Assembly: GCF_007489275.1 (NCBI RefSeq)
Contig: NZ_VLNR01000012.1
Location: forward strand, 44,436 to 108,435
Reading direction: 5' to 3'
DNA from: Aquimarina algiphila
GTDB lineage: Bacteria > Bacteroidota > Bacteroidia > Flavobacteriales > Flavobacteriaceae
Length of the DNA: 64,000 nt
Shown here: positions 1 to 64,000 of the stretch, one piece after another
Layout: every line of letters begins with the position of its first letter
Position numbering within the stretch: the stretch's first letter is position 1
Program-made: the position numbers and the translations under genes
The notes under the pieces: generated by a model
Told to the model about the DNA's origin: nothing
The model's database searches: none
What the model saw: only the letters and a program-made list of their open reading frames with translations

Positions 1-987
1 TCGGCGCTTGCTAATCCCGAATTTGATTTTGCCGATGTAAAAGGGCAAGAAAGTATAAAACGTTGTATGGAAATTGCGGCCGCGGGAGGTCATAATATTA
101 TATTGGTAGGTCCTCCGGGTAGTGGAAAAACGATGTTAAGTAAGAGGTTACCAAGTATTCTTCCGCCTATGTCTTTGCAAGAAGCATTAGAAACGACCAA
201 AATTCATAGTGTCGTTGGGCGTATTAAAGATAATGTTGGATTAATGGCACAACGACCATTTAGAAGTCCACATCACACGATCTCAAATGTAGCTTTAGTT
301 GGAGGAGGAAGTTATCCACAACCAGGAGAAATATCCCTATCACATAATGGAGTTTTATTTTTGGATGAGTTGCCAGAATTTAAAAGAGAAGTGTTAGAGG
401 TAATGCGTCAACCTTTAGAAGACAGAGAAGTAACAATTTCGAGAGCAAAATTTACAGTCACTTATCCATCTAGTTTTATGTTAGTGGCGAGCATGAATCC
501 GAGTCCGGGAGGTTATTTTAATGATCCTGACGCGCCTGTAGTCTCTTCTCCTGCAGAAATGCAACGTTATCTAAGTAAGATTTCCGGGCCTTTATTAGAT
601 AGAATTGATATTCATATTGAAGTTACTCCGGTTCCATTTGATAAACTTAGCGAAGAAAGAAGAGGAGAGCCTAGTGTCGATATTCGGAAACGAGTGATTG
701 TAGCAAGAGATATTCAGACCAAGCGATTTGAAAAGTTACAGAGTATTCATTACAATGCACAAATGGGGGTAAAACAAATACGAGAATTTTGTGCACTTGA
801 TAAAAATTCAAAAGAATTACTGAAAACAGCAATGGAAAGGTTAAATCTATCAGCAAGAGCTTATGATCGTATTCTAAAAGTTTCAAGAACTATTGCAGAC
901 CTTGAAGGTTCTAAGGATATAAAAGGAAATCATATCTCTGAAGCCATACAATACAGAAGCCTGGATCGGGATGGTTGGTTAGGCTAG
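1..987 (+). CDS. comM: YifB/ComM family Mg-chelatase-like AAA ATPase, C-terminal part
   Basis: The frame is already open at base 1, so this is the 3' part of a gene that begins left of the window (328 codons visible). Walker A GPPGSGKT lies at visible residues 37-44, followed by a Walker B-like [11 protein letters not shown] and a C-terminal helical Mg-chelatase domain ending in [11 protein letters not shown]. The family (YifB/ComM) is a hexameric helicase that promotes branch migration of incoming DNA during natural transformation; many non-competent bacteria also carry it. A start at the internal ATG at 67 would cut off the strand just before Walker A and is not the true start. Family assignment is secure; the role here is inferred from family. 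Confidence 0.93.
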
Positions 988-1118
988 TTTAATAAGTCCA
1001 ATAATGGGGTATTCGATAACTTATAAACTATTTGTGGTTCTTATCAACAATCCATTTACTATCCCTTCTGAAATCAATATTTTTAGGAAAACAGACATTG
1101 AACTTTTAAATATTGACT

Positions 1119-2249
1119 ATGAATCGAATACTTTTTTTGATTTTAATACTAGCTTTCATAAGTTGTAATAAAGATGCTGAAAATCAGAAGAAATTATCAG
1201 ACGATAAAGCAGCTCAAAATCAGCAAGAACATCCAATTCAAAAACCTTTGCAACTTACATTAGCCAATGCTAATTCGTTGGCAGAATTACCATTAGCGTG
1301 TTTACAAATTGAATATCCTAACAAGCTTAATCAAACACTGGGAGGAAAAGAAAATATTGGAGAGCCTAAAGAATTGCATCCTACATTTTATGGTTGCTTT
1401 GACTGGCATTCTTCTGTTCATGGTCATTGGTCATTGGTGAAGCTTTTAAAAACCTTTCCCGACCTCGAAAAAAGAGAAGAAGCTATAAACAAATTGCGCC
1501 AAAATATTTCAAAAAATAATATAGCAATAGAAGTTAAATATTTTGAAGAGAAACATAATAAATCTTATGAGAGAACTTATGGTTGGGCTTGGTTGCTTAA
1601 ACTAGCAGAAGAATTGCATACCTGGGATGATCCAATAGCAAGGGAGTTGGAGGAAAATTTAGAACCTTTAACAATTATGATTGTTCAAAAATACATTGAT
1701 TTCTTGCCAAAACTTAATTATCCTATTAGAGTGGGAGAGCATACCAATACAGCATTCGGATTATCATTTGCTTGGGACTATGCGAATACGGTTAATCATC
1801 AAAAATTAAAGGAAAGTATTGAAGGTAAAGCAAAGGAGTTCTATCAGAATGATCAGAACTGCCCTATCGGATGGGAACCAAGTGGCTATGATTTTTTGTC
1901 TCCTTGTTTTGAAGAAATTGACCTAATGAGAAGAATACTTAATAAAAAAGAATTTGATCATTGGATTTCTGCTTTCATGCCTCAACTAAAAAATAAAAAC
2001 TACACAATAGAAGTGGGTAAAGTATCTGATCGTACTGATGGTAAACTAGTACATTTAGATGGGCTCAATTTTAGTAGAGCCTGGGTGCTATATGGATTAG
2101 CAAAACAATACGAGGACTATGCGCATCTTTTTTCGGTAGCAAATACGCACATCAACTATTCATTACCCAATCTGGTTGGAGATAGTTATGAAGGAGGGCA
2201 TTGGTTAGGGTCATTTGCGATATACACCTTAGATATAAATACAAAATAA
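1119..2249 (+). CDS. DUF2891 family lipoprotein
   Basis: A protein of 376 residues with a lipoprotein signal MNRILFLILILAFISC (Cys16 is the lipidation site). The frame also opens at a TTG at 1113, but ATG 1119 gives the clean signal peptide. The mature part carries the DUF2891 hallmarks: HPTFYGCFDWHSSVHGHW near residues 88-105, then aromatic-rich helices and a C-terminal EGGHWLGSFAIY. The fold suggests an alpha/alpha barrel of the kind seen in glycan-active enzymes, but no substrate is known to me. It lies 22 bp upstream of the oxoprolinase operon, in the same direction, so it could be co-transcribed; a functional link is not evident. Confidence 0.8.
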   Translation: MNRILFLILILAFISCNKDAENQKKLSDDKAAQNQQEHPIQKPLQLTLANANSLAELPLACLQIEYPNKLNQTLGGKENIGEPKELHPTFYGCFDWHSSVHGHWSLVKLLKTFPDLEKREEAINKLRQNISKNNIAIEVKYFEEKHNKSYERTYGWAWLLKLAEELHTWDDPIARELEENLEPLTIMIVQKYIDFLPKLNYPIRVGEHTNTAFGLSFAWDYANTVNHQKLKESIEGKAKEFYQNDQNCPIGWEPSGYDFLSPCFEEIDLMRRILNKKEFDHWISAFMPQLKNKNYTIEVGKVSDRTDGKLVHLDGLNFSRAWVLYGLAKQYEDYAHLFSVANTHINYSLPNLVGDSYEGGHWLGSFAIYTLDINTK

Positions 2250-2271
2250 ATGATTAAAAATAGGTGAACGC

Positions 2272-3492
2272 ATGAAAAAGTGGTTTTCTAATATTGGTCC
2301 GGGGACTTTGGTTACAGCAGCATTTATTGGTCCGGGTACAGTCACAGTATGCACAATAGCAGGAGTGAAGTTTGGGTATACATTATTATGGGCTTTGGGA
2401 CTTTCTATTATAGCTTGTATGGTATTGCAAGAAATGGCAGCAAGGCTAGGTGTGGTAACTCAAAATGGACTTAGTGAAGTGCTTAAATCTCAGTTTGATA
2501 ATAAAATTGTAAAATCAATACTTCTGGGTATTATTATTTCTGCAATTTTTATTGGTAATGCTGCCTATGAAGCAGGCAATATAAGTGGTGGTGTCTTAGG
2601 GTTATCAACAATCATTGAATCGCCAAATATAAGCTTGGGAGGGTTCGCTTTTAACTATTTGAGTTGGATAATTGGAGTATTGGCATTTGTGGTTTTGTAC
2701 ATAGGTAATTATAAAATACTAGAAAGAAGTTTGATAGTGTTAGTACTTTTTATGAGTTTGGCTTTTATTATTACTGCTATTGTGACCAAACCAGATATTT
2801 CTTTAGTTGTTAAAGGGTTTGTTCCCGATTTTTCTTCAGAAAAACTATTTACAGTTATTGGGTTAGTGGGTACTACAGTCGTTCCTTATAATCTGTTTCT
2901 TCATGCTTCAGTGGTAAAAGAAAAATGGAATACTCCAGAAGAACTACCATTAGCAAGAAAAGATACCATTATTGCTATTTCGGCTGGTGGGTTAGTGTCT
3001 ATGGCTATTATTATTGCGGGTGCTGCAATACTTAGTAACGAAGTAAATAATGCAGCTGATTTAGCAAAAAGTCTGGAACCTGTTTTTGGACCTGCAGCAA
3101 AATATGTACTTTCTTTAGGGCTTTTTGCAGCAGGAATTACCTCGGCTATAACTGCTCCTTTAGCAGCTGCATATGTAGTAAAAGGATGTTTAGGATGGCA
3201 AGGAGGATTAAAGAGTAAACAATTTAGATCAGTTTGGATGTTTATACTTTTTCTTGGTGTAGTATTTTCATCTCTAGGGATAAAACCAATTAAGATTATA
3301 CAATTTGCACAAGTAGCAAACGGACTCCTTTTACCTGTAATTGCAGGCTTCCTTTTATGGGTTATGAACAAGAAAAATATTTTAGGAAAATACACTAATT
3401 CTAAGGTGCAAAATGCTATTGGTTTTTTGATTGTATTGATTGCCGCTTTTTTAGGATGTAGAAGTATTTGGAAGGTAGTAATTAATTTGTAG
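2272..3492 (+). CDS. Nramp-related membrane transporter (YcsG-like), candidate partner of 5-oxoprolinase
   Basis: A 406-residue polytopic protein with about 11 hydrophobic segments and overall Nramp similarity. The first helix carries GPGT at residues 20-23 where metal-transporting Nramps have DPGN, and the sixth helix reads VPYN at 204-207 where they have MPHN. The metal-coordinating Asp and the neighbouring Asn are therefore missing. It sits 26 bp upstream of pxpA. Bacillus subtilis has a comparable arrangement, with the Nramp-like ycsG next to ycsF (pxpA) and kipI/kipA (pxpB/C). I infer that it carries 5-oxoproline or a related amino acid rather than a divalent metal; the family membership is what the sequence shows. 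Confidence 0.8.
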   Translation: MKKWFSNIGPGTLVTAAFIGPGTVTVCTIAGVKFGYTLLWALGLSIIACMVLQEMAARLGVVTQNGLSEVLKSQFDNKIVKSILLGIIISAIFIGNAAYEAGNISGGVLGLSTIIESPNISLGGFAFNYLSWIIGVLAFVVLYIGNYKILERSLIVLVLFMSLAFIITAIVTKPDISLVVKGFVPDFSSEKLFTVIGLVGTTVVPYNLFLHASVVKEKWNTPEELPLARKDTIIAISAGGLVSMAIIIAGAAILSNEVNNAADLAKSLEPVFGPAAKYVLSLGLFAAGITSAITAPLAAAYVVKGCLGWQGGLKSKQFRSVWMFILFLGVVFSSLGIKPIKIIQFAQVANGLLLPVIAGFLLWVMNKKNILGKYTNSKVQNAIGFLIVLIAAFLGCRSIWKVVINL

Positions 3493-3518
3493 GATTTATT
3501 TTTATTTTTTGTAGGAAT

Positions 3519-4250
3519 ATGAAAGAAATAATTTTTAATGCAGATGTTGGAGAAGGAGCTGGTTTTGATGCTCTGATAATGCCATTTATATCTTGGTGTA
3601 ATATTGCATGTGGGAGTCATGCAGGTGATCAAGAAGAGATCCAGAAAACTATCCGGTTAGCAAGTGCACATAAAGTAAAGATTGGAGCACATCCATCATA
3701 TCCCGATCGAGAAAATTTTGGAAGAGTTAAGATGGCCTTGGCATATGATGATTTAGTGAAAACAATTGTTGCTCAAATAGAAGAAGTTAAATTTTACGTT
3801 GACAAAAAAGGAGAGGAGTTGCATCATGTAAAGCCACATGGAGCGCTCTATAATGAAGTAGTCAAAAATGAAGAGGTAGCTTCTGCAGTACTTGAAGCAA
3901 TAAATAATATCGATAAAAGTTTATTTATAATAACGTCAAAAAATTCTAAATTATCGTATCTTGTGAAAGATAAATTTAGATTAAAATTTGAAGTTTTTGC
4001 AGATCGAAATTATAATGACGATTTGACTTTGGTTTCTCGTTCAGAAAATGAAGCTGTTCTTACAGATGTAAAACAAGTTTTTGAACATGTAAAAAGAATG
4101 GTTTTAGAAGATAAGGTGAAAACGAAAAAAGGAGAGGAGTTACCAATTTTTTTTGATACAATTTGTGTACATGGAGATAATCCAAAATCGGTTGATATTT
4201 TAAAATATTTACATCAGGAATTTTTGAAATTGAACATAAGTATTGGATAA
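3519..4250 (+). CDS. pxpA: 5-oxoprolinase subunit A (LamB/YcsF family)
   Basis: A 243-residue cytoplasmic protein of the LamB/YcsF family. Visible signatures are NADVGEG at the N terminus, CNIACGSHAGD, the HPSYPDRENFGR segment and VKPHGALYN. PxpA, PxpB and PxpC together form the prokaryotic ATP-dependent 5-oxoprolinase that opens pyroglutamate to glutamate. Length matches the family. The next gene begins 4 bases after its stop, and an Nramp-like carrier precedes it, so the four genes form one operon. Confidence 0.93.
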   Translation: MKEIIFNADVGEGAGFDALIMPFISWCNIACGSHAGDQEEIQKTIRLASAHKVKIGAHPSYPDRENFGRVKMALAYDDLVKTIVAQIEEVKFYVDKKGEELHHVKPHGALYNEVVKNEEVASAVLEAINNIDKSLFIITSKNSKLSYLVKDKFRLKFEVFADRNYNDDLTLVSRSENEAVLTDVKQVFEHVKRMVLEDKVKTKKGEELPIFFDTICVHGDNPKSVDILKYLHQEFLKLNISIG

Positions 4251-4254
4251 ATTC

Positions 4255-4980
4255 ATGAGTTACGAATTAAGATATTGGCAGTATTCTGAAAAGGCTATTT
4301 TAATCGAATGGCCTTCAGTAATTGACAAAAATGTCCTTTATGACCTTCTTTTTTATAAAAAATCAATTGAATCTTTTTATGGTAAACTAATTGTTGAGGT
4401 AATTTCTGGATATAACTCGTTGTTAATTTACTATGTGTCTACTATATGGAAATTCTATGATACCGTTTTTGAACTAAAAACCTTGTATTCATCTAATGTG
4501 TTACCAGGACAACAAGAAAATCGACTGTGGAAAATCCCAGTGTGTTATTCCCCTGCTCTGGCACCTGATTTGAACACGTTTGCAAAAAATAAATCATTGT
4601 CTGTAGATGAAATAATTGCGTTGCATACTGCTCCTCGTTATACTATTTTCTTTATAGGTTTTTTACCTGGATTTTTATATTTGGGTGGTCTTGATTCAAA
4701 GCTTCATTTGCCTCGAAAAAATACACCCTCTTTAGAGGTGAAAAAAGGATCTGTAGCTATAGGTGGAAATCAAACCGGAATTTATCCGGTTACAAGTCCC
4801 GGTGGTTGGCATGTAATTGGTATGTGTCCTCTTGATTTTTTTAATCCAAATACTAAAGAGTTTACTGTTTTTGAACCTGGAGATACTATTCAGTTTATGT
4901 CGATAAAAGAATATGAATATAACGATATCAGATCAAAGTGTGAAAAAGATAGTTTCTTATTTAAACCGATCACGATATGA
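4255..4980 (+). CDS. pxpB: 5-oxoprolinase subunit B (KipI-like)
   Basis: A 241-residue protein from ATG 4255; the frame also opens at TTG 4243, inside pxpA, which is less likely. The C-terminal half has the carboxyltransferase subdomain 1 signature: FIGFLPGFLYLGGL, LPRKNTPSLEVKKGSVAIGG and YPVTSPGGWHVIG. This is the KipI/PxpB subunit of 5-oxoprolinase, acting with PxpA and PxpC. Its stop overlaps the pxpC start as ATGA, which indicates translational coupling. Confidence 0.92.
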   Translation: MSYELRYWQYSEKAILIEWPSVIDKNVLYDLLFYKKSIESFYGKLIVEVISGYNSLLIYYVSTIWKFYDTVFELKTLYSSNVLPGQQENRLWKIPVCYSPALAPDLNTFAKNKSLSVDEIIALHTAPRYTIFFIGFLPGFLYLGGLDSKLHLPRKNTPSLEVKKGSVAIGGNQTGIYPVTSPGGWHVIGMCPLDFFNPNTKEFTVFEPGDTIQFMSIKEYEYNDIRSKCEKDSFLFKPITI

Positions 4981-5828
4981 CTGGAGGAGTTAAAATTCTT
5001 AAAGCAGGTTTTTTTACCACTATTCAGGATGGAGGTCGTTTTGGGTTTTCAAAATATGGTGTTCCCAGAAGTGGAGCTATGGATAAATTATCATATGGAT
5101 TAGCAAATTTATTGTTGGGGAATGATAAAAATTCGGCATGTATAGAATGGACTTTCCAACCTCCAGTTTTACATTTTTTTGAAAATACAGAAATTGTTTT
5201 AACAGGGGCTGAAGCGGATGCCTTTTTAAATGATCTGAAAATTGATATGTATAAAAAAATTCGTATTGTTAAAGATGATATTTTAAAATTTAAATCATGT
5301 AGGAAAGGTGTGTATGGTTATGTAGGAATACGTAAAGGTTTTTCTACTTCACTTATCTTAAAAAGTAGATCTTTTTATAAATCAATTACCTCTGATTATC
5401 GATTAGAAAATGATGCTGTTTTACCATATGAAATGAGCAATATTTTTGATCGTCAATTGTCTACTATTTCCATTCCAATATTGTTCGATAGTACCCAAAA
5501 ATTAGAAGTGTATAAGGGACCAGAATTTGATCATTTATCAAAAGATCAACAGTCGTTTTTATTTGATAATTCGTTTACCATTTCGAATACAATAAATAGA
5601 ATGGCAATTCAATTAGAAGAGAAATTATATAACGATTTACCATCGATGTTAACTTCTCCGGTTTTACCAGGTACAGTTCAATTGACTCCATCGGGGACTT
5701 TGATAATTTTGATGAGAGATTGTCAAACCACAGGAGGATATCCAAGAGTTTTACAATTAAGTGAAATGTCAATCAATAGCATTGCACAAAAAAGAATGAA
5801 AGAAAGATGTAGTTTTAAGTTGATATAA
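4977..5828 (+). CDS. pxpC: 5-oxoprolinase subunit C (KipA-like, biotin-dependent carboxyltransferase family)
   Basis: A 283-residue protein of carboxyltransferase subdomain 2 type. It opens with LKAGFFTTIQDGGRFGFSKYGVPRSGAMD, the classic KipA/PxpC N terminus, and ends with the TSPVLPGTVQLTPSGTLIILMRDCQTTGGYPR region. It is somewhat shorter than many PxpC proteins (300-340), mostly in the middle. It overlaps pxpB by 4 bases (ATGA). It is the last gene of the oxoprolinase operon; a 660-base non-coding gap follows. Confidence 0.92.
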   Translation: MTGGVKILKAGFFTTIQDGGRFGFSKYGVPRSGAMDKLSYGLANLLLGNDKNSACIEWTFQPPVLHFFENTEIVLTGAEADAFLNDLKIDMYKKIRIVKDDILKFKSCRKGVYGYVGIRKGFSTSLILKSRSFYKSITSDYRLENDAVLPYEMSNIFDRQLSTISIPILFDSTQKLEVYKGPEFDHLSKDQQSFLFDNSFTISNTINRMAIQLEEKLYNDLPSMLTSPVLPGTVQLTPSGTLIILMRDCQTTGGYPRVLQLSEMSINSIAQKRMKERCSFKLI

Positions 5829-5858
5829 CAATACCGTTAAGTATGATAAAATCAAAAT

Positions 5859-5930
5859 TGTCATACTGAGCCCTTCGACAAGCTCAGGACAGGCATTGTC
5901 GAAGTGTAGTTTCAGAGTGATAATGTAATT
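5859..5930. repeat. Short palindromic (REP-like) element
   Basis: The core is a 9-bp perfect inverted repeat, CTTCGACAA at 5873-5881 and TTGTCGAAG at 5896-5904, with a 14-base loop containing GCTCAGGACAGG. The flanks TGTCATACTGAG and TCAGAGTGATAAT also show partial symmetry. CTTCGACAAGCTCAG motifs of this kind recur in many bacterial genomes as small dispersed repeats; only one copy is visible in this window. Confidence 0.55.
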
Positions 5931-6000
5931 TTTTCATCTATTATTTGCCTATATATTTAATTAGTTGTTTTTAGTATGATGAACGAGTATTCATTGTTTT

Positions 6001-6097
6001 TTGTCATTCCAGCGTAGGCTGGAATCAATTTTTGGTAGTACACGTATTAAGTAGATTCCATTTTTCAACGGAATGAAAAATCAACTTATTTCTATAT
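6001..6097. repeat. Interspersed palindromic repeat, copy 1
   Basis: About 97 bases starting TTGTCATTCCAGCG and ending ATCAACTTATTTCTATATT. It contains two internal hairpins: ATTCCAG/CTGGAAT at 6006-6025, and ATTCC...GGAAT in the second half. A second, clearly related copy lies at 8421-8519. No ORF is contained, so this is a non-autonomous repeat, MITE-like or REP-like. Confidence 0.7.
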
Positions 6098-6283
6098 TAA
6101 TGAAATTCGTTTTTTTTAAATCTTATTTAACTGAGAATTAAATGTTGTAAGTTATACTAATTCAACAGAGTCCTATTTTACGCCTCAATCCTTGAGGGAT
6201 TTCTTATTGTTCGACCTACTGTATAGTCCATAATCTTTCTATAGGTAACACATTTGTATAATCAAAAACCATAAGAATGAAAC

Positions 6284-6337
6284 AGGGGAAATGCCCCTTT
6301 TTGCTATGGGGGGAAAATCCCCTATGTTCTTTTTTTA
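6284..6337. terminator. Two GC-rich hairpins with T tracts (terminator-like)
   Basis: AGGGG (6284-6288) pairs with CCCCT (6294-6298) and is followed by a run of T. A second hairpin pairs GGGG with CCCC between 6308 and 6322 and is followed by TTCTTTTTTT near 6328-6337. Both have the shape of intrinsic terminators on the plus strand. They lie far (about 450 bases) from pxpC, so what they terminate is unclear. Confidence 0.4.
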
Positions 6338-6488
6338 TGGTATTGTGTTTAATGTGTTAAGGTATTGTAATCCAGTTTTTTAATAGTGGTTGGTCTTCTT
6401 TTGGTTTTGTGGTTGATGGTATGTTGTATTTGCTTTGCACCAGGTTTTTTGGATATATTAGCATCAGTTAACCTAAATAAAAAAAGTT

Positions 6489-6884
6489 ATGGGAAAAAAA
6501 AGACCCGAAAAATGTATTAGTATAGAAGAAGCAAAAGATCTTCAAAAAACATGGTGTGATACCAGAACACCAGAAATCGATAAGTGTCTTGGATTTGAAG
6601 ATACACGAGAATTTTGGTGGAGTGTTGAGGAATTAGAGAAATATCTTAAATACGTAAAAAAACAATCTAAAAAACAAGGGATCTGTAATCCGGGGATTAG
6701 AATGTATTTTGGAGCTTATCCTAAAGAACAATGTAAAATGGATAGAGGATATGCTACTGTATTTTTAGCACCTACGGGAGCACCTGCTGGTGAAATGGGT
6801 AAAGGAGGAGATCACGCACAAAATAATTATAATTTGGAACCTTATAATAGCGGGTCAAGTGGTATTCCTCCTGTGGCTTTTTGA
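6489..6884 (+). CDS. Hypothetical protein, 131 aa
   Basis: I do not recognise a named domain. The protein is soluble with no signal peptide, starts MGKKRPEKCISIEEAKDLQKTW, and has a conserved-looking segment GIRMYFGAYPKEQCKM followed by VFLAPTGAP and a Gly/Ser/Asn-rich tail. Four Cys residues are present but not in an obvious metal-binding pattern. The gene lies 3 bases before a membrane-protein gene that overlaps a histidine kinase, so it is probably part of that signalling operon. Composition matches the neighbours, so it looks like a real gene. Confidence 0.65.
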   Translation: MGKKRPEKCISIEEAKDLQKTWCDTRTPEIDKCLGFEDTREFWWSVEELEKYLKYVKKQSKKQGICNPGIRMYFGAYPKEQCKMDRGYATVFLAPTGAPAGEMGKGGDHAQNNYNLEPYNSGSSGIPPVAF

Positions 6885-6887
6885 TAT

Positions 6888-7577
6888 ATGATATTTTTAT
6901 TTTCATATTTGCTATTTGAACTAATAGCTGCATTATCTGGTAGTTATTACGTAAAAAAATACCGAGAGGATACAGCTTCTCGGTATTTTGTTTATTTCTT
7001 ATGGTTTACATTTTTAATCGAGTTTTTTGGAACCTTACCAGGGCTTATTTATTATGCTGATATGTTTCCATCACTAAAAGGTACTTTTTTAGAAAAAAAC
7101 CATTGGCTGCAAAATATTTATTTAATAATTAATTTTTCGTTCTATGTTTTATACTTAAGTTATCATTATAAAACTTATAAATTCAAGTTTTTTATGAGAA
7201 CGCTTGTAAGTCTTTTCGTTACAGGTGCCATTCTTAACTTGATCTTTTCTAATGTTTATTTTAATGCTATTGCATCATTTACATATATAATAGGGACCGT
7301 TTTAATTTTAATCGGTGGTTTTTTGTACTTGTATGAAATGCTTCAGAGTGATAAAATATTAACTTTTTATAAAACAATATCATTTTATATAACAATTGGC
7401 GCGATGGGTTTTCATTTAATAGCAACGCCAATATTCATTTATAGTAGGTTTTATAGTCAAGAAAGTCCAGATTTTATAAATATTCGCATGATAATTTTAA
7501 ATACTGCAATCTTTTTTCTTTATACTTGCTATACCATAGGTTTTATAGTATGCTTGAAAAAGAACAAATCTTATTAA
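6888..7577 (+). CDS. Multi-pass membrane protein upstream of histidine kinase
   Basis: A 229-residue protein made almost entirely of about seven hydrophobic segments separated by short charged loops (KKYREDTASRY, YHYKTYKFK). It ends in a tail KKNKSY. No family is recognised. It begins 3 bases after the small hypothetical gene and its last 28 bases overlap the start of the histidine kinase, so the two are translationally coupled. A sensory or membrane-anchor role for the kinase is an inference from this arrangement only. Confidence 0.65.
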   Translation: MIFLFSYLLFELIAALSGSYYVKKYREDTASRYFVYFLWFTFLIEFFGTLPGLIYYADMFPSLKGTFLEKNHWLQNIYLIINFSFYVLYLSYHYKTYKFKFFMRTLVSLFVTGAILNLIFSNVYFNAIASFTYIIGTVLILIGGFLYLYEMLQSDKILTFYKTISFYITIGAMGFHLIATPIFIYSRFYSQESPDFINIRMIILNTAIFFLYTCYTIGFIVCLKKNKSY

Positions 7578-8332
7578 TAGTTTATTTTACCGTAATTATT
7601 CTTTTTTTTATAATATTCGGTATTATCTTTTTTGTTGCTTTTCAACGACGAAAAAATAAATTACTTCTAGAGAGGTTAAGGGCAGAACAACGTTTTGAAG
7701 ATGAGATTTTTAAATCTCGTATAGAAATACAAGAGCAGGCTCTTAAAAATGTAAGTTGGGAGTTACATGATAATATCGGTCAGTTATTATCTACTGCGGT
7801 CATGCAAATCAATATTATGGGTACTACCATTGATGCTCAGTCTTCAGATTCTCTGCAGGATGTTCGTAAACTGGTAGGAGATAGTCTCCAGGAAATCCGA
7901 AATTTATCCAAAACCTTAAATCATGAAGTGATTGAGAATGTGGGATTAGAGAAATCCATTCGGGTAGAACTAAAACGTTTTGAAAAACTTAATTTTTTAA
8001 CACCTACACTAACGATAAAAGGTGAAGAGGGGTATATTGATCCCAAAGATGAGATTATCTTATATCGCATTATTCAAGAATTTTTCTCTAATACCATTAA
8101 ACATGCAGAAGCATCTAATCTCAATGTAGAACTGGAGTATACAGCAGAAGCACTTCGTATTAAAATACAAGATGATGGGGTTGGTTTTGATATGAAATCT
8201 GTACAGGCAAACTCAGGATTATTAAATATGAAAAGTCGGGCTTCATTGGTCAAAGCAAAACTGGACTATAAATCTTCTCCAGGAAAAGGTGTCTTACTTA
8301 CCTTGTCATATCCTATGCTAGATAGAAATTGA
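7550..8332 (+). CDS. Sensor histidine kinase, NarL/LiaS-type (HisKA_3, HATPase_c)
   Basis: A 260-residue kinase from ATG 7550 (an earlier TTG at 7526 is less likely). One N-terminal transmembrane helix (about residues 7-30) is followed by a coiled linker and the dimerisation/phosphoacceptor motif ELHDNIGQ with His73. An ATP-binding domain follows, with N box FFSNTIKHAE and G box DDGVGFD near residues 210-217. No extracytoplasmic sensor domain exists, so sensing probably depends on the membrane protein encoded just upstream. The cognate regulator is most likely the NarL-type gene at 8569, separated from it by a repeat. Confidence 0.88.
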   Translation: MLEKEQILLIVYFTVIILFFIIFGIIFFVAFQRRKNKLLLERLRAEQRFEDEIFKSRIEIQEQALKNVSWELHDNIGQLLSTAVMQINIMGTTIDAQSSDSLQDVRKLVGDSLQEIRNLSKTLNHEVIENVGLEKSIRVELKRFEKLNFLTPTLTIKGEEGYIDPKDEIILYRIIQEFFSNTIKHAEASNLNVELEYTAEALRIKIQDDGVGFDMKSVQANSGLLNMKSRASLVKAKLDYKSSPGKGVLLTLSYPMLDRN

Positions 8333-8420
8333 TTTAATACATTTGTAGTATTGAGAATTGTTTTCTCAATATAGATGGCTATATAATTTAAACCTGGTTT
8401 AATGGTATAAATAATGTGTT

Positions 8421-8519
8421 TTGTCATCCCAGTGTAGACTGGGATCTATTTAGGCGTAGTGCCATTAATATATGGATTCCGTTCTTCAACGGAATGACAA
8501 ATCAACTCATTTCTATATT
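8421..8519. repeat. Interspersed palindromic repeat, copy 2
   Basis: About 99 bases starting TTGTCATCCCAGTG and ending ATCAACTCATTTCTATATT. Internal hairpins are ATCCCAG/CTGGGAT (8426-8445) and ATTCCGTT/AACGGAAT in the second half. It matches the copy at 6001-6097 in both ends and in overall layout; base changes in the first stem are compensated on the other arm, which implies selection or shared mechanism for the stem. It separates the kinase gene from its likely regulator gene. Confidence 0.7.
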
Positions 8520-8568
8520 GTATAACTTTTTGTCATGTATTTAAAAATGATTATTAAAATGTAAACTT

Positions 8569-9216
8569 GTGAAAAAAAAGACCATAGTAATTGTTGATGA
8601 TCATCTTTTATTCGCGCAGTCGCTAGAAAGTTTGATTTCTAAGCTTGAAGCATATGAGGTATTAGCGATTCTAAAGAACGGCAAAGAACTTACACAATAT
8701 TATCTTCATAAAAGAAAAACACCAGACCTTATTCTTTTAGATGTAAAAATGCCAGTTATGGATGGTGTGCAAACCATGCAATGGCTTAAGGAAAATAAAC
8801 CAGATCAAAAAGTATTGGCTTTGACCATGGAAGATGATGAAGAAACCATTATCAAAATGCTTAGAGCTGGAGCAAAAGGATATTTGCTTAAAGATATTCA
8901 TCCAGAGAATTTTGAGTTCGCAATGAAGATGGTAATAGAACAAGGGTTCTATTATTCAGGTAAAATAGAAAGTGCATTAAGAAATTCTGAAGGTGTTGAT
9001 ACTAGTAAAAACCTACAAGATAAATTAACAGACAAAGAAAGAGTCTTTTTAAAATTCGCTTGTTCAGAACTTACCTATAGGGATATTGCTGGAGAAATGA
9101 ACCTAAGTCCAAAAACAATAGAAAATTATAGAGAAACTGTTTTTAGAAAGCTAGAAGTGAAAACAAGAGTAGGGTTGGTGATTTATTGTATGAAAAACAA
9201 ATTATTTAAAATCTAG
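8569..9216 (+). CDS. LuxR/NarL-family response regulator
   Basis: A 215-residue protein starting at GTG 8569. The receiver domain occupies residues 4-120, with DD at 10-11, phosphoacceptor Asp58 in LILLDVKMP and a conserved Lys in GYLLKD. A C-terminal LuxR helix-turn-helix follows, with LTDKERVFLKFACSELTYRDIAGEM and SPKTIENYRETVFRKL. It likely controls transcription in response to the kinase encoded at 7550. Target genes are not evident from the sequence. Confidence 0.9.
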   Translation: MKKKTIVIVDDHLLFAQSLESLISKLEAYEVLAILKNGKELTQYYLHKRKTPDLILLDVKMPVMDGVQTMQWLKENKPDQKVLALTMEDDEETIIKMLRAGAKGYLLKDIHPENFEFAMKMVIEQGFYYSGKIESALRNSEGVDTSKNLQDKLTDKERVFLKFACSELTYRDIAGEMNLSPKTIENYRETVFRKLEVKTRVGLVIYCMKNKLFKI

Positions 9217-9275
9217 TGAAACGCTAAATTTTCAAAAGTTTACATATAAAAATATAGGACAATAGAATATTTTGC

Positions 9276-9283
9276 TATATTTG
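9276..9283 (+). promoter_or_regulatory. Putative -7 promoter element for the ilv leader transcript
   Basis: TATATTTG at 9276-9283 matches the Bacteroidota -7 consensus TAnnTTTG and stands 9 bases before the first leader-peptide ATG. No convincing TTTG -33 element is seen at the expected distance, so this is a moderate call. If correct, the first leader ORF would begin almost at the 5' end of the transcript. Confidence 0.4.
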
Positions 9284-9292
9284 ACCATATAA

Positions 9293-9355
9293 ATGGGTAT
9301 AAAAAATATAAATATCAACGCGGTCATTAGTATTGAGGTAATTATTTTACCTTGA
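9293..9355 (+). CDS. Ile/Val/Leu-rich leader peptide 1 (attenuator of the ilv operon)
   Basis: A 20-codon ORF starting MGIKNIN and ending VIILP before TGA. Ten of its 20 residues are branched-chain (7 Ile, 2 Val, 1 Leu). Within it, AGGTAA (9336-9341) can pair with TTACCT (9347-9352) as a pause hairpin. AAGGGAT (9357-9363), just after the stop, can pair with ATCCCTT (9390-9396), the left arm of the downstream terminator, as an antiterminator. This is the layout of a ribosome-mediated transcription attenuator responding to charged tRNA-Ile/Val/Leu. The ORF is too short for gene finders. Confidence 0.78.
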   Translation: MGIKNININAVISIEVIILP

Positions 9356-9384
9356 TAAGGGATCATATTTGATATTCAAAATAT

Positions 9385-9420
9385 AAAAAATCCCTTTACC
9401 TCAGTAAAGGGATTTTTTTT
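9385..9420 (+). terminator. Intrinsic terminator of ilv attenuator 1
   Basis: AAAAAATCCCTTTA (9385-9398) pairs with TAAAGGGATTTTTT (9405-9418) around a 6-base loop and is followed by further T residues. It lies 30 bases past the stop of leader peptide 1. Its left arm can alternatively pair with the AAGGGAT at 9357-9363, giving the mutually exclusive fold expected of an attenuator. Confidence 0.85.
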
Positions 9421-9436
9421 GAACCAAATTTAAAAA

Positions 9437-9499
9437 ATGAACATGTTTAACAACAATAATATCAATGTCATTATTAGTATTGTGATTAGCTCACCATGA
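9437..9499 (+). CDS. Ile/Val-rich leader peptide 2 (second attenuator of the ilv operon)
   Basis: A second 20-codon ORF, starting MNMFNNNN and ending SIVISSP before TGA. It carries 5 Ile and 2 Val in the second half and shares with leader 1 the length, an INxxIxSI core and a Pro-TGA end, so the two are probably duplicates. GTGA (9482-9485) pairs with TCAC (9491-9494) as a pause hairpin near the stop. GAGGGA (9501-9506) can pair with TCCCTT, the left arm of the following terminator, using one G-U pair. It follows the first terminator by 17 bases. Confidence 0.75.
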   Translation: MNMFNNNNINVIISIVISSP

Positions 9500-9532
9500 T
9501 GAGGGATATTGATATGTTAAAAATATAAGAAT

Positions 9533-9559
9533 CCCTTCAAGTATGAAGGGTTTTTTTTT
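9533..9559 (+). terminator. Intrinsic terminator of ilv attenuator 2
   Basis: CCCTTCA (9533-9539) pairs with TGAAGGG (9544-9550) around AGTA, followed by nine T residues. It lies 33 bases past the stop of leader peptide 2 and 249 bases before ilvD. The 9560-9807 stretch that follows holds no further feature that I can identify. Confidence 0.82.
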
Positions 9560-9807
9560 AGACCAAAATGTAGAATTAATTAAAAATTAACAAATAGTGA
9601 TTGTAAAAAAAATGAATATAAATACTTGTTAATCAGTGTTTAAGAAAGGTAAAGTGAGTATTGGATATTGTAAGGGTATTGAATAATCTTTACCCGTTTA
9701 GCCATAAGGAAATAATTTTATACTGTGGTTTATTCAATACGATACAAATGTCGTAAAAGAATAGTTAAAATTTTATCAAATTAATAAAAAACTGGTATTC
9801 AAACGTA

Positions 9808-11484
9808 ATGAGCATCAATAAATATAGTAAACAAGTCACTCAAGATGACACACAGCCTGCAGCGCAAGCAATGCTTCATGCAATTGGTTTAACCGATGAA
9901 GATTTTAATAAGCCTTTAGTCGGGATTGCAAGTACAGGATATGAAGGAAATCCTTGTAATATGCATCTTAATGATCTCGCTAAATTAGTGAAGAAAGGAA
10001 CATTAGAAGAAGATGTTGTAGGACTCATTTTTAATACTATTGGAGTAAGTGATGGGATTTCTATGGGAACTCCGGGAATGCGTTTTTCATTACCTTCAAG
10101 AGATGTGATTGCAGATTCTATGGAAACTGTGGTACAAGCCATGTCTTATGACGGAATGGTAACTGTTGTAGGGTGTGATAAGAATATGCCGGGTGCTTTA
10201 ATGGCTATTTTACGATTGAATCGACCCTCAATTCTGGTGTATGGAGGTACAATAGCTTCAGGACATCATGCAGGTAAAAAATTAGATGTGGTTTCAGCTT
10301 TTGAGGCCTGGGGAGAGAAAGTGGCTGGTACAATTACTCAAACAGAATATAAAAGTGTGATAGAAAAAGCTTGTCCGGGAGCAGGAGCTTGCGGAGGTAT
10401 GTATACTGCCAATACAATGGCATCTGCAATAGAGGCTTTGGGTATGTCATTACCTTATAACTCTTCAAATCCTGCAATTAGTAACAACAAAGAAGAAGAG
10501 AGTATCGCTGCAGGTCGTGCTATGCGAGTACTCTTAGAAAAAGATATAAAACCAAAAGACATTGTAACTAAGAAATCCTTAGAGAATGCAATACGGTTAG
10601 TGACTATCCTTGGAGGATCTACCAATGCAGTATTACACTTCTTAGCCATTGCAAGAGCTGCAGATGTAGATTTTACACTTGCAGATTTCCAGAGAATTAG
10701 TGATGAAACTCCATTCTTGGCAGATTTAAAACCAAGTGGAAAGTACCTTATGGAAGATGTACATGAGGTTGGAGGTATTCCTGCAGTATTAAAATATTTA
10801 TTAAAGAAAGGGTTATTACATGGAGAATGTTTGACTGTAACCGGAAAAACATTAGCAGAAAATTTATTAGATGTTCCTGATCTTACCGAAGGTCAAGACG
10901 TTATAAAACCTTTGGAAAACCCTATCAAACAAACAGGGCACTTGAGAATTATGTTTGGAAACCTATCTGAAAATGGATGTGTTGCAAAAATAACGGGTAA
11001 AGAAGGGTTGCGTTTTCAAGGAAAAGCTAAAGTGTTTGATGGAGAGTATGATGCTAATGATGGGATTAGAGATGGAAAAGTACAAAAAGGTGATGTGGTC
11101 GTCATTAGGTATGAAGGTCCAAAAGGAGGTCCAGGAATGCCAGAAATGCTTAAGCCTACCGCCGCGATTATGGGAGCAGGTTTAGGTAAAGATGTAGCCT
11201 TGATTACCGATGGAAGATTTTCGGGAGGAACCCATGGGTTTGTTGTAGGACATATTACTCCAGAAGCACAAGAAGGTGGTTTGATAGCATTAGTAAAAGA
11301 TGGAGATATCATTACAATTGACGCAGAGACTAATGCTATTACTGTAGATATTGATAAAGAGGAAATAGAAAAAAGAAGAGCTTCTTGGGTACAACCAGAA
11401 TTGAAATTTAGTAAGGGTGTATTGTATAAATATGCAAAAACGGTTTCATCGGCATCGCAAGGATGTGTAACTGATGAATTCTAA
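9808..11484 (+). CDS. ilvD: Dihydroxy-acid dehydratase
   Basis: A 558-residue IlvD/Edd family enzyme that dehydrates 2,3-dihydroxy-isovalerate and -methylvalerate to the 2-keto acids in valine and isoleucine synthesis. The iron-sulfur ligands are visible in [16 protein letters not shown] and [27 protein letters not shown] near the C terminus is also typical. Length is normal for the family. It is the first structural gene of the ilvD-ilvB-ilvN-ilvC-ilvA cluster and is preceded by two leader-peptide attenuators, so its expression is probably set by branched-chain aminoacyl-tRNA supply. Confidence 0.97.
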
Positions 11485-11530
11485 AAAAGTATTCCAATGC
11501 TTTATGAGGTATTGGTTTCTATTAATTGTC

Positions 11531-11550
11531 ATTTCGGTGAAAACCGAAAT
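11531..11550 (+). other. Hairpin between ilvD and ilvB
   Basis: A perfect 8-bp stem, ATTTCGGT/ACCGAAAT, closes a GAAA tetraloop. No T tract follows, so it is not a terminator. Its position in the 126-base ilvD-ilvB gap suggests mRNA processing or stability control. Confidence 0.5.
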
Positions 11551-11610
11551 ATATAAAAGGATCTAAGTCTTGATTGAAATAAAATCCAGACTCTAAATAA
11601 AAAAACGCGT

Positions 11611-13344
11611 ATGGAAACACAAACGCAAACAGTGAAAAAACAAAAGGTAGTAGCAACAGAAAAAATGACTGGTGCTGAAGCGGTAATACGATGTCTTTTG
11701 GCAGAAGGTGTAGATTTGATTTATGGATATCCGGGAGGGGCAATAATGCCTGTCTACGATGAACTCTATAAGTATCAGGATCAGTTACATCATGTATTAA
11801 CCAGACATGAGCAAGGTGCAACACATGCTGCGCAAGGATATGCCAGAACCAGTGGTAGAGTAGGAGTAGCAATTGCAACCTCTGGACCGGGAGCTACTAA
11901 TTTTGTGACTGGAATTGCGGATGCGCAGATCGATTCTACCCCTATGGTTTGTATCACAGGCCAGGTAGGTTCTCATCTTTTAGGTACAGATGCATTTCAA
12001 GAAACAGATATTATTGGAATTTCCATGCCAATTACAAAATGGAATTGCCAGGTAACGAAAGCTGAAGATATTCCAACAGTACTGGCAAAAGCTTTTTATA
12101 TTGCTCGGTCGGGTAGACCAGGACCTGTTCTGGTTGATATTACTAAAGATGCTCAGTTTGGTGAATTAGATTTTATATATGAAAAATGCAAAGGAGTACG
12201 TAGTTATCAGGCAATACCAGAAACAGAACCAAAAAGTCTTGAAGCCGCTGCTAAACTCATAAATGGAGCAAAAAAACCAATGATCGTTTTTGGTCAGGGG
12301 GTAATTCTTGGAGAAGCAGAAGAAGAATTAAAAAACTTTATAGAAAAAACAGGAATACCTGCAGCATGGACAATACTAGGACTTTCTGCATTGCCGACAT
12401 CACATCCATTAAATGTTGGTATGGTAGGTATGCACGGTAATTATGGTCCAAATAAATTAACTAATGAGTGTGATTTATTATTAGCCATCGGAATGCGTTT
12501 TGACGATAGAGTAACAGGAAATCTGGAAACATACGCAAAACAAGCTAAAGTTGTTCATTTTGAAATTGACCCAGCAGAGATTGATAAGAATGTGAAGGCT
12601 GATGTTGCTGTAATGGGAGATGTTAAAAATACACTTGCCAAAATACTTCCTTTGGTAAAATCAAATACACATGATTCGTGGTTTCAGGAATTTAAAGATT
12701 ACGATGCTATAGAATATGATAAAGTAATCAAAGATGAGCTATATCCTAGTAAAGAAGGATTGTCTATGGGAGAAGTGCTTCGAGGGATTAATGAAGAAAC
12801 CAAAGGAGATGCAGTTATCGTATCTGATGTAGGACAGCACCAGATGATTGCATGCAGATATGCAGAGTTTACTAAATCCAAAAGTAATGTTACTTCTGGA
12901 GGGCTAGGTACAATGGGATTTGCATTACCTGCTGCTATTGGTGCAAAAATGGGAGCTCCGGATAGAGAAGTTGTCGCTATAATTGGTGATGGAGGATATC
13001 AAATGACGATTCAGGAGTTGGGTACAATTTTTCAAACCAAAGTACCTGTAAAGATAGTTGTTTTAAACAATGACTTTCTGGGCATGGTAAGGCAATGGCA
13101 ACAACTATTTTTTGATAAAAGATACGCCTCTACAGAAATGGTAAATCCAGATTTTATAAAAATAGCAGAAGGATATCACATAAAATCCACAAGAATAACC
13201 AAAAGAGAAAATTTACAAGATGCAATTGCAGAAATGATCGCGTGTGAAGGCCCTTATTTTTTGGAGGTATGTGTTGAAAAAGAAAATAATGTATTTCCGA
13301 TGATTCCGACAGGAGCATCAGTTTCTGATATAAGATTAGAGTAA
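11611..13344 (+). CDS. ilvB: Acetolactate synthase, large (catalytic) subunit
   Basis: A 577-residue thiamine-diphosphate enzyme of acetohydroxyacid synthase type, which condenses pyruvate with pyruvate or 2-ketobutyrate. Domain order is normal: N-terminal PYR domain with YGYPGGAIMPVYDEL and the catalytic Glu in RHEQGATHAAQGYAR, a central domain, and the C-terminal PP domain with GDGGYQMTIQELGT and the metal-binding NN. It is followed after 2 bases by the regulatory subunit gene ilvN. Confidence 0.97.
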   Translation: METQTQTVKKQKVVATEKMTGAEAVIRCLLAEGVDLIYGYPGGAIMPVYDELYKYQDQLHHVLTRHEQGATHAAQGYARTSGRVGVAIATSGPGATNFVTGIADAQIDSTPMVCITGQVGSHLLGTDAFQETDIIGISMPITKWNCQVTKAEDIPTVLAKAFYIARSGRPGPVLVDITKDAQFGELDFIYEKCKGVRSYQAIPETEPKSLEAAAKLINGAKKPMIVFGQGVILGEAEEELKNFIEKTGIPAAWTILGLSALPTSHPLNVGMVGMHGNYGPNKLTNECDLLLAIGMRFDDRVTGNLETYAKQAKVVHFEIDPAEIDKNVKADVAVMGDVKNTLAKILPLVKSNTHDSWFQEFKDYDAIEYDKVIKDELYPSKEGLSMGEVLRGINEETKGDAVIVSDVGQHQMIACRYAEFTKSKSNVTSGGLGTMGFALPAAIGAKMGAPDREVVAIIGDGGYQMTIQELGTIFQTKVPVKIVVLNNDFLGMVRQWQQLFFDKRYASTEMVNPDFIKIAEGYHIKSTRITKRENLQDAIAEMIACEGPYFLEVCVEKENNVFPMIPTGASVSDIRLE

Positions 13345-13346
13345 TT

Positions 13347-13880
13347 ATGGAAAAAGAAAATTTTACGATATCGGTATATACCGAGAATAATATAGGATTG
13401 CTAAATAGGATATCGGCAATATTCCTGAAGCGTCACATCAATTTGGATAGTATGACAGCTTCTGCTTCAGAAATCAAAGATGTGTTTCGATTTACTATAG
13501 TGGTGAAAATAACCGAAGAACAAGTAAAAAAGTTAATTGGTCAAATCGAAAAGCAGATCGAAGTTATAAAAGCATTTTATCATAAAGATGAAGAGACTAT
13601 TTATCAGGAGACAGCATTGTTTAAGGTAGCTTCAAAGTTATTGTTTGAAGATCGCCAGATTCAGAATGTAATTAAGAATAGTAATGCTAATATTGTTACT
13701 GTGACTCCAGAGTTTTTTGTGTTAGAGAAAACAGGAAGACGAAGAGAAGTAGAAGCTTTGTATCACAAATTAGAACCTTTTGGGCTGATGCAATTTGTGC
13801 GTTCTGGCAGAATTGCAGTTACAAAAGATAAAATGCATATTTCTAAAATATTAGAAAGTTTTGGATCAGAGACTGTGTAA
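13347..13880 (+). CDS. ilvN: Acetolactate synthase, small (regulatory) subunit
   Basis: A 177-residue protein with an N-terminal ACT domain (FTISVYTENNIGLLNRISAIF at about 5-25) and a C-terminal ALS small-subunit domain. It binds the catalytic subunit and confers valine feedback inhibition in the family. It starts 2 bases after ilvB and is surely co-translated. The ilv-style gene name is used; ilvH would be equivalent. Confidence 0.94.
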   Translation: MEKENFTISVYTENNIGLLNRISAIFLKRHINLDSMTASASEIKDVFRFTIVVKITEEQVKKLIGQIEKQIEVIKAFYHKDEETIYQETALFKVASKLLFEDRQIQNVIKNSNANIVTVTPEFFVLEKTGRRREVEALYHKLEPFGLMQFVRSGRIAVTKDKMHISKILESFGSETV

Positions 13881-13899
13881 GGGATAGAAACGACATCCT

Positions 13900-13950
13900 C
13901 TGAACTTGTTTCAGGGATAAAGTGGATAGCCTGTCCCGCAAGGGGACACC
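13900..13950 (+). other. Two small hairpins between ilvN and ilvC
   Basis: In the 140-base ilvN-ilvC gap, CTGAA/TTCAG forms a small stem around 13902-13916, and GTCCC (13933-13937) pairs with GGGAC (13943-13947). No T tract follows either, so read-through into ilvC is expected. Confidence 0.35.
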
Positions 13951-14020
13951 ATAAAAGAGAAACAACTATAAATCAAAATTAAATCAAATTTCCGAACGGA
14001 AATCACAAATTAGGAAGGAA

Positions 14021-15496
14021 ATGGCAAATTATTTTAATACGCTATCATTAAGAGATCAATTAACACAATTAGGAAAATGTAGATTCATGAATTCTGAAGA
14101 ATTTTCAGGAGGAATTGATGCACTAAAAGGAAAAAAGATGGTTATCGTTGGATGCGGTGCCCAAGGTCTTAATCAGGGACTAAATATGAGAGATTCTGGT
14201 TTAGATGTTTCATATGCACTTCGTGAAGGAGCTATAAAGGAGAAAAGACAATCTTTTATCAATGCATCTGATAATGGATTTAATGTTGGAACTTATGAAG
14301 AATTAGTACCTCATGCAGATGTGGTTATTAATCTTACTCCAGATAAGCAGCATACTCAAGTAGTAAATGCGGTAATGCCTTTAATGAAACAAGGAGCTAC
14401 TTTATCATATTCTCATGGTTTTAATATTGTAGAAGAAGGTACTCAGGTAAGAGAGGATCTTACTGTAATTATGGTAGCACCTAAATGCCCAGGGTCAGAA
14501 GTAAGAGAAGAATATAAAAGAGGTTTTGGGGTGCCAACATTAATTGCGGTACACCCAGAGAATGACCCTCAGGGACATGGTTTAGAACAAGCAAAGGCAT
14601 ACGCTGTAGGAACAGGAGGAGATAGAGCAGGAGTATTAGAATCTTCATTTGTTGCCGAAGTAAAATCTGACCTCATGGGCGAGCAAACAATTCTTTGTGG
14701 ATTGTTGCAGACAGGGTCAATTTTATGTTTTGATAAAATGATAGAAAAAGGAATTGATGCAGGTTATGCTTCTAAATTGATTCAATATGGATGGGAAACC
14801 ATTACCGAAGGGTTAAAATATGGTGGAATCACCAATATGATGGATCGATTATCCAATCCTTCAAAAGTGAAAGCTTTTGAATTATCAGAGGAATTAAAAG
14901 AGATTATGCGTCCACTATTTCAAAAACATATGGATGATATTATTTCTGGTCATTTCTCTAAAACAATGATGGAAGATTGGGCGAATGATGATAAAAACTT
15001 ATTATCATGGAGAGCCGCAACGGGAGAGACAGCATTCGAAAAAACTCCTGCTGGTGATGTAGAGATTTCTGAACAAGAATTCTATGATAACGGTGTGTTA
15101 ATGGTTGCTCTTGTAAGAGCAGGTGTTGAGTTGGCTTTTGAAGCTATGACAGATTCTGGAATCATAGAAGAATCAGCATACTATGAATCTTTACATGAGA
15201 CTCCTCTTATTGCCAATACTATTGCACGTAAAAAGTTATTTGAAATGAACCGTGTTATTTCTGATACTGCAGAGTATGGATGTTATCTTTTTGATCATGC
15301 ATGTAAACCATTACTTACCGATTTTATGAAGAAAATCGATACCGACGTAATCGGAAAAAAATACGATGAAGGAAGAAATAATGGTGTAGATAATGCTAAG
15401 TTAATAGAAGTAAATGCGGCATTGCGTAATCACCCTATCGAAGTTGTTGGAGCTAGACTTAGAGCGTCTATGACCGCAATGAAACCGATAGTCTAA
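14021..15496 (+). CDS. ilvC: Ketol-acid reductoisomerase, class II (long form)
   Basis: A 491-residue enzyme, the length of class II reductoisomerases with a duplicated C-terminal helical domain (class I is about 330). The Rossmann NAD(P)-binding motif [20 protein letters not shown] is near residue 43, and acidic Mg ligands occur in [10 protein letters not shown] and again in the second helical repeat. It converts acetolactate or acetohydroxybutyrate to the dihydroxy acids used by IlvD. It lies within the ilv operon between ilvN and ilvA. Confidence 0.96.
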
Positions 15497-15603
15497 TTCA
15501 CTAAATTTTGTTCGGCCGGGTCTGTTGAAGTTTTGAGATGTGTATTGTGTAACCTTCGATGGATCCAGGCTAACAAAGTTTTAATGAATAATAACCTATA
15601 AGT

Positions 15604-16869
15604 ATGAGCTCTGTCATTACTACATATTTTCCTGAATTAGAAGATATCCAGAAAGCAGCTTCTATAATCAAAGAAGTAGCCATGGTCACTCCACTAATGG
15701 ATAGTATTCGTTATTCTCGTAGATATGAAGCTAATGTTTTATTAAAGAGAGAAGATCTCCAGAGAGTTCGATCTTATAAAATTAGAGGAGCTTTTAATAA
15801 GATTAGTTCACTTACCAAAGAAGAGTTAGAAAAAGGAGTGGTATGTGCTAGTGCGGGTAATCATGCTCAGGGAGTTGCATTTGCATGTAATCATTTGGGA
15901 ATCGAAGGTACCATATATATGCCTTCGGTAACTCCAAAACAAAAAATTGCTCAAACAGAAATGTTTGGTGGAGACTATGTAAAAATTGTTCTTGAAGGAG
16001 ATACTTTTGATGATTCATTTAAAGCTGCTATGGAAGCTTGTAAGTCTCAAGGGAAAACTTTTGTTCATCCCTTTGAAGATCCTAAAACAATAGAAGGACA
16101 AGGGACAATCGGCCTCGAGATTTTTAAGCAAGCAGATGTGACTATAGATTATATTTTTGTAGCTATTGGAGGAGGGGGGTTGGCATCAGGATTATGTGGT
16201 GCTATGAAAGCTTTATCACCAAAAACAAAAATTATCGGAGTAGAGCCTAAAGGGGCACCATCTATGTTATCTTCTATACGAAATAATAAGAATACAGAGA
16301 TTTTTGATATTGATAAATTTATTGATGGAGCCGCTGTTCAAAAAGTAGGAGATCTTAATTTTGAAATTTGTAAAGAATACTTATCCGATATGTATACAGT
16401 ACCTGAAGGATTAGTATGTCAGACTATCTTAGATCTGTATAATAGAGATGCTATAGTCGTCGAACCGGCTGGAGCTTTAACTCTTGCTGCATTGGAGTTT
16501 TATAAGGACAAAATTAAGGGTAAAAATGTCGTGTGTATTGTAAGTGGAAGTAATAATGATATTACGCGTACAGCCGAAATTAAAGAAAGAGCTCTATTAT
16601 ATGCAAACTTAAAACATTATTTTATTGTTCGCTTTCCACAAAGAGCGGGTGCTCTAAAACAATTTGTAGGCGAAGTATTAGGCCCTAACGATGATATTAC
16701 ACATTTTGAATATTCAAAAAAATCAAGCAGAGAGAATGGCCCTGCTGTGGTTGGAATAGAATTAAAAGACAAAAAGGATTTAGAGCCTTTAATCTCCAGA
16801 ATGAAAGAGCTTAATTTCTTTGGAGATTATCTAAATGATAAACCAGATTTGTTTCAATTTCTCATTTAA
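15604..16869 (+). CDS. ilvA: Threonine ammonia-lyase (biosynthetic threonine deaminase)
   Basis: A 421-residue PLP enzyme, providing 2-ketobutyrate for isoleucine synthesis. The PLP lysine lies in RVRSYKIRGAFNK, the glycine-rich phosphate loop is IGGGGLASG, and a C-terminal regulatory ACT-like domain (RFPQRAGALKQFVGEVLG onward) is present, as in the short IlvA form. It ends the ilv cluster; 168 bases and a separate promoter separate it from the next gene. Confidence 0.95.
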   Translation: MSSVITTYFPELEDIQKAASIIKEVAMVTPLMDSIRYSRRYEANVLLKREDLQRVRSYKIRGAFNKISSLTKEELEKGVVCASAGNHAQGVAFACNHLGIEGTIYMPSVTPKQKIAQTEMFGGDYVKIVLEGDTFDDSFKAAMEACKSQGKTFVHPFEDPKTIEGQGTIGLEIFKQADVTIDYIFVAIGGGGLASGLCGAMKALSPKTKIIGVEPKGAPSMLSSIRNNKNTEIFDIDKFIDGAAVQKVGDLNFEICKEYLSDMYTVPEGLVCQTILDLYNRDAIVVEPAGALTLAALEFYKDKIKGKNVVCIVSGSNNDITRTAEIKERALLYANLKHYFIVRFPQRAGALKQFVGEVLGPNDDITHFEYSKKSSRENGPAVVGIELKDKKDLEPLISRMKELNFFGDYLNDKPDLFQFLI

Positions 16870-16975
16870 TACCTTATTTCGTTACACTAAACAACAACAA
16901 TTCTTGTCTCTTATGTTGTTAAATACTTGATTTATAGGTTTTTGTTGTTATTATGTTAATTTTTTTTTAAAATAA

Positions 16976-17008
16976 TTTGTTAATTCGTGTTTTTTATCGG
17001 TATATTCG
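16976..17008 (+). promoter_or_regulatory. Putative promoter of the first porin-like gene
   Basis: TTTG at 16976-16979 is followed after 21 bases by TATATTCG at 17001-17008, one mismatch from the Bacteroidota TAnnTTTG element. The gene start is 29 bases downstream. This matches the expected layout for a strongly expressed outer-membrane protein. Confidence 0.5.
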
Positions 17009-17037
17009 TGCACTTAAACGATAAAACTTAATCAATT

Positions 17038-17613
17038 ATGAAAAAATTTTTACTCTTTGCTGCGATTGCTTTGTTAGGAATTACAGCTACAAATGCACAA
17101 GTTAAGCTTGGTTTTGGTATTGGTTATGCTCTTCCAACTGGAGATATAGCAGACTATACTGATGGCGGGGTTTCTGCCCATTTAGAATTGGGATATGGTG
17201 TTACAGAAGATATTGATGTATCTATTTTAGCACAAGGAGACTTCTTAGTAGGAGGTGATCAAACTATTAATGGTCAAAATGTATCTTTTGGAGCTATTGC
17301 CCTAAGTAGTTATCTTTTAAATGGTCGTTACTATTTTAGAAAAGAAGGATTTAGACCTTATGGTAGTTTAGGTTTAGGTCTTACTTCTATCGGTTCTGTA
17401 GAAATAGAAGCAAATGGCGTTACCGGAGATGTAGAAGCGGCGGAAAGTACATCAAATTTTGCAATTCGTCCAGCACTTGGTTTTAAGTATGGTGTTCTTA
17501 ATATGAATGTAGCATATTTGAGCGCAGGTAAAACTGGAGAAGGAGATTTTGAACAATCGGTTAGCGATTTTACAATAAACCTTGGTCTTTTATTTACTTT
17601 TGGAGGAAACTAA
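17038..17613 (+). CDS. Porin-family outer-membrane beta-barrel protein (paralogue 1)
   Basis: A 191-residue protein with a signal peptide MKKFLLFAAIALLGITATNAQ and a mature part of alternating hydrophobic strands ending in LGLLFTFGGN. This fits an eight-stranded barrel of the OmpW/OmpX-like porin family. The adjacent gene at 17832 encodes an almost identical protein, so the pair arose by recent tandem duplication. The ligand or role is unknown. Confidence 0.8.
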   Translation: MKKFLLFAAIALLGITATNAQVKLGFGIGYALPTGDIADYTDGGVSAHLELGYGVTEDIDVSILAQGDFLVGGDQTINGQNVSFGAIALSSYLLNGRYYFRKEGFRPYGSLGLGLTSIGSVEIEANGVTGDVEAAESTSNFAIRPALGFKYGVLNMNVAYLSAGKTGEGDFEQSVSDFTINLGLLFTFGGN

Positions 17614-17635
17614 TTCAATCAAATATATAATATAA

Positions 17636-17666
17636 AAAGACGATCTGAAAAGGTCGTCTTTTTTGT
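17636..17666 (+). terminator. Intrinsic terminator after porin-like gene 1
   Basis: AGACGATC pairs with GGTCGTCT (one T-G wobble) around TGAAAA, flanked by A residues on the left and TTTTTT on the right. It lies about 25 bases past the stop codon. The same hairpin recurs after the second copy, showing that the terminator was duplicated with the gene. Confidence 0.85.
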
Positions 17667-17831
17667 TTTAAATACGGTCTAGAAATAAATTTATATAAAA
17701 ATTAAGTATTTTAAAGTGTTGTTTTTTAGCGAGTTAAATAGGTTTGTGAGTGTTTTGTATTGCAGTGATGCGTTTTTGGTCTGATAGTTGGTTAGTAAGA
17801 TATTCAACATAAATTAATTAATATTTCAATT

Positions 17832-18407
17832 ATGAGAAAATTTTTATTATTAGCTGCAGTTGCATTATTAGGAATGACTGCTGCAAACGCGCAAGTTAAA
17901 CTTGGTTTTGGTGTTGGATATGCTCTTCCTACTGGGGATATAGCAGACTATACCGATGGAGGGGTTTCTGCACATCTAGAATTAGGATATGGCGTTACCG
18001 AAGATATTGACGTATCTATTTTGGCGCAAGGTGACTTCTTAGTAGGAGGTGATGAAACTATTAATGGGCAAAATGTATCTTTTGGAGCTATTGCATTAAG
18101 CAGTTATCTTTTAAACGGTCGGTATTATTTTAAGAAGGAAGGGTTTAGACCTTATGGAAGTTTAGGTTTGGGTATTACTTCTATTGGATCAGTAGAAGTA
18201 GAAGCTACAGGAAATACAGGAGATGTAGAAGTAGCGGCAAGTACATCAAACTTTGCAATTCGCCCTGCAATTGGTTTTAAATATGGCGTTCTTAATATGA
18301 ATGTTGCGTATTTGAATGCAGGTAAAACAGGAGAAGGAAACTTTGAACAATCTGTTAGTGATTTTACAATAAATCTTGGCCTATTATTTACTTTTGGAGG
18401 AAACTAA
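17832..18407 (+). CDS. Porin-family outer-membrane beta-barrel protein (paralogue 2)
   Basis: A 191-residue near copy of the preceding protein, with signal peptide MRKFLLLAAVALLGMTAANAQ. Differences are few and mostly conservative (I/V, Q/E, R/K), with a small cluster around residues 120-135. The reading frame is intact, so both copies are probably functional. It has its own upstream gap of 165 bases after the first terminator. Confidence 0.8.
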   Translation: MRKFLLLAAVALLGMTAANAQVKLGFGVGYALPTGDIADYTDGGVSAHLELGYGVTEDIDVSILAQGDFLVGGDETINGQNVSFGAIALSSYLLNGRYYFKKEGFRPYGSLGLGITSIGSVEVEATGNTGDVEVAASTSNFAIRPAIGFKYGVLNMNVAYLNAGKTGEGNFEQSVSDFTINLGLLFTFGGN

Positions 18408-18426
18408 TTCAATTCATTTATAGTAT

Positions 18427-18458
18427 TAAAAAAGACGATCTGAAAAGATCGTCTTTTT
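18427..18458. terminator. Bidirectional terminator between convergent genes
   Basis: AAAAGACGATC (left arm, to 18440) pairs perfectly with GATCGTCTTTT (right arm, from 18447) around TGAAAA. T runs exist on both strands, so it can end both the porin gene (plus strand) and the aldolase gene at 18486 (minus strand). Confidence 0.85.
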
Positions 18459-18485
18459 CTATTTGTATTAAAAGATACTCAAAAG

Positions 18486-19166
18486 TTATAGATTCTGATT
18501 TCTCAAATCTTTTACAATCGTTATAGATTTGGCAGTGAGTTTAGTGATTTGATCATAGTCAAAAACACCATGTGCATCTTTAGTTATAAGTTTAGAACCC
18601 ATACCTACACAATGTGCTCCTGCTTTAAACCAGTTGGATAGATTTTCTTTTTCTGGTGTAACTCCGCCACTAGGCATGATACTAGACCATGGACAAGGCG
18701 CTTTAATACTTTTGATAAAATCTGGACCACCTATTTGTGCTGCAGGAAAGATTTTGACAATCTCAGCTCCTAATTCTTCTGCATAATTAATTTCAGAGAG
18801 GGTTCCACACCCAGGTAACCAGGCTATTTTTCGGCGGTTACATACTTTTGCTATATCTGCATTAAGAATAGGAGAAACTATAAAATTAGCCCCTTTCTGA
18901 ATAAATATAGAAGCTGTGCCAGAATCCACTATAGATCCAATACCCAGAATCATACCAGGAAGTTCCTTAAATACCCATTTAGAAACATCAGAAAATATAT
19001 CCTGAGCATGATCTCCTCTATTTGTAAATTCAAATACCCTTGCACCACCATCATAGCAGGATTTTATTACTTTTTTTACGATTTCTATATCTGAATGATA
19101 AAATAAGGGAACGATCCCTGTGTCTTTCATCACTTTTGCAACTTCTATTCTTGTATATTGTGCCAT
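18486..19166 (-). CDS. eda: 2-keto-3-deoxy-6-phosphogluconate (KDPG) aldolase
   Basis: A 226-residue KDPG/KHG aldolase. The catalytic Glu lies in FEFTNRG, the Schiff-base Lys in EIVKIFPAAQIGG, and MPSGGVTPE closes the barrel. It cleaves KDPG to pyruvate and glyceraldehyde-3-phosphate, the last step of alginate monomer (DEH) breakdown. Its ATG overlaps the kdgK stop by one base (TAATG), so the two are co-translated. It ends the alginate catabolic cluster. Confidence 0.93.
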   Translation of the reverse strand: MAQYTRIEVAKVMKDTGIVPLFYHSDIEIVKKVIKSCYDGGARVFEFTNRGDHAQDIFSDVSKWVFKELPGMILGIGSIVDSGTASIFIQKGANFIVSPILNADIAKVCNRRKIAWLPGCGTLSEINYAEELGAEIVKIFPAAQIGGPDFIKSIKAPCPWSSIMPSGGVTPEKENLSNWFKAGAHCVGMGSKLITKDAHGVFDYDQITKLTAKSITIVKDLRNQNL

Positions 19167-20170
19167 TATCTTATAATTCTTCCAGAAAGATTACCTTCAA
19201 TAATATTTATAATTTCTCGCTCAGTTGCCAAATTTGCATCGCCTTCTATTGTATGTTTAATTGCGCAAGCAGCGTTTGCAAATTGTAATGCCTTTGTATC
19301 ATCATAATGCAATAGACCATGAATCAATCCTGCAGCATAGGCATCTCCTGTTCCGATTCTATCTATAACATGGGTAATTTCTAGTTCATTTGTTTCTAAA
19401 AACTCTGAACCGTTCCACATTCTAGCTTGGATTTTATGCCAATTTGCGTTTATTGAATTTCTGGTTTTATCAAATACTTTTTTAATGTTAGGATGTTTTT
19501 CAATTAGTTGTTTACTACCTTTTATAAAATCATCATTTTTATACAAAAATTTTGTATCTAATAATTCATTAATTTCATTAGGTCCTCCTATAAATATAGT
19601 AGATAATTTTACCAACTCATTTAATACTTCTCTAGCATCTTTTCCGTAGTTCCATAAATCGCTTCTATATGCTGGATCTGCAGAAATAGGAATTCCTTTT
19701 TGGCTTGCAATGGTTAACCCATCCTTTAACGCCTGATACGCGTTAAGAGATAGGGCAGGAGTGATTCCTGTCCAATGAAACCATCGACAATCTTCTAAAA
19801 CTTTGTGCCAATCTATTTGTTTGGGATCTATATTAGAAAACGCAGAATGTTTTCTATTGTATGTAATAGTACTAGATCTCATAACGGCTCCTACCTCAAG
19901 GAAATATAATCCTAGTGGGTGTTGAGAGCTGTATATTGAGTGTGTATTAACTCCAAATTTTTGTAAAAAACCTTTTGCAGCATCACCGATAAAATCATCA
20001 GACACAACACTTACGTGTTGTGTCTGATTTCCTAATTGTGAAAGCGATATAGCTACATTCGCTTCTGTACCTCCAAAGTAGTACTCTAGTTGGTTGGTTT
20101 GTTTTAATTTTTTATTTCCCAAAGGAGCTATACGCATTAAAACTTCTCCAAAGGTTACTACTTTATTCAT
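19166..20170 (-). CDS. kdgK: 2-keto-3-deoxygluconate (KDG) kinase
   Basis: A 334-residue PfkB-family kinase. The N terminus VVTFGEVLMRIAPLG and the C-terminal catalytic GTGDAYAAGLIHGL are standard for the family, and YYFGGTEANVA matches KDG kinases. It phosphorylates KDG, produced by the DEH reductase, to KDPG for the adjacent aldolase. It is directly coupled to eda downstream and separated from the SDR gene by 118 bases containing a likely terminator. Confidence 0.9.
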   Translation of the reverse strand: MNKVVTFGEVLMRIAPLGNKKLKQTNQLEYYFGGTEANVAISLSQLGNQTQHVSVVSDDFIGDAAKGFLQKFGVNTHSIYSSQHPLGLYFLEVGAVMRSSTITYNRKHSAFSNIDPKQIDWHKVLEDCRWFHWTGITPALSLNAYQALKDGLTIASQKGIPISADPAYRSDLWNYGKDAREVLNELVKLSTIFIGGPNEINELLDTKFLYKNDDFIKGSKQLIEKHPNIKKVFDKTRNSINANWHKIQARMWNGSEFLETNELEITHVIDRIGTGDAYAAGLIHGLLHYDDTKALQFANAACAIKHTIEGDANLATEREIINIIEGNLSGRIIR

Positions 20171-20232
20171 TGTTAAATTAATTTAGGTCGTTAATAGTGG
20201 AAATTTGCCAAAAACTTACGTTTCTATTTATG

Positions 20233-20242
20233 ATCGTACGAT
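20233..20242. promoter_or_regulatory. Perfect palindrome upstream of kdgK
   Basis: ATCGTACGAT is a perfect 10-base palindrome 63 bases upstream of the kdgK start, in the only gap where a kdgK-eda promoter could lie. No TTGGTnnACCAA box occurs here, so kdgK-eda may be under different control. A regulator for this site is not identified. Confidence 0.25.
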
Positions 20243-20260
20243 TTCCTTTTAATAAAGATA

Positions 20261-20289
20261 AATAATAGCTAGCTAAATATGCTATTATT
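20261..20289 (-). terminator. Hairpin just after the SDR stop codon
   Basis: AATAATAGC (20261-20269) and GCTATTATT (20281-20289) form a 9-bp stem with an 11-base loop immediately downstream of the SDR gene on the minus strand, followed by a T-rich stretch. It is probably a weak terminator or 3' stabiliser for the MFS-SDR transcript. Confidence 0.5.
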
Positions 20290-21050
20290 TAAATTCCTAA
20301 CGCTTGTCCTCCACCAATTTGAATAGTTTCAGCTGTTATAAAAGCAGCATCATCACTTGCTAAGAAAGAAACAACAGAAGCTACATCTTCTGGTTGACCT
20401 AATCTTCCCAATAAAATATTGTTTTTCCACGATGCAAAAACTTCAGGCTTTGTTGATTTGATTTGTTTATGGAATGGGGTATCAATTGTACCAGGAGATA
20501 CTGCATTTACTCTAATGCCATACTCTGCCAGATCTTTTGCTAAAGCTCTGGTTATTGCATTAACTGCGGCTTTAGATGTACCATAAATTCCTGCTCCAGG
20601 CCCTCCAGCAGTCCATCCTGCATTTGATGTGTAGTTAATGATAGAAGCATTTTCTCCTTTTTTAAGGAATGGAATAGCAGCTCTTGAGGCAAAAAATGTT
20701 GAGTCAAGGTTTAACGCCATTACAGAACGATAAAATTCTGTTGTCATTCCTTCAAATCTTGATCGTCCGCCTAATCCACCAGCATTATTTACCAGGATAT
20801 CAATTTTACCATATTTTTCTCCAATTGCATTTATGTTTGAAGTTACAAGATCTTCGTTTGTAACATCAAATCCATAGTACTCTGCAGTTATTCCAAGAGC
20901 AATAAGTTCTTCTATTCTTTGAGCTCCTTTATCATCCTCTATACCGTTTAAAATTACAGTACATCCATCATTACCTAATCTTTTTGCAACTTCGTAACCG
21001 ATACCACCGGTAGCTCCTGTTACTATAGCAACTTTTCCTTTTAATTTCAT
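20289..21050 (-). CDS. SDR-family oxidoreductase, probable DEH reductase
   Basis: A 253-residue classical short-chain dehydrogenase. It has the cofactor motif TGATGGIG, the NNAGG motif and the catalytic YGTSK. In marine flavobacterial alginate clusters, an SDR at this position reduces 4-deoxy-L-erythro-5-hexoseulose uronate (DEH) to KDG, and the neighbours here (MFS importer, KDG kinase, aldolase, lyases) support that. Substrate and cofactor preference cannot be read from sequence alone. It lies 45 bases downstream of the MFS gene, in the same operon. Confidence 0.82.
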   Translation of the reverse strand: MKLKGKVAIVTGATGGIGYEVAKRLGNDGCTVILNGIEDDKGAQRIEELIALGITAEYYGFDVTNEDLVTSNINAIGEKYGKIDILVNNAGGLGGRSRFEGMTTEFYRSVMALNLDSTFFASRAAIPFLKKGENASIINYTSNAGWTAGGPGAGIYGTSKAAVNAITRALAKDLAEYGIRVNAVSPGTIDTPFHKQIKSTKPEVFASWKNNILLGRLGQPEDVASVVSFLASDDAAFITAETIQIGGGQALGI

Positions 21051-21095
21051 TTTTTTTTAAGTTTATTGTTTAATTGATTACTTTTCTAATTGGTT

Positions 21096-22397
21096 TTATT
21101 TTTTTGCTTTTAATGGTTCGATTTTAGGACATAAGATCCATACACTCGCTAATACTATTAAGGTCAAAACAGCTCCAACTATAAATGCAGGGGTGTAATT
21201 TCCTCCCATGGTTAAAGTGGATACTAATGCAGTAAGACCTACACCAGCAAATTTTGCTGACATTCCAGATAAACCAGCTAGGGTTCCAACTGTCTTTTTA
21301 CCAAATAAGTCACTTGGTAATGTTTGAATGTTTCCAATGGCTGTTTGAAATCCAAAAAGAATAACTGCCATAATGAGTACCGCATTAACAGGGCTTCCAG
21401 GGTCAGATAGTAACCAGAAACAAGGCAACATAATTAGACAACCCAGCGTGATAACAAACTTTCTGGTTTTATTAATATTCCAACCTGCTTTAATACGATT
21501 CTGTGCTAGAAGTCCTCCAAACCATGCACCAATCATTGCACCGACATAAGGAACCCATCCATAAATGCCTATTGACTTTACATCCATATTATATACTTCT
21601 ACAAGGTATGTTGGAATCCAAAAAACAAATAGCCACCAAATAGGGTCAATTGCAGCAGAAGCTATCATTACGCCCCAACTCTCTTTATGAGATAACATTT
21701 TGCCAGTAACGGGATTATAGTCATCATTTTTATTTTCGTCTTGATTTTGATCAATATTTTCTGATTTATCAAGAATATATTTTCGTTCTTTTTCTGTAAG
21801 CCATGGATGTTTTTCTGGTGGTGCTTTCATTATTAACATCCATGGAACTAACCATAGTAGTCCTATAATTCCAACGATAATGAATATCATTTGCCAACTA
21901 AAATGAATCGTCATAAAAGCAATTGCAGGAATCGAAATGATACCCCCGATAGCGGCACCTGAGTTAAAAATACCTTGAGCAAAGGCGCGTTCTTTGGATG
22001 GAAACCATTCTGCATTTCCTTTAGCAGCGCCTGGCCAGTTTCCAGCTTCAGCGACACCTAATATGGATCTAAAAATCGAAAAACTAAGAAAACCTTTTGC
22101 TAAAGCATGTAATGCGGTTGCTATAGACCAAAACCCTATTGAAAATGCAAATCCTAGACGTGTACCTATTTTATCGAAAATCTTTCCAAAAATTGCTTGA
22201 CCAAAAGCATAAGAGAATAAGAAAATTGATGATATCCAACCAAAGATATCTTTTCGTTCATCCATAGATTTATCTGGATATAATTCTTCTGATATTTGTG
22301 GCCAAAGAACATTTAATGATTGCCTGTCAATATAATTGATAACGGTCGCTAAAGCTATTAACCCTATAACCCACCAGCGTAATCCTTTTAATTTCAT
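21096..22397 (-). CDS. MFS transporter, hexuronate (ExuT-like) type
   Basis: A 433-residue major facilitator with about 12 transmembrane segments and the anion:cation symporter (ExuT-like) look: NYIDRQSLNVLWPQI in helix 1, AEAGNWPGAAKGNAEWFPSKERA after helix 4. It most likely imports unsaturated uronates or DEH across the inner membrane after periplasmic lyases have degraded oligo-alginate. It is cotranscribed with the SDR gene. Confidence 0.87.
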   Translation of the reverse strand: MKLKGLRWWVIGLIALATVINYIDRQSLNVLWPQISEELYPDKSMDERKDIFGWISSIFLFSYAFGQAIFGKIFDKIGTRLGFAFSIGFWSIATALHALAKGFLSFSIFRSILGVAEAGNWPGAAKGNAEWFPSKERAFAQGIFNSGAAIGGIISIPAIAFMTIHFSWQMIFIIVGIIGLLWLVPWMLIMKAPPEKHPWLTEKERKYILDKSENIDQNQDENKNDDYNPVTGKMLSHKESWGVMIASAAIDPIWWLFVFWIPTYLVEVYNMDVKSIGIYGWVPYVGAMIGAWFGGLLAQNRIKAGWNINKTRKFVITLGCLIMLPCFWLLSDPGSPVNAVLIMAVILFGFQTAIGNIQTLPSDLFGKKTVGTLAGLSGMSAKFAGVGLTALVSTLTMGGNYTPAFIVGAVLTLIVLASVWILCPKIEPLKAKK

Positions 22398-22641
22398 ATT
22401 GTTTTTTTTAATTCAAGAGAATCTTAATAATTAGTATTAGATACACGCAGTTATTAAAAAACATTAATGCAAACTAATCCTCATTTCATTTACTGAAAGT
22501 CATCAAAATCTTGAAGTGGTGTAAGTATATTATGTACTTATAAAAACTTGTAGTAAAATGGTTTAAGTAAGATTCCCTCCTAATATTTTTATAAGAAGAT
22601 AAAATTGTGCACTTTTATCTTCTGTGTTCTTAATTTTAAAT

Positions 22642-23349
22642 TTAGTCTTTGAGATTATAACAATATTGGTATAATATCTTAAAGTGTTTTTTCATGTTTT
22701 CTTTAGCTAATTTTGGATCTTGGTTTTTAATAGCTTCATAAATATCTGTGTGTTCTTGAATTCCTGAAAAAGCCTGATTTGTATCACATACATGATACTT
22801 TTCAAAATTGGTAATGATCTCTGGAGTAATGATTAACATAAAAGTATTCATGGTACTATTTCTACTTGCTCGAGCAATTGCTAAGTGAAATAATAAATCT
22901 TCCTGAACGGCATCTTCGCCTTTGAGTACTTTATTAGAATATGCATCTAATGCTTCTTTTAAGAGCTTTAAATCATCATCTGTTCTTCGGATAGCCGCCA
23001 ACCTTGCTGTTTTTAATTCTAATAAAATACGTGTTTCAACTAAGGATTTAAATTCTGGATCATCTAATCTTAGAATATCTTCGATCATACCATTCATGGC
23101 AATAACTCCAATATTAGCGACAAAAGTTCCACTTTGTGGTATAGATTTTAATAAACCATAAAATTCTAACTTTTGAATCGCTTCTCGAATGTTACTTCTA
23201 CTAACTTCAAATTTTTCAGATAAGGTTCTTTCTGAAGGTAATTTATCTCCAGGTTCCAAATTTTTATGATTAATCAAATCCCTTATATCAGAAATGATTT
23301 TCTTTTGGATTTCCTCGTTCTCATTCTTTGTTAGTATTTCTAATTTCAT
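22642..23349 (-). CDS. GntR-family (FadR/FCD) transcriptional regulator 1
   Basis: A 235-residue regulator with an N-terminal winged helix (PGDKLPSERTLSEKFEVSRSNIREAIQKLEFYGLL) and a C-terminal all-helical FCD ligand-binding domain containing DLLFHLAIARASRN. Two TTGGTnnnCCAA boxes lie upstream of its own start (23374-23398), so it is probably autoregulated. It is the best candidate, with its paralogue at 36796, for the repressor of the alginate genes, likely released by DEH, KDG or a related intermediate (inference). Confidence 0.9.
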   Translation of the reverse strand: MKLEILTKNENEEIQKKIISDIRDLINHKNLEPGDKLPSERTLSEKFEVSRSNIREAIQKLEFYGLLKSIPQSGTFVANIGVIAMNGMIEDILRLDDPEFKSLVETRILLELKTARLAAIRRTDDDLKLLKEALDAYSNKVLKGEDAVQEDLLFHLAIARASRNSTMNTFMLIITPEIITNFEKYHVCDTNQAFSGIQEHTDIYEAIKNQDPKLAKENMKKHFKILYQYCYNLKD

Positions 23350-23373
23350 AGTTAAAATGTGTATTAGATAAAA

Positions 23374-23403
23374 TTGGTTAACCAGATTGGTTTGCCAAAT
23401 TTA
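23374..23403 (-). promoter_or_regulatory. Tandem GntR operators with -7 element, upstream of GntR gene 1
   Basis: TTGGTTAACCAG (23374-23385) and TTGGTTTGCCAA (23387-23398) are spaced 13 bp centre to centre. On the minus strand TAAATTTG (23403 to 23396) matches TAnnTTTG and overlaps the second box. No clear -33 TTTG was found at the usual distance. Confidence 0.7.
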
Positions 23404-23492
23404 TGAAATTATTCGGTATAATAAAAATATATCAAAGAGACATGAATTAATTATTTAGAATAGTCTTTTTGGGTACTACTGGAGTCTGTCAA

Positions 23493-23509
23493 CCCTATAC
23501 AATATAGGG
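23493..23509. other. Perfect inverted repeat downstream of PL7 gene
   Basis: CCCTATA (23493-23499) and TATAGGG (23503-23509) form a 7-bp stem with a CAA loop in the 249-base gap between the PL7 gene and GntR gene 1. No T run follows on the minus strand, so terminator function is doubtful. Confidence 0.35.
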
Positions 23510-23598
23510 CTAACAAAATCCTAAAACAATACTAATTCAAATCTAAATTTTTATTTTTTTTGGTTTATAATAGATAGGGATCACGTATTTATTATTAT

Positions 23599-24567
23599 TT
23601 AATGAAATACTTCAAGGTTATAATATTTAACTTTTGCATTAGATCCTTCATCTCTGGTTATTAAATAATTTCCTGCTTTAAAATAATTTTCAAAAATTCC
23701 CCATTTTTGGATATTTATATCATCATATACCACAGTCTCATTTTCATTAAGTATAATTTCCATTCTTCCTTCTGATACTTTTACCTCCAGGGTGAATTTT
23801 TCAAACCCTACTTCTTCTTTAAATGTATGCCCCTCGTCATCTGTCCACGCATCTGTTTTTAGTATCTCTGTCTCAGAGACATTTTGATCTTTAAGAATTT
23901 TTGTTTTTACACGAACTTTTCCTTGATTCCAGTATATTTTAAGAATAGGAGGGGCGTTATTATCATCTTCTCCTATCAAATCTCTTTGCGCATCTGTTAG
24001 TCTACCATGAATTTGCATAATGATAGCTCTATGGTATTTACCATCATTATCTTTTGTGATTTCATTCATTGCCAAAGTACCTTTCATTCGTCCTCCTTGA
24101 GCAAATGTCCAATTTGTGTTATTGCTTCCGGGAACCATTTGTTCTCTTAATTCTGTTCTTGAATAGGAAGAATTTGCGGTAGATGAACTTGGATATGTAT
24201 AAAAAACTAAAGATCCATCTATAGAGTCATTATACATAAAAGGTTTTAATGTTTCATTGGTCGCATATGCTAAAATAGCTGGTGGTTTTACTTCAGTTGG
24301 ATTTCCTATAGGCAAGGTAACTTTCCAATGATTCAAATCAATTTCTGGTAATTTGAAATTATCAGAGACTGGATTATTTTGATCTGTATTATCATTCTCA
24401 TCAGTACTTATAGTCTCATTTTGAGGGGTTTCTGTGTCTGAATTATCTTTTTGGCAACTAGTATTAGATATTAAAAGAAATAATCCTAATAATAATTGTA
24501 TACTCCAGATTTTATTAATTATCAATTTTTTTGGGAAGTACTTTGATATGTTTTTTTTCTTATTCAT
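23599..24567 (-). CDS. Alginate lyase, polysaccharide lyase family 7 (lipoprotein)
   Basis: A 322-residue protein with an N-terminal lipoprotein signal ending SNTSC and an acidic linker, then one PL7 (alginate_lyase2) domain from about residue 75. The three PL7 motifs are present: RTELREQM, QIHG and YFKAGNYL. QIH (rather than QVH) usually goes with activity on G-containing blocks. It is a paralogue of the adjacent upstream gene, 3 bases away. Predicted to be displayed on the cell surface or outer membrane, to cut alginate into oligosaccharides for SusCD. Confidence 0.93.
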   Translation of the reverse strand: MNKKKNISKYFPKKLIINKIWSIQLLLGLFLLISNTSCQKDNSDTETPQNETISTDENDNTDQNNPVSDNFKLPEIDLNHWKVTLPIGNPTEVKPPAILAYATNETLKPFMYNDSIDGSLVFYTYPSSSTANSSYSRTELREQMVPGSNNTNWTFAQGGRMKGTLAMNEITKDNDGKYHRAIIMQIHGRLTDAQRDLIGEDDNNAPPILKIYWNQGKVRVKTKILKDQNVSETEILKTDAWTDDEGHTFKEEVGFEKFTLEVKVSEGRMEIILNENETVVYDDINIQKWGIFENYFKAGNYLITRDEGSNAKVKYYNLEVFH

Positions 24568-24570
24568 GAT

Positions 24571-25467
24571 TTAGTGGCTAACATTTAATTCATAATACAT
24601 CACTTTTGCAAAACCATTTTTGTCTTTAGTACCTAAATAGTTTCCGGCTTTAAAATAGTTTTCAAAAACGCCCCATCTCTTGATATTTATATCTTTGTAA
24701 ACGGCAAATTCGTTGTCGTTTAACGAGATGACCATTTTTCCTTTGGTAACTTTTACTTCTAATGTGAATTTTTTAAATCCTACTTCTTCCTTAAAAGTAT
24801 ATCCTTTATCATCTGTCCAGGCATCGGTTCTTAGAATTTCTGTATTTGATGCATTTGGATTTTTTAATACTTTGGTTTTAACTCTAACTTTTCCATTTTT
24901 CCAATATATTTTTAATATTGGAGGAGCGTTATTATCTTTTTGACCAATTAAATCACGTTGTTCATTGGTTAGTCTACCATGAATCTGCATGATTATGGTT
25001 TTATGATATTTTCCGTTTTTGTCTCGGGAGATTTCCCCCATTTTTAATCGCCCTCGCATTTTTCCTCCTTGTTCGAATGTCCAGTTTACACTATTATCTC
25101 CAGGCACCATTTGTTCACGTAATTCTGATCTGGAATATTTAGTATTTGCGGTTTGAGATCCTGGAAAAGCGTAGAAAACTAAGGCTCCACTAGTAGAGTC
25201 ATTATACATATACTTTTTAAGGACGTCATTATTTGCATAATCTAATATTTCTGGGGGACTTACTTCATCTGGTTTTCCAACAGGTAAAGTCACTTTCCAG
25301 TGACTTAAATCAATCTTTGGGAGTTTGTATTTCTTTTTGCGTTTTTTCTTTTTTTCTTTTTTAACATTCGAATCTGTAATACTACTTGTCTGAGATTGAC
25401 AAGTAGCATTAACAGATAGAAATACTATTACTAAAAAAGGTAATATGTTTTTTTGAATGTTTTTCAT
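24571..25467 (-). CDS. Alginate lyase, polysaccharide lyase family 7 (lipoprotein)
   Basis: A 298-residue protein with a lipoprotein-type signal ending NATC, a highly basic stretch of Lys/Arg around residues 37-47, then a PL7 domain. Motifs are RSELREQM, QIHG and YFKAGNYL, identical in type to the downstream paralogue. The Lys-rich linker contrasts with the acidic linker of its neighbour. It follows the PKD lipoprotein gene by 8 bases in the susC operon. Confidence 0.93.
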   Translation of the reverse strand: MKNIQKNILPFLVIVFLSVNATCQSQTSSITDSNVKKEKKKKRKKKYKLPKIDLSHWKVTLPVGKPDEVSPPEILDYANNDVLKKYMYNDSTSGALVFYAFPGSQTANTKYSRSELREQMVPGDNSVNWTFEQGGKMRGRLKMGEISRDKNGKYHKTIIMQIHGRLTNEQRDLIGQKDNNAPPILKIYWKNGKVRVKTKVLKNPNASNTEILRTDAWTDDKGYTFKEEVGFKKFTLEVKVTKGKMVISLNDNEFAVYKDINIKRWGVFENYFKAGNYLGTKDKNGFAKVMYYELNVSH

Positions 25468-25475
25468 TTTACAAA

Positions 25476-26480
25476 TTAATTAACAGCTGTAATAGTAACA
25501 GAATCAACTCGTATTTCTTCATCTCCACTAGAATATCCGTACATAGCAAAATCGGCAGGATCTTCTGGTCCAGAATTACCAATACCTCTTATGAAGAGAG
25601 CAACACTATCATTAGCTCCAGAATTAAAGGTGAAAGCAAAAATACGGTAGTCAGAATCATTAGGATTATCTATAACCTCAATTAATAAATTATTATCAGC
25701 GTCTTCAATTTGAGCTACAGACGTGTATCCAAAACCATTTTGTGGAATTGCGGCGGTATCTGTGAAGTAAGTAGGTGTGTAACTACTTACATAACCTTCT
25801 CCTGCCAAAACTCTTATTTCTAACTGACTTGGTAAACTTCCGGCTTGATCTGATTCGAAACGTAAAGGGATTTCAATTCTGTAATCGGCATTTGGAGTAA
25901 CCGCAAACTCTTGATATGCGTGGTCAGGTTCAGCGTTATCAAACTTGATAACATCAGAACCATTACCGCTGCTGGATTCGCCTTGTTCTCCAATACTTGT
26001 ATTGATCCATCCAGAACAAGTACAATCAGTACCTGAAGATTTAGGAAGCCTGTCAAAATCAGCATTTAATAATACTGGATCTGGAACAGCTGGCACATCG
26101 GGTTCAATTAATTCTATTGTTTCTGAATAGGTAGAAGTTTGATTTAATGCATCTGTAACAGTTAATGTAACTGTGTAAGAACCTTCTCCTGGATAGGTAT
26201 TCTGCGGATCTATTTCAGTCGAAGTATTTCCATCTCCCAAATCCCAGTTATAACTGGTTGCATTATTTGATTGGTTTGCAAAAGTAACTTGTGTAAAGGT
26301 TTCAATTTCTACACCATTTGTAAAGGTAAAGAATGCATTTGGTGGTGTCTCATCTGCAATAGAGTTTTCCTCTGGTAATTCGTCTATAAAATCACAAGAG
26401 ACAAATACCGTTACAAAAACTAAAAGCATAGCCATACTAGTTTTTGATATCAATCCGTTGTTTAAAACTATTTTTCTCAT
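25476..26480 (-). CDS. PKD-domain surface lipoprotein, probable alginate-binding protein
   Basis: A 334-residue lipoprotein (signal ending FVSC) with one PKD domain at about residues 45-125, marked by ATSYNWDLGDGNTS and GSYTVTLTVTD. A C-terminal beta-rich domain (about 135-334) includes a Cys-x-Cys pair (CTCSGW). It takes the place of a SusE/surface glycan-binding protein between susD and the lyases. Binding of alginate at the cell surface is inferred from position and architecture; no catalytic motif is seen. Confidence 0.8.
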   Translation of the reverse strand: MRKIVLNNGLISKTSMAMLLVFVTVFVSCDFIDELPEENSIADETPPNAFFTFTNGVEIETFTQVTFANQSNNATSYNWDLGDGNTSTEIDPQNTYPGEGSYTVTLTVTDALNQTSTYSETIELIEPDVPAVPDPVLLNADFDRLPKSSGTDCTCSGWINTSIGEQGESSSGNGSDVIKFDNAEPDHAYQEFAVTPNADYRIEIPLRFESDQAGSLPSQLEIRVLAGEGYVSSYTPTYFTDTAAIPQNGFGYTSVAQIEDADNNLLIEVIDNPNDSDYRIFAFTFNSGANDSVALFIRGIGNSGPEDPADFAMYGYSSGDEEIRVDSVTITAVN

Positions 26481-26498
26481 AACGTTATGTTTAATTTT

Positions 26499-27941
26499 TT
26501 AATACCCATCGTTTTGTGTTAATACCCCTTGGCTAATAGCAATTTCTGCACCCGGAATAGGTAACAATAAATCAGTAGCTTGAAAGTCAAAACTGTTTGC
26601 TTCTGAAAAGGCAGATAAGACTTCTTGCGCTACTTTAAAACGTTTTAAGTCTAAAAAACGATGATTTTCAAAAGCTAATTCTACACGTCTTTCGTCCATC
26701 AATGCTTGCTTGGTTATACTTGTGATAGGATCAGTTATGCCTGCTCTTTCTCTAACCGCTTGAAAAGATGTAATTGCTGCAGGAGCACTAGTTTCTTGAC
26801 CACCTGCAAGAATAGCTTCAACATGTAGTAGTAATACATCTGCATATCGTGTGACAATCCAGTCATTACCAGCGATTCTTGGATTAGCAGGGGCGGATGT
26901 TACACCTACATCTGCGTCAGCTATTGGTAAGTATTTTACTGTTTGGAATAAACCTGGATTTCCTGGATCTTCTCTAAAAGTAAATTGCCCTCTATTACCT
27001 CCAAAAGTACTGAAAGCTGCTACGAGTTCAGCTGTTGCATAATTTGAACCTGTACCACGACCTACAGCGTCTAAAAATTCTGCAGAAAAACCTTGACTAT
27101 CATCAACTATAGTATCATCAAAACCAATTGAAAATATTGTCTCCTCATTAGCTTCGGTATAAAAAATATCAAGGAAATTAGGTTCAAGACTATAGTCACC
27201 GCTGTCAATTACAGCTTCCAACAAGCGTTGCGCTTCTAAATAATTAGTTCCTAAGGTAAGATATACTTTGGCAAGAAAGGTTTGAGCTGCAGCCTTTGAT
27301 GCTCTTGTCCTAAAGCTATTATCCAAATCACTGTCTACAGCAAACTGAAGATCACTGATAATTAAATCATAAATTAGATTTTCATCAACCCTGGTAAAAG
27401 AAGTTTCTATATCTTCTGCCACAGCAGATTCAAGGACTCTGTCAACTAAGGGAACATCACCATAAAAACGTACCAAATTAAAATAAGCATAAGCTCTTAA
27501 AAAACGTGCTTCTGCTTCAAACCTGTTTGCGTTTTCACTGGAGGCATTTTCTAGGTTCTCCAAAACGACATTAGCAGAAAAGATAATTCTGTACATACTT
27601 CGGTAATATGTAGTTACTGCTGCTGTTTGTGGAGTAACCGTAAAGGTTTCAAAATCGAAACCTTGCGGGGATCCACTTTTCGTTCTTGAATTATCGCTTA
27701 AGGTCTCAGCCATTTGATATTCTATTTGAATAGCTAAATGTGGGTTGTTAAAACCACCGTCACCTTCGAGAGGGTTGCTTCCTTGCAAAGCATCATAGAT
27801 ATTTATGATCCCCGCCGTTATTTCGTCATCATTTCTAAAAAACTCATCAACAATACCAGCGGAAGTTGGCACCGGATCTAAATCGCATGACCAAAATAAA
27901 AGGGTCAGGCAAAACAATGAATATATTTTTGTTAGTTTCAT
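26499..27941 (-). CDS. susD: SusD/RagB-family nutrient-binding outer-membrane lipoprotein
   Basis: A 480-residue protein from ATG 27941, which gives a lipoprotein signal MKLTKIYSLFCLTLLFWSC; an earlier ATG at 27974 lies inside the susC coding region. It has SusD hallmarks: N-terminal helical TPR-like units, ARFLRAYAYFNLVRFYGDVPLV, and a C-terminal MDERRVELAFENHRFLDLKRF. It forms the lid of the SusC transporter and captures oligo-alginate. The susC stop lies 19 bases upstream. Confidence 0.95.
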   Translation of the reverse strand: MKLTKIYSLFCLTLLFWSCDLDPVPTSAGIVDEFFRNDDEITAGIINIYDALQGSNPLEGDGGFNNPHLAIQIEYQMAETLSDNSRTKSGSPQGFDFETFTVTPQTAAVTTYYRSMYRIIFSANVVLENLENASSENANRFEAEARFLRAYAYFNLVRFYGDVPLVDRVLESAVAEDIETSFTRVDENLIYDLIISDLQFAVDSDLDNSFRTRASKAAAQTFLAKVYLTLGTNYLEAQRLLEAVIDSGDYSLEPNFLDIFYTEANEETIFSIGFDDTIVDDSQGFSAEFLDAVGRGTGSNYATAELVAAFSTFGGNRGQFTFREDPGNPGLFQTVKYLPIADADVGVTSAPANPRIAGNDWIVTRYADVLLLHVEAILAGGQETSAPAAITSFQAVRERAGITDPITSITKQALMDERRVELAFENHRFLDLKRFKVAQEVLSAFSEANSFDFQATDLLLPIPGAEIAISQGVLTQNDGY

Positions 27942-27960
27942 AACTTTTGTTTTTGGTATG

Positions 27961-30900
27961 TTAAAATTCAACATTTACTCCTAAGGTTATTGTTTGTTGT
28001 ATTGGCGTACCACCTCTTTGATAACCAAAGGTTAAAGGCGTTAATTCACGCACATGTTCTGGGTTCCAACCTGTATAATCATCAGCTGTGATGAATAATA
28101 GGTTTTGACCGGTAGCATACAATCTAAGACTGGTCAAATTCAATTTAGAAGTAACATCTTTAGGAAAATTGTATCCCAAACTTACCGTACGCAAAGCTAG
28201 ATAACCTGCATTCTGCACCAATTGGTCTGTAAATATACGCTGCACCAAAAACTCTTGATCAGGTGTGCTAGCTCTATCAAAATCTACAGTATTACTATTA
28301 AAAAAGTCAAAAACATATTGATCTCCTAAGTTATAAGTCTTGGCTCCATGACTACCTTGAAATAAGAAACTAAAATCCATATTTCCATATCTAAAATTGT
28401 TGCTAAGACTCCAAACTACATCTGGATAAGGATCACCTAAAATAGTTTTATCATCTTCGTCTATTAAACCATCACCGTTCAAATCTTTTGCATAAGCGAA
28501 TTGAGTTCTGTTACCTACTTGTCTAAAAGGATCGTTTAGAAATTCAAAATCAATATCCCTATCATATACATAACCATAAAAGGATGAAATAGGCTGACCT
28601 ACTAAGTTGATCCATTCAACTAATCTACTACCGTCATTAGTATTCACTACTTGACCGTTTGAATCACCAAAATCAACCAAAGTATTTTCATTAAATGAAC
28701 CTATTACGGTCGCATCCCATCTGAATTTTTCTGTACTTACTAATCGTGCACGTAATTCTACTTCAAATCCTTCATTTTCAACGGTACCAAGATTCACAAG
28801 TGCAGAAGTAAACCCTGTGGTTCCAGCTACTGGATTATCCAAAAGTAATTCATCACTGGTTCTTTTATAGTAATCAAATGAACCAGAAATTGCATTGTTA
28901 AAGAAACCAAAGTCAACCCCTGGATTAATTTCTTCTGATTGTTCCCATTGTAATAAAGCGTTAGGAATATTAGCTGGATTGAAGCCATTGGTTATAGTAC
29001 CATCAACAACAGCACTGGATCCTTCTAATAAGGCTAGAGAAGGGTAGTTGTCGGTTAAGAAAGAACCGGTATCAAGAGCATTAGTACCTGTAATACCATA
29101 ACTAACTCTGAATTTAAGTTGATTAACCCAGTCTGCATTATCCATGAATTGTTCGTTTGAAACCACCCAACCAGCGGATACTGCGGGGAAGTTACCGTAT
29201 TTTACGTCTCGTCCAAAAACAGAACTACCATCTCGTCTAATACTGGCGTTAAACAAATATTTATCGTCATAAGAATAAATAACTCTGGCTAAGAAACCAT
29301 TTAAAAAGTTTTCATACTCAAATGCAGTTGCATCATTAATAATAGAACCTCCACCAACATTTGGGATCAAATCTGAAGTAAATCCACTGGTCTCTATTTG
29401 AGACTCTTCAAAAAATCTATTTTCTAAAGAAACACCAGCAATCGCATTGATCGCATGTTTTCCTATTGTTTTGTTATAGCTTATTATATTATCAGAAATT
29501 AAAGCATATCTGCTACGTGTATCATATGAGGAGTTTGCTGCGGCAGCACCATTTCTTGATGAATTAACACCGCGGTAGTCTGTGCTTATTCTGTTTTCAT
29601 AAGTAGCAGTGAATGTTGATTTAAAACTTAAGTCATCTGTGAATTTATAATCTGCGTATAGGTTACCATAAAAATTATACCTATTTTCAAAACGTTCACG
29701 TTCAAGTAATTTTGCCAATGGATTGGTATTACTTGTATTACTAATATCTACACCACTACCCACAGGGACTCCTTGAAAATTACCAGCACTATCAAAAATA
29801 CTTGTTGCTCCAGTAGGGTATTCGAAATCGTCAAACATTCTTTGTAATGCATAGTCTCCAATCTGTGCATCAGCATATCTACCTCCATCTCTAACACGAT
29901 TCACAAAACCGATGTTACTCTCATCCAAACGAGTAGGTACCCAAGAAGGTTGTCTTATAACATCGTAAACACCAGTTGCACTAAATCGTCTTCGTTTTGA
30001 GTAAGAAGGAGAGAAACTCGCTCCTATTTTTAGTTTATCGGTTACTTCTGTACTAAGCTTAAGTTGTGCTTGGTATCTTTCAAAACTATCTGTTAACAAT
30101 ACACCATCATCAGAAACATAACTTAAGTTAACATTGTATTTTGTTTTTTTAGTACCTCCTCTTATGCTAAAACTATGACTTTGGATTATACCTCCGTCTA
30201 TAACGATGTCTTGCCAGTCGTTTTCGGCATTTATCAATTGTCTGAATTGACTTCCTAAAGAAAGTCCACCTGTTATTTGCCTCTCTCGCTCCAGTTCGCC
30301 TTCAAAATCAATGTCATATGCATCACTTCGTCGACCTTTCTTAATTCCTGTAAAGGTATTATACGTAAATTTTGCTTTACCCTCTTTACCTTGTTTGGTT
30401 GTAATTTGAATTACACCATTAGAACCTCTAGAACCAAAAATGGCAGCAGACGCAGCATCTTTTAATACTTCAAAAGATTCTACGTTGTTCATATCAATGT
30501 TGGTTAAAAAATCAGAATCAACAACAGCACCATCAACTACGACTAAAGGTCCGTTATTTGAAGATATTGATCCAATACCACGTATACGAATTGTGGGTGC
30601 AGAACCAGCTTCACCCTCAGAATTTCTGATGTTTACCCCAGAAACTTGACCAATTAAGGCTTCATCTACCCTGGATACCGCTATTTGATCCAAATCTTCA
30701 TTAACAACTTTTGAAATTGCTCCGGTTAGTAAAGATTTCTTCTGGGTACCATATCCAATTACTACAACTTGCTCTAGCTCTGCAGCATCTTCGTCTAATT
30801 GAATATCTATAACTGTTTGTCCAGTTATTACGACACTTTTTGTTTTAAAGCCTACATATAAGAATTCGAGAATATCTCCTTCTTTGACTTTGATTGAGTA

Positions 30901-31086
30901 TTTACCATCAAAATCAGTTGAAACTCCTTTTTGTGTCCCTTTGATAATAATATTTACCCCAGGTAGAGGAGTTTGTACTTTTAAATCTGTGACTGTTCCT
31001 GTAACGGTATAATTACCATCCTGTGCAAACAAAGAAATTTGAAAAACAATCAGGATAATAAATACTAATTTACCTTTAAAATTCAT
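27961..31086 (-). CDS. susC: SusC/RagA-family TonB-linked outer-membrane transporter
   Basis: A 1041-residue protein with signal peptide ending in FAQ, a carboxypeptidase-like regulatory domain (about 25-105), a plug with the SusC signature VVVIGYGTQKKSLLTGA, and a 22-strand beta-barrel with a typical TonB-dependent C-terminal strand ending NVEF. It imports oligo-alginate with SusD, powered by TonB. It heads an operon susC-susD-PKD-PL7-PL7, driven from a promoter about 340 bases upstream that overlaps three GntR-type operators. Confidence 0.95.
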   Translation of the reverse strand: MNFKGKLVFIILIVFQISLFAQDGNYTVTGTVTDLKVQTPLPGVNIIIKGTQKGVSTDFDGKYSIKVKEGDILEFLYVGFKTKSVVITGQTVIDIQLDEDAAELEQVVVIGYGTQKKSLLTGAISKVVNEDLDQIAVSRVDEALIGQVSGVNIRNSEGEAGSAPTIRIRGIGSISSNNGPLVVVDGAVVDSDFLTNIDMNNVESFEVLKDAASAAIFGSRGSNGVIQITTKQGKEGKAKFTYNTFTGIKKGRRSDAYDIDFEGELERERQITGGLSLGSQFRQLINAENDWQDIVIDGGIIQSHSFSIRGGTKKTKYNVNLSYVSDDGVLLTDSFERYQAQLKLSTEVTDKLKIGASFSPSYSKRRRFSATGVYDVIRQPSWVPTRLDESNIGFVNRVRDGGRYADAQIGDYALQRMFDDFEYPTGATSIFDSAGNFQGVPVGSGVDISNTSNTNPLAKLLERERFENRYNFYGNLYADYKFTDDLSFKSTFTATYENRISTDYRGVNSSRNGAAAANSSYDTRSRYALISDNIISYNKTIGKHAINAIAGVSLENRFFEESQIETSGFTSDLIPNVGGGSIINDATAFEYENFLNGFLARVIYSYDDKYLFNASIRRDGSSVFGRDVKYGNFPAVSAGWVVSNEQFMDNADWVNQLKFRVSYGITGTNALDTGSFLTDNYPSLALLEGSSAVVDGTITNGFNPANIPNALLQWEQSEEINPGVDFGFFNNAISGSFDYYKRTSDELLLDNPVAGTTGFTSALVNLGTVENEGFEVELRARLVSTEKFRWDATVIGSFNENTLVDFGDSNGQVVNTNDGSRLVEWINLVGQPISSFYGYVYDRDIDFEFLNDPFRQVGNRTQFAYAKDLNGDGLIDEDDKTILGDPYPDVVWSLSNNFRYGNMDFSFLFQGSHGAKTYNLGDQYVFDFFNSNTVDFDRASTPDQEFLVQRIFTDQLVQNAGYLALRTVSLGYNFPKDVTSKLNLTSLRLYATGQNLLFITADDYTGWNPEHVRELTPLTFGYQRGGTPIQQTITLGVNVEF

Positions 31087-31260
31087 TTTGATTATGTTAT
31101 GTTCCTTACAATTTAGTTTGATATCTTATGTAGATATCCTAATGAAGAATAAATGAGTATTTCTTATTCTCCCTTTTAATTAATCACATATCATAACAGT
31201 GTAAACGAAATTTCGTATTTTTGTTAAGCATGTGATCTATAAAGTGCATGCGTGTTAAGT

Positions 31261-31320
31261 ATTACTTCCCTCCGAAAGAAGTAATTTCTAAAAGGATAGG
31301 TGTGCACCTGTCCTTTTTTT
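31261..31320. other. Two hairpins in the susC 5' untranslated region
   Basis: ATTACTTC/GAAGTAAT (31261-31268, 31278-31285) forms an 8-bp stem. AAAAGGATAGG.../...CCTGTCCTTTT (31290-31317) forms a longer stem with one G-U pair, with a T run to 31320 on the plus strand. In the susC transcript (minus strand) the T run is on the wrong side for a strong terminator, so it may instead stop antisense transcription or shape the long leader. The rest of the 31087-31562 gap holds no gene. Confidence 0.5.
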
Positions 31321-31388
31321 GTTTTCTAGTAATCAATTAGTTTCATGTTGTTTGTGATTTGAAAATGAGTAAAAGATTTGATGTTTTT

Positions 31389-31453
31389 TTGGTAAACCAA
31401 ACTGGAAAACCAATTTGGTTTACCAAATATATGTTATTTTAATGTTAAACAAA
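31389..31453 (-). promoter_or_regulatory. susC operon promoter with three tandem GntR operators
   Basis: On the minus strand TTTG (31453-31450) and TATATTTG (31431-31424) are separated by 18 bases, a near-ideal Bacteroidota promoter. Boxes TTGGTTTACCAA (31415-31426), CTGGAAAACCAA (31402-31413) and TTGGTAAACCAA (31389-31400) follow at exact 13-bp spacing. The first box overlaps the -7 element, so binding there should block RNA polymerase. The transcript would have a leader of about 330 bases before susC. Confidence 0.82.
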
Positions 31454-31562
31454 AAATTATTACAATATTTAATGTTAAAATTTTTGAGATTCTTTATTTG
31501 ACATATAAAATGGTTGAGATATTCTCTTTTTGAAGTGATAAATACGAATTTAATAATAACAC

Positions 31563-31910
31563 TTACTCCATAAAATCTTCTCGTATAGGACTAAATACAT
31601 CAATAAGGAAACCAGATTCTAAACAAATCGCACCGTGCATTACATTTGGAGGTATATAAAAAGAATCCCCACTTTTTAATATTTTGGTTTCGTTACCAAT
31701 GGTAACTTCAAACTCTCCACTCTTTACATAAGTAACTTGAGAATGATAATGTTTATGCATAACACCAATTCCTCCTTTGTCAAATTTTACATTGACTAGC
31801 ATAATCTTGTCGTCATATCCCATAATTTGGCGTTGTACTCCTTCACCAACAGTTTCCCATTCAATTTCTTTTCCGATGATAAATTCTTTGCTTGATCCAA
31901 AACTTTTCAT
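31563..31910 (-). CDS. kdgF: Cupin-domain protein, KdgF-like uronate linearisation enzyme
   Basis: A 115-residue single-domain cupin. The metal-binding His cluster is visible in HKHYHSQVTYVKSGEFE and in PPNVMHGAICLESG. KdgF converts unsaturated 4,5-uronate monomers from alginate or pectin into the linear DEH form, and a small cupin in an alginate cluster is most likely this enzyme. It follows the PL17 gene by 24 bases and is the last gene of the PL6-PL17-kdgF operon. Confidence 0.87.
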   Translation of the reverse strand: MKSFGSSKEFIIGKEIEWETVGEGVQRQIMGYDDKIMLVNVKFDKGGIGVMHKHYHSQVTYVKSGEFEVTIGNETKILKSGDSFYIPPNVMHGAICLESGFLIDVFSPIREDFME

Positions 31911-31934
31911 TTGATAATTATTAAGATGTAAAAA

Positions 31935-34211
31935 TTAATTTTCTTTAGTATATGAGTAGGGGCCAGACCATGTATAGGTTTTACCATTTAGACTCAAATT
32001 ATGTGTGCTCTTTTTATTTGTGTCAGAAGTGCATAAAATAAAGGTGTGTGTGTTCCCTTTTTTGGTAATGATCGCCCAGGCTATGTATTTTTCATTTTGA
32101 ATTGAAAATTTAGTAATTCCTTTAATATTACTATATGCATTATTTGCTATTTCAGTAACAGGGTCATATAGACCATGCGTTTCGATAACACTAATAAAAG
32201 CTCCGTTTTTAGTTTTAGGTTTTCTTACAATAAAAGAAGGGTCTCTACGTAGATTAAATTTAGGATCATTGGCACCAATTCTGGCAAATAAAAATTCATC
32301 TTTTGCCTTGATTATAGTGGATAATGTATAAAATGTGTTTTTTGATAACCAGGTGACTTGAGTGGTTTCATCATTTTGAAATTCTTTTTTTCCTTCTAAC
32401 CATAAATGTTGATATCCATTTTTATTTCCCAATACTTCAAGGCTACTTGGGGTGATATATTCAAAATTTGTATCTATAATTTGTCCATTGTAGTAAAAGG
32501 GTAGATCAAATTGATGTATTGTGTTAGAGTCAAACTGCATAACATCAATGAGTATTGGCTTTTCAAAATCTTCATCCTCCAGCATAATCATAGTCCTATG
32601 TAATTTTGTATCTGGATAGGCGTTTTGATCTTTTGCACTTACCACTTGTAATTTTGGATTTGAACTATCAAAAAGATACTTTTCTGAATGATGTTTACTG
32701 CCTATTTCAAATTTACCTCCAAAGTGAGATGTTTCATCTTGAATAATAGTATTATGAGCAATAGTTTGCTTAGCCCATGTTTTATTTTCCTTTAGATATC
32801 CTCCTCCATTTTTTTGTTCAATATTTACAAACCTTGCCAGACCATAATCCTGAAATATTTCTGTGTCTTTGTTGTAATAGGAAAAAGATAATTTGTCATA
32901 ATGACCATGACTTAGACCTTGCGCAGTATATTTCATGAGTAATTCTAAATGTTGATCCTTTGAGCGTAAAATCCCCACACTACCTTCTGAACCATCAGAA
33001 CCATCTCTGAGTTCTATTGATTTTTTTATAAACTCAGTCGTTTTTCCTTGTTGGATTCCTAAAGCAATAGCAAGACCAGTGTCATCTAATTGAACTTTGT
33101 TTTGTTTTTTAGCAATACTTAATAATGAGGCATCGTTTCCGCCAAAATGATATGCAATATCTACTGCGGATACTAGCTCTCTAGAATAATATGACATTCC
33201 TTTTTGACCATCATTTAGTGGGAAGAATTCACCATTGGTTTTGGTTAAATTTAGTAATGCATACACTGCTTTTATTAATACACCATCTTTATATTCGAAA
33301 ATTTTTAATTCTGGCTTTACATTTTGTAATGCTTCTGCAAATACCATAAAAGGATACATGGCATAACGTTGATAATAGGGACCTTCTGTATAATATCCAT
33401 CTGGAGAAAAGGGTTCATCTAAATTTGCTAAAAACCCTGTTTTTTGACCTTTAGCTTTAATAAAACCACCGTCGTTATCTTTTTGGTTAGGATCAATGTT
33501 GTCACTCTTTAATCCATATAAAGCATTATTAATTAGTTTTTCATTATTCATTACAAGACCAATCATACCAACGGCTACATTTCCCCAGGTACTATGGTTG
33601 TGGATGCGATTAAAAAATTGAGGACTCCCTTCTGAAAGGAAATTTGCATATGGTACGAATAAATTTTTCTCTAAATATTCACGTTCTTGTTTTGATAAAT
33701 ATGTATAGATGCAATCATAAGCCTGACTTACATAGACCAACCAATTAGCGTCATTTAAACATTGCCAAAATATTTTCCCTCGAGCATATGATCTTGTCTG
33801 AGGGTGCAGTGGAAGTGTAGGATACATTGCTGCATAGGCTTTAAGGACATCATGTACGTAAATAGCATATTTTTCATCTTCAAGAAGCTGATAAAGGATA
33901 CCTGCTTTTTGGAGTATTAACCAATTTTTTTTATGCCTGTCATGAGTATAACCCCCTGCCATGTCTTTGGGAATAGGGACGTGAATACCTGAAGCGATTT
34001 CTGCATCAACTTCTTTTTTGGTGGCAGCTAATGTTTGATCAAAAATAGGGATTTGCCCTAAGTGTTTTCGAATATCGGTTACTCCTTTTTTTGTTAAAAT
34101 AAGATTTGGATGATGTTCTTGAGCATAACCATGCAAACAGAACATGATAGCGAAGACAACAAAAAACTGTTGTAAAATTCTTATTGACAAGTGTGGGATT
34201 AATTTTTGCAT
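31935..34211 (-). CDS. Oligo-alginate lyase, polysaccharide lyase family 17
   Basis: A 758-residue protein with a signal peptide ending GYAQ, an N-terminal alpha/alpha toroid (about 40-370) and a C-terminal heparinase II/III-like beta-sheet domain with SHGHYDKLSFSYYNKD near residues 425-440. NRIHNHSTWGNVAVGM supplies the His/Asn part of the active site. PL17 enzymes release unsaturated monomers from oligo-alginate in the periplasm. It starts 2 bases after the PL6 stop and is followed by kdgF. Confidence 0.93.
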   Translation of the reverse strand: MQKLIPHLSIRILQQFFVVFAIMFCLHGYAQEHHPNLILTKKGVTDIRKHLGQIPIFDQTLAATKKEVDAEIASGIHVPIPKDMAGGYTHDRHKKNWLILQKAGILYQLLEDEKYAIYVHDVLKAYAAMYPTLPLHPQTRSYARGKIFWQCLNDANWLVYVSQAYDCIYTYLSKQEREYLEKNLFVPYANFLSEGSPQFFNRIHNHSTWGNVAVGMIGLVMNNEKLINNALYGLKSDNIDPNQKDNDGGFIKAKGQKTGFLANLDEPFSPDGYYTEGPYYQRYAMYPFMVFAEALQNVKPELKIFEYKDGVLIKAVYALLNLTKTNGEFFPLNDGQKGMSYYSRELVSAVDIAYHFGGNDASLLSIAKKQNKVQLDDTGLAIALGIQQGKTTEFIKKSIELRDGSDGSEGSVGILRSKDQHLELLMKYTAQGLSHGHYDKLSFSYYNKDTEIFQDYGLARFVNIEQKNGGGYLKENKTWAKQTIAHNTIIQDETSHFGGKFEIGSKHHSEKYLFDSSNPKLQVVSAKDQNAYPDTKLHRTMIMLEDEDFEKPILIDVMQFDSNTIHQFDLPFYYNGQIIDTNFEYITPSSLEVLGNKNGYQHLWLEGKKEFQNDETTQVTWLSKNTFYTLSTIIKAKDEFLFARIGANDPKFNLRRDPSFIVRKPKTKNGAFISVIETHGLYDPVTEIANNAYSNIKGITKFSIQNEKYIAWAIITKKGNTHTFILCTSDTNKKSTHNLSLNGKTYTWSGPYSYTKEN

Positions 34212-34213
34212 AC

Positions 34214-36550
34214 CTATTTATTAATGACGCCAAGATTTTGTCCATCATCTGCTTTTTCTTTAAGACTTGAATTTTCTTCCAATTTGTATGTGGTGTCATT
34301 TTCAAATTTTGGATCTAAAGACCAAATAGAGCTAACCTCGTATTTCTGATCACCTGTAACAGTAACTTTTTCTGAATTAAAAAAGTTTGTGTGATGTACT
34401 TTTGCTATTGGTCCACCTACGACCAAATGTATTTGAATTCCTTTACTGTTATTAAAGATGCTATTCTTAATGTTAGCATTTTGGACTCCGATTAAAGAGA
34501 TAGCTTTCTTGTTTTTATTTCTTTTCCCGTTACCTACATTGTCAACAATATTATGATCGAAGGTCAGAAAAGGTCCAAAAGTACTCTCATCTCGTCCGTC
34601 TCTTACAAGATTAAGTATTGCCCCGTCTATGTTAGAGAAGATATTGTTTTTTAAGACTACAAATTCAGCATTAAAGATTCCGTTTTCTCCAATTTCTTTA
34701 TCTAATGAAAGTACATTACCTGATATATTGTTAAAAGTTGAATTTTCAATTCGAATTATATCTGCCATTGTGTTTTTAGAAACCTTTACCACATCATAAG
34801 AATGATTAATGTTTAGGTTTTTAAAATCACAATTATCTACAATCAATTTGTAATTCTTGTTCATAGAATATTTACTTGTTCTTATTACAGAATTACCAGA
34901 ATAGTCCGGAGCTTCTTTTCCATCAAAGATCAAATTTTTTAATTGAAGACTCCCTCCGTTTAAAATGTCAAAAAGTGATTTTTTCTCAAAAGTAATTATC
35001 GATTTTCCTGAAGCAGATTTTACTGTGACAGGGTGATTGATATCAATGGTTTTTGTAACTAAATATTCATTAGGAGAAGTAAGTTCTATGATGTCTCCGG
35101 GAGCAGAATTTTTTATGGCATCAAATAGTGTATTGATCCCAGGAGATACTTGAATGTTTTTACCAGAATTAAACTCTGCTACTTTATCTATTTTGGGATA
35201 CCAGGAAGTTCCTGTACTTTCTTTAGTAGGGATTTCTCCTTTGATTACAGCACCGGCAGTAAGGTCTTTTTGCGAAGGAACTAATAATCCGGCAGTATTA
35301 TTTGATAACTCTAATTTTTGTTGAATAAATCCTTTGTCAGTAATAGGTTTTGTATTTGGGCTTATGATATTATTGTTAAAACGAATTCCATTAATATCAT
35401 CATAAACTGTGAATGTATCATTCTTTTCTGGGTTGTAAAAAATGTTATTTTCCATGACTGAGTTTATCGGAGTTGCGCTTCTCTCTGCATCACTACCAGC
35501 ACATAATTGAATATAATCACAGTTGATGAATGTATTATTTTTGATTTTTGCATCAGTAACCTGAAAATACCGATTTAAAGGAGAATTTGGTACTCCGTTC
35601 ATAACCACCAATGCTCCACCAAAACGATACCCTGTGAGTCCAATAGCATAGTTGTTTTCTACGGTTTGTTTTCCGTTAATTACACGTATTCCCCCAGTGC
35701 TTGGGACACCATTTCCAATAAATACATTATTATTTACATTAGTTTCATTACCATGGCGCATGGTTAAAGTTCCTCTGCATTCAAAAAACACATTATTGCG
35801 ATAAGTGTTTTGACATGATTTACTTGAGATTATTTCTAATTCACCACTGCAGCGATCAAAATAATTATGTTCTACAATAGTATTTGAATTGCTTAAAGAA
35901 TGGTGACTTGTTCCTATTCTTAATGTTTCACCTCCATTTGATCCTAAAGTTTGTCTGGGACCAAAATAATTATGATCAATTTGATGATGGTTTTCAATAA
36001 ATTGTTCTGAATTTAAGCGGACAGCCATTGTAACTCCAAGGTTGCTTTTTCCTTCGATATGGTTGTGATCAATGCGATTGTTTTTTCCATAAATACCAAT
36101 CCAATAATCTTGTTCTCTTCGTTCTGGATTACTATAATTATCGATTACACATTCTGTTAATCGACAATTTGAAGCAAAGTTATCTTTGTCCTTTTTGAAA
36201 GAAATAACCTCAGAAGTAGGGGTAAAGCCATTTTTAAATACTAAGCCACTAACTATAAGGTGTTCTCCTGCGATACGTAAATAAGAAGCTCCTTCAAATG
36301 TTGTAGCTCCTTTTTCTTCTACCGTCAATGTAATTGGTAACTCTTTGGTTCCTTTAGCTTCGAATAATAGTTCGGCATCTTTCCATATGCCTTTAGCTAA
36401 TATTATAGAATCTCCTGGTTGTGCAGCTTTAACCGCTTCGTTAAAGGCATCAATAGTTTCAATTGTGCTAACGTATTCTTTTTTCGTTTGATTATTACAA
36501 GAGTATAACGAAATTAAAATAAGTATAAGATAAAATACTTTTCTTTCCAT
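34214..36550 (-). CDS. Alginate lyase, polysaccharide lyase family 6 (two beta-helix domains, lipoprotein)
   Basis: A 778-residue protein from ATG 36550, giving the lipoprotein signal MERKVFYLILILISLYSC; the frame also opens 33 bases earlier inside the operator. The N-terminal chondroitinase-B-type beta-helix carries the expected Lys244 (IISSKS) and Arg265 (MRHGN) and GGETLRIG. A second beta-helix fills residues about 460-778. This two-helix layout is that of exo-acting PL6 enzymes such as AlyGC. It leads the PL6-PL17-kdgF operon. Confidence 0.92.
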   Translation of the reverse strand: MERKVFYLILILISLYSCNNQTKKEYVSTIETIDAFNEAVKAAQPGDSIILAKGIWKDAELLFEAKGTKELPITLTVEEKGATTFEGASYLRIAGEHLIVSGLVFKNGFTPTSEVISFKKDKDNFASNCRLTECVIDNYSNPERREQDYWIGIYGKNNRIDHNHIEGKSNLGVTMAVRLNSEQFIENHHQIDHNYFGPRQTLGSNGGETLRIGTSHHSLSNSNTIVEHNYFDRCSGELEIISSKSCQNTYRNNVFFECRGTLTMRHGNETNVNNNVFIGNGVPSTGGIRVINGKQTVENNYAIGLTGYRFGGALVVMNGVPNSPLNRYFQVTDAKIKNNTFINCDYIQLCAGSDAERSATPINSVMENNIFYNPEKNDTFTVYDDINGIRFNNNIISPNTKPITDKGFIQQKLELSNNTAGLLVPSQKDLTAGAVIKGEIPTKESTGTSWYPKIDKVAEFNSGKNIQVSPGINTLFDAIKNSAPGDIIELTSPNEYLVTKTIDINHPVTVKSASGKSIITFEKKSLFDILNGGSLQLKNLIFDGKEAPDYSGNSVIRTSKYSMNKNYKLIVDNCDFKNLNINHSYDVVKVSKNTMADIIRIENSTFNNISGNVLSLDKEIGENGIFNAEFVVLKNNIFSNIDGAILNLVRDGRDESTFGPFLTFDHNIVDNVGNGKRNKNKKAISLIGVQNANIKNSIFNNSKGIQIHLVVGGPIAKVHHTNFFNSEKVTVTGDQKYEVSSIWSLDPKFENDTTYKLEENSSLKEKADDGQNLGVINK

Positions 36551-36558
36551 GAATGAAT

Positions 36559-36610
36559 TTGGTTTACCAGTTTGGTTAACCAAAAATAAACATATAAATT
36601 AATATTCAAA
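36559..36610 (-). promoter_or_regulatory. Promoter and two tandem GntR operators of the PL6-PL17-kdgF operon
   Basis: On the minus strand TTTG (36610-36607), an 18-base spacer and TATTTTTG (36588-36581) form a promoter. Boxes TTGGTTAACCAA (36572-36583, a perfect palindrome) and TTGGTTTACCAG (36559-36570) follow at 13-bp spacing, the first overlapping the -7 element. The layout is the same as at susC. The ATG lies 9 bases further. Confidence 0.82.
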
Positions 36611-36664
36611 GAAAGTATCTCTATTTTTTAAAGAAATCTTTAAAAAACCTTTTAAGACTATACA

Positions 36665-36680
36665 TTTTCTTTAAAGAAAA
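36665..36680. other. Perfect 16-base palindrome between PL6 promoter and GntR gene 2
   Basis: TTTTCTTTAAAGAAAA is fully self-complementary and lies in the 245-base gap downstream of GntR gene 2 and upstream of the PL6 promoter. It could act as a weak terminator stem or a binding site; the sequence alone does not decide. Confidence 0.3.
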
Positions 36681-36795
36681 TCCAATAAAATTGTCTATTA
36701 CATAATAATGAATAAACAGCATGATGATATTATGAAGTTTAGGTTTTTATAAAAACCTGCTTCAATTAATGTTTTTTTGAATGAATAAGAGTGAA

Positions 36796-37512
36796 CTACT
36801 GTTTATTACAATACTTGTAAAGTTCTTTAAAGTGGTCATTTAAACTGGCAACTGCTTTATCCGCATTTTTTTCTTCAATAGCATCTACTATAGCCTGATG
36901 CTCTTTAATCAAAAGAAAATTCTCCTCCTTATCGCATATTTTATTTTTTACAAAATGAGCAATAATTTCGGGAGTTATAATAAGCATTAGAGAATTGATC
37001 ACGCTATTATTACTTGCTTCAGCTAATTTTATATGAAACATTAGATCTTCTTCTATGGCATCAAGTCCTTGTATCGCTTTTTCACTATACGCTTCATGCG
37101 CTTTTTTTATTTGGTGAATTTGTGATTCTGTCCTTCTGGTAGCGGCTAGACGTACTGCGTTTTTTTCTAAAATTATTCGGGTTTCTACCAAAGATTTGAA
37201 ATCAGGATTTTGTAGTTGCAAGATATCTGACATCATTCCGTTTAATGCGGTTACTCCAATGTTTGAAATACGAGTACCACTCTGAGGATATTTTTTGACA
37301 AGTCCATAAAATTCTAATTTTTGAATAGCTTGTCGCAATTGATTACGGCTTACACCAAATCGTTCAGCGAGGTCTCTTTCTGCGGGAAGCCTGTCTCCAG
37401 GTTCTAAATGTTTAGAAACAATAAGTTCCCTGATTTTAGAAATAATTACCTCTTCGACATTTTCTTTGTCTTCTGGTAATTTTTCAATCTTTTCTAGTCC
37501 ATTTAACTTCAT
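36796..37512 (-). CDS. GntR-family (FadR/FCD) transcriptional regulator 2
   Basis: A 238-residue regulator from ATG 37512 (MKLNGLEKIEKL), chosen because it aligns with the start of its paralogue at 22642; the longer frame from 37554 runs through a palindrome. The winged helix (PGDRLPAERDLAERFGVSRNQLRQAIQKLEFYGLV) is very similar to that of regulator 1, including the recognition region, so both may bind TTGGTnnACCAA. The FCD domain follows with DLMFHIKLAEASNN. It sits between the PL6 and CBM32-PL7 transcription units. Confidence 0.9.
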   Translation of the reverse strand: MKLNGLEKIEKLPEDKENVEEVIISKIRELIVSKHLEPGDRLPAERDLAERFGVSRNQLRQAIQKLEFYGLVKKYPQSGTRISNIGVTALNGMMSDILQLQNPDFKSLVETRIILEKNAVRLAATRRTESQIHQIKKAHEAYSEKAIQGLDAIEEDLMFHIKLAEASNNSVINSLMLIITPEIIAHFVKNKICDKEENFLLIKEHQAIVDAIEEKNADKAVASLNDHFKELYKYCNKQ

Positions 37513-37537
37513 ATCAATTTTAATTAGCTGATTGATG

Positions 37538-37557
37538 AATATGTTTTTAAACATATT
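37538..37557 (-). promoter_or_regulatory. Inverted repeat upstream of GntR gene 2
   Basis: AATATGTTT and AAACATATT flank a TT spacer, a perfect 9-bp inverted repeat ending 26 bases before the chosen ATG. It is unlike the TTGGTnnACCAA boxes, so this gene may be under another regulator, or the repeat may be part of its promoter. Confidence 0.4.
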
Positions 37558-37613
37558 TTCAAAAACGTAACACTAAAATTATTAATATAAATCTAAAAAG
37601 ACTGGATTTTTCT

Positions 37614-37656
37614 AAAAAAACAAAGCTATTCAGAAAATCACTGGATAGCTTTGTTT
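37614..37656 (-). terminator. Intrinsic terminator of the CBM32-PL7 gene
   Basis: On the minus strand AAACAAAGCTAT.CAG pairs with CTG.ATAGCTTTGTTT in a stem of about 16 bp with a 7-base loop, followed by TTTTTTT. It lies about 23 bases downstream of the PL7 stop and separates that gene from GntR gene 2. Confidence 0.88.
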
Positions 37657-37678
37657 ACGATGTGTACTTTTTTAGGTA

Positions 37679-38956
37679 TTAATGAAACACCTCTAACTTA
37701 TTGATTGCTACCCTACCATAGTCAGAACTTTTATAGCTTTTTCCTTTCATGGATTGCAAATAATTTCCTGCTTTAAAGTAATTTTGTTTGGCTGGCGCGC
37801 TCTGAGAAGTGAATATGGTATTTACTCGATTACCACTACTATTTAGTTCATATAGTTTTACTATACTATTTTTATATGTTAATTCGAAATACAGTTCTTC
37901 TCCTAAGTTAAAATTGCCTACAGTTTTACCACCGCCTTCGAGTTCTTCGGTTACATAACCATTAATTCTTAATTTTACACTTCCGCTGGTTTGGTTGGCA
38001 CTTCCTTGACATTGTACTCTAACTACATCATCAAAAAAATCAGTTTTATCATGAATTTGTCCAAAACAAACTTTTCCAGAACTGGGTAAACGGTCCACTC
38101 TAACCTTCCATTTCATTCTATGTTCTTTGCTGGTTGTACCATCCCAGAAAATATTGTTGTTACCATTAGCGGTTAATTCTCTAAGTTCCATTCTTGGATT
38201 GCCAGAACCAGAAGATGTGTCGCTACCTGCCCATACCTGAAATATTGCCCAATTGTTTTCTACAAAAAACCAATTGTTATTAGTATAATTACTTAAGTTT
38301 GGGATTGCATCTACATAATCATTATTAGATGGAGATCCTGATAAGCCATTCAATTTCCAATTTTGAAGACCAAGAAGATCGTATGGCGTATTTCCTGATG
38401 GTGGAGGTGGAGGGTTGCCACCGTCAGTATTACCATAAATTTCGGTTTCTGTGAGACTATTCCAACTATTGCTAGAGTTGCCAAAACAAGATATACGAAC
38501 ATATCGGGCGCTTACTTCGCTAAAATTATAGGTTTCTAGTTGAGTTGTGGATCCACTACTTCCACTTGATTTTTTATCGACAACAGTAGATAGACTTGAA
38601 GTAGAGTTTCCAACCCTAATTTTAAAAAATGCTTTTCGTTGATTCCCCTTATACCAGGCTAATTTTACACTAGAGATTTTCTTTGAAGAACCTAAATCGT
38701 AAGTGATGTATTTTCCTGTTGCTCCATTTGAAGACCATCTGGTGTTCAAATTTCCATCTAAAGTATTGGCAGGAACATTACCGTCATCTCCATTTGCAGA
38801 GACAGATGAAACTGATAATTCAGTTAATGCCTTTAAGGTGTTCTGTTGTTCAATTAGACTAGGATCGTCTAAAGATTCTGTTTCGGTAGTACAATTGGAT
38901 AACAATCCAATAGATACAATTGCCAAGAGATGGCAAAATAATTTAGTAGTTTTCAT
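37679..38956 (-). CDS. Alginate lyase PL7 with N-terminal F5/8 type C (CBM32-like) domain, lipoprotein
   Basis: A 425-residue lipoprotein (signal ending LLSNC). A discoidin/CBM32-like domain spans about residues 48-175 (NTRWSSNGATGKYITYDLGS, ARYVRISCFGNSSNSWNSLTETEIYG). A Pro-rich linker GGNPPPPPSGN follows, then a PL7 domain with RMELRELT, FGQIHD and YFKAGNYLQS. The CBM32 closely resembles the one in the PL6 gene at 53378, suggesting domain exchange. It is a single-gene transcript with its own double operator. Confidence 0.92.
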   Translation of the reverse strand: MKTTKLFCHLLAIVSIGLLSNCTTETESLDDPSLIEQQNTLKALTELSVSSVSANGDDGNVPANTLDGNLNTRWSSNGATGKYITYDLGSSKKISSVKLAWYKGNQRKAFFKIRVGNSTSSLSTVVDKKSSGSSGSTTQLETYNFSEVSARYVRISCFGNSSNSWNSLTETEIYGNTDGGNPPPPPSGNTPYDLLGLQNWKLNGLSGSPSNNDYVDAIPNLSNYTNNNWFFVENNWAIFQVWAGSDTSSGSGNPRMELRELTANGNNNIFWDGTTSKEHRMKWKVRVDRLPSSGKVCFGQIHDKTDFFDDVVRVQCQGSANQTSGSVKLRINGYVTEELEGGGKTVGNFNLGEELYFELTYKNSIVKLYELNSSGNRVNTIFTSQSAPAKQNYFKAGNYLQSMKGKSYKSSDYGRVAINKLEVFH

Positions 38957-38988
38957 CGTTTTGTTGTTGAATTTATGTGTTGATAAAA

Positions 38989-39013
38989 TTGGTCAACCAA
39001 TTTGGTTGACCAA
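38989..39013 (-). promoter_or_regulatory. Two tandem GntR operators upstream of the CBM32-PL7 gene
   Basis: TTGGTCAACCAA (38989-39000) and TTGGTTGACCAA (39002-39013) are perfect or near-perfect palindromes at 13-bp spacing, 33 bases before the gene. On the minus strand a TAAATTGG overlaps the second box as a relaxed -7 element. No -33 TTTG is evident. Confidence 0.78.
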
Positions 39014-39330
39014 TTTAAGATAAATTCTTAAAAAAAACTAATTAAAATAATATATTTATCATTTTTATTGTTAAAAAAATAAGAATTACAAAGTTTAGGT
39101 AAAGTATGGTAAGAAGTATGCTTTTTGAATTTTATAGTATACATAGGGATTTGTAGAAATGATATATAGCTATTGCTAAGTAAGCCTTACTTTTTATAAA
39201 TCAAGAAAAATATTTATCAAATCTCTAAATCAAGAGGCGTAATTTTATCAAAATGACATTTTTATTAAATTTTGTGAATTGTTTTGCAATCGATATTTAG
39301 TTTTTATGTATTATTGCACTATCTAGTTAA
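39014..39330. other. Intergenic stretch between the divergent PL7 and arginine operons
   Basis: AT-rich with no plausible gene. It must contain the plus-strand promoter of the arginine operon, but no element matching TTTG/TAnnTTTG at proper spacing stands out. Confidence 0.5.
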
Positions 39331-39504
39331 CGAAAGGGGCTACGGCCGACGATTTAGAGTTACTATTATGAAAACGGCAAATTACATTTTTACAGAAGTT
39401 AGAGTTCAGTTATTGAACACATTAGATAATACAATTATTCCTGTACGCCGCTTTCGTCGCCCCTTGGGGGTCTAATTTTCTTCTGAAGCAGGTGCGTCCT
39501 ACTT
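39331..39504 (+). promoter_or_regulatory. Putative arginine-operon leader/attenuator region
   Basis: AAGGGGC (39334-39340) can pair with GCCCCTT (39459-39465), and CGGC (39343-39346) with GCCG (39447-39450) or GACG (39348-39351) with CGTC (39455-39458), so the RNA before and inside the leader ORF can form mutually exclusive folds that cover the Arg codons. After the leader stop, GAAGCAGG/CCTACTTC (39483-39504) forms a hairpin with one mismatch. No canonical terminator with a T run is seen, so control might act on translation or RNA folding rather than by termination. Confidence 0.45.
39368..39475 (+). CDS. Arg-codon-rich leader peptide upstream of the arginine operon
   Basis: A 35-codon ORF from ATG 39368 (the same frame is open from 39284, but the ATG start fits better). 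It ends IIPVRRFRRPLGV. Arg is at codons 12, 27, 28, 30 and 31, and the four clustered Arg codons are CGC/CGT, which are unusual in this AT-rich genome where AGA is common. Position directly before the Arg/Pro operon suggests a ribosome-stalling arginine sensor. It has no protein-level similarity that I recognise. Confidence 0.55.
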   Translation: MKTANYIFTEVRVQLLNTLDNTIIPVRRFRRPLGV

Positions 39505-39675
39505 CCCCTATAAACATCGAATCCATTTAATGAAATCCAAATTCTAAGAATTACTTTTATAAGTATATTTATTTTTTTGGGAGATATAACTTCATGGTTA
39601 CTTCAGTTTTATCCGGATTCAAAACAATCAACTAGTATTCAATTTCAAAGCTTCTTTAATAAGCGTAATTCGTTT

Positions 39676-40317
39676 ATGAAAAAAGTAGATATCATAATTG
39701 CTGGCGAAAGCCATCTTAGATACGCACAAGAAATATGTGAAGTAATATCAGAATCTGCCAAAGTCAGAGGGACAGGTATTGCTAGACGTACGCCAGAGTA
39801 TGTGCAAACCAAAATGCAAAATGGTAATGCAATTATAGCATTATCCGGAGACCAATTTGCTGGATTTTGCTATATCGAGGTTTGGGGACATGAAAAATAT
39901 GTAGCACATTCTGGGTTAATAGTTCATCCTGATTTTAGAAATAGAGGGTTAGCTAAAAAAATCAAAGAGTTTACATTTCATCATTCTTTAAATAAATACC
40001 CAACAGCAAAGGTGTTTGGAATTACTACAGGACTGGCAGTAATGAAGATAAATTCAGACTTAGGTTATAAACCTGTTACATTTTCAGAACTGACAGATGA
40101 TCCAAAGTTTTGGGCCGGGTGTAAAACATGTACCAATTTTGAAATTTTAACATCTAAGGATCACAAAATGTGCTTATGTACAGGAATGCTATACGATCCT
40201 ACACAAAAAGTTAAGAAAAAAGAAAAATGGTTCAATAAAAAAGTATTAAAAAGATTAAAAAAAATCAAGCAATCTATGCTTGAAAATAATAAACAATTAT
40301 TAGTATGGAAAAAGTAG
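39676..40317 (+). CDS. GNAT-family N-acetyltransferase, probable N-acetylglutamate synthase
   Basis: A 213-residue protein from ATG 39676 (an earlier TTG at 39577 adds an unlikely extension). GNAT features include the acetyl-CoA-binding strand-loop HSGLIVHPDFRNRGLAKKIKEF at about residues 82-103. A Cys-rich segment CKTCTNFE...CLCTGM follows. As the first gene of the arginine operon, overlapping argG by 13 bases, it most likely performs the first N-acylation of glutamate in place of ArgA/ArgJ. The exact acyl donor is not certain. Confidence 0.8.
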   Translation: MKKVDIIIAGESHLRYAQEICEVISESAKVRGTGIARRTPEYVQTKMQNGNAIIALSGDQFAGFCYIEVWGHEKYVAHSGLIVHPDFRNRGLAKKIKEFTFHHSLNKYPTAKVFGITTGLAVMKINSDLGYKPVTFSELTDDPKFWAGCKTCTNFEILTSKDHKMCLCTGMLYDPTQKVKKKEKWFNKKVLKRLKKIKQSMLENNKQLLVWKK

Positions 40318-41495
40318 TATTAGCATATAGCGGAGGTTTAGATACTTCATACTGCGTAAAATACCTTATTCATGAGAAAAATCTTGAAGTACATACCATC
40401 TTGGTAAATACAGGAGGTTTTTCAGAAAAAGAATTAGAAGAAACCGAAAAGAGAGCATACGAGCTAGGTAGTAAGGATCATGTTAATAAAACAATATTGG
40501 ATGATTTTTATAATAAAGCAATTAAGTATTTGATTTTTGGAAATGTATTAAAAAATAACACCTATCCTTTGTCAGTTAGTGCTGAACGAATTTTTCAGGC
40601 TATAGAAGTAATTAACTATGCAAAAAAGGTAGGAGCAAAATACATTGCTCACGGAAGTACAGGAGCAGGAAATGATCAAATCAGATTTGATGTAATTTTT
40701 CAAACATTAGCTCCAGAGATTGAAATTATTACTCCGATAAGAGATCTAAAACTTTCTAGACAAGAAGAAGTAACCTATCTGGAAAAACATGGAGTGCACT
40801 ATAGCTGGGAAAAGGCACAATACTCTATTAACAAAGGAATATGGGGGACTAGTGTAGGAGGAAAAGAAACATTAACATCTCATAGTGCATTACCTGATAC
40901 AGCATATCCAAGCCAATTAAAAAAGGAAAAAGAAGAAACAATTACCCTTCATTTTGAAAAAGGCGAACTTACCGGGCTTGATGGAGTACAAGATACTCCC
41001 GTAAAAAATATTCAAAAACTGGAAGAGTTAGCAAGTGCATTTGCTATCGGAAGAGATATCCATGTCGGTGATACTATAATTGGAATTAAAGGAAGGGTTG
41101 GGTTTGAAGCCGCTGCACCAATGATTATTATAAAAGCGCATCATTTATTAGAAAAACATGTATTAACCAAATGGCAACAGTATTGGAAAGAACAATTGGC
41201 TAATTGGTATGGAATGTTATTGCATGAAGGGAATTATTTGGATCCTGTGATGAGAAATATTGAAGTATTTATGGAAGATGCTCAAAAATCAGTAACAGGA
41301 GATGTAAAGGTGAAGTTAAAACCTTATCACTTTATTTTAGAGGGTATAGAATCTGATTATGATATGATGAAATCAGATTTTGGGCAATATGGAGAAATGA
41401 ATAATTCATGGACGTCTGATGATGCCAAAGGTTTTATCAAAATTTATGGTAATGCCAATAAAATATATCATAATGTAAATCCAAATGAATTATGA
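40305..41495 (+). CDS. argG: Argininosuccinate synthase
   Basis: A 396-residue enzyme joining citrulline and aspartate with ATP. The N-terminal P-loop AYSGGLDTSYCVKYL is typical, as are AHGSTGAGNDQIRFD and the STHSA-like SHSALPDTAYP region. Its ATG overlaps the end of the GNAT gene, and its stop overlaps argC as ATGA. Length is normal. Confidence 0.96.
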   Translation: MEKVVLAYSGGLDTSYCVKYLIHEKNLEVHTILVNTGGFSEKELEETEKRAYELGSKDHVNKTILDDFYNKAIKYLIFGNVLKNNTYPLSVSAERIFQAIEVINYAKKVGAKYIAHGSTGAGNDQIRFDVIFQTLAPEIEIITPIRDLKLSRQEEVTYLEKHGVHYSWEKAQYSINKGIWGTSVGGKETLTSHSALPDTAYPSQLKKEKEETITLHFEKGELTGLDGVQDTPVKNIQKLEELASAFAIGRDIHVGDTIIGIKGRVGFEAAAPMIIIKAHHLLEKHVLTKWQQYWKEQLANWYGMLLHEGNYLDPVMRNIEVFMEDAQKSVTGDVKVKLKPYHFILEGIESDYDMMKSDFGQYGEMNNSWTSDDAKGFIKIYGNANKIYHNVNPNEL

Positions 41496-42469
41496 TACAG
41501 GTAGGGATTATAGGAGGATCAGGATATACAGCAGGAGAATTACTAAGATTATTGGTGCATCATCCTGAGGTGAAATTAGACTTTGTATATAGTACAACCA
41601 ATGCAGGTCTTTCAATTTATAAACAACATCCTGATTTGATTGGAGAATTAGATCTGGAATTTACAGATACAATACATCCAGATGTAGACGTATTGTTTTT
41701 ATGCCTTGGTCACGGAAGGTCTAGATCATTTTTAGAAACACATACATTTTCTTCAACCACAAAAGTGATTGATCTGGGTAATGACTTTAGATTAACAAAA
41801 GATAAACAATTCTTAGGAAGAGATTTTGTGTATGGCTTACCTGAGTTACAAAAGGAAAAGATTAAATCTTCAAAGAATATTGCTAATCCAGGATGTTTTG
41901 CTACGGCTATCCAGTTGGCATTACTTCCTTTGGTTTCTGAGGGGAAACTTACTGATGCGGTACATATAAATGCTACCACTGGGAGCACAGGGGCAGGAGT
42001 AATGCCAGGAGGAACAACCCATTTTAGTTGGAGAGATAATAATTTCTCTAGCTATAAAGTGTTTACTCATCAGCATCTGGATGAGATTGAGCAAAGTCTG
42101 AAGCAGTTGCAAACCGATTTTGACTTTCCTTTATTTTTTATTCCGAATAGAGGGAATTTCAGTAAAGGGATTTATGCCACAATATATACAAGATATGATG
42201 GAAGTGAATCCGATGCTAAAACACTGTATAAATCATTTTATTCTGACGCAAAATTCACGGTAATTTCTGATGAAGAGATTCATTTAAAACAAGTGGTAAA
42301 TACAAATAAATGTATTCTGCATGTATGCAAGAAAGATGGAATGTTATTGATTACATCAGTGATTGATAATTTGATAAAAGGAGCTTCTGGACAGGCTATT
42401 CATAACATGAATTTGATGTTTGGATTAGAAGAAAAAACAGGATTAGAATTAAAAGCAAGCGCATTTTAA
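41492..42469 (+). CDS. argC: N-acetyl-gamma-glutamyl-phosphate reductase
   Basis: A 325-residue NADPH-dependent reductase. The nucleotide-binding IIGGSGYTAGELLRLL, the catalytic Cys in NPGCFATAIQLALLPL and the C-terminal KGASGQAIHNMNLMFGL are diagnostic. It works on N-acyl-glutamyl phosphate made by ArgB. It overlaps argG by 4 bases (ATGA). Confidence 0.96.
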   Translation: MIQVGIIGGSGYTAGELLRLLVHHPEVKLDFVYSTTNAGLSIYKQHPDLIGELDLEFTDTIHPDVDVLFLCLGHGRSRSFLETHTFSSTTKVIDLGNDFRLTKDKQFLGRDFVYGLPELQKEKIKSSKNIANPGCFATAIQLALLPLVSEGKLTDAVHINATTGSTGAGVMPGGTTHFSWRDNNFSSYKVFTHQHLDEIEQSLKQLQTDFDFPLFFIPNRGNFSKGIYATIYTRYDGSESDAKTLYKSFYSDAKFTVISDEEIHLKQVVNTNKCILHVCKKDGMLLITSVIDNLIKGASGQAIHNMNLMFGLEEKTGLELKASAF

Positions 42470-42471
42470 AG

Positions 42472-43266
42472 ATGAATAAAATAACGATCATAGGAGGCGG
42501 AAATTTAGGTAAATCAATCATATCAGGATTAGCGGGTAGCGATTTGTTTGAAGCTAAGAATATTACCGTAGTTGATAAGTCCATATATAACCTAAAAGAA
42601 GTTGAAGATAAATTAGGAGTATCAACTTCACAAAATATAGCGGAGTCTATAGAAAATGTGAAATGGGTAATTCTTTGTGTACAACCTAGGCAATTAGATG
42701 CGGTATTAGAAAAAATCAAAGATATAGTGACTACTGACCAAATATTGATTTCGACTGTAACAGGGACATCTATTACAGAAATTAATGAGATTGTTCCAAG
42801 CAATAAAGTAGTTAGGGTTATGCCAAATACTGGTGCAGCAAAGAAACTTTCTATGACATGTATTGCAGCAAATGATGATGTAAAAGAAGAATTAGAGATA
42901 GTGAAAAAAATGTTTGATACTATAGGAGAAACCTTAATTATCGAAGAACGATTAATGCAGGCTGCAACAGTTTTAGGAGCGAGCGGTATTGCATTCTTTT
43001 TAAGGTTTCTAAGAGCTATGATCCAAGGAGGAATTCAAATGGGATTCCATCCTCATGAAGCGCAAATTATAGCAGTACAAACTGCTATAGGAGCAGCAAC
43101 ATTAGTAGCAGAAAATGGTACTCACCCCGAGCGAGAGATCGATAAAGTGACAACACCTCAAGGGTGTACAATAGAAGGGTTAAATGAAATGGAGCACCAG
43201 GGGTTAAGTTCCTCTGTAATAAAAGGAGTAATGGCTTCTTATGAGAAAATTAATACCATAAAATAA
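42472..43266 (+). CDS. proC: Pyrroline-5-carboxylate reductase
   Basis: A 264-residue enzyme catalysing the last step of proline synthesis. It has the Rossmann motif IIGGGNLGKSIISGL and the C-terminal dimer region VTTPQGCTIEGLNEME. Its presence between argC and argD joins the proline and arginine pathways in one transcript. It starts 2 bases after the argC stop. Confidence 0.95.
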   Translation: MNKITIIGGGNLGKSIISGLAGSDLFEAKNITVVDKSIYNLKEVEDKLGVSTSQNIAESIENVKWVILCVQPRQLDAVLEKIKDIVTTDQILISTVTGTSITEINEIVPSNKVVRVMPNTGAAKKLSMTCIAANDDVKEELEIVKKMFDTIGETLIIEERLMQAATVLGASGIAFFLRFLRAMIQGGIQMGFHPHEAQIIAVQTAIGAATLVAENGTHPEREIDKVTTPQGCTIEGLNEMEHQGLSSSVIKGVMASYEKINTIK

Positions 43267-43271
43267 AGAAG

Positions 43272-44417
43272 ATGAAACTATTTGATGTATATCCCCTTTA
43301 TGATGTAGAACCAATTAATGCTTATGACTGTATCGTAGTCGATAAAAACGGAATTGAGTACTTAGATATGTATGGGGGTCACGCCGTCATTTCGGTTGGG
43401 CATTCTCACCCTCATTATGTAAAAAAACTTAAAGAACAAATAGAAAAAATAGGCTTTTATTCTAATGCAGTTCAAAATAGTTTGCAATCAAGATTAGCAA
43501 AAAAACTAGGGGAGTTGTCTGGATACGACGAGTATCAGTTATTTCTTTGTAATTCTGGAGCAGAAGCAAATGAAAATGCGCTGAAATTAGCCTCTTTTTA
43601 TACAGGAAAATCAAGAGTTATTGCTTTTAATAATGGTTTTCACGGAAGAACTTCAGCAGCAGTTGCAACAACAGATAATACTAAAATTATTTCGCCCTTA
43701 AATGCTCAGCAAGACGTCACCTTTTTACCGTTAAACGAAATTGAGTTGGTAAAGACTGAATTAGAAAAAGGTGATGTTTGTGCTGTTATTGTTGAACCTA
43801 TTCAAGGAGTGGGAGGATTAGATGAAGGGACAACAGAATTCTTCACAGCATTAGAAACTTTATGTCATGAATTTGGAGCGGTTTTGATTTTAGATGAAGT
43901 CCAATCCGGATTTGGACGAAGTGGAAAATTCTTTGCGCATCAATACCATGGGATTACTCCTGATATTATTTCTATAGCAAAAGGTATGGGAAATGGTTTT
44001 CCTATAGGAGGAATTATGATCGCACCACATATAGAACCAAACTACGGAATGTTAGGAACTACTTTTGGAGGGAATCATCTCGCTTGTATTGCAGCATTAT
44101 CAGTTCTAGAAGTAATCGAAACCGAAAACCTAATAGATAATACCAGGTTAACCGGAGAATATTTCTTATCACAAGTACAGCAGATTCCGGGATTACAAAA
44201 AGTAAAAGGAAAAGGATTGATGCTGGGATTAGAGTTCGATTTTGAAGTTAGTGAACTGAGAAAAAAAATGATCTATGATGAACATATTTTTACAGGAGGA
44301 GCAATGAATAAAAAACTATTAAGAATACTTCCTCCATTAACTATAGGTAGAAAAGAAATTGACCAATTCATTAAAGCTTTACACAATGTTTTGGTTGAAG
44401 AAAAAGTTGGGTTATGA
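43272..44417 (+). CDS. argD: N-acyl-ornithine aminotransferase
   Basis: A 381-residue class III PLP aminotransferase. The motifs are LFLCNSGAEANENALKLA, ILDEVQSGFGRSGKFFAHQ and the PLP lysine in SIAKGMGNGFPIGG. It converts N-acyl-glutamate semialdehyde to N-acyl-ornithine. It overlaps proA by 4 bases. Confidence 0.95.
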   Translation: MKLFDVYPLYDVEPINAYDCIVVDKNGIEYLDMYGGHAVISVGHSHPHYVKKLKEQIEKIGFYSNAVQNSLQSRLAKKLGELSGYDEYQLFLCNSGAEANENALKLASFYTGKSRVIAFNNGFHGRTSAAVATTDNTKIISPLNAQQDVTFLPLNEIELVKTELEKGDVCAVIVEPIQGVGGLDEGTTEFFTALETLCHEFGAVLILDEVQSGFGRSGKFFAHQYHGITPDIISIAKGMGNGFPIGGIMIAPHIEPNYGMLGTTFGGNHLACIAALSVLEVIETENLIDNTRLTGEYFLSQVQQIPGLQKVKGKGLMLGLEFDFEVSELRKKMIYDEHIFTGGAMNKKLLRILPPLTIGRKEIDQFIKALHNVLVEEKVGL

Positions 44418-45613
44418 GTAGTATAACATTAAACATATCACAAAGAAATTTGGTTTTAGAGAAAATGGCAATTCTTGTAGATCAAAATAGAACATCGATT
44501 ATTCAGGCGAATATTAGAGATATGGACGGATATTCTGGTAATGATCTGGCGATGAGAGACCGACTTAAGGTTGATGAGCATAAAATTGACGGTATGATTA
44601 CCTCGCTTCAACAATTGGCAGGTCAGGAGGACCCAGTGGGTGTAGAGCGATTTAGGTTTCATCATGATAACGGGATGGAAATATTTAATAAAACTGCTTC
44701 TTTTGGGACGGTATTGATTATCTATGAATCTAGACCTGATGTGACTATAGAAGCAGCTGGAATTGCTTTCAAATCTGGTAATAAAATATTACTTAAAGGA
44801 GGAAAAGAATCATTACATTCTAATCTGGCTATTGTAAAACTTTGGCACCAGGCACTTTTAGAAAATGATATTACAACAGATTGGGTCGAATATTTGAATT
44901 ATGATAGACAGAAAACACAGGTATTTCTAGAAAAACCAACGCAAAAAGTAGATTTAATTGTTCCTCGCGGGGGAGAAAAATTAATTGAATTTGTAAAAGC
45001 TCATGCATCCTGCCCGGTCATTGTAAGTGGTAGAGGTAATAACTTTGTATATGTACACAAAGAAGCCGATAAAGCATTAGCGTTGGATAATATCATTAAT
45101 GGAAAAACAGATAAGATTTCTGCCTGTAATGCTGTAGATAAAGTTTTAATAGATAAAAATCTTCCTAATAAAGAAGATTTTGTAAAAAACCTTATTGCAA
45201 CACTTCATGGATATAATGTAGAAATTTTAGGGGATGAATCTCTATCTCAATATGAAGAAGTAAAGCCAATACAAAAAAATACAGTTTGGTTTGAAGAATT
45301 TTTGGATTACAAAATTGTTATTGGAGAGACCGAAAACATTCCCGAAGCAATTTCCAAAATCAATAGATTTAGTGGGGGACACTCTGCAGCTATAATCACC
45401 AAGGATAAATCTGCGGCAGAAGTATTTATGTCTTCAGTCGATTGTGCAGCCGTATATCATAATGCATCTACTCGATTCACCGATGGTTTCCAATTAGGCC
45501 TTGGAGGAGAACTAGCTATAAGTACAGATAAATTACATCAAAGAGGCCCGATCGGTTTACAACATTTGGTAACTAATAAATGGTATATACATGGAGATGG
45601 GCAGACGAGATAA
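44414..45613 (+). CDS. proA: Glutamate-5-semialdehyde dehydrogenase (gamma-glutamyl phosphate reductase)
   Basis: A 399-residue aldehyde-dehydrogenase-fold protein. Typical ProA segments are VLIIYESRPDVTIEAAGIAFKSGN, DLIVPRGGEKLIEFV, the Cys in DKISACNAVDKVLI and STRFTDGFQLGLGGELAIST. It uses the product of ProB. The C-terminal 23 bases overlap the start of proB. Confidence 0.95.
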   Translation: MSSITLNISQRNLVLEKMAILVDQNRTSIIQANIRDMDGYSGNDLAMRDRLKVDEHKIDGMITSLQQLAGQEDPVGVERFRFHHDNGMEIFNKTASFGTVLIIYESRPDVTIEAAGIAFKSGNKILLKGGKESLHSNLAIVKLWHQALLENDITTDWVEYLNYDRQKTQVFLEKPTQKVDLIVPRGGEKLIEFVKAHASCPVIVSGRGNNFVYVHKEADKALALDNIINGKTDKISACNAVDKVLIDKNLPNKEDFVKNLIATLHGYNVEILGDESLSQYEEVKPIQKNTVWFEEFLDYKIVIGETENIPEAISKINRFSGGHSAAIITKDKSAAEVFMSSVDCAAVYHNASTRFTDGFQLGLGGELAISTDKLHQRGPIGLQHLVTNKWYIHGDGQTR

Positions 45614-46385
45614 AAAAAGAATTGTACTCAAGGTAGGATCAAATGTCTTAACCAAAGGAACAGATCATATTTCTAGAGGAAAGATTGAAGATATAGGTCG
45701 ACAAATAGTGGCACTTCAGGATACATATGAATTTGTTATTGTGAGTTCTGGAGCAATTGCTGTAGCCAAACAATTTGTAAACCTGGAGAGTAATGGAGTA
45801 GCAATAGACGTAAAACAAGCCTTAGCGTCTATAGGGCAACCACATTTAATGCGAATATTTCAGGAAAGCTTTAGGGATCTTGGATTGCTAACCTCTCAAT
45901 GTTTGTTGTCCTATTCAGATTTTGAAAGAGAGCAATCCAAAAAGAATATTATAAATACAATTAATGTATTAGTTGCCAATAATTATATCCCGATCATTAA
46001 TGAGAATGATACTGTAGCCACCGATGAGATTCAATTTGGTGATAATGATAAACTAGCCGCATTGACAGCTTCTTTACTTAATGCAGATCTGTTGGTTATT
46101 GCAACAAATACGAATGGAATATGCACTAAAGAATCGGTAGAAAATAATACTTATCAAACAATTGATGAAGTAAATGATATTGAGATGTTAGAAAATGAAA
46201 TTGTTGCAGAGATTTCTAGTCATGGTACGGGAGGTATGAAATCGAAAATAGAAGCAGCAAGAATAGCTCAAAATGCAGATATAGAAACTTGGGTTATCAA
46301 TGGATTGAAAGATAATTTTGTAATCAATGCAATCCAAAATAAAACTTTATTTACCAAAATAGTTAAAGCAGTATATAATGAATAA
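45591..46385 (+). CDS. proB: Glutamate 5-kinase
   Basis: A 264-residue amino-acid kinase without the C-terminal PUA domain found in longer ProB. It starts at ATG 45591 or 45597, both inside proA. Key motifs are VLKVGSNVLTKG, VSSGAIAVAK and the NENDTVATDEIQFGDNDKL segment. It phosphorylates glutamate for ProA in proline synthesis. It overlaps argF by 8 bases. Confidence 0.94.
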   Translation: MEMGRRDKKRIVLKVGSNVLTKGTDHISRGKIEDIGRQIVALQDTYEFVIVSSGAIAVAKQFVNLESNGVAIDVKQALASIGQPHLMRIFQESFRDLGLLTSQCLLSYSDFEREQSKKNIINTINVLVANNYIPIINENDTVATDEIQFGDNDKLAALTASLLNADLLVIATNTNGICTKESVENNTYQTIDEVNDIEMLENEIVAEISSHGTGGMKSKIEAARIAQNADIETWVINGLKDNFVINAIQNKTLFTKIVKAVYNE

Positions 46386-47325
46386 TTACTTTTCTATAGA
46401 AGATATAGATTCACTACCTGATTGGGTAAGTGAAGCTATAGAAATGAAGAAAACTCCAATGTCGAATAAAACTTTGGGAGTGGATAAAACTATTGGACTT
46501 TTGTTTTTTAATCCTAGTCTTCGTACGCGTTTGAGTACACAAAAAGCAGCTTTAAACCTGGGGATGAATGTAATTGTTATGAACTTTACAGGAGAAGGAT
46601 GGTCTTTAGAGTATGGTGATGGTACTGTTATGGATCAGGGTAGTTCAGAACATGTTAAAGAAGCAGCACAAGTAGTTTCTCAATACTGTGATGTATTGGC
46701 AATACGGGCCTTTGCAAAGTTAGAAAATAGAGAAGATGACTATAGCGAGAAGGTCCTTAAAAGTTTTATACAATATGCCTCTATTCCTGTAATTAATATG
46801 GAAAGCGCTACAGGGCATCCATTACAAGCATTAACAGATGCAATAACGATAACAGAACATAAAAAAATAGATAAACCCAAAGTTGTACTATCATGGGCAC
46901 CGCATCCAAAAGCCTTACCACAGGCAGTTGCTAATTCTTTTGTAGAGATGATGCAAAGAATGGACGCAAATTTTGTAATTACCCATCCTGTGGGATTTGA
47001 GTTAGCCAGTCAGATTACTAAAGAGGTGCCCATTGATTACAATCAAGAGAATGCACTAAAAGATGCAGATTTTGTTTATGTCAAGAATTGGAGCGCTTAT
47101 GAGGATTATGGTAAAACATTGACAGATGATCCTTCATGGAAAATTTCTCAAGAGAAGATGAACCTGACCAATGATGCTAAATTTATGCACTGTTTACCTG
47201 TAAGAAGGAATGTTGTTGTTGATGATGATGTCATCGACAGTGAGAATTCTATTGTTATTGAACAAGCAAACAATAGAACATATGCAGCACAATTGGTGTT
47301 AAAGAAGATTTTACAAAATAATTGA
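46378..47325 (+). CDS. argF: N-acyl-ornithine carbamoyltransferase (ArgF' type)
   Basis: A 315-residue transcarbamylase. FFNPSLRTRLSTQKAALNLG binds carbamoyl phosphate, with SLRTR in place of the STRT of ordinary ornithine transcarbamylase, and MHCLPVRRNVVVDDDVID is the C-terminal loop of the acetyl/succinyl-ornithine class found in Bacteroidota and Xanthomonas. Ser90 lies where the N-succinyl enzyme of Bacteroides fragilis has Pro90 and the N-acetyl enzyme has Glu, so acyl preference is open. It makes N-acyl-citrulline, which ArgE deacylates. Confidence 0.92.
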   Translation: MNNYFSIEDIDSLPDWVSEAIEMKKTPMSNKTLGVDKTIGLLFFNPSLRTRLSTQKAALNLGMNVIVMNFTGEGWSLEYGDGTVMDQGSSEHVKEAAQVVSQYCDVLAIRAFAKLENREDDYSEKVLKSFIQYASIPVINMESATGHPLQALTDAITITEHKKIDKPKVVLSWAPHPKALPQAVANSFVEMMQRMDANFVITHPVGFELASQITKEVPIDYNQENALKDADFVYVKNWSAYEDYGKTLTDDPSWKISQEKMNLTNDAKFMHCLPVRRNVVVDDDVIDSENSIVIEQANNRTYAAQLVLKKILQNN

Positions 47326-47371
47326 AAACTTTAAGTCTTTGCATTTTTTGCAAAAACTTAAAAAGGTAGAT

Positions 47372-48154
47372 ATGGAAAAACAGAAGTTATTGGTTGCCAA
47401 AATTGGTGGAAATATAATAGAAGATGAGGTTGCTTTGCAATCCTTTCTAGAGAATTTTTCAAAGATAAAAGAACCTAAGATTCTGATTCATGGAGGAGGG
47501 AAGTCAGCGACACAACTTGCTGCTAAGCTTGGAGTAAAGACAGAAATGATTGATGGACGAAGAATTACATCAGCAGAAAACTTAGATATTGTTGTGATGA
47601 CATATGCTGGATTGTTAAATAAAAGAATTGTTTCAGGATTACAAAAGTATAACTGTAATGCTATGGGATTAACAGGAGCAGATGCTAATGTGATTAGAGC
47701 AGAGAAAAGACCTGTTCAGTTTATAGATTACGGGTATGTTGGAGATGTAGTAGAAGTGAATGATACAATAATAAAAGGCTTTTTGAATCAAAAAATAACT
47801 CCAGTTTTTTGTGCAGTAACACATGATTCAAATGGACAATTGTTTAATACAAATGCTGATACAATAGCATCTGAAATTGCTTCTGCGATGAGCCCTCATT
47901 ATGAAGTTTCATTGTTTTATTGCTTTGAATTAAAGGGTGTTCTAGAAAATATAAAAGATAAAGATTCTGTAATCGAACATATAAACTTAGAAAAATATAA
48001 CGAATTACGGGATGCTCAGGTGATTGCAGATGGTATGTTGCCTAAACTTCAAAACTGTTTTGAAGCATTACAAAAGAAAGTGAGTAAGGTACATATAGCA
48101 AATGCAGATTTTATAAAAGATAATACAACTAAACATACGACTTTGAGTCTATAA
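47372..48154 (+). CDS. argB: N-acetylglutamate kinase
   Basis: A 260-residue amino-acid kinase from ATG 47372 (an earlier TTG at 47339 adds a non-family extension). IHGGGKSATQLAAKLG and NADTIASEIASAM match the family, as does VAKIGGNIIED at the N terminus. It phosphorylates N-acyl-glutamate for ArgC. It lies 46 bases after argF. Confidence 0.94.
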   Translation: MEKQKLLVAKIGGNIIEDEVALQSFLENFSKIKEPKILIHGGGKSATQLAAKLGVKTEMIDGRRITSAENLDIVVMTYAGLLNKRIVSGLQKYNCNAMGLTGADANVIRAEKRPVQFIDYGYVGDVVEVNDTIIKGFLNQKITPVFCAVTHDSNGQLFNTNADTIASEIASAMSPHYEVSLFYCFELKGVLENIKDKDSVIEHINLEKYNELRDAQVIADGMLPKLQNCFEALQKKVSKVHIANADFIKDNTTKHTTLSL

Positions 48155-48157
48155 ACA

Positions 48158-49222
48158 ATGGTAGAACAACTAACAAATCAGGCAATAGAGCTTTTGCATA
48201 ACCTAATAGAAACCCCATCTTTTTCTTCAGAAGAGGATAAGACGGCTAAGTTGATAGAACATTGGTTTGTCAAAAATGATATTCCTTTCGAAAGAGAGAA
48301 TAATAATATCTGGGCTTATAATGCTCATTTTGATGAATCAAAGCCTACTATTTTATTAAACTCACATCATGATACGGTAAAACCTAATGGAAATTATACT
48401 AATGACCCTTTTAAGGCTTTTGTAGAAGATGGAAAATTATATGGATTAGGGAGTAATGATGCTGGTGGATGTTTGGTGTCATTACTAGCCACATTTACTT
48501 ACTTTTATAAGAAGGATGGTTTAAAATACAATTTTGTGATCGTGGCCTCAGCAGAAGAAGAGAGCAGCGGACCATTGGGATTAAAAAGCGTATTAAAATA
48601 TCTAAAGAATGTAGAATTTGGGATTGTAGGAGAACCTACTTTGATGCAATTGGCAGTCGCAGAAAAAGGATTATTGGTTTTAGATGTATCAGTAAAAGGA
48701 ACTGCAAGTCATGCTGCACATCCAAATGACGATAATGCTATTTATAATGCCTTGCAGGTTATACAATGGTTTGAAACCTATGTATTTGATAAAAATTCAG
48801 AAGCTTTGGGAAAAGTAAAGATGACTGTAACACAAATAAATGCAGGAAATCAACATAATGTAGTACCAGCGAGTTGTGATCTGGTAGTGGATATCAGAGT
48901 AAATGATAAGTATAAAAATGAAGAGATTTTGGAACTGGTAAAACGGGCAATGCCAGAACAGGTTGAGGTTCGTCCAAGATCATTACATCTAGGATCTTCA
49001 TCGATACCTGTAGATCATCCAGTGGTAGAATCAGGCATAGCACTAGGAAGAACAACATATGGATCACCAACATTATCAGATCAATCAGTATTAAGCTGCC
49101 CATCTTTAAAACTAGGGCCGGGAGATTCAACACGATCGCATTCTGCTAATGAATTTATTTACGTGAATGAGATTAAAGAAGGAGTAGAACTATATATAAA
49201 GATTTTAGAAGGAATTGTATAG
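48158..49222 (+). CDS. argE: M20-family N-acyl-citrulline/ornithine deacylase
   Basis: A 354-residue zinc peptidase-like enzyme. Metal ligands are visible in LLNSHHDTVKP, GSNDAGG and ASAEEESSGPLG, and the C-terminal LGPGDSTRSHSANEF supplies the last His. In organisms with the N-acyl-ornithine transcarbamylase, ArgE removes the acyl group from N-acyl-citrulline. It follows argB by 3 bases. Confidence 0.93.
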   Translation: MVEQLTNQAIELLHNLIETPSFSSEEDKTAKLIEHWFVKNDIPFERENNNIWAYNAHFDESKPTILLNSHHDTVKPNGNYTNDPFKAFVEDGKLYGLGSNDAGGCLVSLLATFTYFYKKDGLKYNFVIVASAEEESSGPLGLKSVLKYLKNVEFGIVGEPTLMQLAVAEKGLLVLDVSVKGTASHAAHPNDDNAIYNALQVIQWFETYVFDKNSEALGKVKMTVTQINAGNQHNVVPASCDLVVDIRVNDKYKNEEILELVKRAMPEQVEVRPRSLHLGSSSIPVDHPVVESGIALGRTTYGSPTLSDQSVLSCPSLKLGPGDSTRSHSANEFIYVNEIKEGVELYIKILEGIV

Positions 49223-49328
49223 AAAATTATGATTCTATACTTAATTTGTTAAATTTAAAATAATAATTTAAAATGTAGCTTCAATATGTATTGGAAATGC
49301 ATTAAGGAATAAAAATTATAATAATGTT

Positions 49329-50606
49329 ATGAAGCTTTGGGATAAAGGATTACCAACAGACCAGAAAATAGATATGTTTACCGTAGGTAACGATAGACAA
49401 CTAGATTTGGTAATCGCCAAATATGATGTAAGAGCTACATTGGTACACGCCAAAATGTTGCATAAAATAGGTTTACTCTCTGATGATGATATTGCTGGGA
49501 TAGAGAAAGAGTTAGATGTACTTGCAAAGGAGATAGAAGAGGGTGTGTTTCTAATAGAAGATCAGTTTGAGGATGTTCATTCTAAGATAGAGTTTGAACT
49601 AACCAAAAGAATAGGAGATGCTGGTAAACGAATCCATACGGCAAGATCACGTAATGATCAGGTTTTAGTAGCAATGCATTTGTATTTAAAGGATGAATTG
49701 CTACAAATTAAATCACAAGTCAAAGAATTATCGTCTAACCTGCTAACCACAGCAGAAAAATATAAGGATGTTCTTTTACCAGGATACACACATTTACAGA
49801 TCGCAATGCCATCTTCTTTTGGGTTATGGTTTTCTGCATATGCAGAAAGTTTTATAGATGATCTTCATTTTGTGAACGCTGCTCTCAAAGTGGTCGATCA
49901 AAACCCGCTGGGTAGTGCGGCAGGATATGGTAGCTCATTTCCTATAGATAGAGAGTTCACAACCAAAGAACTAGAATTCGAAACATTAAAGTATAATGTA
50001 GTAGCTGCTCAAATGAGTAGAGGTAAATCAGAGAAATCAACTGCTTTTGCAATGAGCAGTGTTGCAGGAACTTTATCAAAGTTGGCAATGGATGTATGTT
50101 TGTATATGAGTCAGAATTTTGATTTTATGAGTATACCTTCAGAATTTACTACAGGATCTAGTATTATGCCTCATAAAAAGAATCCTGATGTTTTCGAATT
50201 GATTAGAGGGAAATGCAATAAAATTCAAGCATTACCATATGAGTTAAGTCTATTGACAAACAATTTACCTAGCGGATATCACCGCGATTTACAGTTACTT
50301 AAAGAAGGAGTTGTGCCTGCTATCCAGGATTTAAAAGCTTCTTTAGAAATGGCGATATATGCATTAAAAAATGTTACTTTAAATAAAAATATTCTTAATG
50401 ATAATAAATATGACTACCTTTTTAGTGTAGATACATTAAATGAATTGGTAATGCAGGGAATGTCATTTAGAGACGCATATGTGAAAATCGGTTTAGATAT
50501 CGAAAATGGAGATTATAAACCAGAAAAGAATACAAAACATAGTCACATAGGTAGTATTAATAACCTGTGTCTGAATAAAATTGAAGAGAAGCTGAAGCAA
50601 GTTTAA
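49329..50606 (+). CDS. argH: Argininosuccinate lyase
   Basis: A 425-residue member of the aspartase/fumarase fold. RIHTARSRNDQV, the mobile GSSIMPHKKNPDVFELIRGK loop with its catalytic Ser and LPSGYHRDLQLLKE are present. It releases arginine and fumarate, completing the pathway. It ends the operon, with a good terminator 44 bases downstream. Confidence 0.96.
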   Translation: MKLWDKGLPTDQKIDMFTVGNDRQLDLVIAKYDVRATLVHAKMLHKIGLLSDDDIAGIEKELDVLAKEIEEGVFLIEDQFEDVHSKIEFELTKRIGDAGKRIHTARSRNDQVLVAMHLYLKDELLQIKSQVKELSSNLLTTAEKYKDVLLPGYTHLQIAMPSSFGLWFSAYAESFIDDLHFVNAALKVVDQNPLGSAAGYGSSFPIDREFTTKELEFETLKYNVVAAQMSRGKSEKSTAFAMSSVAGTLSKLAMDVCLYMSQNFDFMSIPSEFTTGSSIMPHKKNPDVFELIRGKCNKIQALPYELSLLTNNLPSGYHRDLQLLKEGVVPAIQDLKASLEMAIYALKNVTLNKNILNDNKYDYLFSVDTLNELVMQGMSFRDAYVKIGLDIENGDYKPEKNTKHSHIGSINNLCLNKIEEKLKQV

Positions 50607-50650
50607 TTGAGTGTAAGTTGAGTTAGTTTAATTTTATCGCTTCGGCCTAG

Positions 50651-50686
50651 ACCCTCAGAGGAGTTGTTAACCACTGAGGGTTGTTT
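50651..50686 (+). terminator. Intrinsic terminator of the arginine/proline operon
   Basis: ACCCTCAG (50651-50658) pairs perfectly with CTGAGGGT (50674-50681), followed by TGTTTT. The loop is 15 bases long. Confidence 0.8.
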
Positions 50687-50798
50687 TCAATATACACGAA
50701 TAATACATTGTGTATAATCAGTCGTATTAATTATCCAAAATTTCATAATAAGTATATTAAAAAGAGCAGGCAGATATATAAATTAAAACCAATATCTA

Positions 50799-51689
50799 AT
50801 GAAAATCACTTGTTTTGGAGAAGTACTTTGGGATATTTTTCCAAAGCATAAAAAAATAGGAGGAGCTCCTCTTAATGTAGCCTTACGATTAAAATCTATG
50901 GGTATAGATTCCTGTGTTGTTTCAAGAGTTGGAGATGATGATTTGGGTAAGGACATCATGAAGTATGTTGCAGAAAGACAATTACCATTAGATACATTTC
51001 AGATTGATCATCAATACAAAACAGGAGAGGTTGAAGTAACTCTGGATGAAGAAAACACAGCTACTTACAACATTAACCACCCTGTGGCTTGGGACTTTAT
51101 TGAATATACAGAAGAGGTTATACAAGTAGTAGCGCAATCTGATGCTATTATTTTTGGCAGTTTAGCAAGTAGAAATGAAACATCAAGAGCTACATTGCTA
51201 AGAGCTCTAGACAAAGCTAAATTTAAGATTTTGGATGTTAATCTCAGACCTCCGCATTATGATGCTGAATTATTATTGGAATTAATGAAAAATACGGATT
51301 TCATAAAACTCAATGATGAGGAATTGGATGAAATTTGTACGATATTCAAAATCGAAGAGAAATCTATTGAAAATAAAATCAAAGCTGTTGTAAAACATTG
51401 TGATACAGATCAAATTTGTATAACCAAAGGAGGAAAAGGAGCAATATTATGGTATAAAGGCACATTTTACCATAATGAAGGATATAAAATAAAAGTTGTA
51501 GATACCGTAGGTGCCGGGGATTCTTTTTTGGCTACTTTAATTTCGGGACTACTTCAGCAAGAAACCCCTCAGGTGGCGATTGATAATGCATGTGCTGTAG
51601 GTGCTATGGTAGCAGCTAGAGAAGGAGCTAATCCTGTTTTTAGCACCAGTGAAATCAGAAATTTTGTTAGAAGCCAAGTAAAGTATTAA
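50799..51689 (+). CDS. PfkB-family carbohydrate kinase, fructokinase-like
   Basis: A 296-residue kinase. The N-terminal CFGEVLWDIFPKHKKIGGAPLNVA is typical of fructokinase-like PfkB proteins and VDTVGAGDSFLATLISGLL carries the catalytic Asp. The exact sugar cannot be told from sequence. It is followed, 70 bases on, by a TIM-barrel isomerase-like lipoprotein and then by a PL6 lyase. A link to the alginate genes is possible but not shown, since no TTGGTnnACCAA box precedes it. Confidence 0.85.
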   Translation: MKITCFGEVLWDIFPKHKKIGGAPLNVALRLKSMGIDSCVVSRVGDDDLGKDIMKYVAERQLPLDTFQIDHQYKTGEVEVTLDEENTATYNINHPVAWDFIEYTEEVIQVVAQSDAIIFGSLASRNETSRATLLRALDKAKFKILDVNLRPPHYDAELLLELMKNTDFIKLNDEELDEICTIFKIEEKSIENKIKAVVKHCDTDQICITKGGKGAILWYKGTFYHNEGYKIKVVDTVGAGDSFLATLISGLLQQETPQVAIDNACAVGAMVAAREGANPVFSTSEIRNFVRSQVKY

Positions 51690-51759
51690 ATCAATAATCA
51701 GAATATTTATTATTATAAATTATTATCTTTAATAAGATCATATCATCATTCTTTTAGTC

Positions 51760-52653
51760 ATGGCAAGAGATAAAATCAATCGTAGACAAGCAGTTAAAAA
51801 TATATCACTAAGTATTGGGGCTATAGGGTTAAGCGGATCAATAGTTGCAAATTGTGTAGAAGACCAAAAAACTAACATTCAAGAAGATTTAAAAGGAAAC
51901 ATAAATCATTCGGCATGCAGGTGGTGTTACCAAGATATTCCTTTACAGGAATTTGCAAGAAAAGGAAAGGAAATGGGACTTAAGGCAATTGATTTATTAA
52001 AGCCGGATGAATGGAAAATAGTAAGAGAGGCTGGATTAGAATGTTCTCTGGCAACTGATACATTTGCAAGTATAACAGACGGCTTTAATGACCCTAAAAA
52101 TCATGAAGCACTACAAAAACAATATCTTACCCTAATTTCAGAAGCTTCTAATGCAGGTATAAAACAAGTTATCGTTTTCTCTGGTAATCGAAATGGTATT
52201 TCTGATGAAGAGGGTTGGGAACAGTGTGCTAAAGGTTTGGATGTGTTAGTTAAACATGCCGAAAAAAATAATGTTACCCTTATTATGGAATTGCTAAATA
52301 GCAAAGTGGACCATAAAGATTATCAATGTGATTTGACTCCATGGGGAGTTGGTTTAGTTGATAAAATAGGGTCATCTAATTTTAAATTACTCTACGATAT
52401 CTATCATATGCAAATTATGGAGGGCGATATTATTGCAACGATAAGAAAGTATACTGAATATATTGCACATTATCATACGGGTGGAGTACCTGGCCGCCAT
52501 GAGATTAATAGGAGTCAGGAACTTAATTACCCAGCCATAATGCAAGCTGTATTAACCACTGGTTTTAAAGGGTATGTAGCTCAGGAATTTATCCCGACTT
52601 ATGATGATAAATTAAGTGCTCTACAAGAAGGAATTATGATTTGTGATGTCTAA
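51760..52653 (+). CDS. Exported TIM-barrel protein, hydroxypyruvate isomerase-like
   Basis: A 297-residue protein with a twin-arginine-type signal NRRQAVKNISLSIGAIGLSG followed by a Cys (VANC), so it could be a Tat-exported lipoprotein. The rest is an AP-endonuclease/xylose-isomerase-like TIM barrel: LIMELLNSKVDH, LLYDIYHMQIMEGDI and YHTGGVPGRHEINRSQELNYP resemble hydroxypyruvate isomerase (Hyi). Substrate unknown; an exported isomerase is unusual but these proteins are common in Bacteroidota. Confidence 0.82.
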   Translation: MARDKINRRQAVKNISLSIGAIGLSGSIVANCVEDQKTNIQEDLKGNINHSACRWCYQDIPLQEFARKGKEMGLKAIDLLKPDEWKIVREAGLECSLATDTFASITDGFNDPKNHEALQKQYLTLISEASNAGIKQVIVFSGNRNGISDEEGWEQCAKGLDVLVKHAEKNNVTLIMELLNSKVDHKDYQCDLTPWGVGLVDKIGSSNFKLLYDIYHMQIMEGDIIATIRKYTEYIAHYHTGGVPGRHEINRSQELNYPAIMQAVLTTGFKGYVAQEFIPTYDDKLSALQEGIMICDV

Positions 52654-52662
52654 AAGAATATA

Positions 52663-53025
52663 TTATCCTGAAATTAATGCTTTTAAGTCATTAATAACAT
52701 TGATGTTATGCCTAAGGTTAGCATAAAGAATAAATAGAATAATTATGGCGACAATAAAGCCAAGCAACATTCCATTATTTCTACTCGATAGTTTTTTGGA
52801 AGTTTTTAAATACACTTTTGACAATTTTTTTGCATAACTCGTTACCAAAGCAAAAGCGGGCGCAAAAATTAGTACGACAACTAACATGTCTATCAGAACA
52901 AGAAGATACCCTTGTTGATCAATATGTCTCTTTACATATTTTAAAATGAACCCGTTAATTAGAGCAGCCGATAAAACAGCAACTGCATAAATAGCATATT
53001 TGGTAGATTGTCTATTATTACTCAT
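52663..53025 (-). CDS. Small membrane protein of unknown function
   Basis: A 120-residue protein with three hydrophobic segments (about 10-27, 40-62, 84-102), separated by basic loops. No family recognised. It is on the minus strand, convergent with the TIM-barrel gene, whose stop lies 10 bases away, and divergent from the PL6 gene. Confidence 0.6.
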   Translation of the reverse strand: MSNNRQSTKYAIYAVAVLSAALINGFILKYVKRHIDQQGYLLVLIDMLVVVLIFAPAFALVTSYAKKLSKVYLKTSKKLSSRNNGMLLGFIVAIIILFILYANLRHNINVINDLKALISG

Positions 53026-53377
53026 GGAGGCTAGTTTCTTATTTTGGAGTTGAAATCTAATAAAAAATTATGATTTATCACAAACGAATCAAGGTCATAA
53101 TTTTCTTTGTTATCATAAGTATATAGATTGTTTTATTGCTTTTTCGGATATACAACCCAGTTTATGTAAGTGATACAGGATCAATAAATCGAATAGTATT
53201 ATGAAGTAAATAAAAATAGATTAATATCAATTATTCAATATATGGCTGTTTGTTTTAGAAATTGTTTATTTTTTTAACATTTTGCCTTTCTAGTTGATAT
53301 AATGTTTTATCTTTATAAGAATTAAATTGGTCAACCAATTTAATTTTAACTGATTTTACACAAATTCAATCTTCAAA
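53026..53377. other. Intergenic region between small membrane protein and PL6 gene
   Basis: A 352-base AT-rich gap with no gene. Its only clear feature is the GntR-type operator at 53327-53338, close to the PL6 start. Confidence 0.6.
53323..53338 (+). promoter_or_regulatory. Single GntR operator and relaxed -7 element upstream of distal PL6
   Basis: TTGGTCAACCAA at 53327-53338 matches exactly the proximal box of the CBM32-PL7 gene. TAAATTG (53323-53329) overlaps it as a relaxed -7 element, the same overlap as at the other sites. No second box follows at 13 bp. The PL6 start is 39 bases downstream. Confidence 0.7.
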
Positions 53378-54733
53378 ATGAAAACTTTTACGTATTCCAA
53401 ACTATTACTTTTTTTATGTACATGTTGTTATCTTAGTACTTATGCACAAACTACTGTAAGTGATGATAAAGAACTTAGAGACCTGGTTAATTCTGCTTCT
53501 GCGGGTTCAGTTTTTATAATTCCGAATGGAACATATAGAGACTTCGAAGCGCGTTTTTCTGATGCAAAAGGAACTCCGGGAAATCCAATTATTATCAAAG
53601 CCGAAACGATAGGTGGAGTAACATTTACCAAAGAATCGGTTTTTTCTTTAAAACGGTGTGAACATATTGTTTTAGAAGGGTTTGTTTTTGATTGTGAAGG
53701 CGAAAATACGCTTGTAAAACTCGAAGGATCTAATAATATTCGAATAACGAGAAATGTTTTCGAATTAAAAACTACTGTACCTATAAAATGGGTTTTTATT
53801 GGTGGTATTTATAATGACTATACTTTTCAACATACAAGCCACCATAATAGGATAGATCATAATATTTTTCAAAATAAGACAACTCCCGGACATTATATTA
53901 CTATAGATGGGACGAGTAATCAGGATGAAAGTGATTCTAGACAATCCCAGTATGATAGAATAGATCATAATTATTTTAAGAACAATTCACCAAGAGCTAA
54001 AAATGAACAAGAATCTATACGTATTGGTTGGAGTCAAATGTCAAAATCTAGCGGATTTACTATTGTAGAACACAATTTATTCGAAGATTGTGATGGGGAC
54101 CCAGAAATAGTGTCTGTAAAATCATGTGATAACATTATTAGACATAATACTTTTAGAAAAAGTTATGGAACATTATCATTTAGACATGGTAATAGAAACA
54201 GAGCAGAAGGGAATTATTTCTTTGGAGATAATAAACCTAATGGAACTTTTGAATCATCCACAATACATACTGGAGGGATACGTATATATGGTACCGATCA
54301 TGTTATTGTAAATAACTATATGGAAGGGTTAAAAGGAACTATTTGGAATGCTCCAATTGCATTAACCCAAGGGGATGCGATAGATGGAAACAGTACAAAT
54401 CTTACTAAACATTTTAGAGCAGAGCGTGTCACTATCGCATACAACACTCTCGTAAATAATACATATGGTATTGAGATTGGTTATGATAAACCAGGAAGAA
54501 ACCCTTATAATGTAAAGTTAAAAGATATTACTATTGCCAATAATATTGTGACTGGATCAACAAATAGTATGATTAGTTATATCAATGGTAATGACCAGGG
54601 AGGAGAAGTAAAATTCTTTAATAATATTATGTATCCAACAGGTAGCGCAAATCTTACTAGTGATGGATCAACATTTGCCGCTAATCAGGTTAATGAAATA
54701 AACCCAGGTTTAACCTTTGACGGTACTGTATGA
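53378..54733 (+). CDS. PL6 catalytic fragment as currently encoded (451 aa)
   Basis: The N-terminal piece alone has a cleavable signal peptide and nearly the whole chondroitinase-B-like beta-helix, including IVSVKS (Lys248) and FRHGN (Arg269). It ends just before the last turn of the helix, at DGTV. It might still fold and cut alginate in the periplasm, but would not be surface-exported by the type IX system. The downstream piece (from the ATG at 54986) has no signal peptide, so it cannot be exported on its own. Confidence 0.7.
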   Translation: MKTFTYSKLLLFLCTCCYLSTYAQTTVSDDKELRDLVNSASAGSVFIIPNGTYRDFEARFSDAKGTPGNPIIIKAETIGGVTFTKESVFSLKRCEHIVLEGFVFDCEGENTLVKLEGSNNIRITRNVFELKTTVPIKWVFIGGIYNDYTFQHTSHHNRIDHNIFQNKTTPGHYITIDGTSNQDESDSRQSQYDRIDHNYFKNNSPRAKNEQESIRIGWSQMSKSSGFTIVEHNLFEDCDGDPEIVSVKSCDNIIRHNTFRKSYGTLSFRHGNRNRAEGNYFFGDNKPNGTFESSTIHTGGIRIYGTDHVIVNNYMEGLKGTIWNAPIALTQGDAIDGNSTNLTKHFRAERVTIAYNTLVNNTYGIEIGYDKPGRNPYNVKLKDITIANNIVTGSTNSMISYINGNDQGGEVKFFNNIMYPTGSANLTSDGSTFAANQVNEINPGLTFDGTV

Positions 54734-56671
54734 AGGTCTACAGATTCTTCACCAACCATTAGTTGTGCTATTGCGGGCTTAAATATTGATGAAGATATAG
54801 AAGGACAACCCAGGCCAGGTACCAGTAATGCTGGTGCAGATCATTTTAGTACTGCCTCTGTAAGATATAAGCCTTTAACACCTAGTGATGTTGGACCAAA
54901 TGCTGGTGAAGATCCCAATCCACCAACTAACACGCTTACTGTAGGCACAATTAGCGATTTTGCGGATAGTAAAACGTTATCAATAATGTCTAATGTAAAT
55001 TGGTCAGTTTCTGATAATCAAAACTGGATATCAATTAGCCCTAATAATGGATCAAATAATGGTACAGTAGAAATTACGGTAACTGAAAATACAGAAACAA
55101 CAGCGCGTACAGGAGTTGTTACAGTATCAGGAGGATTAATAACAAGAACTATAAATATAACTCAAAATGGAGTGGCTCAACAACAAGATGAGTTAACTGT
55201 TTCTAATTCTACGATTTCTTTTGGCTCATCTATAGATAATAGTACATTTACTATTAATTCTAACCTCAATTGGACAGTTTCTGATAACCAGAATTGGTTA
55301 AGTACATCGCCATCATCAGGAAGTAATAACGCAACAGTTACAGTAAATGTAAATGCTAATGCCACTACAAATACCAGAACAGGAATAATAACAATCACAG
55401 GAGGAGCAATAACCAAAACAATTAGTGTTTCACAAAGTGGAACGAATCCAGGCACCGGTAATGATATGTTATTAAACGTTTCTAGTGTAAACGCAAGTAC
55501 TTTTCAATCTGGTAATGGTCCAGAAAAAACTTTAGATAAAGATTTAAGCACAAGATGGTCTGCCCAAGGTATAGGAGAAACAATAACATATGATTTGGGA
55601 ATTGTATATGATATTAATACAATTAAAATAGCATTTTTTAAAGGAGATCAAAGAACTACAACTTTTGATATTGCTATATCAGAGGACGGAACCAATTTTG
55701 CAACCCTCATATCAAATCAATCAAGTAGCGGTAATTCTAATGATCTGGAAGATTTTGCCTTGAGTGGGCAAGCAAGATACGTTAGAATTATTGGAAAAGG
55801 GAATTCATCAGGGAACAACTGGAATAGTTTAACTGAGGTTGAAATCTGGGGAAAAGAAATGAGCACAGGAACTGTAACCGAATCTACTTTAATTCCAACT
55901 ATAGATACGTATATAAGAGGAGGAAGTTTTGATGCTGTAAATTATAATACGAGTACTGATCTTTGGGTAAAAGAACCTAATTCTGATGATTACAAAAGAA
56001 GAGCATTATTCAAATTTGATATTTCTGCGCTTAGCGGAAACATAACTTCTGCAAAATTAATGTTAACTCCTGTTCAAGTGGGAAGCACAGCTTCAGATTT
56101 AACAACTCATGTATATGAATCTGATGATTTTAATTCAAATGTAACATATAGTCAAACTCCAGGAATATCAAAGCTTTTAGATACTAAAACTGGTGGATAT
56201 GTAGTTGGAGAACCAAGCGTGTATGATATTACAGACCTTGTTAATGATGGTGTTTTGAATAGTTTAAATCAAATCTCAATTCATGTGAGATCAAATGGAG
56301 GAGATGCAAGTAAGACATATGTTAAATTTGCCTCTAAAGAAAACTCTACTATTTCCTACCAACCAAAGCTTATGATAACAGCTACTAATGCAGTTAATCG
56401 ATCTTTAGGTGAAGTGTTAACTCTTAATAATAACCAAGAAATAATGCTATATCCTTTACCAGTAAAAGATATGCTGCAAGTAAAAGGAATTACAAAAGGA
56501 TATGATAAAGTTATTATTTTTAATTTGACCGGGCAGATCATGTATGAGTACAAAGTAGATAATGATAAGGAAGTAATACCAATGAGTAACCTAAAACAAG
56601 GTATCTATATTATTAAAATAACCGGAGATAATGTATCGAATATCACTAGGAAAGTGGTAGTGAAAAGATGA
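53378..56671 (+). pseudogene. Multidomain PL6 alginate lyase interrupted by an in-frame TGA
   Basis: One continuous frame of 1,098 codons is broken only by TGA at 54731-54733. Before it: signal peptide ending TYAQ and a PL6 catalytic beta-helix with Lys248 and Arg269. After it, in the same frame: the end of the helix (QPRPGTSNAGADHF), two BACON domains (about 54930-55440), an F5/8 type C/CBM32 domain (to about 55860), a CBM96/DNRLRE-like domain (55880-56390) and a type IX secretion sorting domain ending VVVKR. Without read-through the enzyme would lose its binding modules and its secretion signal. TGG-to-TGA is the simplest explanation; a sequencing error is possible. Confidence 0.8.
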
Positions 56672-56716
56672 TATAATCTTTTCTATTACAAATAATAATT
56701 CCATGTTTAAGATTAC

Positions 56717-56745
56717 AAAAAACCTCAATTACAATTGGGGTTTTT
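56717..56745 (+). terminator. Intrinsic terminator of the distal PL6 gene
   Basis: AAAAACCTCAATT pairs with AATTGGGGTTTTT (one T-G wobble) around AC, giving a 13-bp stem with a T run built in. It lies about 45 bases after the PL6 stop. Confidence 0.85.
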
Positions 56746-56790
56746 GTATTTAACCCATTTACATGCAATCAAAAAGAGAATTGCGCTTGA

Positions 56791-56898
56791 GGCCCTTTTA
56801 ATGTAGAAGGTTTACCTATTCAATTTTTAAATTATTATACAAATGATAAATGGACCGAAAGGGGAGAACCTATCCAAAATGAATTTGTAGAAAAATAA
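56791..56898 (+). pseudogene. Possible gene remnant
   Basis: One frame reads GPFNVEGLPIQFLNYY then TNDKWTERGEPIQNEFVEK before TAA, with protein-like composition but no start codon and a stop immediately upstream. It looks like the 3' end of a decayed gene. I do not recognise the family. The rest of the 56672-57060 gap holds only the terminator at 56717. Confidence 0.3.
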
Positions 56899-57060
56899 AT
56901 ACATCAATGCTGATCAATGTAAATTGATTGTAATTTAAAGTAAAGTATCACTTGCTAAAAATGAGTTAATTAGGTTTTCTTTATGATATCTGAAATAACA
57001 ATGATTGAGGGAATTTTGTTAGTTTTATGTATTCTGTTTTTTTATTCTAAAATTTTCGAT

Positions 57061-57801
57061 ATGCTCAGAAAGACAAAAAGCATCATCTATGTATTGTGTA
57101 TACCCATAGTATTACTTTCATGCAAAGTTAAAGAGGAAAGCTTATCTGGTCAAAGTATAATTGAGCAAAGTATTACTAAACATGACCCCAATGCTTCATG
57201 GGATACGATAGATTTAAAAATTCATATTCAGGAGCCTAGATTATCAAACCCTGGGAGATATTCGATAGTAAGTATAAATAATGCCACCAATGCGTTTAAA
57301 TTGATAAGAAATAGAGATACGCACCTTGCTGAGTATAGTATTGATGACAAAGGAAATGCTCAAGTAGCATTGGATGGGATAAAAGATATAGATAAAGAAT
57401 TAATCGAAAAATATAGATTGAATCCTAAAAGAAATAAAGGATACCAAGATTTTTATAGGATTATGTATGGATTACCAATGAGCCTTACTTCTGAAACGAT
57501 AGAAAGTATAGGTAAGGTGAGTATAGAAACCTTTAATAAAATTGATTGTTTTAAAATAGAAATAAAATTAAAAGAAAAACTATTTTCAAAACACTGGTAT
57601 GTCTTTATTTCTAAAATGGATTATGAACTTAAAGGAATAGAAATTATTTTTCCAGATGATACTACCAAAGGAGAACGACTATATTTTGATGGAAATATCG
57701 AAATAAAAAACATAAATATCCCCAGAATAAGACATTGGCATGAATATTCTGATAATGCTTACTTGGGTTCAGATATTATTGTGAAAACAATTATGGATTA
57801 G
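57061..57801 (+). CDS. Lipoprotein, DUF6503-like
   Basis: A 246-residue protein from ATG 57061, which gives a lipoprotein signal ending VLLSC; the frame also opens at 56983 but that would bury the signal. The mature part has SIIEQSITKHDPNASWDTI, a long beta-rich core and a C-terminal EIKNINIPRIRHWHEY; this resembles outer-membrane lipoproteins of the DUF6503 type common in flavobacteria (moderate confidence). Function unknown. The next gene follows after 18 bases. Confidence 0.65.
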   Translation: MLRKTKSIIYVLCIPIVLLSCKVKEESLSGQSIIEQSITKHDPNASWDTIDLKIHIQEPRLSNPGRYSIVSINNATNAFKLIRNRDTHLAEYSIDDKGNAQVALDGIKDIDKELIEKYRLNPKRNKGYQDFYRIMYGLPMSLTSETIESIGKVSIETFNKIDCFKIEIKLKEKLFSKHWYVFISKMDYELKGIEIIFPDDTTKGERLYFDGNIEIKNINIPRIRHWHEYSDNAYLGSDIIVKTIMD

Positions 57802-57819
57802 AATATTTATAATAAACAC

Positions 57820-58764
57820 ATGAAATATCCTTGTATAATAGTATTAATGATACTGTTACTTTTGTTTGGTTGTAATGTAAATAAGAGAGATTACATTCTA
57901 AAAGAAAAAGATCTTATACCAGAAGGTACTGCATTTAATACTGAAACGAATATGATTTATATTGGTAGTATTTATAAGCAGAAAGTAATTGGAATTACTT
58001 CAAAAGGAAAAATTCGCGATATGATAGGTCAAGAATCATTCGGAAGATTAAGTCCAATAGGTATGGAGATGAACGTATCTAATAAAATATTATGGATCAA
58101 TATGGCAGCTGCACCTATAGTAAATCAATCTAATGTTAAAAATTGGGAAACTGCTATTATGGCCTTTGATATAGTGAATCAGAAGATTAAAAAAACATAC
58201 ACTATTGAAAAAAGGGAAACAAGATCATTTTTTAATGATATTACAGTAGCAACAAGTGGAGATGTATACGCTACTGAGACAATGAATGGTAAAATTTATA
58301 AAATAGATAAAAATACAGACACATTAGATATCTTTATTGATCTGGAAAAGTATACGTTTCCTAACGGAATTGTTTATTACAATCCTCTTAACTGCCTGTT
58401 TGTAGCTACAAACGAGGGAATCCTAAAAATAGAGTTGCAAAACAAGATGATCACATTACTCAATACTACTAATATTGATACTAAAGGGATTGATGGGTTG
58501 GCTATTTATGATAATTATTTTATAGGACATCAAAGCTCTAAAGTTTCTAAGTTTTATTTTAATGAAGATATTTCAGAAATAACAAAAGTAGAAGTTTTAG
58601 ACTCTGGAGAAGAATTTGATTCAAGTACTACAGGAGAAATTGGAAATGGATATTATCACTTCATTGTTAATTCTCAAATTAAAAGCGGAATCAATCAAAA
58701 GGAAAAAACGATAAAACCAATCGATAGTTTAGAAAAAATAATCATTAGAAGTATAAAATTATAG
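57820..58764 (+). CDS. Beta-propeller lipoprotein (SMP-30/gluconolactonase-like)
   Basis: A 314-residue protein with lipoprotein signal ending LLFGC. The repeated pattern PEGTAFNTETNMIYIGSI, FNDITVATSGDVYATETMNGKIYKI and FPNGIVYYNPLNCLFVATNEGI fits a six-bladed propeller of the SMP-30/NHL type. Catalytic lactonase residues cannot be confirmed. It is probably cotranscribed with the preceding lipoprotein gene. Confidence 0.7.
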   Translation: MKYPCIIVLMILLLLFGCNVNKRDYILKEKDLIPEGTAFNTETNMIYIGSIYKQKVIGITSKGKIRDMIGQESFGRLSPIGMEMNVSNKILWINMAAAPIVNQSNVKNWETAIMAFDIVNQKIKKTYTIEKRETRSFFNDITVATSGDVYATETMNGKIYKIDKNTDTLDIFIDLEKYTFPNGIVYYNPLNCLFVATNEGILKIELQNKMITLLNTTNIDTKGIDGLAIYDNYFIGHQSSKVSKFYFNEDISEITKVEVLDSGEEFDSSTTGEIGNGYYHFIVNSQIKSGINQKEKTIKPIDSLEKIIIRSIKL

Positions 58765-58865
58765 TATTAGAAATGTCATAAAGAAGGAAATATTGATCAT
58801 AAACGATATGTCACCTAATTTTATACCTTCATATCTTAGCTAACATCTGGTATTAAAAAATAAGA

Positions 58866-59546
58866 ATGGAATTGAATATTCATTATGATAATTTGTGGTC
58901 AGAATCTTTAGCAAAGTTCAATCAAAATGAATTTAATATTGATCCGTTAATCGAATCAACATCTGATTTAAGAAGAGGAATCACTTTATTGGTACGACCT
59001 AATAATAAGGTCAAAAGATTAATTTCAGAATTTATTGAAGAACTTAAACATATAGATCCTAATCAATATTATTATCCGTCTACAGATATACATGTTACGG
59101 TGATGTCAATAATCTCCTGCTATCAGGGGTTTGATATCAACGCTATAGATATTTCAAAATATATAGACCAGATAACAGATAGTCTTCAAACAACATTAAG
59201 AGATAGCATTACTTTTAAAGGGATTACTGCTTCTAGTTCCTGTATTATGTTAAAAGGGTTTACTAAAAATAATAGTTTGGACACTACGCGAATGAACTTG
59301 AGGTCAAATTTTAAGAAAACAACCTTAGAACATTCTATAGATACTCGATATAAAATAAGAACAGCACATGCTACAATAGTACGATTTAAATCAGAAATTA
59401 CAGATCCAAAAGAATTCATTAAAGTATTACAAAAATATAGAGATGTTGATTTTGGATCTTTCGAAATTGATACCTACGAACTGGTATATAATGATTGGTA
59501 CCAAACTAAAAAGAACACTAAGGTTTTATATAAATTTGAGATCTGA
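58866..59546 (+). CDS. 2H phosphoesterase-superfamily protein (2'-5' RNA ligase-like)
   Basis: A 226-residue cytoplasmic protein with the two His motifs of the 2H superfamily: HVTVMS with His76 and HATIVRF with His168. Members include 2'-5' RNA ligase/cyclic phosphodiesterase LigT. The substrate is unknown. It precedes a GNAT acetyltransferase by 10 bases, in an apparent two-gene operon. Confidence 0.8.
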   Translation: MELNIHYDNLWSESLAKFNQNEFNIDPLIESTSDLRRGITLLVRPNNKVKRLISEFIEELKHIDPNQYYYPSTDIHVTVMSIISCYQGFDINAIDISKYIDQITDSLQTTLRDSITFKGITASSSCIMLKGFTKNNSLDTTRMNLRSNFKKTTLEHSIDTRYKIRTAHATIVRFKSEITDPKEFIKVLQKYRDVDFGSFEIDTYELVYNDWYQTKKNTKVLYKFEI

Positions 59547-59556
59547 TTTAAGAAAT

Positions 59557-60099
59557 ATGGAAAATCTATTCGCAGTTAAAGAAATTGAGAAAAAAGATAT
59601 TCAACATATAGTACAGTATTGGAGTACTATTTCTACATCCCATTTAGAATCTATGGGTATAAAAAGGGAAGAATTATATATCTATGCGAATCTAGGTGAG
59701 TATATAGAAAAACAAATTAGCCTTCCATACGAACAAAAATCTGCCTTGTTTATGATAGGGCTAATAGATGGGAAACCTTATGGGCATTGTTATGTGAATA
59801 GTATAAAATTCAGAGAAGAAGCACATATGCATTTGCACATTTGGAATTCGGATAGAAGACAGAAAGGTTTGGGTAGTCAAATGGTTAAAAGATCGATACC
59901 TTATTTCTTTAAGAACCTAGAAATAAAAAATCTTATAAGTGAACCATATTATTTAAATAGTGCTCCTAATAAAACCTTGGTAAAACTAGGCTTCCAATTT
60001 GAAAAATGTTATGTATCCAAGCCTTCTGGATGGAACTTTGAATTAAAAGTACATCGATGGAAATTGACAAAACCCGTTTTTAAGGAAAAATTTATGTGA
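59557..60099 (+). CDS. GNAT-family N-acetyltransferase
   Basis: A 180-residue protein from ATG 59557 (MENLFAVKEIEKKD); the frame is open upstream within the 2H gene, but that extension is not GNAT-like. The acetyl-CoA-binding region is MHLHIWNSDRRQKGLGSQMVKRSIPYF at about residues 90-116. The substrate is unknown. Confidence 0.8.
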   Translation: MENLFAVKEIEKKDIQHIVQYWSTISTSHLESMGIKREELYIYANLGEYIEKQISLPYEQKSALFMIGLIDGKPYGHCYVNSIKFREEAHMHLHIWNSDRRQKGLGSQMVKRSIPYFFKNLEIKNLISEPYYLNSAPNKTLVKLGFQFEKCYVSKPSGWNFELKVHRWKLTKPVFKEKFM

Positions 60100-60224
60100 A
60101 TCTGTAATACATAGATTTATATCTTGAAGAAGTTTTTTTAACGTATATTTGTAAACAATTATAGTAGAAATAAACCGAATCAGATTTATGTCTCTATTAG
60201 ATACAATACAAAACTTTATCAAAA

Positions 60225-61442
60225 TTGAACGAACAACCCGTCAAAGTAAAAAAAAGAATTGATGTATTAGATGTTTTCCGAGGATTCGCAATTCTCGGAA
60301 TTTTTGTTGTCAATATTGTAATAATGAATTCAACTTTTCTTAATCAAGATGAATTTGCGAAGCAATGGACTTCAGGTATCGACCAAATTTCCAATAAAAT
60401 CTTACAACTGTTTTTTTACACAAAATTCTTTCCTATTTTCTCATTGCTTTTTGGATTAGGAATTTCAATGCAAGCCTTAAAAATGTTGGAGAAAAATAAA
60501 CTCTCATTTTCATTTTTTGCAAGAAGAATGTTTATACTTTTTCTTTTTGGCGTTTTACATATTGTATTTTTATGGTCGGGGGATGTGTTAAATCTGTATG
60601 CATTACTAGGGCTTTTAACCACACTTATGTTGAAAAAGTCAAACCAATTAATTCTCATTCTATCTGTAATTTTTCTCTTTTTTCCCTTTTATGACCAACT
60701 TTTTGAATATCTATTCAACCTTTTAAATTTTAAACCAGAAATTTATTTGAGTGAGTATACAGGAGAAACAGTCAATCAAATAATAAAAAATGGAACTTAT
60801 CTTGAAGGCCTACAAATGAGGTTACTAGAGTATCTGTCAAACATACCTATGTTATTTGGGTTTTTAGCACCAGTTGCTATTTCAATGTTTCTTCTGGGAC
60901 TCTATCTGGGCAAAAACAAAATTTATGATTCTTTGGATGCTTTCATTCAAAAAGTAAGAATACCGATATTGATTATTGCAATTTTAACCAATGCTTATAG
61001 AGTTGTTTTCTTATTTGTATTACCTAATTATGCAATTTATTCTACGAGAACCTTTAGACCTATATTCATAAAATTAATGGTATTCTCGGATATTGCAATG
61101 GGCTTGTTTTATCTGTGGGGTATTGGTTGGCTTTGGTATAATACCAAATGGAAATTTATTTTATCCCCATTAAAATATGTGGGTAGAATGGCTCTTACAA
61201 ATTACCTTATGCAAAGCCTTATAGGTTTAATTCTATTTTCATCGATTGGATTTAAACTGTATGAGACGTTAAGTCCTTCGGTAGCGTTATTTACAGCGAT
61301 TGTCGTTTTTGTTTTTCAGCTAATATTGAGTAAGGTTTGGTTAAATTATTACCGATTTGGACCATTAGAATGGATTTGGAGATGCTTAACATATAAAGAG
61401 TTATTACCAATAAAGAAAAATAATGTATCTAATAAAACATAA
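60225..61442 (+). CDS. DUF418-family membrane protein
   Basis: A 405-residue polytopic protein with about 9-10 hydrophobic segments. The N-terminal RIDVLDVFRGFAILGIFVVNI and the C-terminal GRMALTNYLMQSLIGLILF and FGPLEWIWRCLTY are typical of DUF418 (YeiB-like) proteins. The start is TTG at 60225: a stop lies 27 bases upstream in frame and the first ATG would remove the first helix. Function of the family is unknown. Confidence 0.85.
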   Translation: MNEQPVKVKKRIDVLDVFRGFAILGIFVVNIVIMNSTFLNQDEFAKQWTSGIDQISNKILQLFFYTKFFPIFSLLFGLGISMQALKMLEKNKLSFSFFARRMFILFLFGVLHIVFLWSGDVLNLYALLGLLTTLMLKKSNQLILILSVIFLFFPFYDQLFEYLFNLLNFKPEIYLSEYTGETVNQIIKNGTYLEGLQMRLLEYLSNIPMLFGFLAPVAISMFLLGLYLGKNKIYDSLDAFIQKVRIPILIIAILTNAYRVVFLFVLPNYAIYSTRTFRPIFIKLMVFSDIAMGLFYLWGIGWLWYNTKWKFILSPLKYVGRMALTNYLMQSLIGLILFSSIGFKLYETLSPSVALFTAIVVFVFQLILSKVWLNYYRFGPLEWIWRCLTYKELLPIKKNNVSNKT

Positions 61443-61517
61443 AAACCAGGTTCTACGATAAGCGTAAAATGTAGTATTATTTACATTATATACAAACCGT
61501 TAATTGTTATATATTAA

Positions 61518-62095
61518 ATGAATACCAGAGATCTACTCATAAAATTTATACTTAGTATAGTTCCTATAGCAAGGAACGAGGCTCAGGAAATTGCTAATAC
61601 CTTTCATCCAATTAAATTGAAAAAAGGAGAGTTTCTTCTTCGAGAGAATCAAACAAGTGATGACTATTTTTATTTGGAAAAAGGATTGATGCGTACTTTT
61701 TTATTTGATTTAGAAGGGAATGAAATAACAACTGATTTTTTCACTGAAGATAATATTGTATTCGAAGTTACTTCTTTTTTTAATCGTGTACGTTCTGAAG
61801 CCAATATCCATGCAATTACCGACTGCTATGGTTTTTCTATATCTCTTATGAAGAATTAAATACTCTTTTTCATGACAGACCGGCCTTTAGGGATTTTGGG
61901 CGTGCCATTTTAGTTAAAGAATTTATGGCTTCAAAAAAGCGCAATTATGGAATGATTAATCGGACAGCAGAAGAGCGTTATCAAAATTTGTTAACTGCAA
62001 AACCACAAATTTTACAATATTCTCCGCTGAAATATATTGCATCCTATTTAGGAGTTACAGATAGTACATTAAGCAGATTAAGAAAAAAAATATAA
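61518..62095 (+). pseudogene. Crp/Fnr-family regulator with a frameshift
   Basis: The first frame (113 codons, to 61859) encodes most of a cyclic-nucleotide-binding-like domain (KGEFLLRENQTSDDYFYLEKGLMRTFLF). The coding signal then continues in the -1 frame from about 61835 to the stop at 62095, with SYEELNTLFHDRPAFRDFGRAI and a winged helix ending YIASYLGVTDSTLSRLRKKI. The switch falls at a run of five T (61832-61836); adding one T restores an intact protein of about 192 residues reading CYGFFYISYEEL. Recent mutation, sequencing error or programmed slippage are all possible. Confidence 0.8.
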
Positions 62096-62171
62096 TCGTT
62101 CCATTTCTTGCCTTTTGTCAAGTAATATGTATTGATTTCATCAGAAATTTACATTTATAAATACATAACAA

Positions 62172-62846
62172 ATGGCAGATATATCAAATTTTATAATAAT
62201 AGGTTTTGTTTTAACAACAGTAATTACTTTATGGAGCTTTTTTAAAGCTTCCAAAAATAAAAAAATAATTATAGGAATTATTTTGTGGATGGTCGTTCTG
62301 AGCATTCTGGGAATATCAGGGTTTTATAAAAACGCGAATGCAATTCCTCCTCGATTACTATTTTTATTAGGACCAGGTATTTTTTTCGTACTGATCGTTT
62401 TTTTTACTCGTAAAGGGAGAAGGTTTTCTGATAATCTTAATTTAAAATGGCTTACATTATTACATACGATAAGAATTCCGGTAGAGATTATTCTTTTCTA
62501 CATTTTTGTAGAAGGATTAATACCTGATCTCATGACATTTGAAGGGTTAAATTTTGATATTCTTTCAGGGATTTCTGCTCCGATTATATATTATTTGGTT
62601 TTTATAAAAAAATGGATAGGTAACAAAGGACTTTTGATTTGGAATTTTATCTGTTTAGGGTTACTCATAAACATTCTAGCGATAGCAGTGTTAAGTGCCC
62701 AAACTCCTTTACAAATAATGGCATTTGACCAACCAAATATAGGAGTAACTTACTTCCCTTTTATATGGCTTCCAGCAGTAATTGTACCTATTGTTTTGTT
62801 TTCTCATTTGGCAAGCATAAGGCAATTGTTATCTTCAAGAAAATAA
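62172..62846 (+). CDS. Multi-pass membrane protein of unknown function
   Basis: A 224-residue protein with about seven hydrophobic segments. It is found 76 bases downstream of the broken Crp-family regulator, a pairing common in flavobacteria where a Crp regulator controls a neighbouring membrane protein. No catalytic motif is seen. Confidence 0.65.
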   Translation: MADISNFIIIGFVLTTVITLWSFFKASKNKKIIIGIILWMVVLSILGISGFYKNANAIPPRLLFLLGPGIFFVLIVFFTRKGRRFSDNLNLKWLTLLHTIRIPVEIILFYIFVEGLIPDLMTFEGLNFDILSGISAPIIYYLVFIKKWIGNKGLLIWNFICLGLLINILAIAVLSAQTPLQIMAFDQPNIGVTYFPFIWLPAVIVPIVLFSHLASIRQLLSSRK

Positions 62847-63015
62847 AAGAAGGTTAGGGAGTATAGTTTTAGATTTGAAGGTTTATGCTAAGCTTTTATT
62901 CGTCTACCCAGTATATAAAACAAAATATTTATATTTGACTTAGTATCGATTTTAAACATATTGTTGATCTATCATTTTGTTTTTCAGATATTTCTAAAAC
63001 TGTAATAAAAAAAAC

Positions 63016-63768
63016 ATGAGAAAAATAATGTATTTGACTGCAGTTGGTCTGATCTTCTTTTCATGTAAGAGTGAAAAACCTGTTGAAGATAACAAACTAA
63101 ATAAAGAAATTGAAGTTGTCAATGATAGTCTATCTGATGATGTACAAAAGAACCTTCAGAAACCTGAGGTTACTAATGAACCGATAGTAAAAGATACTAT
63201 ACCAACCCATGTTTTTAAATCAGGAGAAACTTTGTGGTATTTATGCAGGACATATTATGGAAACAGACATTATTCTTCGATTTTGTCAATATATAATGAA
63301 ATCGAAAATGTTAACGATATTAAGAATGGTACAATTTTAAAAGTACCATCAATGCATAATCTACTTAAAGATCCTAAATTGAAACTTGATCCAATAATTC
63401 GAGTAGAAATTGAAAAAGTTTTGGAAGCAAGAGAAAAGTTCATGAAACATGAAAAGACACTTGGTGAGTCAAGAAAAAATGTTGAAGGAAGGGCACCAAT
63501 CAAACTATCACAAAATACCAAAGTAGATCTTCAAAGTGCTATTGATTTGATTGATGAATCGATAAGCACCCTTGCAGAAGTGAAATCTGATTCAATTAAT
63601 GCACCAATAAAAATGATTGGTCAATTAAAAAGCCTTTCAGCTAACCTTACTAATTTATCTAAAGGAAATCATGATGGGCCTTACCAATATGATTTGGATA
63701 TGGTGCATCAAAGATTAGTTCACGCTATAAGAAATGCAATAACTTGGGCACAAAACAATTATCAATGA
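63016..63768 (+). CDS. LysM-domain lipoprotein
   Basis: A 250-residue protein with lipoprotein signal ending FFSC, an acidic linker, and one LysM domain at about residues 69-112 (HVFKSGETLWYLCRTYYGN ... IKNGTILKVPS). The C-terminal half is helical and charged. LysM suggests attachment to peptidoglycan. The gene stands alone. Confidence 0.85.
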   Translation: MRKIMYLTAVGLIFFSCKSEKPVEDNKLNKEIEVVNDSLSDDVQKNLQKPEVTNEPIVKDTIPTHVFKSGETLWYLCRTYYGNRHYSSILSIYNEIENVNDIKNGTILKVPSMHNLLKDPKLKLDPIIRVEIEKVLEAREKFMKHEKTLGESRKNVEGRAPIKLSQNTKVDLQSAIDLIDESISTLAEVKSDSINAPIKMIGQLKSLSANLTNLSKGNHDGPYQYDLDMVHQRLVHAIRNAITWAQNNYQ

Positions 63769-63827
63769 ATAATTCTTGACAAAATATAAATAAGCCAATT
63801 CTCTTTTACCATATTTATTTTTAGCAT

Positions 63828-63882
63828 ATGAAAGATAAAATCGAAATAGAATTAAGTAAGAAAAAAATATTTCTATTAACCC
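63828..63882 (+). pseudogene. N-terminal remnant of an STM3941-like gene
   Basis: Starts MKDKIEIELSKKKIFLLTR, which matches the N terminus of the small STM3941 family of membrane proteins (KIEI.LSKKK motif before a hydrophobic helix). The expected hydrophobic segment is missing: the sequence changes to insertion-sequence-like DNA at about 63878 and the frame stops at 63917. The rest of the gene would lie right of the window if an insertion split it. Confidence 0.5.
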
Positions 63883-64000
63883 GTTGTGCATTTAGAAAAA
63901 GTTGCGCAAACTGCTAAAAGGCAGTAAATTGTAGTTACGACACTATAATTCATATGCACAACTTTCAAGCAAATTACGATAAAATACTCAAGGTTTTAAA
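63878..64000 (+). mobile_element. Left end of a probable insertion sequence
   Basis: ACCCGTTGTGCATTTAG begins at 63878 where the host gene is lost. GTTGTGCAT (63883-63891) is repeated inverted as ATGCACAAC (63954-63962), and a CTGC/GCAG hairpin sits between (63911-63924). An ORF opens at ATG 63954 (MHNFQANYDKILKVL) and runs off the window, as a transposase would. The family cannot be fixed from this short end; the ACCC terminus would be compatible with IS982 but this is uncertain. Confidence 0.5.

Follow-up and report, generated by a model that had tools for sequence, protein, structure and literature searches.

Why is the ilv operon of an Aquimarina-like genome preceded by two predicted leader-peptide units in series? 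We analysed a window of 64,000 nucleotides, the whole stretch of DNA considered here, from a genome whose IlvD is up to 95% identical to those of Aquimarina loci among the best 80 matches listed. On the basis of Pfam matches, ilvD (9808-11484, plus strand) is the first gene of a presumed operon that continues on the same strand with ilvB (11611-13344), ilvN (13347-13880), ilvC (14021-15496) and ilvA (15604-16869), the last gene listed. Farther along, at 17038-18407, two adjoining ORFs of 191 amino acids suggest, by eye, an outer-membrane-type protein present in two almost identical tandem copies; the segment 2272-5828 holds a metal-transporter-like ORF and then further ORFs, which we take to resemble 5-oxoprolinase (PxpABC)-type subunits. 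The upstream neighbour of the leader region is a luxR-type response-regulator gene (8569-9216), and between its end and ilvD lie two leader-terminator units in tandem. With a probability of roughly 0.86, we propose that these two predicted leader-peptide units, placed behind one predicted promoter and before ilvDBNC-ilvA, are consecutive ribosome-controlled gates that answer to the same signal, the charging of Ile- and Val-tRNA.

The first-pass annotation of this DNA had described two 20-codon ORFs rich in Ile and Val and ending in Pro-TGA, and both are present and conserved in the genus. Leader 1 (MGIKNININAVISIEVIILP, plus strand) runs from an ATG at 9293 to a TGA at 9355 and contains seven Ile, two Val and one Leu codon; leader 2 (MNMFNNNNINVIISIVISSP, plus strand) runs from an ATG at 9437 to a TGA at 9499 and contains five Ile and two Val codons. 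An intrinsic terminator is predicted between leader ORF and first structural gene in both units. T1 (9385-9420) has a stem of 15 pairs at 9385-9418 and a T run to 9420, and is listed by the terminator scan on the minus strand; T2 (9533-9559), found by the scan on the plus strand, has a stem of seven pairs at 9533-9550 and a T run to 9559. Measured by our detector, the gaps from stop to stem are 31 nt in gate 1 and 33 nt in gate 2, close to the 30 bases first estimated.

The pairings that had been proposed around each stop codon were likewise recovered. Both ORF-end hairpins appear in the folds, AGGTAA/TTACCT in gate 1 (9331-9357, with 9331-9341 paired to 9347-9357) and GTGA/TCAC in gate 2 (9482-9494, with 9482-9485 paired to 9491-9494). 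Past the stops, the putative antiterminator strands AAGGGAT (9357-9363) and GAGGGAT (9501-9507) can each pair with an ATCCCTT in the left arm of their terminator, at 9390-9396 and 9531-9537 respectively. Each gate also has a candidate protector helix, P1, formed by ORF codons: in gate 1 its 5' strand (9310-9326, codons 6-12) pairs with 9360-9377 and part of the helix is present in the minimum free energy fold, and in gate 2 the 5' strand (9458-9477) pairs with 9497-9516 and the helix is largely present. Fold energies were low compared with shuffled sequence at gate 1 (z = -4.85; 0 of 200 shuffles as low) and at gate 2 (z = -2.69; 4 of 200).

A motif scan of the plus strand, the only strand scanned, found TATATTTG (9276-9283) as the sole strict match to the Bacteroidetes -7 element (TAHHTTTG) in the intergenic region 9216-9807, and found none after leader 1. 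This consensus and its spacing of 4-5 nt come from Flavobacterium johnsoniae (PMC6847099, the portion consulted); applying that spacing to 9276-9283 gives a predicted transcription start at 9288-9289 and hence a predicted 5' UTR of 4-5 nt for leader 1. Over the window and its relatives, TATTTG or TAnnTTTG lies at most 24 nt from the ATG of 42 of 67 first or only leaders as against 1 of 46 second leaders, and looser -7 motifs lie near the ATG of 57 of 67 and 5 of 46. Since such elements are rare before second leaders, the second unit has by this measure no promoter of its own.

To find similar units, we used a detector that accepts an ATG ORF of 12-35 codons with at least 30% Ile+Val and a stop shortly 5' of a terminator. 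Neither 802,270 dinucleotide-shuffled bases nor 686,090 bases of control DNA taken from downstream gave a match. On the whole 64-kb window the detector returned both units and one extra match on the plus strand (56582), taken as chance, and nothing on the minus strand. Applied to at most 1 kb before ilvD in 81 regions (the best 80 loci listed, a choice that leans to near relatives, and the window), it found a pair in 20, a single unit in 19 and none in 42. When up to 3 kb were read with unchanged settings, ten more pairs appeared, all before ilvE, giving 30 pairs in the same 81 regions; some of the zeros are explained in this way, because the units precede ilvE where ilvE directly adjoins ilvD. 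These ilvE-ilvD operons (L023, L026, L027, L035, L036, L041, L042, L049, L064 and L071) come from Tenacibaculum, Gelidibacter, Bizionia, Kordia and two uncultured lineages, among others. The L023 protein passes the NCBIfam cut-off for IlvE, and the proteins of ten other ilvE-type loci (including L044) are 52-94% identical to it. What the pair precedes is thus the operon's first gene, which need not be ilvD.

Slightly looser settings yielded 81 gates from 51 regions, 30 of them with a pair. Two loci, L016 and L044, have pairs under relaxed criteria only and so lie outside the 30 strict pairs and within the 32 of the IlvD tree, on which L052, L058 and L063 are counted as single by the relaxed criteria. 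The leader ORFs appear enriched for the amino acids to be regulated; in the 81 gates, which include the window's two, this enrichment is part of the search criterion. The tree has 81 rows, and explaining the pair state on it takes 14 changes, of which well-supported branches force at least six; it was built by a quick method, with 17 of 78 inner branches starred, and does not distinguish gain from loss.

Conservation in relatives, on which the earlier proposal depended, was evident within the genus: both ORFs are kept, and 27 of 30 loci from the same genus have the pair, with 12 of the 30 (10 with a pair, 2 without) duplicating loci of the best-80 set. Two of the three pairless loci are from MAGs (L103, identical with L014, 1.5 kb upstream read; L109, identical with L019, 1.06 kb), and directly upstream in the third, L107, the opposite strand carries a gene resembling ilvB (84% identity over 444 residues). 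Three further genus genomes are outside this count, two matched without a locus and one without a match. Four records named Aquimarina (L051, L057, L067 and L077) have no unit and fall outside the main Aquimarina set on the tree. For a wider view we sampled the family with one genome from each of 100 genera; IlvD was matched in 76, and about 2 kb of upstream sequence was read for 74 of these. Thirty of these genera had no unit, 35 a single unit, eight a pair and one a triple (a far match in L174 being discounted), and 151,482 bases of these upstream regions gave no antisense detector match. The pair therefore seems to be kept in several genera, with single units commoner outside Aquimarina. 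An exact pattern for the B-type pair, GGAAGGCTTTT...GCCTGTATC, had matched 3 of 397 family genomes, was too strict and was replaced by the reading of upstream regions.

Other sequences at or near these operons were examined as well. Between T2 and ilvD a stretch at 9580-9745 is strongly conserved, with the core TGGATATTGTAAG at 9662-9674; 25 of 30 genus loci have TGGATRTTGTAAG at most 420 nt from the start of ilvD, in most cases some 140 nt upstream, and it is also found in the MAG locus L103, which has neither gate. A structured RNA was considered for this stretch and rejected, as RNAalifold gave no compensatory pair there; it is perhaps a further control site. Control by leucine was likewise considered and not supported: the leuA candidate L112 is preceded by a coding region and a gap with no terminator-leader unit, by eye or by detector, and the locus of the leuA candidate L111 showed no terminator.

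If the two units are attenuators, each post-stop strand should fit the terminator of its own gate. The gates fall into four terminator classes, the first gates into A1 (CCCTTT) and B1 (CTTCC) and the second gates into A2 (CCCTTC) and B2 (CCTGTATC); the A classes are Aquimarina-type, and B1 comprises first gates outside Aquimarina. Across all four, the post-stop strands track the terminator class. In 81 gates the native antiterminator duplex had a mean energy of -9.34 kcal/mol, compared with -6.22 kcal/mol when partners were swapped overall and -8.79 kcal/mol when they were swapped within classes, and in either case none of 5000 permutations was as low. B1 showed the weakest antiterminator (native -7.25 vs -6.50 within class, z = -1.46). 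A repeat with 48 further gates of 39 genomes, leaving out the L174 match at -2017 and L116, L121, L128, L132 and L135 (whose leaders the first set had included), gave -9.31 vs -7.20 (0 of 5000). These results suggest that an antiterminator that excludes the terminator has been kept through sequence change.

The same approach pointed to a protector helix between the regulatory codons and the antiterminator strand. Pairing of mid-ORF codons with the post-stop strand was stronger in native than in swapped combinations (-11.26 vs -9.17; 0 of 5000), and again in the 48 further gates (-11.92 vs -9.17; 0 of 5000). Within class A2, native protectors were no better than those swapped inside the class, where 2879 of 5000 permutations reached an energy as low.

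A count of compensatory changes in an alignment, to which the first-pass annotation had looked for support, gave a mixed result for the terminator and a negative one for the antiterminator. In 17 Aquimarina-type sequences, 93.7% of T1 cells were paired and the covariation score of 0.161 exceeded every shuffle and slide; changes on both sides affected three pairs in eight cells, which a slide of +3 matched with four pairs in eight cells, so that T1 is distinguished by its percentage paired and its covariation score only. For the antiterminator, alignment A2 yielded no compensatory pair, and a one-column slide paired better (82.4 vs 77.3%). We attribute this negative result to shifts in register of the post-stop segment in that alignment; the swap tests are independent of any alignment. 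Column-wise counts within a genus are the weaker evidence.

We then modelled ribosome stalling by keeping the RNA unpaired up to the ribosome's downstream edge and folding the transcript as far as the left arm of the terminator. For the window's gates, the antiterminator had a probability of 0.01 when no ribosome was present and of 0.00 when the stop codon occupied the A site; stalling 3 to 15 codons ahead of the stop raised it to 0.85-0.93 in gate 1 and 0.83-0.91 in gate 2. Over the 81 gates, the probability at the stall was 0.87 in native sequence and 0.29 once the spacer had been shuffled; codon-shuffled ORFs lost the protector, with a median probability without ribosome of 0.84 compared with 0.07 in native sequence. 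The switch exceeded 0.5 in 63% of the 81 native gates and in 14% of spacer-shuffled ones. Not every gate behaves cleanly in the model, and the state without ribosome is only partly off, with a mean probability of 0.29 over the 81 gates, 0.44 in A1 and 0.47 in A2. In leaders of class A1 (n = 16) and class A2 (n = 17), neither Ile nor Val occurs at the final two codons, and Ile is the fourth codon counted back from the stop in 94% and 88% of them; Ile and Val thus avoid the two positions at which stalling would be of no use. Leader 1 has its single Leu codon in the next-to-last position, and in the model a stall there only half frees the antiterminator (0.48). The model predicts that a ribosome stalled on Ile or Val codons frees the antiterminator strand and that one at the stop masks it.

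From the anatomy, its conservation, the co-variation of antiterminator and terminator across classes and an equal Ile:Val ratio at the two gates, we infer how leader translation, termination, the response to amino acids and multiplication of the gates could work. With plentiful Ile and Val, a ribosome reaching the stop would cover the antiterminator strand, the terminator would form and RNA polymerase would stop. Without a ribosome, the protector helix of Ile/Val codons would hide the same strand and termination would again be favoured. A ribosome halted by uncharged tRNA at an Ile or Val codon, at least three codons before the stop, would melt the protector; the post-stop strand could then pair with the terminator's left arm and let the polymerase pass. 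In 53 pairs the median distance from the T1 stem to the start of leader 2 is 20 nt, and leader 2 would therefore exist only in transcripts that have passed gate 1 and be translated by another ribosome. Readthrough should therefore approximate the product of both gates, so that the off state would be tighter, and the response steeper, than with a single gate. On balance we favour a serial array in which ilv transcription in these Flavobacteriaceae would be licensed only after two (in one genome three) different ribosomes have stalled in turn on like Ile/Val codons, the gates being multiplicative, renewed by tandem duplication in separate lineages and beginning near the 5' end of the mRNA.

Do the two gates read the same signal? 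The first-pass annotation had the second weighted differently, to Ile and Val only. Because both gates share one Ile:Val ratio over the 53 pairs (327:122 at gate 1, 359:137 at gate 2; Fisher p = 0.88; L174 and L132 left out), with little Leu in either (36 and 29 codons), this difference in weighting was not supported. As far as codon content goes, the two ORFs do not seem to read different signals as those of mgtCBR do. Unequal gates, differing in amino acid or in starvation threshold so that the response would be graded and not multiplied, are nevertheless the alternative that survives best, unlikely as we consider it. Protector, terminator and spacing are unlike between the gates; Ile+Val is slightly denser at gate 2 (four-way chi-square with Leu and others, p = 0.051); and in the part of the source available to us, the tandem attenuators of mgtCBR read two signals (PMC3641672). 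Sensitivity might also be tuned through Val codons, of which GTC and GTG make up 63 of 73 in A1 and 85 of 97 in A2; the same two account for 20% of 1006 Val codons in 39 long ORFs of the window. Rare Val codons could raise sensitivity, and the GTC and GTG codons of the leaders also sit within predicted helices. Set against these points, the shared Ile:Val ratio and the rarity of Leu speak for repeated sampling of one signal with multiplied readthrough, which would be the simplest reading of two gates.

Still less likely, in our judgement, is that one unit alone works as an attenuator and the other is a decaying duplicate or a backup without effect. Relatives often have a single unit, as the counts by genus show, and even within Aquimarina two loci (L004 and L007) hold one each; T2 of the window is also weak, at -8.8 kcal/mol compared with -15.1 kcal/mol for T1. 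Yet over the 53 pairs mean terminator strength is not lower at gate 2 (-16.6 vs -15.3 kcal/mol), the second-gate classes A2 and B2 show native antiterminator pairing (-10.82 and -10.33) and the same stall behaviour, and nine in ten genus loci keep both units. Most improbable, and already disfavoured, is the view that there is no attenuation and that these are ordinary terminators of the luxR-type gene, which ends about 170 nt before T1, beside chance or microprotein ORFs whose own Ile+Val excess is modest (binomial p = 0.005 for leader 1 and 0.054 for leader 2), since the units recur with a different or opposite-strand upstream gene and stand before the first operon gene, the antiterminator co-varies in both gate sets and the detector is blank in shuffled and control DNA.

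How did the second gate arise? Duplication had been suggested from the similarity of the two units, and we found signs of it. All 33 Aquimarina second leaders align better with B1 than with B2 leaders of other genera, and for 30 of the 33 the closest of the other classes is A1. Leaders of class B2 give poor alignments with all leaders, themselves included (35.2 vs 24.6 for codon-shuffled sequence), which weakens the argument from leader resemblance. The triple (L173, G148:C40) has three leader-terminator units in series at -1325 to -988 before ilvD, followed by an aminotransferase-like frame taken as ilvE; its units 2 and 3 are nearly identical, with few bases differing, and probably reflect a recent tandem duplication. 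Given the resemblance of gate 2 to gate 1 in Aquimarina together with this triple, tandem duplication has likely occurred in more than one lineage. Gene conversion or shared constraint could also account for likeness between gates.

The E. coli ilvGMEDA operon has the classical ilv leader-peptide transcription attenuator. Among serial cis elements, tandem T-boxes sense tRNA directly and have no leader peptide. No Rfam family of leaders, T-boxes or riboswitches matched the 64-kb window at its gathering score; at E <= 1 there were 12 weak matches in 9216-9807, all below gathering (for example Phe_leader, E 0.042, and Thr_leader, E 0.24). For Bacteroidetes, ilv attenuators may have been listed before by Lopatovskaya et al. 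2010 (Mol Biol 44:128). Further ilv attenuators are described, in the excerpts consulted, for Listeria rli60-ilvD (PMC5864092) and Corynebacterium ilvBNC (PMC10272879, PMC11857589). The Aquimarina-type leaders resemble the classical ones in their short branched-chain-rich ORF, their antiterminator and terminator alternatives and their site before the first ilv gene; the classical systems, in the portions of the sources seen, have one leader ORF, whereas here two, and once three, full units stand in series. In the same family, leader-peptide attenuators have been predicted before amino-acid operons of Flavobacterium psychrophilum (PMC9723704); the word ilv is absent from the main text as available to us, which describes no serial pair, and its Table S7 could hold one. 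Short leader-peptide-like ORFs in long 5' UTRs are reported in the accessible part of a Bacteroides transcriptome study (PMC7366714).

Other leaders with two elements provide the closest comparisons. As in Salmonella mgtCBR, a single leader mRNA carries both short ORFs of the ilv pair, and each would govern elongation; mgtCBR, on the pages at hand, responds additively to two different signals, ATP and proline, without intrinsic terminators (PMC3641672), whereas the ilv pair has the same Ile/Val codons and a predicted intrinsic terminator at both gates. The two-attenuator leader of msrD (PMC10314930) is also serial, its signal in the text available being macrolide exposure, and tandem riboswitches such as that of B. 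clausii metE (PMC3641672, in part) sense the metabolite directly, without a leader peptide. In our searches of the open-licence PMC literature we found no earlier report of serial leader-peptide gates for the same amino acids. The kind of attenuator is known; its serial, same-signal form is new as far as the search reached, and the locus is best described, from its sequence, as classical leader-peptide attenuation in an unusual serial form.

Shine-Dalgarno sites are absent in F. johnsoniae (PMC6847099, as far as that source was seen), and the proposed mechanism, if true, would imply coupling of transcription and translation at leaders in a group that lacks them. Because relatives with one, two and three gates exist, the dependence of gain on gate number is directly testable. 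If the gates multiply, these cells would sharpen a leaky RNA switch by copying it.
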